Shown here in pieces: positions 1-26,909 of a stretch of 26,909 nt of DNA. The stretch comes from a virus. A program made the position numbers and the translations under genes. Location: IMG/VR virus record IMGVR_UViG_3300028844_006872, positions 1 to 26,909 of that record; one strand, 5' to 3'. Below the pieces are notes generated by a model. The model was not told the DNA's origin. It searched no databases and saw only the letters and a list, made by a program, of their open reading frames with translations. The stretch's first letter is position 1. Each line of letters opens with the position of its first letter.

Positions 1-1489
1 CCCTCTGTATCTGGGCAATCTTTGCTTGATGGTATTTGACAGCGCCGCCAAGCTGGGACTCCTGTATATTGGCTACTCTAGCGAACCCGCCGGATCTGCG
101 GAAAGCTTCGCCACCTGCCTGCACGGCATTTCTTTCTTTGCGTCGCCTTTTTACTTCCGCCTTAGTGAGCGGCTCAAAATCTCGCCTGCGGTTACCTCTG
201 ACAACGTCCCGGAGTGGGGTGCCACCTATCAGAGAATTTACTGCCTTTTCGGTAGACTTGGCCTCTATCTTTATGGCCGCTAGCTTGTCCTGCAGCTTTT
301 TAAGCTCTTCGTATTCCTTGGTGCCTTTGCGAGGCTTTCCCAACGCCGCTATTTGGTCTTCAGCTTTCTTTGCCTGCCGACCCAGAAGCACAAGGGCGTT
401 TTCATAGTCCGCCAACCCTTCAGGCTTCTTCAACCTTATGCGGTTTAAGGCGCTGACTCCCTTACCCGCCTTTAAATCTTCTTTGCGTTTATCCGCAGTC
501 GCTTTCTTCTCTTGGTTAAGCAGGTCGATTCGCCTCTTAGCGGCGGCGCTGTCCTTTCCTATCTGTGCTTCTGCTTTTACGTTGGCGGCGGCACGCCTTT
601 TTTCACGGGCTTCTGCCCTTTCATCAGCCCTCTTAGCCGCCTCTGCCGCGGCCGCTTCTGACTTTTGGATCTTATCCCGCATCCGGGCTTCGCGATTCAT
701 CCGGGCGTTGGTCGTCAGAGCTTCGTCGTGATCAAGCTCTTTCTGCTTGCTCAGTGGCAACAGCTTTCTCTCGACATCCTTCGCTTCTTGACTTACGGCT
801 TTGACGTCTTTCGCAAGTAGGGGGCTGCCCATGGTGGTGTCGCCACCTCTCACCATGTTCTGGTAGGCGGCATCGACCTTTTTCATCGAGTCGCGCAGGT
901 GCAGGAGTTCAGAGTTGTAAGCTCTTATCTGGTTTAACGATTCCTTAGTGAAGTACTTCTGCCCTTTCTCATCCCTGACATCCGTCAGGCGGCCGATGCT
1001 ATCCGGGGTAACGCGGTAGCGCTTGCCTGTCTTTTTCCCCTGAGCATCGTGGTCGTCTACGTAACCCCTGGAGAATGCTCCATACGCCCTTTCAAAATCC
1101 TCTGTTCCAAATTTTGCGGTTTTGTCTTGCAGTTGAATCTGCTGGCTCGCCAACCCTTGCATGGCTGTGTATGTCGTCTGCAGCCGCTTCAACTTCCGAT
1201 CGGATAGCTTTGCCAGGCCCGAGTTGCCCCTTTCTTCTAGGGGGGTATTCGTGAGCTTGGTTATTTCCTTATTTACCTTCTCCATCTCCGACCGCAATTG
1301 ATCCAAGGTAGAGCCCACGTCGAACTTCACCTTGATGTCGGTGGTGACCGGCTTCATAGCGTTGAGGGTTCTCAGGATATAATTGCGTATAGCTTTCTTA
1401 CCGAGGACTTCTCCCGGTTTAAGGAGAACGTCCAGCTTCATCTCGGCAGTAAGGGTGCCCTTTGATCCTGTAACTTGTGTGCTTCCCAT
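1..1489 (-). CDS. Tape-measure-like tail protein, N-terminal part (3' end outside window)
   Basis: Reading leftwards from an ATG at 1489 the frame is open for 496 codons to the window edge, so the gene is cut by the boundary. The first 30 residues begin MGSTQVTGSKGTLTAEMKLD. The rest is strongly charged and helical: Lys/Arg/Glu/Ala-rich blocks such as SEAAAAEAAKRADERAEARE (about residues 277-296) suggest long coiled coils, and a basic stretch KRRRKE lies near residue 450. No membrane segment is visible in the part seen. Position supports a tape measure, the protein that fills the tail tube and sets tail length: it follows the tail tube gene and a gene in the tail-chaperone slot. Length is at least 496 residues, as expected for the start of a tape measure. 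A different coiled-coil tail protein is possible because the diagnostic C-terminal part is missing. Confidence 0.7.
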   Translation of the reverse strand, partial: MGSTQVTGSKGTLTAEMKLDVLLKPGEVLGKKAIRNYILRTLNAMKPVTTDIKVKFDVGSTLDQLRSEMEKVNKEITKLTNTPLEERGNSGLAKLSDRKLKRLQTTYTAMQGLASQQIQLQDKTAKFGTEDFERAYGAFSRGYVDDHDAQGKKTGKRYRVTPDSIGRLTDVRDEKGQKYFTKESLNQIRAYNSELLHLRDSMKKVDAAYQNMVRGGDTTMGSPLLAKDVKAVSQEAKDVERKLLPLSKQKELDHDEALTTNARMNREARMRDKIQKSEAAAAEAAKRADERAEAREKRRAAANVKAEAQIGKDSAAAKRRIDLLNQEKKATADKRKEDLKAGKGVSALNRIRLKKPEGLADYENALVLLGRQAKKAEDQIAALGKPRKGTKEYEELKKLQDKLAAIKIEAKSTEKAVNSLIGGTPLRDVVRGNRRRDFEPLTKAEVKRRRKERNAVQAGGEAFRRSGGFARVANIQESQLGGAVKYHQAKIAQIQR

Positions 1490-1516
1490 AGCTATTACCT
1501 ACTCGTTAATGATTAA

Positions 1517-2095
1517 TTAGAACCCGGCGCTGGCAAGCGCTCTCGGGTCGATCGCCTTGCCATCCGTATAGTCGTCCGCGCTGGCGTCGACAGTGGTCTC
1601 TGGCGACTCATCCTTATAGCCACCGCCGAAACCGTAAACGACAGACTCATATCCTACCTTGATGCGTTCCCACTCTGAATGCACCCACTGGGTGGCAATC
1701 AGCAAGACGTCTTCCCTGTCGGTGTCGCAGTACAGTTTCTTTGCCAGCTCGTAGTCAAGGCCGGCTATCACAAGGCACATGTTGTGCGGCTCAAGGCTGG
1801 CCATCCAATCAGAGAATGACGTGGCAAAGCCCTTCTTGCCGTCGCCCTTATCACCCCCCTTCTCCGGCTCCTCGTCGGCCAGCTCTTCAAGTCTGTCCGA
1901 GACGTACTCAACATCCTCGTCGGTGATCTCCCTGTCAGGCATCGCACGCTGCAGGCAGTCCTTCACCGCCTGCTGAACCAAGGCGTACTCCGGCAAGTCG
2001 CCAAGCTTACCTGTCGAAATACTGAGGTCTTCAAAAAACAGGAAAGACAGTGGGAACCGCCTCTCATAGGATGCCTTGTAAAACAGGCTGGGCAT
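1517..2095 (-). CDS. Probable tail assembly chaperone (by position)
   Basis: This 192-residue acidic protein lies between the tail tube gene and the tape-measure-like gene, the slot of lambda gpG/gpGT-type tail assembly chaperones. I chose the ATG at 2095 (MPSLFYKASYERR) because a GGTGGAGAG ribosome site sits just upstream; a TTG at 2110 would add five residues and overlap that site. The middle (about residues 75-90) is a Glu/Asp/Lys/Gly-rich linker, followed by a second folded-looking part with SDWMASLEPHNM and WVHSEWERIKVGY. No clear programmed -1 frameshift is visible, so a G/GT-type fusion product is not supported. It is separated from the tube gene by a strong terminator and has 27 bases before the next start. 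Function is inferred from order, not from a recognised domain. Confidence 0.6.
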   Translation of the reverse strand: MPSLFYKASYERRFPLSFLFFEDLSISTGKLGDLPEYALVQQAVKDCLQRAMPDREITDEDVEYVSDRLEELADEEPEKGGDKGDGKKGFATSFSDWMASLEPHNMCLVIAGLDYELAKKLYCDTDREDVLLIATQWVHSEWERIKVGYESVVYGFGGGYKDESPETTVDASADDYTDGKAIDPRALASAGF

Positions 2096-2112
2096 AGTTC
2101 TCTCCACCAAAG

Positions 2113-2138
2113 AAAAGGGGCCGCAGTTGCGGCCCCTT
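2113..2138 (-). terminator. Intrinsic terminator after the tail tube gene
   Basis: On the minus strand an 8-bp perfect stem (GGGGCCGC / GCGGCCCC, plus strand 2117-2124 with 2129-2136) with a 4-base loop is followed directly by TTTTCTTT. Two further A-T pairs can extend the stem. It lies 40 bases past the tail tube stop codon, before the chaperone-position gene, so it probably trims readthrough and raises tube-gene mRNA relative to the genes below. Confidence 0.85.
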
Positions 2139-2178
2139 GAACTTACTGATGTTTAGGCTGGATGTCCAGCCAAGTGGA

Positions 2179-3015
2179 CTACGTGGTGCTGTCGCCACCG
2201 CCGAAGTACATGCCTGTTGGGTGATCAGGGATGATGTTCGCCAGGTCTTCCAGGTCGCCACCAGCTCCGTACTCAGTCGCAGCAGGCTGCAGCAGTTTCA
2301 CGTTCAACTCAGTGGACGCAAAGTCCTCTGCGTTGGTTGCGAAGGTCATGCCGCCACCGATGGAACCCTTCCAGAAGTCAAAGCCAATCGGACGACCGGT
2401 TGCACGTTCCAGCTGTAGGATCTGACAAGCAAAGTAGTTCGTCTGGAGAATGGCGCCAATGGCAACCTGGTTGGCCAGGTAGACGAAATCTCCAACGGCT
2501 ACGTTATGCAGTAACGGGGTATTAGAGTCCAGGGTGATGGTGAGGGTGGCGGCCGAGAGAACGCGGCATATGCTCACATTGGCAACCGTGGAGTCTGTCT
2601 TGCCAAAGATGACAATCAGATCACCAGCCGTGTCCATGCCGGTAATGGAAGAAACAGTAATTGTGCTTTCCCCAGCATTCGCGGTAGCGGTAGTAGTGGT
2701 TGACACGTCAAGCGGCTCGCTGGCGCTAGGCACAACGCCCTCACCCAGCATCACCTGCAGGTTACGACGTGAATACTCACGCAGCGTTGCAGTAATGGAT
2801 GATTCCTGGGATACAACAGCGGTATCAACCAGCACCTTCGGGAAGCCACCGAGCAGGTCGACAGATTCCTGAGACACTTCGACGGTTGCATTATCGATAA
2901 GGCCGATGCTGTGCTCTTGTTTCAGTTTCAACGCTGCAGCGACAGGTCCAATGCGCATTTCAGCGGTGCCGATACTAAATTTGGTAGTACGTGGGGAACC
3001 GAGTTTATTAGCCAT
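2179..3015 (-). CDS. Major tail tube protein
   Basis: This 278-residue protein is proposed to polymerise into the tail tube through which DNA is injected. It begins MANKLGSPRTTKFSIGTAEM and carries the segment VEVSQESVDLLGGFPK, followed by QESSITATLREYSRRNLQVML (in part), an arrangement familiar from phage tube proteins with an N-terminal tube fold. Roughly residues 100-190 (Thr-rich, then DLIVIFG, TLTITLD, VGDFVYLANQV) look like an inserted beta-sandwich domain. The C-terminal part has FDFWKGSIGGGMTFATN. The start has a strong GGGAGGAAATTAAAC ribosome site. The gene stands alone between a possible promoter/hairpin upstream and a strong terminator downstream, as expected for a protein needed in many copies. 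The family assignment is from sequence pattern and gene order. Confidence 0.75.
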   Translation of the reverse strand: MANKLGSPRTTKFSIGTAEMRIGPVAAALKLKQEHSIGLIDNATVEVSQESVDLLGGFPKVLVDTAVVSQESSITATLREYSRRNLQVMLGEGVVPSASEPLDVSTTTTATANAGESTITVSSITGMDTAGDLIVIFGKTDSTVANVSICRVLSAATLTITLDSNTPLLHNVAVGDFVYLANQVAIGAILQTNYFACQILQLERATGRPIGFDFWKGSIGGGMTFATNAEDFASTELNVKLLQPAATEYGAGGDLEDLANIIPDHPTGMYFGGGDSTT

Positions 3016-3045
3016 GTTTAATTTCCTCCCTTACGGGGTTGAAGT

Positions 3046-3064
3046 AAAACGGGGAGAAGTCCCC
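3046..3064 (-). terminator. Possible weak terminator or 5' hairpin before the tail tube gene
   Basis: On the minus strand a 5-bp stem (GGGGA / TCCCC, plus strand 3051-3055 with 3060-3064) with a CTTC loop is followed by GTTTTA. It lies in the 91-base gap between the neck gene ending at 3107 and the tube gene start. The short stem and short T run make it weak; it could equally be a hairpin in the tube mRNA leader. Confidence 0.35.
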
Positions 3065-3073
3065 ACAAAGTTA

Positions 3074-3103
3074 ATTTTACAGCACATATCGTAGGTTACG
3101 CAA
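3074..3103 (-). promoter_or_regulatory. Weak promoter candidate for the tail tube gene
   Basis: On the minus strand TTGCGT (3103-3098) is separated by 18 bases from TAAAAT (3079-3074). The -10 match is good but the -35 matches only its first three bases. It sits in one of the few gaps long enough for a promoter in this operon, ahead of a high-copy gene. Support is pattern only. Confidence 0.2.
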
Positions 3104-3106
3104 TTT

Positions 3107-3823
3107 TTACAGTTTCTTAATAACATCTTTACGCATCTGCTTACCAAGGTAAGCAGACACTCTTCTGATAAACGGTCGACCCACTTTCCGGTCTTCCGCC
3201 CATCTCGCTCTAGCCAGGCCTTTCCTTCCGGTAAAAAATTCTCTGCCTTGCATTGGCACTTTCTCTTGGGCTTGAGCGAAAGCGTGTGTGATAAGCGTCT
3301 CAAAGGGTGCGGGCAATTCTTTAAATTGCATGAACATCCGCGTGTTGATTCTTCCCTTGTGGTGGTTACGCGTCGCCTTCGCCTCGGTGACGCGCACTAC
3401 CCCCTTACCAGCTACCTGCTCGCTATAAGCTTTGGAAAGGCTGTCCTCGTGGTTCTCCATACCAAACTTTTGCCAGAACCACAGGCTCAGGGGCGGTCGT
3501 AATTCGTAGCGCCTCTTCTCTGGGTGCGCGTGGTCGAGCCGCTTCCAATCGACAGTGGTAACTGTGCCTATGCTGCCGTCTGCATTGCCAATGCTGAGGG
3601 TGCGCGAGCCGCCGCTCGTTACATTCTGCGGCATGCCCAGGCCATTCAGCTTCCGCCCTACTTCACGGATCGCGTTCTGATAGTGGTCATTCACGATCGG
3701 CCTGACCTTCTTCATTACGTAGTCCACCGCGGTGTCCGAGGTTGCCTCAACGACCTCCTTAGGAACACCGGTCTTGAACTCGATGATGTTAGGGGTGCCG
3801 CTTAAGTTCGTGAACTTAGCCAT
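3107..3823 (-). CDS. Neck / tail-completion protein (HK97 gp10 or lambda Z-like by position)
   Basis: A 238-residue basic protein lies directly before the tail tube gene, where tail-completion or tail-terminator-type proteins are encoded in lambda- and HK97-like phages. Visible segments are VMKKVRPIVNDHYQNAIREV (about residues 36-55), a mid-region RRYELRPPLSLWFWQKFG, and a positively charged C-terminus ending YLGKQMRKDVIKKL. The size is closer to lambda Z (about 190 residues) or a long gp10-type protein than to a U-type terminator. The ATG at 3823 overlaps the upstream gene by 8 bases, which suggests coupled translation; no strong separate ribosome site is seen. The assignment rests mostly on order. 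Confidence 0.55.
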   Translation of the reverse strand: MAKFTNLSGTPNIIEFKTGVPKEVVEATSDTAVDYVMKKVRPIVNDHYQNAIREVGRKLNGLGMPQNVTSGGSRTLSIGNADGSIGTVTTVDWKRLDHAHPEKRRYELRPPLSLWFWQKFGMENHEDSLSKAYSEQVAGKGVVRVTEAKATRNHHKGRINTRMFMQFKELPAPFETLITHAFAQAQEKVPMQGREFFTGRKGLARARWAEDRKVGRPFIRRVSAYLGKQMRKDVIKKL

Positions 3824-4268
3824 CGTCGACGACCCGTGCTATCACACTGATAAGCCGGATGCCTGACTCCTTGTCAAAAAGCTGCTGGTCCACTGACACA
3901 TCGGTAAACGTCATGGTGCCGCGTTGCGTCGTACCGTCACCGCCGGGGCTGTAGTCCTTTATCGGCATGGTCGTTCCCTTCTTTATGACGCCGCTGACGG
4001 CGCTGAGCAGATCGGCAAGGGCATAGTTGCCCGGGTCGAGGGTGGTCTTTGCCCCGATCCCGAAGTTCAACAGGTACAGGGGTGGCACGGGCGCATCGTC
4101 CAGGCTGAGCATGGTCCACACGATGGCGGCGTCTGTCCCTGCCAGCAATTCAGCCGTGTTCACCGAATCATCCAGATCCACAAACCGGGTGCCGCCGCCA
4201 AAAGCTTCGGCGATATCGACGCCTGCCTTGTCAATCGTGGACTTTACATAGGAGATAAATTCAGGCAT
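3816..4268 (-). CDS. Probable tail terminator or neck protein
   Basis: This 150-residue protein starts MPEFISYVKSTIDKAGVDIA and contains alternating beta segments (AAIVWTMLSL, PPLYLLNFGIG, GTMTFTDVSV) and a C-terminal RLISVIARVVDDG. Size and position suit a tail terminator of the lambda U / HK97 gp10 neighbourhood: an alpha/beta ring protein that caps the tail tube at the connector. Its ATG overlaps the stop of the upstream gene (TGATG), so translation is probably coupled. I do not recognise a diagnostic motif, and it could instead be a head-closure component. Confidence 0.5.
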   Translation of the reverse strand: MPEFISYVKSTIDKAGVDIAEAFGGGTRFVDLDDSVNTAELLAGTDAAIVWTMLSLDDAPVPPLYLLNFGIGAKTTLDPGNYALADLLSAVSGVIKKGTTMPIKDYSPGGDGTTQRGTMTFTDVSVDQQLFDKESGIRLISVIARVVDDG

Positions 4269-4858
4269 CAGGCACGCTCCAGTCCGCGGGCTTCAGCAGC
4301 GTGCAGTATCTGGTGTACTTCTTTGAGCTCATAGTCTATCCCGGCCACCCTCAACTCCTTGTCAACAGACAGATCTGACAGGGCAGCGAGCGGCAAAGTG
4401 AAGATAAAAGTACCGTACCTGACGAGATCAAATTCGTCAGATCCCTGGGAGGTGTAACGCTCCATGTGGCAATGGTAGGTGGCGACGATGTTCTCCACTC
4501 GGGTACCCCCTATGCCGGAGGGCGCCGGGGTGGTCGTGTACTCGATGACCTCCGCGGTGTACTGCGCTTCCTGCAAAAGAAAACTGGTGGCGTAAGCCGT
4601 ATCGTCCCGGAAATCGTGGTTGAAACTGGCAACTATATAAATCTGTCCGCCGGGGCTGCGCACAACACCGTAAGGACGGAGAGAGGCGCCGTCGTCCTGC
4701 ATGTGGTACATACGCTGCAAATGGCCGAAGGTGCGCGGGCCAAGGAATCTGTCGTAGGTAAGGAAGTCGCCGTAAGCTATGTTGCTGACCCAGGCAGAGC
4801 CGTCCCACCCGTCCAGTGGTACCGAGTTAAAATAGCCGGCCGCCTGTCTGAGCTCCAT
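4268..4858 (-). CDS. Connector protein of unknown exact role (head-closure candidate)
   Basis: A 196-residue protein with an N-terminal region MELRQAAGYFNSVPLDGWDG and several beta strands (GGQIYIVASFN, RYGTFIFTLPLAAL), ending with an amphipathic helix ELKEVHQILHAAEARGLERA. It lies between the gp6-like adaptor gene and the terminator-like gene, so a head-closure (stopper) or second adaptor role is plausible. It is larger than typical stopper proteins, which are near 110 residues. Start and upstream stop share one base (TAATG), a coupling arrangement. No family was recognised with certainty; it is a real gene by its place in a tightly overlapped chain. Confidence 0.45.
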   Translation of the reverse strand: MELRQAAGYFNSVPLDGWDGSAWVSNIAYGDFLTYDRFLGPRTFGHLQRMYHMQDDGASLRPYGVVRSPGGQIYIVASFNHDFRDDTAYATSFLLQEAQYTAEVIEYTTTPAPSGIGGTRVENIVATYHCHMERYTSQGSDEFDLVRYGTFIFTLPLAALSDLSVDKELRVAGIDYELKEVHQILHAAEARGLERA

Positions 4859-5331
4859 TAGCCTGTCACAGGGTCATAGTCAGGCGTGCCGCCCTGCATA
4901 ATGGAAACCGACAGCACGGCGGCCTGACCCTCACCCTCGGCCAGCTTGTTACGGTACAGGTCTCTGCGGCCTACGACCCTGTCCATCAGGGAATCGAGGT
5001 CGAGCGACGGGAACCGTTGCATCTCGCTCTTGCCATCCGAGATCATCATGGGAATGCCGAGGGTCATCTGCGTGACGACCGAGGCAGCACAGAACCATTG
5101 GGCATACAGGTTGAGATAGGCTGCCTTCAACTTGTCGGCAGCGGAGGCTCCTGAGGCGACACCGGCGGCATACAAAGCGGCATGGTTAGGTAACCAAACG
5201 GATAAATCAGCCTCCAGCTCGAGAGCTAGCTGCTGATCAATCAGTGACGAATCAGGAATGTCGCCAGGCGTGAGGCCAATGGCCCCACGCACAGCGTCAG
5301 TCGTTGTATAGGCTGTGATAGCCTCGGACAT
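4858..5331 (-). CDS. Head-tail connector (adaptor) protein, gp6-like
   Basis: This 157-residue, mainly helical protein starts MSEAITAYTTTDAVRGAIGL, followed by DIPDSSLIDQQLALELEADL and AADKLKAAYLNLYAQWFCAA. The pattern of an N-terminal helical pair with a conserved Asp-rich loop, then a long helix with aromatic residues, is like HK97 gp6-type adaptors that bind under the portal ring. A C-terminal segment RVVGRRDLYRNKLAEGEG may form the tail of the adaptor helix. The start abuts the stop codon of the preceding gene. The fold guess agrees with gene order, but sequence similarity is not decisive. Confidence 0.55.
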   Translation of the reverse strand: MSEAITAYTTTDAVRGAIGLTPGDIPDSSLIDQQLALELEADLSVWLPNHAALYAAGVASGASAADKLKAAYLNLYAQWFCAASVVTQMTLGIPMMISDGKSEMQRFPSLDLDSLMDRVVGRRDLYRNKLAEGEGQAAVLSVSIMQGGTPDYDPVTG

Positions 5332-5619
5332 TTAATCGCACACCTTTAGGATGCCCGCCTTGATCTGGGCATCCAACCAATTTCCTTCCTTCACAACACC
5401 CGGCATGGGGCCAACTACCTGATACTTAATACCAGTGATTGGGTCACCAATGGAGTTGTAAACGGCCACGACCTGGACTTGGTCGCCTTGTGGAACCTTC
5501 TTGACCGGCTCTGGTGCAGCGGCAGGTCGGGGCTTACTGGCTGCAGGCTTCTGCGGGGCTGACCCCATAGCCGCGGCTTCAGCGTCCTTTACTTCAGGGG
5601 TATCTTTCTTCAATCCCAT
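5332..5619 (-). CDS. Small hypothetical protein in the lambda FI position
   Basis: A 95-residue protein with two parts: an Ala/Pro/Lys-rich flexible N-terminal half (about residues 10-42, APQKPAASKPRPAAAPEPVK) and a compact C-terminal half containing VQVVAVYNSIGDPITGIKYQ and ending in IKAGILKVCD. It is the first gene after the capsid gene, where lambda has FI, a packaging-assisting protein, but there is no convincing sequence likeness. The C-terminal half might be a small beta domain that binds the capsid or portal. A clear AGAGGAGA ribosome site precedes the ATG at 5619. The capsid terminator lies just upstream, so expression may depend on readthrough. Confidence 0.5.
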   Translation of the reverse strand: MGLKKDTPEVKDAEAAAMGSAPQKPAASKPRPAAAPEPVKKVPQGDQVQVVAVYNSIGDPITGIKYQVVGPMPGVVKEGNWLDAQIKAGILKVCD

Positions 5620-5636
5620 CGTCGTTCTCCTCTATG

Positions 5637-5665
5637 AAAAAAAAGGGGACCCTAAGGCCCCCTTT
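5637..5665 (-). terminator. Intrinsic terminator after the major capsid gene
   Basis: On the minus strand AAAGGGG-GCC pairs with GG-TCCCCTTT around a 4-base loop (plus strand 5642-5651 with 5656-5665, one G-T wobble), followed by a run of T residues matching the plus-strand A run from 5637. It begins 27 bases past the capsid stop codon and 18 bases before the next start. Such a site fits the need for excess capsid mRNA over connector mRNA. Confidence 0.85.
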
Positions 5666-5691
5666 ATCTATCAGGCCTATTACCGTTTGCC

Positions 5692-6894
5692 TTAAGCCTG
5701 TGTCAGGACCATCTTCTTCCAGGCATCTGCCATCAGCTTGTGGCTGATTTCGCCATAGTCGACGCGGAAAGAGGTAGCCCGACGCATCACATAGTTCTCA
5801 ATGGCGGAGTAGGCAGCGTTGACATTGACGATGCGACGAATCGCATAGCGGCTATCAAGCCCGACCACGGTCTGAGCACCAATAACGGCGGTGTCCATCA
5901 GCAGTACTCGCGGAGAAGCGATACCCAGATTCATCACGCTGAACAGGGAATCGATGCGTGGTGAGTTGGGATCGTCAGTCGCGTTGATAGGCTTGCCAAC
6001 ACGATTTTCAATCGCCATCGCGGTGTCAATGTCACACATGATGTGGGATACCGACATGGTGCGGTAGTTATCGCGCAGGAAGTGGATCCACGCTTTCTGG
6101 GTCATCCCGCCTGCTACCTGAGTAGCGTCCAGAGACTTTGCCTCGAAAGCGGTGAGGCCAACGCCATCAGGATCAGTATCGACATCAGCAGTAGCAGCTG
6201 TCATATCGATGATGGCTTCCTCAACAATCCGGATGCGTTCCTGACCGGCCTGCTGTGTCATGGCAATGCCCACCAGGTCAAGCGTAGTAGCTTCCAGCGC
6301 CTGATCTGAAATGGTAAGGCCAATCGCCTTGGTCGGAATCCGGTGGCTGCGTTCTGCCAGCGTGATGGTGACCAGAGCTGACGGCTCTGCCAGCTGAGCG
6401 ATAGGCTGGCTGCGGTATTTGTCGGCCTGCGGAGCAGTGACATTGATCACCGGCTGGTCAACCTTCGGAGAGGTAACAAACGCAGTAGTAGCAATCATGC
6501 TGTCGTAGCCTGCCAGCAAGTCGTCCTTGGACTCAGAGAGCTCACTTTCAATGATCTGCATGATCACTTCAGGGAAAAGCAGTCGACCTGTGACAGTGTT
6601 GTTGCCAGTGCCGTCGTTACGGACGATAGAGGCAGCATCCATCTTGATGTTGCCATCGATGACGGACTTCATTGTCGGCGGGTGAATGCCGGAAGAGCGG
6701 TCGCCGCGAACAAACAGACCGGCCTGAGCCATGCACTGTTCGAAAGTGGTCGGGCCGCCGGCTTGAGACGGGTACTGTGTCTCAAGGTGCTGACTCAAAG
6801 ACTGCTGGTTCTCGCCGGCAGCGCGGTACGCGGTTACATCAAAATCAACTTCCTGACGCGAACCGGTGTGGTCTACAATATTAAATTTAGGCAT
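5692..6894 (-). CDS. Major capsid protein (GpE-like, HK97 fold expected)
   Basis: This 400-residue protein is the shell subunit candidate. I chose ATG 6894 (MPKFNIVDHTGSRQEVDFDV) because GAGGAGG lies 7 bases upstream; a longer frame to 6990 would overlap the preceding decoration gene and lacks a site. About the first 110 residues are polar and may act as a removable scaffold-like arm. The shell-like core starts near TGRLLFPEVIMQIIESELSE and includes a P-domain-like region RSHRIPTKAIGLTISDQALE, the helix QQAGQERIRIVEEAIIDM and the C-terminal motif MRRATSFRVDYGEISHKLMA. Neighbours (protease, scaffold, decoration upstream, connector genes downstream) agree. Family naming is from pattern and order. 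Confidence 0.85.
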   Translation of the reverse strand: MPKFNIVDHTGSRQEVDFDVTAYRAAGENQQSLSQHLETQYPSQAGGPTTFEQCMAQAGLFVRGDRSSGIHPPTMKSVIDGNIKMDAASIVRNDGTGNNTVTGRLLFPEVIMQIIESELSESKDDLLAGYDSMIATTAFVTSPKVDQPVINVTAPQADKYRSQPIAQLAEPSALVTITLAERSHRIPTKAIGLTISDQALEATTLDLVGIAMTQQAGQERIRIVEEAIIDMTAATADVDTDPDGVGLTAFEAKSLDATQVAGGMTQKAWIHFLRDNYRTMSVSHIMCDIDTAMAIENRVGKPINATDDPNSPRIDSLFSVMNLGIASPRVLLMDTAVIGAQTVVGLDSRYAIRRIVNVNAAYSAIENYVMRRATSFRVDYGEISHKLMADAWKKMVLTQA

Positions 6895-6920
6895 TTCAAA
6901 GACCTCCTCAGGCTCGTGGG

Positions 6921-7370
6921 TTAGATGCGTTCCATCAGGATAGTGTCGCCGGCAGCACCGGTTCCTGAAACAATGGCAATACAGCGCCACTTATGGACAG
7001 TGGGCGCACCTGGGTAAACGCGGATAATGCCTGCGGTGCCCTGGGCTATCGGGGTGTCTGCTACAAGCAGCTCACCAACAGCAACGGTGCCTAGTTCGGA
7101 GGCACCAACAACAGCCTCCAGGCGGCGGTTTTTCTGAACCGAGCCAAGGGAGAAGCCATCATTAACAGTAGCAGGCTCGAGAGCAATAACGACACCCTCG
7201 ATCTCTTCGTCCTTTGCCAGTGGGATGTAACCAACTGCAGCAGGGTTGAGCTTGACACCCTTACCTATGTCGTTCTCGACATATTTGTTACTGGAATCGG
7301 CGCCCAGCGGAGTAGAAACAACATCAGCTAACGGATCGTTAACCAGTACGGTGTAATTAAAAACTGTCAT
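6921..7370 (-). CDS. Head decoration protein (lambda gpD-like position)
   Basis: A 149-residue, beta-rich protein encoded immediately before the capsid gene, the place of lambda gpD-type decoration proteins that bind as trimers to the expanded shell. It begins MTVFNYTVLVNDPLADVVST. The central part carries GVKLNPAAVGYIPLAKDEEI, LGTVAVGELLVADTPIAQG and a C-terminal WRCIAIVSGTGAAGDTILME, giving a run of short strands with Gly turns, typical of these proteins. It is a little longer than lambda gpD (110 residues). The start has a GGGGGTTATCTC leader. Size, composition and order agree; there is no catalytic motif. Confidence 0.65.
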   Translation of the reverse strand: MTVFNYTVLVNDPLADVVSTPLGADSSNKYVENDIGKGVKLNPAAVGYIPLAKDEEIEGVVIALEPATVNDGFSLGSVQKNRRLEAVVGASELGTVAVGELLVADTPIAQGTAGIIRVYPGAPTVHKWRCIAIVSGTGAAGDTILMERI

Positions 7371-7382
7371 GAGATAACCCCC

Positions 7383-8021
7383 TTACTTTCGGATTTGAGT
7401 GGCCCTGGCGAAAGCCGGGGATACAAGTGGAACAACCTTCCCGTCATGACTACCGTCATCAACAGGAACCTCTGCCTTTCCACCTACAGGAATCTTGGTT
7501 TCGAAAGTAGTGAGGGTGGACTGGTACTGTGCGAGGAGATTGGTAGCGTCGAGATGAGATAAATCCAACGCAGTGCCTCCAAGCGCAATTTGCATCATGT
7601 GCGTTGCCTTTACAGTGACGGCCATCAGACTTTCCTGATTGGACTGCATCTGCTCGGCGGCCGCTTCGAGCCGGGCGATCTCAGCGCTTTGAGCAGCGAT
7701 GGTGTGCTGCGACTCCTGCAAACGATCCAGCATGGTGCCCATGGCGGCATCGCTAGAGGTAGCCTCGATCTGAACTCCCTCAGTCTCTGCAACTTCCGCC
7801 ATGTTCGGGTCTTGAACAACTTCGTCAGCGGCGTCGTCTGTGGAACCCTCTACAGGAGGATCGATCGCGGCAGGTGCCGGCGTATCTGTTTCTGTGGAGG
7901 CATTCGCTTCAACGACTGGGTCCGGAGTCCCATGCTCAGCGAGCGCCTGGTCTACAGGCATACCGGCTGCGATAGCGGCTTGTGCCTGTTCACTAATCGT
8001 TACTCGTTTCTTTCTGAGCAT
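7383..8021 (-). CDS. Scaffold-like capsid assembly protein
   Basis: A 212-residue acidic protein between the protease and decoration genes. It has a basic N-terminus (MLRKKRVTISEQAQAAIAAG), a long disordered Ala/Pro/Glu/Asp/Thr-rich stretch (about 30-95), a coiled-coil region (about 97-140: TMLDRLQESQHTIAAQSAEI and following), and a C-terminal segment with EVPVDDGSHDGKVVPLV. This layout is typical of phage scaffold proteins, which fill the procapsid and are then cut away. In lambda the scaffold Nu3 is the C-terminal part of the protease gene; here the two are separate genes. The start has GAGAGGAAACC upstream, overlapping the end of the protease gene. Confidence 0.65.
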   Translation of the reverse strand: MLRKKRVTISEQAQAAIAAGMPVDQALAEHGTPDPVVEANASTETDTPAPAAIDPPVEGSTDDAADEVVQDPNMAEVAETEGVQIEATSSDAAMGTMLDRLQESQHTIAAQSAEIARLEAAAEQMQSNQESLMAVTVKATHMMQIALGGTALDLSHLDATNLLAQYQSTLTTFETKIPVGGKAEVPVDDGSHDGKVVPLVSPAFARATQIRK

Positions 8022-8035
8022 CGTGGTTTCCTCTC

Positions 8036-8911
8036 TTAGGTGCTACTGTAGGCTGGATTATGACTTGAATCCAGAAGTTTAACAACATCTTGAAAACTAT
8101 TGACGCGGTCTATCAACCCAACTTCCATCGCTTCTTGTGCATAGAAGTCTTTACCGTTGGCAGAGTTCTCTCGCACGTAGTTAGTAGTAAGTCCGCGGTT
8201 GTCTGCAACGGCGTCGACAAAAAACCCGTAGGAGGTGTCGACCTTGCCCTGGATGTACTCCTTGTCTGATTCGCTCAACGGTTCGTAGGGATTCCCTATG
8301 CCCTTGTATTCTCCAGCAGTAAACACTGTAGGCTTGACACCTTCCTTCTCCATTGCCTTCGAGTATTCCTGATGCACGGCGATCACACCAATGGAACCTA
8401 TCGATGCCATCTCAGTAGCATGCACCTCACGCGCAGAGGAGCCAATCCAATAAGCAGCGCTTGCCATGGTACCGCTCGTGAAAGCTGAGACCGGCATCAC
8501 ATTAGCATCGATGTGCCGGATGACAGAACCTGTCTCTGCGACACCTGCAACGCTGCCGCCTGGGCTGTCGATGTCCAGTAGGATTTGGTCTATGCCTGGT
8601 TCCATGGCAGCGGCTGAAACTGCGTTCTGAACCTCGTCATACCCAGTCGCGCCAAACATGCGGGACATCCAGCTGGACTGGGTTATCAACGGCCCCCTGA
8701 TACTGACACTGGCTACCGACCCGTAGGTCTCTACCATGTAACCGTAACCCTGGTACTGCTCCTCCACCTCATCTTGTTCCTGATAGTACGAGCGAGCCTG
8801 AAGCTCCGCGTCAAGCGGGGCCTGGTCCATCCGCGCCTTTACCTCGAGATATTCAAGAAAACTGGTGTAATCCCCAGCCCATAAGAAGTCCAGTATTCTT
8901 TTAAAGGTCAT
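8036..8911 (-). CDS. S49-family (SppA/ClpP-like) prohead protease
   Basis: This 291-residue serine peptidase should mature the procapsid by cutting scaffold and shell proteins. Residues 68-75 (SVSIRGPL) open the fold; IDQILLDIDSPGGS (107-120) is the classic strand-turn that forms the oxyanion site; SGTMASAAYWIGSSA contains the expected nucleophile Ser151; SIGSIGVIAVHQEYS follows; and GEYKGIGNP contains the expected general base Lys203 of the SppA Ser-Lys dyad. The C-terminal region YAQEAMEVGLIDRV is the usual S49 end motif. There is no signal peptide or membrane helix, unlike cellular SppA, and it lies between portal and scaffold, as for lambda gpC. A GAGGA site precedes the ATG. The product is complete and both dyad residues are present. 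Confidence 0.93.
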   Translation of the reverse strand: MTFKRILDFLWAGDYTSFLEYLEVKARMDQAPLDAELQARSYYQEQDEVEEQYQGYGYMVETYGSVASVSIRGPLITQSSWMSRMFGATGYDEVQNAVSAAAMEPGIDQILLDIDSPGGSVAGVAETGSVIRHIDANVMPVSAFTSGTMASAAYWIGSSAREVHATEMASIGSIGVIAVHQEYSKAMEKEGVKPTVFTAGEYKGIGNPYEPLSESDKEYIQGKVDTSYGFFVDAVADNRGLTTNYVRENSANGKDFYAQEAMEVGLIDRVNSFQDVVKLLDSSHNPAYSST

Positions 8912-8921
8912 ATCAAAGTCC

Positions 8922-10358
8922 TCATTGGCTCTCGCCGCCTGCTTTGTTCGGGGTATCCGGCTGTAGCGCGGCGCCCATGGGGTCGGTATTCGGCGAAGCC
9001 TCCGCCGCGTTGGTCTTCTGGATCGAGTTGTCAGTAAACATGGTACCGCTTAATTCAGGGGCGTTCGGTTCTCGCGGGCCGGTGCCGAGCATCTCCGCCG
9101 CTTCTTCGTCGCTTATAAATCCTAGTGACAACTGCTCCAGCACCCTGGACTGCATCATAATCTTAAAGGCTTCCAGCTCAGACTCAGGCCGCAGATCGAT
9201 GTCGTCAAACTCACACCTCACATAGGAGTCAGAGCCGTACAGCCGGACAGCAAGCGTCATCGCCCTGCTCAGGAATTGCTCAACAGGTCGCTGGCATGCC
9301 CGGGCAATCTTCAGGTAGATCAGAGACTCCGTGTTCGACAGGCTCTGGCTACCGGCCAACCGCATGCCGAGGATAGACGGGTGCGACTTCAGGCTGGTAG
9401 CGACCATGCCGGAGATGGCATTGAGCAGATCCTTGTAGTCCTGCTTCTCCCCTTCAGCGGATACGCTATCCATCTCAGCCAGGTCAAAGGTGATCAGCGC
9501 ATCCTCAGGCTCAAGGGCGTTGATGACGTCGACGATGTCCTGACGGGTCTGCTCCATAAAAGAGCGCAGCTTGACGGGGTCGCTCTGTACTTCCGGGGGA
9601 GCGGCCGCCCGTACCTTCTCTGATGCGAGCGTGACCAATATTCTGGAGTGACCCGCCCGGCGCAGGGCTCGGCGCATGTCCTCGATGAACTCCGCATACA
9701 TAAAGCTGGTGGTGAGGCACCCTTCCAGCATCGAGGTTGCGTAGGCCTTGTCCGCGTCCTTATGAGACTCCGCCACCCAGAAGGTGGGGATGTTCAATTC
9801 GATGTCACCTGTGCTGGAGCTCTGCACCGGGTATTTACCGGTAGCCTTCTTCTTCCATTCCAGCCCCTCGTAGGCAACGAGATTAATCTTCGAGGGCAGC
9901 CGCACCTTATCCAGCACCAGCTCCCCTGCGATGGCACCGGTCAATATGACCTCGCGCAGCCCGGTCTCGGCAACCATGTCCAAAGTGTTCCTGTCGGCAT
10001 AGCCCTCTGAATAATCATAGAGGGTGTTCATCGACGCGGCGACAGAGCGGACAAGGTTGGTTGCGTCAGGGTCAAACTCGTGGGAGCCGCTGCGATAAGC
10101 CTTCAGCGTGAAACCGCTGTTGGCCGCCTGTACCAGCGCGAACACCGCGGCGGAAACAATGCCGTCGTCTCTTGCCAGTAACCGTATGGCGGCCGTCTTC
10201 CTGCCACTATCGCGTAGCTGCCTGACGGTGGGAAATGAAAGGTTCTCATTGGGGCGGGGTATCTTCTCACCGGACCCGGTACCTGATCCTGGCGTCGCTG
10301 CCTTGGCCTTGGTTGCCAGGGAGCGTGGCAGAACTACCTGTGTATTCAGATCTGCCAT
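8922..10358 (-). CDS. Portal protein
   Basis: A 478-residue protein directly after the large terminase and before the prohead protease, the standard place of the portal, which forms the 12-subunit DNA gate at one capsid vertex. It starts MADLNTQVVLPRSLATKAKA. The N-terminal half has RLLARDDGIVSAAVFALVQA and GLREVILTGAIAGELVLDKV, which fit the portal wing domain. The part DYKDLLNAISGMVATSLKSH followed by LGMRLAGSQSLSNTESLIYL matches the stem/clip region of portal families, and the C-terminal tail is polar (TNAAEASPNTDPMGAALQ). AGGTGATTCGACT precedes the start codon. No catalytic residues are expected. Assignment to the general portal family is secure; the exact subfamily is not. Confidence 0.88.
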   Translation of the reverse strand: MADLNTQVVLPRSLATKAKAATPGSGTGSGEKIPRPNENLSFPTVRQLRDSGRKTAAIRLLARDDGIVSAAVFALVQAANSGFTLKAYRSGSHEFDPDATNLVRSVAASMNTLYDYSEGYADRNTLDMVAETGLREVILTGAIAGELVLDKVRLPSKINLVAYEGLEWKKKATGKYPVQSSSTGDIELNIPTFWVAESHKDADKAYATSMLEGCLTTSFMYAEFIEDMRRALRRAGHSRILVTLASEKVRAAAPPEVQSDPVKLRSFMEQTRQDIVDVINALEPEDALITFDLAEMDSVSAEGEKQDYKDLLNAISGMVATSLKSHPSILGMRLAGSQSLSNTESLIYLKIARACQRPVEQFLSRAMTLAVRLYGSDSYVRCEFDDIDLRPESELEAFKIMMQSRVLEQLSLGFISDEEAAEMLGTGPREPNAPELSGTMFTDNSIQKTNAAEASPNTDPMGAALQPDTPNKAGGESQ

Positions 10359-10365
10359 AGTCGAA

Positions 10366-12111
10366 TCACCTCAATATACCTGCTCGGACTGCGTTCTTTT
10401 CGTCAACATTTATTCCGCCAAACCGGGCAGAGACGAAAGTAGGTGGGGCGATAGGCCCCGCGTTGTGTGACAAGTACACCCCTAATTGTATAGCGATCAT
10501 CAGATAATTCAAAGCATTGGCATAATGGTCTGGTCCAGTTCCCACCCAGGCCGACACGGTGTCACCGGTCGCATTATTGTGAGACACGCGTTTCATAGCC
10601 ATCAGGTGAGCCTTGATGGTGCCGGACTCCGGCATGCGGGCAAACCTCACATCGCCTTTATTTACAGCCTTTGAGCAGTCGTCGAACGTGCCCACCTTGT
10701 TGGCCGTGACGATCTGCTCAGCGTCTTTCACGTCCATGTTAGACAAGTTCTTCTTCGATGAGCGCACATAGTAGCACCCCCACGCCTGGTCTACGTAGGC
10801 CTTGGATATGATCTGCGTCACAGAAGTGAAGTCAGGGCCGGCATCGATCACGAGGCGGTTGACCCCGTACCACTTCAGTAACTCCAGCGCCCTATTCACC
10901 AAGTGGTTATCATCATTCTGCACGATTCGCTCGGCATGGATGATGTCTACCCGCTTATTGTCCAGCGGCTTTCCTATCAGCATCCAGCTGGTCTTACCGA
11001 TGTCGAGGCCGGCCACGCACCCGTTTGCAGCGTGCATAGCGGGTGGTACGTGGCTAATGCAGGTGTTGCCCTCGATGGCCGACTCCAGAAAGGAGTTGTC
11101 GGCATCCTCGTAGGGCATGCCCATTTCGAAGTTAACCCAGTCCGCCTTTCGCTCGTACTGTTTGATGGCCCTGATAGTTTTCGGTAACGGATTGATAAAG
11201 GGGACGTCAAAGGGCATCACCTGATAACCGCCGATATCGGCCCCGGGCAAAGCGTGCACCCACTCACGGTTGTCTGTGTCGCCCAGCATCTCAGGCGTTA
11301 ATTCATTGCCGCAGGCGGGGCACTTCAACCAGGCCCCGTCGATGTCATAGCGAGGGTCATTCAGGGAATCCTTTGTCAGTTCAATTAGCTTGTCGTCAAA
11401 CCCGGGTACCACAACATCGTCAAGGAACGTGGGCATGGCGTGCTCATTGCACGTCCCGCACCGAACCGCGTACCTGCCCTGGGTGGACTCATCAAATTCC
11501 GCGCTGATTCCAAAGTTGTCCACCGTCGGGGTTGAGAAGTCGCGTATCCACCCGCCGTCCTGCGCGTGACCGAGGCGACTAAAGAACATGCTCAAGAGGG
11601 ACTGGTTACTGAAGTCAACCTCGTCTCGTATCAACATGTCGGCAGGAATCGAGATGGGTGACGACTGCCCCGACGTGCCGACGATGTACAGGAACGAGGT
11701 GCCAAACTGTTTCAGCTCGCTGCTGTTCGCCCCGGTTGGCACCAGGTCACTCAGTGTCGGTGACGCCTCAACAACGGGGTCGATCCTGGACTTGGCGAAT
11801 TTACCCGCATACTTGGCAGTCGGCAGGGTGTAGATAGCGGTGCTGCCCGGGAAGATGGACAGCATTGCCAGCGAGATCCTGACCGACAGCTCTGACAGGC
11901 CCACCTGGGAACATTTCCGGATCAGTACGTGGTGCCGGGTCTCATTGGCGATGTCGATCTGCATCTCGTGGTCTTTAAACGTCCACGCCTTCTTATTGTT
12001 CTTGGGGTGCCTGGTGTGCTCGCATAGCCACTCCGCCATGCGTGACAGGTCACGGGTCCTTCCGGACGCCACCCGGATGCGTTCAAGAAAGGTGCTTGCT
12101 TGCGAAATCAT
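10366..12111 (-). CDS. Large terminase subunit, GpA family
   Basis: This 581-residue motor/nuclease packages DNA through the portal. Visible elements are a deviant Walker A at residues 66-75 (RKCSQVGLSE, in the position of lambda gpA's own deviant loop), the Walker B with catalytic pair at 158-166 (DMLIRDEVD, Asp163-Glu164), the coupling motif FSTPTVDNFG (192-201), a zinc-finger-like set Cys218/Cys221 and Cys264/Cys267, and the RNase H-like nuclease acids Asp370 (AGLDIGK), Asp423 (VIDAGPD) and Asp528 (GTGPDHY). Length is near the shorter GpA members. The start overlaps the upstream gene's stop (ATGA), so the two are coupled. No small subunit gene is adjacent; the candidate lies about 14 kb upstream. 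Confidence 0.95.
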   Translation of the reverse strand: MISQASTFLERIRVASGRTRDLSRMAEWLCEHTRHPKNNKKAWTFKDHEMQIDIANETRHHVLIRKCSQVGLSELSVRISLAMLSIFPGSTAIYTLPTAKYAGKFAKSRIDPVVEASPTLSDLVPTGANSSELKQFGTSFLYIVGTSGQSSPISIPADMLIRDEVDFSNQSLLSMFFSRLGHAQDGGWIRDFSTPTVDNFGISAEFDESTQGRYAVRCGTCNEHAMPTFLDDVVVPGFDDKLIELTKDSLNDPRYDIDGAWLKCPACGNELTPEMLGDTDNREWVHALPGADIGGYQVMPFDVPFINPLPKTIRAIKQYERKADWVNFEMGMPYEDADNSFLESAIEGNTCISHVPPAMHAANGCVAGLDIGKTSWMLIGKPLDNKRVDIIHAERIVQNDDNHLVNRALELLKWYGVNRLVIDAGPDFTSVTQIISKAYVDQAWGCYYVRSSKKNLSNMDVKDAEQIVTANKVGTFDDCSKAVNKGDVRFARMPESGTIKAHLMAMKRVSHNNATGDTVSAWVGTGPDHYANALNYLMIAIQLGVYLSHNAGPIAPPTFVSARFGGINVDEKNAVRAGILR

Positions 12112-12446
12112 TTTACGCGCAGATCCAGAACCGGCCCAAACGACAGGCCCCCGGTGTAAGCCGGGAGGTAAATAATAAGCGCGGCGTTGTGCCGCCCCTT
12201 CGCTATGCCCGCTGCCCCCAGCTTCAGGATCAGCTTGGTCGCATCCGTCAGGTCAAAATAGGCCGCATTTATGTCGGAGTCCAGCGTCATGTACGGGTCG
12301 GGAGACAAAAGAGTGTCACCGCTGCCCAGCTGAACAACAGCGCGGGTGATGACGGTATGGTCTGGCAGCACTGTGTTATCTACAGCAAGCTGTAGGCCTA
12401 CCTCGTTATCAGCTCCCTCGTACACGACTTCAGTTGTTTGAGCCAT
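12108..12446 (-). CDS. Small beta-rich phage protein overlapping the terminase
   Basis: A 112-residue protein, MAQTTEVVYEGADNEVGLQL, with regular beta-type segments (TRAVVQLGSGDTLL, AAYFDLTDATKLILKLG, HNAALIIYLPAYTGGL) ending FGPVLDLRVK. It resembles the small Ig-like or jelly-roll proteins that phages often encode beside tail-fibre genes, but I cannot name a family. Its stop overlaps the large terminase start by four bases, and GGAGAATAAAT forms its ribosome site. A virion surface or fibre-associated role is inferred from the block of beta-rich proteins it belongs to; a packaging role is possible from the coupling. Confidence 0.5.
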   Translation of the reverse strand: MAQTTEVVYEGADNEVGLQLAVDNTVLPDHTVITRAVVQLGSGDTLLSPDPYMTLDSDINAAYFDLTDATKLILKLGAAGIAKGRHNAALIIYLPAYTGGLSFGPVLDLRVK

Positions 12447-12461
12447 ATTTATTCTCCGGTG

Positions 12462-13598
12462 TTACTTCAGCCCAAGATACTTGGGCGTTGTTAGCAGGCT
12501 GCCTTCCTTCGCCAGGACGGGCGCGTTTATCGTCTCGTTAATGATGGTGACGCCATTCCACGTACCTGTAAAGATATGGTCGCCAGCCTCATCAATCAGT
12601 TTCCCGTCCCCCCGAACTACTATTTCCCCCGCTGTTACCGTGCTCGCCAGAATTACCTGACCCGCGCCCAGGTCTATGCTCACCGCTGCGACCCCGCTCT
12701 TGTTCGTCAGCTTTAAACCGCCGTTGTAGTTCCTTACCGCGAGCGGTGGGCCGTTGCCCCCGCAGTCTATTGTGGGGGTGCTCGTCCCCGGAACGCCGCT
12801 GTAGCAGTCGAGGAAGTGGGCCGGTTGAGTTCCGCCCAACGTAACTGTATCTTCTAACACGCATGATTCAATAAACCCCCAGATGTACTCTAGCTCTGTC
12901 AACCTGCAATCCTTCAGTACACAATCTCCGTCCAGGATTCCGGTAACGCTTGCCTCGTAAAATTCGCACTTGAGTACGTTGGAGGCATCGCTGATATTGA
13001 GCAGGGATTTAGTCTTGCTCTCCCCGATAAACGTCATGCCGTTATAGTCGCCACCGCTGTCTATAACAGCATCGCCTGTTACGTAGATAACACTGAACCC
13101 CTGCAACCTGGCAATAAACATACCGTCCGCCAGGTTACTGACAGGCTGTCGAGGAGTGCCGGTAGGGTAAATGGTACCGGCAGTCCCGTTAACTACATCC
13201 AACGTTACGCCGCCATTGAAACTGGCGTACTGAATCTCACGGGTCTGAATCAAACCTGCGGAGTTACTGGGGCGTATAGACACCTGGTTGATGTTGGTTA
13301 CATCAGCAATGTTGTTGTTCGATCCTGCGAGGTTTACGGCATACTGCCCATCTTCAAATGTAATAGTATAGCCGTTGATTATTTCAATAATCCGGGCGTA
13401 CTCAATGCCGCCCAGCAGTACCGTACTGTTGTGGGAGTGCGTGTCAGGATTAACCATCCCCTCGGGGCTATCCTCGAGGTTCTTTAGCTGCAGACGGAAC
13501 CAATCGGTGTTCATCTCATAGAGGCTGCCGCCTATGAATGTGATATCGGCCTGCGGGATCGTTATGACCCTGGTGCCCCAGTCGATGCTAATCCCCAT
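12462..13598 (-). CDS. Beta-helix-like phage structural protein
   Basis: This 378-residue protein begins MGISIDWGTRVITIPQADIT. I prefer the ATG at 13598 to the GTG at 13625 because the MGISIDW start matches a widespread phage protein opening and overlaps the stop of the upstream gene by only 11 bases. The N-terminal 115 residues (LYEMNTDWFRLQLKNLEDSP, YARIIEIINGYTITFEDGQY, NNIADVTNINQVSIRPSNS) form a recognisable conserved module found ahead of variable tails. Residues about 160-378 are short strands with Gly/Asn/Asp turns and repeated cysteines, as in right-handed beta-helix fibres. A role as a tail fibre or virion appendage is inferred. No catalytic motif is seen. Confidence 0.6.
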   Translation of the reverse strand: MGISIDWGTRVITIPQADITFIGGSLYEMNTDWFRLQLKNLEDSPEGMVNPDTHSHNSTVLLGGIEYARIIEIINGYTITFEDGQYAVNLAGSNNNIADVTNINQVSIRPSNSAGLIQTREIQYASFNGGVTLDVVNGTAGTIYPTGTPRQPVSNLADGMFIARLQGFSVIYVTGDAVIDSGGDYNGMTFIGESKTKSLLNISDASNVLKCEFYEASVTGILDGDCVLKDCRLTELEYIWGFIESCVLEDTVTLGGTQPAHFLDCYSGVPGTSTPTIDCGGNGPPLAVRNYNGGLKLTNKSGVAAVSIDLGAGQVILASTVTAGEIVVRGDGKLIDEAGDHIFTGTWNGVTIINETINAPVLAKEGSLLTTPKYLGLK

Positions 13599-13794
13599 CT
13601 TTGTATACCGTAGAGCCCATGCCACGCCCGTTCAAATGGGCGGCCATCTGCTTGGTGTTGGCGATCTCCGCACGCAGCGTAGCTACATTTCCTTCCAGCA
13701 GGCTGATCCGGGACTGCAGTTCACTTATAACCTTGCCCTGCTCATTGAGAACATTCTGTATGACCTGAAAATTCTTTTTAGCTGCGTCGTTCAT
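13588..13794 (-). CDS. Coiled-coil microprotein
   Basis: A 68-residue protein starting MNDAAKKNFQVIQNVLNEQG. Residues about 10-52 show a heptad-like pattern (VISELQSRISLLEGNVATLR) and the C-terminus ends HLNGRGMGSTVYKDGD. Two bases separate the upstream stop codon from its ATG, and its end overlaps the next gene by 11 bases, so it is translated in a coupled chain. Short coiled-coil proteins of this kind recur beside fibre and appendage genes in phages, and a trimerisation or assembly-adaptor role is reasonable but unproven. Confidence 0.6.
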   Translation of the reverse strand: MNDAAKKNFQVIQNVLNEQGKVISELQSRISLLEGNVATLRAEIANTKQMAAHLNGRGMGSTVYKDGD

Positions 13795-13796
13795 GG

Positions 13797-15530
13797 CTAC
13801 TCATCCGGTATCAATAAAACGGTTATATCCGTGTCCTGGGTGTTGCTATAGGTACCTGACACAGGAGAGGACTTGTAGTACTTACTGTACGCCTTCGTGG
13901 CCGGGGTTGCAGCCCGTACCTTGCCGGCCAGTGTCTGCGCAGAGCCAAGCGATCTCGTGTCGCTGACCTGCCCGCTGACGTTGGTCTCTACCTTGTTAAT
14001 GTAGGTAGCGGTCTCCCCGGCGTTGGTAACATAAACCATCGCGCCCTCGATCACAGAACCGGTATCGATGTCCTTTACTGTGATTGTCAGGGTGACTTCA
14101 TTGGCCGTAATCTCCAGGGTACCCGTCCCCGTATTGTACACAGTGGGGATCGTCGCGCCTGATGCGACTGAAATCTTCAGTGCGTTGCCAGAGGTTACGT
14201 TAACCTTGATAGCGGCGTTGGCATCTCCCTGGGTACCCGCCGTAGCGGCCTGCGTGCTGCCCTCCCACTCGCTCTGGTTGGTGACACCGTTATCCAGGAT
14301 GTTGTACCAGTTGACCGTGCCGGTCGTGGCATAGGTTCCCATATCCACAGCGTGGCCGGGGGTGGTGGTGCCGTCACCAACAAAGGTGTTCGGGGAATTT
14401 GAGCCAAGGCTACCAAGGGTGGTCGGGGTGGACACTACGGCAGCTGTTGTGGAGATCGTGTCGTCGAATATACACCCGTCCATGATCGCCCCGCCCTGGG
14501 TGATCGTGTTACAGCGCCGGAAGGTGGTCGTCCCGATCGTGTTCGCATTCGTGCCGCCGTTGAATATGAGCGTATCCATGTCGGTAAACGAGCAGCCGTT
14601 AAAGGTAACGGTTGCGTTGTCTACGACCTCGAACTTACCAGAACTGGCGGTGGCCGCCACGGTATTGCCCACCCCTGGGCTGGTGATAATGACGTTGTCC
14701 CACTCCACGTTAGAGCTGGAGTGGTGGATCTCGATCTTGTTGAAATTGGCCGTTACGTTTGGCGTGTTAGCCACGTTAATGGATACGTTGCCATCCCTGA
14801 AATCCACGGAGGTGGCGGCAACGCCAAGCGACATCAGCCCCTGCCAGCGGTAGGCACCGCCGATATTCTGGAACAGGCCATAGCGGGCATTGGTGGAGGT
14901 GTCAAAAGACTCCAGGCCCGCAAAGGTGCCGTAGGAGCCTGCCTGCCCGTCAGTCACCTCGAGCGTGCACCGGCCTACGCGAATAGCGTTCACGGCGGAA
15001 GGGTAGCCACGGGCCTGGGCGGTGGCGTTGGTGGCGATGCCAAAAACATCGTAGGGGGCAGCGCCGGGCGAGCCAACCGTGTCGTCCGCTGACCCAATGG
15101 CCGGGTTAAGGGCGTAGCAGTACCAGCCACCGAGGGGGTTAGGCTCAAAGTCAGACCCACCGCAATCCCAGGCAAGGAAGTCTCCAAGGCTGGCGCCCAC
15201 GAGTACCTTCAACCCGCCGTTGGCGTAGGTGGACAGCGAGGCAGGAGATGCCCAGAAATACCAGATGAGGACAGCGCCATCCGTATCCACGGCATGGGTG
15301 GTCCCCCCGTCGTCGTACATGATGGTGCCCTGTCCGGTCTTGGTGAACTGGGCAGAGATACAGTTCGTATAATTTATATAGAAGTTCGTCTCGTCGCCCG
15401 GGGCGCCGGCGTCATCCCATGCGGCATTGGAGGACTCATCCCACGTGCCGCCATCGGTGCCCGTGTTACCAACAGCAATCTCCCCGCTGTTAGTGGACGT
15501 CAGGTCAGAGTCATACGCCGCGACGGCCAT
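13797..15530 (-). CDS. Long beta-rich appendage protein with C-terminal Ig-like domain
   Basis: A 577-residue protein, very rich in Gly, Thr, Ser, Asn and Asp and poor in Lys, starting MAVAAYDSDLTSTNSGEIAV. The N-terminal third has Trp/Tyr-rich segments (AVLIWYFWASP, NPLGGWYCYALNP) like a lectin-type sandwich. Residues about 230-400 (INVANTPNVTANFNKIEIHH, VTFNGCSFTDMDTLIFNGG) are beta-helix-like, with asparagine/cysteine ladders. The last 85 residues, starting LTITVKDIDTGSVIEGAMVY, look like a carboxypeptidase-regulatory or Ig-like domain and end DITVLLIPDE. GAGGTGACAA precedes the ATG; the start overlaps the upstream cysteine-cluster gene by 20 bases. Likely a virion surface or fibre protein; no enzyme site is seen. 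Confidence 0.6.
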   Translation of the reverse strand: MAVAAYDSDLTSTNSGEIAVGNTGTDGGTWDESSNAAWDDAGAPGDETNFYINYTNCISAQFTKTGQGTIMYDDGGTTHAVDTDGAVLIWYFWASPASLSTYANGGLKVLVGASLGDFLAWDCGGSDFEPNPLGGWYCYALNPAIGSADDTVGSPGAAPYDVFGIATNATAQARGYPSAVNAIRVGRCTLEVTDGQAGSYGTFAGLESFDTSTNARYGLFQNIGGAYRWQGLMSLGVAATSVDFRDGNVSINVANTPNVTANFNKIEIHHSSSNVEWDNVIITSPGVGNTVAATASSGKFEVVDNATVTFNGCSFTDMDTLIFNGGTNANTIGTTTFRRCNTITQGGAIMDGCIFDDTISTTAAVVSTPTTLGSLGSNSPNTFVGDGTTTPGHAVDMGTYATTGTVNWYNILDNGVTNQSEWEGSTQAATAGTQGDANAAIKVNVTSGNALKISVASGATIPTVYNTGTGTLEITANEVTLTITVKDIDTGSVIEGAMVYVTNAGETATYINKVETNVSGQVSDTRSLGSAQTLAGKVRAATPATKAYSKYYKSSPVSGTYSNTQDTDITVLLIPDE

Positions 15531-15852
15531 TTGTCACCTCTACTGTAGCGCCGGCTTTCTCAAAGGCATGGATCTGCCCCTCCAGGTGGGGGTACTCAGT
15601 CCTGCCCTCGTCCAGCGTGCCGTACATGGTGTCCCCCGTCCGCTCCCACACTACGCCGCACCGGTCAGGCCGCAGCGCCGGGTTGCCCCCGGCCTGGTAA
15701 AAAGCGCACTCAAACGCCCGGCACGAAGCCGGGCGGTTCTCGTAGTTCAGGCAGCCGTCAGGTCCCTGGTACTTGCACGCCACGCCTGCGGGCTTGTGCA
15801 GTTCTGGAACCACACAAACCTTACAGCATAGCGTGCAGCTGCCGCATCCCAT
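15511..15852 (-). CDS. YkgJ-type cysteine-cluster (CxxCxxCC) metal-binding protein
   Basis: This 113-residue protein has the pattern C3-x2-C6-x2-C9-C10-x2-C13 at its start (MGCGSCTLCCKVC), then KPAGVACKY (Cys26), DGCLNYENRP (Cys34), SCRAFEC (Cys44, Cys49) and Cys65. This is the zinc/iron-chelating YkgJ layout, in which the cysteines form a metal cluster; the biochemical role of the family is poorly known. It starts directly after the upstream stop codon with no spacer and overlaps the next gene by 20 bases, so it is firmly inside the appendage operon. Its presence between two virion-type genes is unusual. It could modify, metal-load or chaperone a neighbouring surface protein, but that is a guess from context. 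Confidence 0.85.
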   Translation of the reverse strand: MGCGSCTLCCKVCVVPELHKPAGVACKYQGPDGCLNYENRPASCRAFECAFYQAGGNPALRPDRCGVVWERTGDTMYGTLDEGRTEYPHLEGQIHAFEKAGATVEVTNGRRGV

Positions 15853-17898
15853 TTAGGCATCCGAGGTCCGAATTGCCGTAGTAGAGCCGCCAGCAGAACC
15901 GAGCGTACCGGTGGTCTCGAAGGTCTTGATGCCGGTGTTGTCACCGTCGGTACCGCCGTCACGAACACGAATAAACAAGGAGCGATCCGAATCGAACACC
16001 GCGTTGAAGGACACCGAGGTGCCGACCTGGTACACCGTACCGGTACCGCCTGCGTCCGTACCTGTTGCCGTGAAGCGAGTTCCCGGGGTGTCGTTGGCCG
16101 AACCTACAACAGTGTAGTCATCGCTAACGTCCGTCAGGATTTCGTACTCGACACCAACAACAAGGGAGTCGGAGTTAACAACGCTGCCCTGTGCCAGCTC
16201 ATCGATGTAGGAGATGAAGCTATCGTTAGCAGCCGCTGCTGACCAGGTGCCTGCCGCTGTGCAACCGGTAAAGTCGATCTCTCCCGAACCAGCGGTGAAG
16301 CCCGTGTAGTTAATGATCTGGTAGATGCCGTTGGCGTCCAGTACACGGATGGTGCCGGCAGCCGGGGTATCCTTGGCAGAGGGCTGGCCGGTGCCAATGG
16401 TCTCGACGTTGGAGGCCAGAACGACTGTGCCAGCACCTGTGGTCGCGGAGCTAACAGAGCCCGCAGTTACGGTGATCGCTTCGGCAGTTGCTACCTGGCA
16501 CTGGTCTACCTGCAGACCGCCAGAGCCGTCTTCCGGACCCACCAGGACCCGGTCCTCGTCGTGGATAACGCCGCCAACAGAGAAGCTGACGTTGTTCGGC
16601 GGCTGGTAGGTGTTGTTGTCAAGTGCACGGAACAGGTCGCTGTTGGACGTGTCGGCATACTCAATGGCAAAACCGTAAGCACCGATCAATGCGGTACCGG
16701 TTGAGCTACCACAGAACGGAGCAGTAATGGTGCGCTCGGTCGTGGTGCCGTTCGCATAAACAACGGCTGCGGAGGTACCGCCCGTTATTGCCACCCCGTC
16801 AGCTGAGGGTGCGGAGCCTGTCAGGAGCTGAATCCACATCTTCGTGGCAGTGGTGGCATCCGTATCGTCTACGGCAAGCAGCTGACCCGTGCCGCCTGTC
16901 CATGAGACTGCTTCCGGCTGGCCATTGTGGGTACCGCTTGCGGTACCGAAGGTACCGGACTCTGCGCCTGTGCCGCCCAGGGTGATCTCATGGGTGATGC
17001 CACGGAAGATGTTGGCGTCCATGTCGTAGAACGCTGCAGAGTTTGGCGTAGCGTTGGTGCCGGTACCGCCACTCAGTGCGGTCTCGCAAGCCGACAGGTA
17101 TTTCATGCGCTCGTAAAACTGCTTCGAGTTGTACGTGTCCATGTTCCACTCGGAGTAATAGAACTCGTCCGTGGTATCGTTGTTGATGTCGATCGCGTTG
17201 TAGCCCCACGTCACATTGTTAATCGTGCTGCGTGCGCTCGCGTCGGTGGTATCGTTGAGATCGTCTGTGTACGTCAACGCGAGCACGTTATTGCCTCGCG
17301 CAGTACCGTTAACCTTGAACTCCGAATAGGTCTTGCCAATCTCGCGGGTGATACCCACGATACGACGCCCGTCGATAGGGGTGCCGGCATTGTTGACCTT
17401 CAACATAAATCGATGTGAGATACCGTTCGCAGCATCGCGGTTCAGGCCGTGAGAGCCAGCGGTTTCGCCGTTAGGTACATTGTTCCACCAGTCGTCGGTA
17501 AGGACTGCGCCATCCTGGATGATCTGCAAGTCCATGCCTTCCCCGGCGATAACGACCAGGCCATCGTAGATAGAGCCGGTTTGGGCTTCGATGATCGAGC
17601 CATCAAACAGGTGCTCCCATATGGGGTCGCCGCCGCCGACCGTGCCGTCGTCCAGCGTGTAGCCTGCGTTGATCTGAATAATGTTATCGGTCGATCGATC
17701 AGACGGGGTCTCGTTCGTGATGTCGATGAGGTCGTCACCCGAGGAACTGGCGTCATCTGCCAAATCCTGCAGAAATCGATGAAGGTCGATAACCGGGTAA
17801 TATTCTGCCCCTGCCGTAGTGTGGTCCTGGGCGTTAGCCGCGGAGTCATAGTAGATGACCCCCGACGCATTGATTCCAATTCTGTCTGCTATAGCCAT
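15853..17898 (-). CDS. Very large beta-rich phage structural protein
   Basis: A 681-residue protein (ATG 17898, MAIADRIGINASGVIYYDSA; the TTG at 17904 would add two residues). The N-terminal 60 residues contain AEYYPVIDLHRFLQDLADDA, and later IWEHLFDGSIIEAQTGSIYD and ITHEITLGGTGAES. The remainder is a chain of Gly/Thr/Ala/Asp-rich beta modules (GTIRVLDANGIYQIINYTGF, SVSFNAVFDSDRSLFIRVRD). Such proteins occur in phages as large virion or appendage components; I do not know a specific function. Upstream lies a 100-base gap with an inverted repeat; the stop codon abuts the start of the cysteine-cluster gene. Confidence 0.6.
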   Translation of the reverse strand: MAIADRIGINASGVIYYDSAANAQDHTTAGAEYYPVIDLHRFLQDLADDASSSGDDLIDITNETPSDRSTDNIIQINAGYTLDDGTVGGGDPIWEHLFDGSIIEAQTGSIYDGLVVIAGEGMDLQIIQDGAVLTDDWWNNVPNGETAGSHGLNRDAANGISHRFMLKVNNAGTPIDGRRIVGITREIGKTYSEFKVNGTARGNNVLALTYTDDLNDTTDASARSTINNVTWGYNAIDINNDTTDEFYYSEWNMDTYNSKQFYERMKYLSACETALSGGTGTNATPNSAAFYDMDANIFRGITHEITLGGTGAESGTFGTASGTHNGQPEAVSWTGGTGQLLAVDDTDATTATKMWIQLLTGSAPSADGVAITGGTSAAVVYANGTTTERTITAPFCGSSTGTALIGAYGFAIEYADTSNSDLFRALDNNTYQPPNNVSFSVGGVIHDEDRVLVGPEDGSGGLQVDQCQVATAEAITVTAGSVSSATTGAGTVVLASNVETIGTGQPSAKDTPAAGTIRVLDANGIYQIINYTGFTAGSGEIDFTGCTAAGTWSAAAANDSFISYIDELAQGSVVNSDSLVVGVEYEILTDVSDDYTVVGSANDTPGTRFTATGTDAGGTGTVYQVGTSVSFNAVFDSDRSLFIRVRDGGTDGDNTGIKTFETTGTLGSAGGSTTAIRTSDA

Positions 17899-17965
17899 AG
17901 TCAATTACCCGTTATCAAATAAAAGAAACTTTTTTACGTTAGCTAGCCTCTATACCCCTCATCTG

Positions 17966-17988
17966 CAGCTATAGTATCAGAATAGCTG
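17966..17988. promoter_or_regulatory. Inverted repeat in the gap between two large appendage genes
   Basis: CAGCTAT and ATAGCTG (17966-17972 and 17982-17988) surround a 9-base spacer in the 102-base gap 17899-18000, one of the longer gaps within the appendage cassette. The gap is A+T-rich. On the minus strand the T run comes before the stem, so it is not a minus-strand terminator. It could be a protein-binding site or an mRNA hairpin. Confidence 0.25.
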
Positions 17989-18000
17989 AAAAAATAATTG

Positions 18001-20658
18001 CTACGAGTAGGTGTAGCCAAGTCTGTTGTCCCACACATGGACATAGTCCGCCGAGCCATTGGCCCACTCTTCCGTAACATCGTCATCAGAACCGATAGTG
18101 ATCCGCCGTATCCGCCACAGGGGCTGGTCGTCGGTCACGCCCGGGTCAGCCTCCCCTCGATAGAGAAGAAGGTCTGAAATAAAATCTACTCGCTTGGCTT
18201 GAGCCACTTCTACCTCCGGGTCTGGACAATCACCAGGCTCTGCATCAGGGCAGGGGCCGCAAGGGGCGCCTGTAGAAACTGCCGAAGAACCTGAGTCTGC
18301 GCTAATAATAGCAGCACTGCCGGAAGTCAGCACGCTGCTAGAGCTGGGGAACTTGAGGATAGAAGCACCTTGAGTATTCCCTGGGTCAATAATTGTAGGT
18401 CCGCACCCGGCATAAATGATGTCGCTCCCGCTCGCGATTGACAGGATATCAGCGCACACTTCTCTATCGCCGACAACCAGGAGCCCAATTGCCTCAGCGC
18501 TCCTGATAGCCGTTACGTTAACAGGCCAGTCAGCGGTAACCACGGGGAAACCTACCGATTCAGCACTGGGTATGCCGACAGGAACAACAGGCCCGTCCCC
18601 GGATATAGTAAGTGAGCCAAAGGCCTCAGATGTTTCTATACCCGCAGGAGAAACCGCCCAGCCTGCGGTTACCGCTGCGGTGCCGAAAACCTCGGCACTC
18701 GGGATGCCGGTGGCAACGACATCATTACCAAGGGTTAGGCCCGGGGTGCCGAACACCTCTGCAGAGGGGAGGCCGGTTGCGGTGACTTCCCAGTCTGCGG
18801 ATACGGCAGGGGTGCCAAAGACTTCAGCGGTGGCGATGCCGGTGGGAACAACGAAATCCTCCCCGGATACGGTGAGGGAGCCCACAGCCTCTGCAGAGGC
18901 GATGCCAGCTGTTGTGACTTCCCAGTTTGCGGTTACCGCAGCGGTGCCGAAAACCTCAGAAAAAGCTATACCGGTTGTTGTGATTTCCCAGTCTGCGGAT
19001 ACGGCAGGGGTGCCAAAGACTTCAGCGGTACCTGTCCCGGTTGTTGTGACTTCCCAATCCGCGGTAACAGACTGGGTGCCAAAGACTTCAGCGGTGGCGA
19101 TGCCGGCGGGAACAACGAAACCCTCCCCAGATACGGTGAGGGAGCCCACAGCCTCTGCAGAGGGGAGGCCGGCTGTTGTGACTTCCCAGTCTGCGGTTAC
19201 CGCCGCAGACCCAATGGTCTCGGAACCGGCTATACCGGCAGGTGCTACATCTATTGACACCCCAAACGAGCCGAACCCCTCAGCACTGTCAATCCCCGTC
19301 AAGGTAACAGCCCAACCCGCGCTAACAGACTGGGAACCGAACGCCTCAGCACTGCCGACCCCTGTCAGGGTAACAGGCCAGTCAGCGGTAACCGACTGGG
19401 AACCGAACGCCTCAGCACTGCCGACCCCTGTCAGGGTAACAGGCCAGTCAGCGGTAACCGACTGAGAACCGAACACCTCAGCACTACCGATCCCCGTCAG
19501 GGTAACAGCCCAACCCGCGCTAACAGACTGGGAACCGAGCGCCTCAGCACTGCCGACCCCTGTCAGGGTAACAGGCCAGTCAGCGGTAACCGCCTGGGAA
19601 CCGAACACCTCAGCAGAGGGGATTCCTGTAACCGTTATGGTCCCATCCCCGTATACAGCCAGGGAACCGAACGCCTCAGCACTACCGATCCCCGTCAGGG
19701 TAACAGGCCAGTCCGCGGTAACCGCCGCAGACCCAACGGCCTCTCCGCTGGCTATGCCAGCAGGAGCGACATCTACTGACACACCCGGGTTGCCAAACGC
19801 CTCAGCACTACCGACCCCCGTCAGGGCAACAGCCCAGTCAGCGGTAACCGACTGAGAACCGAACACCTCAGCACTGCCAATCCCCGTCAGGGTAACGGGC
19901 CAGTCAGCGGTAACCGACTGAGAACCGAACACCTCAGCACTACCGATCCCCGTCAGGGCAACAGCCCGATCAACGGCAACCGTCTGGGAACCGAACACCT
20001 CAGCACTGCCGATCCCCGTCAGGGTAACAGCCCAGTCAGAGGTGACCGTCTGGGAACCGAACCCCTCAGCACTGCCGACCCCTGTCAGGGTAACAGGCCA
20101 GTCAGCGGTAACCGACTGAGAACCGAACCCCTCAGCACTACCGATCCCCGTGAGGGAAACAGGCCAGTCAGCGGTAACCGACTGAGAACCGAACACCTCA
20201 GCACTGCCGACCCCCGTCAGGGAAACAGGCCAGTCAGCGGTAACCGTCTGGGAACCGAACACCTCAGCACTGCCGATCCCAGTCAGGGCAACAGGCCAGT
20301 CCGCGGTAACCGACTGAGAACCGAACACCTCAGCACTGCCGATCCCAGTCAGGGCAACAGGCCAGTCCGCGGTAACCGCCTGGGAACCGAACACCTCAGC
20401 ACTGCCAATCCCCGTGAGGGCAACAGGCCAGTCAGCGGTAACCGCCTGGGAACCGAACTCCTCAGCACTGCCAATCCCTGTCAGGGTAACAGCCCAATCC
20501 GCGGTGACAGACTGGGAACCGAACACCTCAGCACTACCGATCCCCGTCAGGGCAACAGCCCAGTCAGCGGCAGCCGTCGGTAAACCAACCGCTGCCAAAT
20601 AACCGCTGGCTTCAGGTAACTCTGAGTCAGCGGTCACCAATGCAGAGTCAGCGGTCAC
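18001..20658 (-). CDS. 22-residue-repeat surface protein, main open frame (5' end displaced by frameshift)
   Basis: A GTG at 20658 would give 885 residues, but this is likely the downstream part of a longer gene that begins at 21142. About 31 units near 22 residues follow one another, with core SAE-x-FGS, a TADW-x-V segment and an LTG-[IV]-G end. Units near the N-terminus are almost identical; those nearer the C-terminus diverge (for example TAEVFGTPAVSADWE and SGEGFVVPAGI). After about residue 720 the repeats stop and a Cys/Pro segment (APCGPCPDAEPGDCPDPEVE) leads to a conserved terminal domain beginning AKRVDFISDLLLYRGEADPG, with WRIRRITIGS and HVWDNRLGYTYS, which I recognise as a common small phage structural module. 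Probably a fibrous adhesin or surface spacer. Confidence 0.65.
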   Translation of the reverse strand: MTADSALVTADSELPEASGYLAAVGLPTAAADWAVALTGIGSAEVFGSQSVTADWAVTLTGIGSAEEFGSQAVTADWPVALTGIGSAEVFGSQAVTADWPVALTGIGSAEVFGSQSVTADWPVALTGIGSAEVFGSQTVTADWPVSLTGVGSAEVFGSQSVTADWPVSLTGIGSAEGFGSQSVTADWPVTLTGVGSAEGFGSQTVTSDWAVTLTGIGSAEVFGSQTVAVDRAVALTGIGSAEVFGSQSVTADWPVTLTGIGSAEVFGSQSVTADWAVALTGVGSAEAFGNPGVSVDVAPAGIASGEAVGSAAVTADWPVTLTGIGSAEAFGSLAVYGDGTITVTGIPSAEVFGSQAVTADWPVTLTGVGSAEALGSQSVSAGWAVTLTGIGSAEVFGSQSVTADWPVTLTGVGSAEAFGSQSVTADWPVTLTGVGSAEAFGSQSVSAGWAVTLTGIDSAEGFGSFGVSIDVAPAGIAGSETIGSAAVTADWEVTTAGLPSAEAVGSLTVSGEGFVVPAGIATAEVFGTQSVTADWEVTTTGTGTAEVFGTPAVSADWEITTTGIAFSEVFGTAAVTANWEVTTAGIASAEAVGSLTVSGEDFVVPTGIATAEVFGTPAVSADWEVTATGLPSAEVFGTPGLTLGNDVVATGIPSAEVFGTAAVTAGWAVSPAGIETSEAFGSLTISGDGPVVPVGIPSAESVGFPVVTADWPVNVTAIRSAEAIGLLVVGDREVCADILSIASGSDIIYAGCGPTIIDPGNTQGASILKFPSSSSVLTSGSAAIISADSGSSAVSTGAPCGPCPDAEPGDCPDPEVEVAQAKRVDFISDLLLYRGEADPGVTDDQPLWRIRRITIGSDDDVTEEWANGSADYVHVWDNRLGYTYS

Positions 20659-21076
20659 CTGGTCGGCGCCGCCAACCCCTACTGGGAAAACAGCCCCGTC
20701 AGCGGTAACCGACGGTGAACCGAACGCTTCAGCACTGGCGATGCCGGTGGGCGCGACATCTACCGATACGCCCGGCGAGCCGAACGCCTCAGCACTACCG
20801 ATCCCCGTCAGGGTAACGGGCCAGTCAGCGGTAACCGCCTGGGAACCGAACGCCTCAGCACTACCGATCCCCGTCAGGGTAACGGGCCAGTCAGCGGTAA
20901 CCGCCTGGGAACCGAACGCCTCAGCACTACCGATCCCCGTCAGGGTAACGGGCCGTAACCGTTATGGTCCCATCCCCGTATACAGCCAGGGAACCGAACG
21001 CCTCAGCACTACCGATCCCCGTCAGGGTAACGGGCCAGTCAGCGGTAACCGTTTGGGAACCGAACGCCTCGGCACT
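18480..21076 (-). repeat. Tandem array of about 66-bp coding repeats
   Basis: Roughly 37 head-to-tail units of 66 bp (a few of 60 bp) encode the SAE-x-FG repeat protein. Three adjacent units around 20788-20950 are nearly identical copies. A composite segment with TITVT coding sequence occurs both at about 19628-19710 and at 20955-21035 with long identity, showing block copying inside the array. There are no unique spacers, so it is not CRISPR. Confidence 0.9.
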
Positions 21077-21142
21077 ACCGATCCCTGTGGTCGTAATGGA
21101 AAGCGCCGCTATCGGCAAAAATCTGAATTTTAAGCTACGCAT
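20927..21142 (-). pseudogene. 5' fragment of the repeat-protein gene, cut by frameshift
   Basis: A 71-codon frame starts at ATG 21142, one base past the stop of the LamG-like gene (TGA C ATG), so it is the natural coupled start. It reads MRSLKFRFLPIAALSITTTG and then two repeat units in the same style as the 885-residue frame, before ending ITVTARYPDGDR and a stop. Between plus-strand bases 20954 and 20955, eight bases (agtcagcg) found at this point in every ordinary unit are missing. Restoring them continues TITVT into ADWPVTLTGIG and the downstream frame, giving one protein of about 1049 residues. Possible causes are a real deletion, phase variation or a collapse during assembly of the repeats. 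Confidence 0.7.
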
Positions 21143-21143
21143 G

Positions 21144-21866
21144 TCAGGCCGGAATCAGGAACTGGTAGGGGTCACGATTAAGCGCTGTCGCTTCCGAGAG
21201 GCTCAGTGCCTTGTTGAATACGTAGAGATGTTTTATCCACCCGTAGTAACCATAAGTGGGGACGGAGGCGTCAACCCCAATCGACATATTCGTGGGCAGC
21301 CCAAAAGCAGTCCGGGTAACAGAGGTCGTTATAGCCAGCTCTCCCAGCGGGGCCCCTTCGATCACGGCTACATTGTTTGTCCCGGCTTTGGAACTGACAC
21401 AGTAGACGCTGGGATCCGTTGCTGTGCGGGCAGGAGTAATGCCCGATATGTCCCTTATAGTGGAAAACGCGTCATCATACACAAGGCCGTTAAAATTCCT
21501 GAAAGTGGCGCCCGACGAAGTCCCCATTAACCAAAGCATTGCATCCAGGTTGTCAGTAGTGGCATTCTCCAGCTCTATAAAGACAGTGGCCTCCCCCGCA
21601 GAAAACCGGTAAGTTTGGGCATTCCAATAGGTGTAGTCACCGCGGGTGTAAAGCGTCCATAAGCTCCCGTCCGGTCTTACCTCCTTAGGAAGATCGCCAG
21701 AATGGAAAACGTTGGTATTACTGGCAATGTTATGCCGCATGTCCAGAAAACAATGGACAGCGTGATTGGAAAGGGGGTGCTCTGGATTAAGCTCTACTCT
21801 GCCGAGTGGCTTCTTGCCGGGGATCCATAGATTAGGTTCACGCAGCATGGCATCATCAATGAACAT
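21144..21866 (-). CDS. LamG / concanavalin-A-like protein
   Basis: A 240-residue protein starting MFIDDAMLREPNLWIPGKKP. The first 35 residues (up to NPEHPLSNHAVHCFLD) are a short N-terminal extension typical of phage proteins of this group. The centre has beta strands like a jelly-roll (EATVFIELENA, LDAMLWLMGTSSGATFR), and the C-terminus, GYYGWIKHLYVFNKALSLSE followed by ATALNRDPYQFLIPA, is the usual end of LamG/pentraxin-like sandwiches with the (W/Y)-(N/D)-(R/K)-ALS-x-x-E-x-x-x-LxxDPxxF pattern. A carbohydrate- or surface-binding role is inferred. GGGGGCTTCG precedes the start. One base separates it from the repeat protein start, so the two are co-translated. Confidence 0.7.
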   Translation of the reverse strand: MFIDDAMLREPNLWIPGKKPLGRVELNPEHPLSNHAVHCFLDMRHNIASNTNVFHSGDLPKEVRPDGSLWTLYTRGDYTYWNAQTYRFSAGEATVFIELENATTDNLDAMLWLMGTSSGATFRNFNGLVYDDAFSTIRDISGITPARTATDPSVYCVSSKAGTNNVAVIEGAPLGELAITTSVTRTAFGLPTNMSIGVDASVPTYGYYGWIKHLYVFNKALSLSEATALNRDPYQFLIPA

Positions 21867-21875
21867 CGAAGCCCC

Positions 21876-22340
21876 CTACGCTGTTGAGAATCCATGCGGT
21901 CGCCAGTAGATAGTGTTACCGGATGCAGCCAGAGCAATGTTGGTTCTATTGCGCACCCCCCATTTGTATTTACCGTTGGGCAGCGTGATATTTCTCATCA
22001 CCATGTTCTGGGCAGCCGTAGTTCCCGTTGTCGGCGCCGAGTTCACGTAGAATACCTGATTCTCTTGTTCAGCCACGATGCCGTCACCCGTCCACGTTGG
22101 ATATGTGGTGCCGTCTACCGAGGGCACCAAGAAGACCTCAATAAGAGAGTCAGTGCCGGTGAATGCCGCTGATGCGAGAACGATTCGAAGATCCACCATG
22201 ATGTACTTATTGGTGCTGTTATCTATCTCATCGCTCAGATCAGTCCATTCCTCATTGGCCAGGGACACCAACGTACGCGTCCCCGTGAATGATATCGCCG
22301 CTTCGGCGGCCTGGTAACCGGACAGCGCTGCGTCAGCCAT
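21876..22340 (-). CDS. Beta-rich virion-type protein, function unknown
   Basis: A 154-residue protein, MADAALSGYQAAEAAISFTG, with beta segments containing LVSLANEEWTDLSDEIDNST, DSLIEVFLVPSVDGTTYPTW and a C-terminal LPNGKYKWGVRNRTNIALAA, then NTIYWRPHGFSTA. The pattern of EVFLVPSVDGTTYPTWTG with LPNGKYKWGVRN is one I have seen in small phage structural proteins without a known role. GGAGGGTGAACC lies upstream of the ATG. It probably coats or joins an appendage. Confidence 0.55.
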   Translation of the reverse strand: MADAALSGYQAAEAAISFTGTRTLVSLANEEWTDLSDEIDNSTNKYIMVDLRIVLASAAFTGTDSLIEVFLVPSVDGTTYPTWTGDGIVAEQENQVFYVNSAPTTGTTAAQNMVMRNITLPNGKYKWGVRNRTNIALAASGNTIYWRPHGFSTA

Positions 22341-22368
22341 GGTTCACCCTCCAGAGACCCCGCCGCCC

Positions 22369-22776
22369 CTACAGTTTGAATATCTTGTTGGCGCCGTCAT
22401 CCCAGGTGATGTTGACATCGCCTCCGCCGGGAGTGACCGGCAATCCGGTGGCGGTGTCGATATAGGCGATCAACTCTGAAGTGCCATCGGTACCGGTGTG
22501 GTGGTAAATGACGAGCGCCTCTGAAACATCCCCGGAAACTGTTGTAAACGTTATGTCTGCAGCATCAGCAACACCCGCCGTGACGCTCTTGCCCGTGAAA
22601 GCCCCGGATACAGCGACCCGGTTACCGGCGCCTATAACATCAAGGAAATCGTCAGTAGCCTGGTTGGCCGTATAGGTGTCTGTGTCTACCAGCACGGCCC
22701 GGATGTCGTCCGTGCCCCAACTGAGATTGCCGTCAAGGAATGCCTCTCTTGCCAGATCGTATAAAAAGTTTGCCAT
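22369..22776 (-). CDS. Small conserved phage structural protein
   Basis: A 135-residue protein starting MANFLYDLAREAFLDGNLSW, followed by DDIRAVLVDTDTYTANQATD, VAVSGAFTGKSVTAGVADAA, a centre ALVIYHHTGTDGTSELIAYI, and ending GDVNITWDDGANKIFKL. This is a recognisable family widely seen in tailed phages of Gram-negative bacteria, generally annotated only as structural or hypothetical. An AGGAG ribosome site lies about nine bases before the ATG. It sits with two similar small beta proteins, suggesting a set of decoration or appendage components. Confidence 0.65.
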   Translation of the reverse strand: MANFLYDLAREAFLDGNLSWGTDDIRAVLVDTDTYTANQATDDFLDVIGAGNRVAVSGAFTGKSVTAGVADAADITFTTVSGDVSEALVIYHHTGTDGTSELIAYIDTATGLPVTPGGGDVNITWDDGANKIFKL

Positions 22777-22815
22777 GTCGCGTGCTCCTGCGCAGTTGTC
22801 TAGCTAGATTGTACC

Positions 22816-23205
22816 CTAAACAGGTTGATTCATCCTTATGTCAAACGTCGGGAGGGTCTTGGGATCGCTGACCGCAATGTCTGCGTCCCCCGTCTCATTT
22901 GTTACAGCAAGGACCTTGGAATTGGTGACGTCCACAATGGCGACATGCAGGTCAGGGTTGGTAGCGCTCCCTGAAGCAGTGCCGGACTTTTCCGCTACCG
23001 TCAGTTTGCGGCCTGTGCCGTTATTGCCAAGGGCCAGATCCCCGGCCACAAGGTCAATGGCCATGACCTTGGCAGCGTCCACCGTGGCGTACGCGTTACC
23101 CTGGGTGTAGCCGTCAATCAACAACAGGTCAACGTTGCCAGCGGCCTGGTCGATGATGTGTTGCAGACCATTGTCTAAAACATCCGGGTGTAGGTATTTA
23201 GGCAT
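22816..23205 (-). CDS. Small conserved phage protein, decoration-like
   Basis: A 129-residue protein, MPKYLHPDVLDNGLQHIIDQ, then VDLLLIDGYTQGNAYATVDA, a Gly/Thr-rich beta centre (GRKLTVAEKSGTASGSATNP) and a C-terminus DPKTLPTFDIRMNQPV. The opening HPDVLDNGLxxI and the DGYTxGxAYATVDA segment are familiar from small phage proteins of unknown function that resemble decoration proteins in size and composition. GGGAG precedes the start. It is the first small beta protein after the propeller pair. Confidence 0.6.
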   Translation of the reverse strand: MPKYLHPDVLDNGLQHIIDQAAGNVDLLLIDGYTQGNAYATVDAAKVMAIDLVAGDLALGNNGTGRKLTVAEKSGTASGSATNPDLHVAIVDVTNSKVLAVTNETGDADIAVSDPKTLPTFDIRMNQPV

Positions 23206-23231
23206 TGCTTATAACTCCCGGTGTATAAGAT

Positions 23232-24356
23232 TTAAAAAGAAGTGCCCACCGCCAATCCAAAATCCATGTCTCGTGGCCAAATATTGTGGGTGGAATTACT
23301 TGCCGTGTAAACCATCATCCAAACGCCGGGTTCACCATTAACGCCCGCACCCACTTCAATAGGTCTTGCAATAGATATTAGCCCATTATCCCATTGAACA
23401 CCCTTCAAGCCATTGAGAAGCAGCGGTCTCATATATTTAAATGTTTTACCATAATCGTCAGAACACCAGAGTTCAAGCGGTCCCAACTGATATGCAATTG
23501 AATGCCCTACCCAAGAATTGTATCTGTTTACGGCAGCCCATAGACGATTTGCGTACGGCCATATCTTTATGTCATAGAACTGTTTGGTTGCACCGTCTGT
23601 TCCCATTGCTTGTGCATTGAAATCAGCGATCACTCCTTGGTCCGTGAATGTGCTGGTGAGACTATTGGTGGCAGACTCATAGTAGCCTATGGAACGCCTA
23701 TTAATATCATGATCCTGTGAATAATACATGCGCCAAACATCGAGATGCTCCACGTATATTAAACATTTTGCTTCACAGGAAGTGGCGCCGTGAGAGGCCA
23801 CCAATATGGGAGTAGAGACATAATCAAAATTTAAACCATCCGTGGAGTCATAAACCATATTGGAAGTAGGAGTCTTAATAACCATAAGCCAATAGGAAGC
23901 TCCAGTCCTTAGTAAATCAACGACTTCATGGCCTTGATGAATGACCGTGAGATTATTGTTTGTTGTGTCGTCGCCGCCTTGAGCGGCGGTGTGAGTTATT
24001 GCACCGATATTCGGCTTTGTCCAATTCAAGAGATCCGGACTTGTCGCTATGGCGGGTCCATATATACTGCTAGTCGAATAAGCAATGTATGCCATACGAA
24101 ACGTGCCGTCCACATCCTGCGTCACATTGGCACCGTAAACATAATTATCCCAGGCATCTCTGGGAAATTTCGAATCTACAATTCTGCCTCGATAAATTTC
24201 GCTTGCGCCTTTAGCAAGGTGTTTGACCATTGTATGGTCATGCATGGCACCTAGACTTGAGACTTCACTACGTTTGTCCAATTCGGAAATCACGTCATAA
24301 TTCTCTTCAGATCTGTTACGGTCTCCGTAAAAATTTTCTTTATATAATGTAGCCAT
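23232..24356 (-). CDS. Glycosidase-like five-bladed beta-propeller protein, copy 2
   Basis: A 374-residue paralogue of the preceding gene. An N-terminal helical segment (about residues 1-60) is followed by propeller-like repeats: FPRDAWDNYVYGANVTQDVD (64-83), GPAIATSPDLLNWTKP (100-115), THTAAQGGDDTTNNNL (121-136), YDSTDGLNFDYVS, QFYDIKIWPY and LGPLELWCSDDYGKTF. These are typical of GH43/GH32-like propellers. Residues equivalent to catalytic acids may be Asp67 or Asp70 in RDAWD, Glu195 in CEAKC and Asp262 in QFYD; each has a match in the paralogue. No signal peptide or membrane segment. The gene is visibly richer in A+T than most of the window. A tailspike-like host-polysaccharide enzyme or lectin is inferred. 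AGGAGTGACAG precedes the start. Confidence 0.65.
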   Translation of the reverse strand: MATLYKENFYGDRNRSEENYDVISELDKRSEVSSLGAMHDHTMVKHLAKGASEIYRGRIVDSKFPRDAWDNYVYGANVTQDVDGTFRMAYIAYSTSSIYGPAIATSPDLLNWTKPNIGAITHTAAQGGDDTTNNNLTVIHQGHEVVDLLRTGASYWLMVIKTPTSNMVYDSTDGLNFDYVSTPILVASHGATSCEAKCLIYVEHLDVWRMYYSQDHDINRRSIGYYESATNSLTSTFTDQGVIADFNAQAMGTDGATKQFYDIKIWPYANRLWAAVNRYNSWVGHSIAYQLGPLELWCSDDYGKTFKYMRPLLLNGLKGVQWDNGLISIARPIEVGAGVNGEPGVWMMVYTASNSTHNIWPRDMDFGLAVGTSF

Positions 24357-24365
24357 CTGTCACTC

Positions 24366-25463
24366 CTATATCGATGCCAGGCCGAAAGACGTCTGGCTGA
24401 CATTCACGTCCCAATCCCAGTGTAAATCATTACGCCCACCGTAAATCAGCTGCCATCTGCCGTTCACCAAGAGTGGTCTGCCTACATTTACGAGACCAAA
24501 ATCCCAAACTCCGCCGATCGCGCCGTTGTACAGCATGTTTCTTTGAAATTCCCACGTGACCATGCGATCGTTGGACCGCCAAAGCTCCAATGGCCCGAGT
24601 CGATCTGTACTGTAATTGTAAATGGGCACACATGCCCAAACGACGCCGGAACCCAATGGATATTCCCACGCCTGAAAATCATAGAATTGACGATTGGGAT
24701 TGTCATCACAAGTGAATTCAGGGATGAGCCCTAAATCAGTATAGGAACCCGCAATTCCTGTACTGCTGTAACGCCGACTGATGGAACGTCTGCCGCCCGA
24801 GGGTTGCACGTTGACGCCGTCTCCGACATCGGCATGACCTTCAGAAGTGAACACGTAATGTCCGGGATCACAGGCCAGAAAGGACTTGGGTTCAAAATAG
24901 CCACCGCGTATGGCTTGATCTCTGTCGACCACCTCACCAAGATAAGTGCTGAAATCGCGACCGTCCGTGGAAGAATAAAGCAATCCTGAATCAGGAGAGT
25001 GCATCAGAAGATAATAAGTGCCGTCGATGAGCTGCAGATCGGTACCGCCGTATTGAGGACCGTGATATATAATTAAATTATTGTTGGAGGTGTCATCGCC
25101 GCCTTGAGCGGCGGTGTGCGTCACGTCATTTAAAACCGGCTTTGTCCACTGATAAAGATCGGTGCTCTCCGCTATGGCTGGACCTGAATCACCGTTCGTC
25201 GAATATGCTCTGTACAACATCGTGAAAGTGCCGTCCGCGTTCTGCACCACGGAGCCGCCGTAGATTCCCAGATCCCACGCATCTCTGGGAAGTCCCGACG
25301 AATTACTGACAATTTTTCCGACATTGTTTGTGGTCCATCCCAAATCCTGCCCATATTTTCTGAACGGGAGTGTGGCCAGGGCGGTGGCATTGAAAGCTTC
25401 TCGCCATTTGGATTTCTCATAATCCAGTTTATTTTTCGATAAGACGTCGGAGATAATGCTCAT
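24366..25463 (-). CDS. Glycosidase-like five-bladed beta-propeller protein, copy 1
   Basis: A 365-residue protein. After a charged N-terminal helix (MSIISDVLSKNKLDYEKSKW) come propeller motifs: LPRDAWDLGIYGGSVVQNAD (58-77), GPAIAESTDLYQWTKP (94-109), THTAAQGGDDTSNNNL (115-130), LLYSSTDGRDFSTYLG, FEPKSFLACDPGHYVFTSEG (190-209), QFYDFQAWEYP (259-269) and LGPLELWRSNDRMVTWEFQR. The AESTDLYQWTKP type is a hallmark of GH43/GH32-like arabinan, fructan or related glycosidase blades. Putative acids are Asp61 or Asp64, Glu191 and Asp262. The two paralogues share blade order but differ in the N-terminal 50 residues. It likely attacks or binds a host surface glycan. AGGAGTGATATATAA precedes the ATG. Confidence 0.7.
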   Translation of the reverse strand: MSIISDVLSKNKLDYEKSKWREAFNATALATLPFRKYGQDLGWTTNNVGKIVSNSSGLPRDAWDLGIYGGSVVQNADGTFTMLYRAYSTNGDSGPAIAESTDLYQWTKPVLNDVTHTAAQGGDDTSNNNLIIYHGPQYGGTDLQLIDGTYYLLMHSPDSGLLYSSTDGRDFSTYLGEVVDRDQAIRGGYFEPKSFLACDPGHYVFTSEGHADVGDGVNVQPSGGRRSISRRYSSTGIAGSYTDLGLIPEFTCDDNPNRQFYDFQAWEYPLGSGVVWACVPIYNYSTDRLGPLELWRSNDRMVTWEFQRNMLYNGAIGGVWDFGLVNVGRPLLVNGRWQLIYGGRNDLHWDWDVNVSQTSFGLASI

Positions 25464-25486
25464 TTATATATCACTCCTGAAATTCA

Positions 25487-25903
25487 TTATGTCCATACCC
25501 CGTCATCTGTGACTTGATTGCCGGCATTGTATGTCAGTGTTCGTGTCCAACTACCGTCGACTCCCGCGCCGGGTGTTGTGATGTCAGCCGTTGCCGTCAT
25601 CAAGGTCACATTGCCGTCGGTATCGTAGGTGGTCATCGCCAAACGCCAGGTCATGCCGTCATAAGCAAACTTGGTCTGCATATAGTTTAGCGTGTTGTCG
25701 AGATTGTAATCGTAAAGCTGCTCGACGTGAGAGGGGTACACGAGAACACCGGCTGCCGTGTGCTCATCGCCGGCTTCAGGGATGACTGCGGTCGCATCGT
25801 AGAGCTCAGTAAAGTTGTTAATGCATTTGCCAAAGGCGTCGTACAGTACCTCACCGTCACCGTTACCGGCACCGGTGCCCCTATCAATCGTCTGTTTAGC
25901 CAT
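25487..25903 (-). CDS. Short fibre-associated protein with GTG-x-GDG/NNF-x-ELY motif
   Basis: A 138-residue protein. Its first 40 residues carry IDRGTGAGNGDGEVLYDAFG followed by KCINNFTELYDA, matching the widespread phage pattern (I/V)xxGTxxNDGTGDxLRxAFxKxNxNFxELY that occurs in many tail-fibre and virion proteins and probably provides an assembly or attachment helix. The rest is beta-rich (VLVYPSHVEQLYDYNLDNTL, WRLAMTTYDTDGNVTLMTAT, SWTRTLTYNAGNQVTDDGVW). The stop lies 23 bases before the first propeller gene start in reading order. A role in docking or chaperoning the propeller proteins on the virion is a reasonable inference. Confidence 0.65.
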   Translation of the reverse strand: MAKQTIDRGTGAGNGDGEVLYDAFGKCINNFTELYDATAVIPEAGDEHTAAGVLVYPSHVEQLYDYNLDNTLNYMQTKFAYDGMTWRLAMTTYDTDGNVTLMTATADITTPGAGVDGSWTRTLTYNAGNQVTDDGVWT

Positions 25904-25945
25904 GCCTTACATCCCCTGGTTCTGTTGTGCCGAATCTATCACACT

Positions 25946-26422
25946 TCAGGTGATAGCCGAAAGATTGTCTTCAAGGGCTGTAAAGAACATCTTCTGCTGA
26001 TCGTCTGGCAGCGTGCGAATAGTGGTGGTCACGGCTTCCTCGATCGCCCTGGATCGATCAAAGCTCATCACCCGTTCGTGCATTTTCATCAGAGTGTTGA
26101 GCAGGGTAGAGCTGGCTGTCACCACCTCCTTCACCTCACGCGCCGGCGTTCCCGCCCGCACCACGCCATTGGGCATCACCGCCTCGCGCATCGCCCGTAC
26201 CGCCTGTATCTGCGCCTGCACCTCATCCTTCAGGTCAAAGGACGCGTTGTACTCGACTTGCTCCACCCCGCCCATCCCCGCCAGCAAGGAAAACAGCCTA
26301 ACCACCTGGTCCTCGCGAAGACTCCCCGACAAGGCGTCGATCATATCGATATACCCGTCCAGCTCAACGTCATGGTCGATGCCTTCAAAATCTCTCAATG
26401 AGTTGGTCGCTTGATTGTTCAT
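25946..26422 (-). CDS. Helical phage protein, possible small terminase component
   Basis: A 158-residue, strongly acidic, mainly helical protein starting MNNQATNSLRDFEGIDHDVE. Segments ELDGYIDMIDALSGSLREDQ, AQIQAVRAMREAVMPNGVVR and VVTASSTLLNTLMKMHERVM suggest an oligomerising helical core; the C-terminal part has RTLPDDQQKMFFTALEDNL. Its ATG overlaps the stop of the helix-turn-helix gene (ATGA), so the two proteins are probably made together. In many phages a small DNA-binding unit followed by a helical oligomerisation domain makes the small terminase, which is otherwise missing here. I do not recognise a defined family, so that is a hypothesis. Confidence 0.4.
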   Translation of the reverse strand: MNNQATNSLRDFEGIDHDVELDGYIDMIDALSGSLREDQVVRLFSLLAGMGGVEQVEYNASFDLKDEVQAQIQAVRAMREAVMPNGVVRAGTPAREVKEVVTASSTLLNTLMKMHERVMSFDRSRAIEEAVTTTIRTLPDDQQKMFFTALEDNLSAIT

Positions 26423-26655
26423 ATTTCAGAGTCTACCTCATTTACAAGGTGTGCCCAAGAATTCTGTTTTGCCAGGTGGTAGATGGCGTTACGCCCCACC
26501 CCGAACCGTCGGCCAATCTTTTCGTAGGTTAATCCTTCCGCCAACTTTCGCGCTGTATCGCGCTGCTTCAGCAGCCTGATAATCTTCCGCACCTGGTCTT
26601 CCGTTAAACTGCTGAAATGGTGATTCTCTCCCCGCACCTGGCGCCCCTCACTCAT
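26419..26655 (-). CDS. Small helix-turn-helix DNA-binding protein
   Basis: A 78-residue protein from ATG 26655 (MSEGRQVRGENHHFSSLTED). A start at 26673 would add six residues and overlap the upstream gene further; I prefer 26655 because it overlaps the upstream stop in an ATGAGTGA arrangement. Residues about 17-65 contain LTEDQVRKIIRLLKQRDTAR, then LTYEKIGRRFGVGRNAIYHL, a clear resolvase/homeodomain-like helix-turn-helix of the kind found in phage regulators, HNH-associated domains and small terminases. Its placing at the head of the structural operon and its overlap with a helical partner gene fit a packaging or regulatory role. No nuclease motif is present. Confidence 0.7.
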   Translation of the reverse strand: MSEGRQVRGENHHFSSLTEDQVRKIIRLLKQRDTARKLAEGLTYEKIGRRFGVGRNAIYHLAKQNSWAHLVNEVDSEI

Positions 26656-26909
26656 GATGTGCCCCACCCGCATGCTCTTCCGCCCAACGCTTTTCTACCA
26701 GGTCAAGGCGTTTGTGGATCGCCTCGCGTATCTCATCGCGCAGCGTTAACTCCCGCGTTATCTCCATCCGGATGTCCTCCTTGTAATCCTTAAACCGCTC
26801 CATACGATCCACCAGCATCTGCTCAATCCGCTCCGGATGCCCGTCCCGGGCATGGTTGATGAACTCGCGCTTCAGCTCTGCGACAGTGGCAACCGCCGCC
26901 GGATTCTCC
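26648..26909 (-). CDS. C-terminal end of a coiled-coil protein (5' part outside window)
   Basis: The frame is open from the right edge to a TGA at 26650-26648, giving 86 residues. They are almost wholly helical and charged: VAELKREFINHARDGHPERI, MLVDRMERFKDYKEDIRMEI, LRDEIREAIHKRLDLVEKRW, ending EEHAGGAHHE. A long amphipathic coiled coil is likely. No domain is recognised. The stop overlaps the start of the next gene, so it belongs to the same operon. Confidence 0.6.
   Translation of the reverse strand, partial: ENPAAVATVAELKREFINHARDGHPERIEQMLVDRMERFKDYKEDIRMEITRELTLRDEIREAIHKRLDLVEKRWAEEHAGGAHHE

Follow-up and report, generated by a model that had tools for sequence, protein, structure and literature searches.

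Among proteins whose cysteine motif resembles that of the locus considered here, the flagellin lysine N-methyltransferase FliB is the best studied. It carries one [4Fe–4S] cluster, depends on SAM and reducing conditions, and possesses eight conserved cysteines (PMC8598068). Exposed lysines of flagellin are methylated by FliB before assembly and without a sequence consensus, and its cysteine motif, CX4CX3CC, is set beside PF03692 in the same work (PMC8598068). The latter family, that of YkgJ (PF03692, UPF0153; E. coli YkgJ), comprises small proteins in which a CxxCxxCC motif close to the N-terminus precedes a C.IY..RP..CR block. On the phage side, a 2026 report describes methylated virion proteins, a tail fibre included, in phages for which no methyltransferase gene is known (PMC13288928). 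A literature search found no paper on phage YkgJ proteins; one vibriophage ORF has been annotated with a YkgJ domain, without a study of it.

The DNA analysed here, in the following referred to as the window, is the whole 26,909-nucleotide stretch of IMG/VR virus record IMGVR_UViG_3300028844_006872. On its minus strand, a ykgJ-like ORF runs from 15852 to 15511, starts with ATG and encodes 113 residues with ten cysteines (MGCGSCTLCCKVC... / MGCGSCTLCCKVCVVPELHKPAGVACKYQGPDGCLNYENRPASCRAFECAFYQ...). The gene and its surroundings are as follows.

5692-6990, minus strand: major capsid protein (phrog_3922)
10366-12111, minus strand: terminase large subunit (phrog_675, E=3e-103)
12462-13625, minus strand: gene of a 387-aa protein, homologues of which often lie at +2 to +4 after the fibre gene
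13797-15530, minus strand: fibre-like virion gene, 577 aa, with predicted N-terminal beta-sandwich and beta-helix-like region; the conserved partner of ykgJ
15511-15530, minus strand: overlap of the ykgJ 3' end and the start of the fibre-like gene, 20 nt, read from the sequence; the two ORFs overlap in 56 of 60 pairs (see below)
15511-15852, minus strand: ykgJ-like gene, 113 aa, eight family-invariant cysteines and two others (PHROG 9155, E=3.3e-8)
15664-15672, minus strand: RPD motif, residues 61-63, invariant in 25 homologues
15706-15777, minus strand: second cysteine block, residues 26-49, with Cys 26, 34, 44 and 49 invariant
15823-15846, minus strand: CxxCxxCC motif, residues 3-10 (CGSCTLCC), with Cys 3, 6, 9 and 10 invariant in 25 homologues
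15853-17904, minus strand: upstream gene of a predicted 683-aa virion protein, less tightly linked to ykgJ
18001-20658, minus strand: minor-tail-family protein, 885 aa

The TAA stop of the upstream gene abuts the ykgJ ATG with 0 nt between them, and the start of the downstream ORF lies inside ykgJ, preceded by a good Shine–Dalgarno-like AGAGGTG. The preliminary description had reported, with no strand given, a complete CxxCxxCC protein with at least ten cysteines, placed directly after one stop and overlapping the next start, and all of this is present. Its term "virion operon" is likewise reasonable, as terminase large subunit, major capsid protein and minor-tail-family protein are encoded on the same strand. 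A sequencing error can be dismissed because a second IMG/VR contig of 7.6 kb (L001) carries the same DNA across the region at 100% identity. The ORF is moreover far beyond chance expectation, since 25 homologues with only 27-42% identity to the window protein all retain the eight cysteines and the RPD motif.

Assignment to a family is less straightforward. The window protein scores 9 bits against PF03692 (E=3.1), below the Pfam cut-off of 23 bits; among 25 relatives, six match this profile at E<=0.1, the best at 9.8e-4. A match to the HMM of PHROG 9155, itself without assigned function, covers residues 3-73. The second cysteine block reads C26, GC34-x-x-Y-x-x-RP-x-x-C44-R-x-x-x-C49, and the relatives share an architecture of CxxCxxCC, C26, a GC-x-Y-xx-RP-xx-C-xxxx-C block and RPD. 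When the viral family was compared with a profile of chromosomal YkgJ-type PF03692 proteins, E. coli YkgJ included, the C.IY..RP..CR block aligned with a probability of 90% over a span of just ~15 columns; by eye, CxxCxxCC precedes this block in both groups. Based on the sub-cut-off score, the PHROG 9155 match and the common block, we therefore describe the window protein as a divergent member-like relative of the CxxCxxCC superfamily, outside Pfam membership. It differs from PF03692 in a shorter spacer between the two cysteine blocks, in the added RPD motif and C-terminal beta-beta-alpha-beta part, and in being phage-borne and coupled to a virion gene. An NCBIfam search of 25 family members gave no match of note, a PDB sequence search nothing convincing, and a search of the YkgJ model against PDB structures no meaningful match (best Z 5.0, uninformative). 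With its eight invariant cysteines the protein probably binds metal, zinc or iron being the candidates.

The family had been considered known mainly from cellular genomes, a view that does not hold: one scan of viral contigs yielded 273 viral relatives, and others were found in cyanophages and a Rhizobium phage, on Methylobacterium, Azospirillum and Neorhizobium plasmids, and on Methylobacterium, Bradyrhizobium and Burkholderiaceae contigs. The proteins of cyanophages S-ShM2, Syn30 and S-CAM3 and gene 109 of Rhizobium phage RHph_Y1_11 share the same eight cysteines and an RPD-like motif; they lie among replication, clamp and DNA-methylase genes, away from this fibre. Outside the clade of the window the neighbours are mixed in general (sliding clamp, Dam methylase, integrase, SSB, portal, tail, terminase). 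In E. coli K-12, ykgJ (L186:4354-4683) directly follows the fimbrial ecp genes (ecpD adhesin, ecpE chaperone) on the same strand, another YkgJ adjoining a surface-fibre operon, perhaps by coincidence.

Neither of the proteins flanking YkgJ (577 aa and 683 aa) matched a PHROG or Pfam family. One relative of the 577-aa protein matches a "virion structural protein" PHROG, and "fibre" is used here as a working name. Its predicted model (pLDDT 70) is beta-rich throughout. Its N-terminal part forms a sandwich similar to carbohydrate-binding domains and to the turret of Haloferax tailed virus 1, and the stacked short strands that come next recall a beta-helix; all of these are weak matches. Among annotated phages, virus Rctr197k gave the sole fibre match and is devoid of YkgJ. 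Homologues of the upstream 683-aa protein occupy position -1 of YkgJ at three loci (L009, L017, L021) and also precede fibres without YkgJ, e.g. at L095-L097. A two-way link of YkgJ with this protein was considered and set aside, the association being weaker, with fewer adjoining loci. The proposed conserved place between two beta-rich proteins thus stands for the downstream partner, whereas the implied symmetry does not, as upstream homologues adjoin fewer YkgJ genes.

The pairing with the fibre gene was seen from both search directions, in strong agreement with the expectation that YkgJ genes would adjoin fibre genes in other phages. Starting from YkgJ, a fibre homologue lies directly downstream at 19 of 79 other viral loci, and these 19 are all close relatives (two have tandem YkgJ genes); starting from the fibre alone, with YkgJ unused, 30 loci were found, and YkgJ is immediately upstream in 20 of them. 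In the set as enlarged by further scans, an intact YkgJ immediately precedes 60 distinct fibres, and 43 others have none. Sub-clade fibre alignments were used for scanning the collection, because a single fibre alignment is too diverse. The two ORFs overlap in 56 of the 60 pairs. No intact YkgJ copy has lost any of the cysteines, the loss of which had been named as a check on the family; CxxCxxCC and RPD are kept throughout and the full eight-cysteine spacing in 55/60. Two further loci carry YkgJ remnants upstream of the fibre: in L113 (G058; 1724-2003) residues 31-81 are lost, and in L314 (2907-3014) just about the first 22 residues with the CxxCxxCC start are left. A search of whole records for YkgJ in trans, in phages that lack the neighbour, found none save the broken copy of L113, many of these records being fragments.

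The phages concerned, most of them uncultured, differ widely in their cores. When the terminase large subunit and major capsid protein of the window were used as queries, 0 of 33 other fibre-carrying records (30 with YkgJ) matched, one marginal terminase hit aside, while the positive control (G000) returned the window's own two proteins. The records searched range from 9 to 203 kb, a size exceeded by the Thermoplasmata MAG from which L116 comes. Simple shared ancestry of these phages, with core genes in common, was rejected on this basis. That the gene pair persists among such non-matching cores suggests functional coupling. L116 itself, a 27.6-kb phage-like contig of that MAG, encodes YkgJ and fibre together with a capsid-like gene and several tail-like ones; either it is a phage that was binned wrongly, or the module also occurs in an archaeal virus.

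Within the fibre, the presence of YkgJ is tracked by a single residue:

15339-15341, minus strand: codon AAG of fibre Lys64 (K64), in the turn that joins predicted strands 57-59 and 67-73

The turn lysine was first seen in a comparison of 40 fibres with and without YkgJ, in which it occurred mostly alongside YkgJ. An unbiased test of 1,237 column-by-residue combinations placed K64 first by strength of association (47/59 with YkgJ vs 5/43 without, p=4e-12). Allowing for a shift of one to two columns, the lysine is present in 55/60 fibres with YkgJ vs 5/43 without (p=3e-17), and the new sequences taken separately gave 28/29 vs 5/34 (p=1.2e-11). The fibre of L021, misaligned by the program and outside the new set, was scored by eye as lysine-containing in the later all-sequence tests. 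Lysines are scarce in these proteins: the window fibre has four in 420 residues, K64 among them, and the fibres of L042 and L048 have two in 420 aa, one of which is at the K64 site. Other conserved fibre lysines (columns 174 and 230) show far weaker tracking of YkgJ and are lost in the window. L334 and L105 have neither YkgJ nor the lysine and stand beside relatives having both. The exceptions are four YkgJ-linked fibres without the lysine (L007, L008, L068, L093) and five fibres with it and no detectable YkgJ (L281, L294, L298, L302, L316); the genes upstream of these five comprise small helical or membrane proteins and the 683-aa family, and no replacement enzyme is shared among them. The fibre following the fresh ykgJ remnant of L314 still has its turn lysine, as expected for a recent loss of ykgJ. 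Fibre cysteines were rejected as YkgJ target, given that Cys313 and Cys340 are conserved with or without YkgJ. As a separate observation, L007 and L008 (6001-6886 each) have tandem ykgJ genes before one fibre gene that lacks the turn lysine.

Together, these data suggest that YkgJ probably modifies or matures the fibre at the loop lysine. The preliminary description had envisaged a role in making or modifying a neighbour, and for the downstream fibre the covariation lends support to it. In mechanistic terms, a small cytoplasmic CxxCxxCC protein would bind metal via its eight invariant cysteines, most likely as a [4Fe–4S] cluster. It would be translated together with the adjacent fibre, meeting the nascent chain via translational coupling, and act ahead of assembly. 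The target would be one exposed turn of the N-terminal beta-sandwich, the lysine of which (K64 in the window) would most likely be modified, e.g. by methylation, as FliB does to surface lysines of flagellin. Taken as a whole, this sequence, from metal binding to an action on the K64 turn that most likely modifies the lysine, is put forward tentatively, at a little under even probability. We infer the type of metal, the physical contact between YkgJ and fibre, the lysine modification and its identity as methylation. Against this reading stand the lysine exceptions in both directions, the small size and divergent cysteine spacing of the protein (see below), and the many fibres that do without YkgJ.

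The comparison with FliB is instructive in both directions. Both proteins have eight conserved cysteines. FliB acts on exposed lysines of an extracellular filament protein prior to assembly, and the window protein is proposed to act on a turn lysine of the fibre, with which the presence of its gene covaries. Conversely, the window protein has a CX2CX2CC spacing in place of CX4CX3CC; FliB is larger and chromosomal in Enterobacteriaceae, whereas the phage proteins measure 110-150 aa and have no known SAM-binding domain. Methylase activity has been demonstrated for FliB and would be a prediction for the window protein, which was compared with it through its published description. As the motif spacing differs, we do not assign the window protein FliB status. 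By analogy, the chemistry would most likely be that of a minimal iron–sulphur lysine-modifying factor. A more specific version, in which a minimal (~110-150 aa) iron–sulphur enzyme serves one lysine of one fibre-like protein, as a phage counterpart of flagellin methylation and a mobile two-gene module among unrelated terminases and capsids, is more doubtful, with a chance of roughly one in three.

For YkgJ/CxxCxxCC proteins the locus offers a specific and falsifiable substrate and residue. As a candidate for a modifier encoded by the phage itself, ykgJ shares an operon with its putative target; if this is true, phages would tune a fibre surface by post-translational modification. Methylation of virion proteins has already been reported (PMC13288928); new here is a phage-encoded candidate modifier paired with its putative substrate.

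The main rival is a non-enzymatic one, in which YkgJ serves the fibre as a dedicated chaperone or assembly factor, binding its lysine turn without altering it chemically. The lysine would be a contact residue and the metal would merely hold the protein together. In other phages, fibre chaperones are known to be encoded by small helper genes that adjoin the fibre genes. Linkage, ORF overlap and covariation fit this explanation equally, as a contact lysine would covary with its binding partner. Conversely, the covariation is centred on one residue type, lysine, while the adjoining loop residues vary freely, and eight invariant cysteines would exceed the usual structural need of a fold this size. 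We judge a chaperone role unlikely, with something like a one-in-four chance.

Cassette hitch-hiking, by which ykgJ and fibre spread side by side and the lysine association reflects inheritance rather than function, is improbable in comparison. It draws on the YkgJ tree, where 27 of the 34 fibre-linked YkgJs, the window included, fall in one clade (support 100/99), on the many phages that carry fibres without YkgJ, and on the small number of independent contrasts. Indeed, an independent-pair sign test gave five supported contrasts and no opposite ones, and is not significant because there are just five. Against this, a Pagel-type test for correlated evolution of lysine and YkgJ, on a tree from which the loop columns were left out, gave LR 38.7 (p=8e-8). 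In the same test 60 random traits reached a mean of 4.8 and a maximum of 13.9, and the 45 strongest other traits a best LR of 23.5, the strict single-column K64 (32.0) being set aside; the loop lysine is thus above all 105 control traits. Moreover, the best tree requires ~10 changes for YkgJ and 8 for the lysine. Functional coupling of YkgJ and fibre, as judged from these comparative data, is well supported, irrespective of the chemistry.

That YkgJ might itself belong to the virion as a minor component, in the form of a metal-stabilised knob attached to the fibre, would agree with its site in the virion gene block and with the 1:1 gene pairing. This is very improbable, since a reduced, cysteine-rich protein of the CxxCxxCC type would be expected in the reducing cytoplasm, and related copies occur in non-structural contexts (clamp, Dam methylase, integrase). 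Least probable of all is an accessory gene that acts on the metal or redox state of the host, as also raised in the preliminary description, and is located here by chance. Outside the clade of the window, family members do occur in a wide range of phage modules, but the tight pairing with one fibre family despite non-matching terminase and capsid proteins, the ORF overlap and the lysine covariation would be left unexplained.

Some further features of the window should be noted. As listed, the major capsid ORF opens with a GTG that lies within the gene before it; translation more likely begins with a Met near residue 33 (MPKFNIVDHTG). At 19271-20954, a very long 66-bp tandem repeat of ~26 copies encodes SVTADWPVTLTGIGSAEVFGSQ-type repeats in the 885-aa minor-tail-family protein. 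The array passes the listed start of this protein (gene and array together span 18001-20954) and enters the region of a tRNA-Arg (ACG) predicted by ARAGORN at 20896-20988 on the minus strand, which is partly within the array and may be spurious. Finally, 23232-24356 and 24366-25463 are tandem paralogues, 35% identical and of a beta-propeller/glycosidase-like type (weak BNR repeat hit), which are possible tail spikes.
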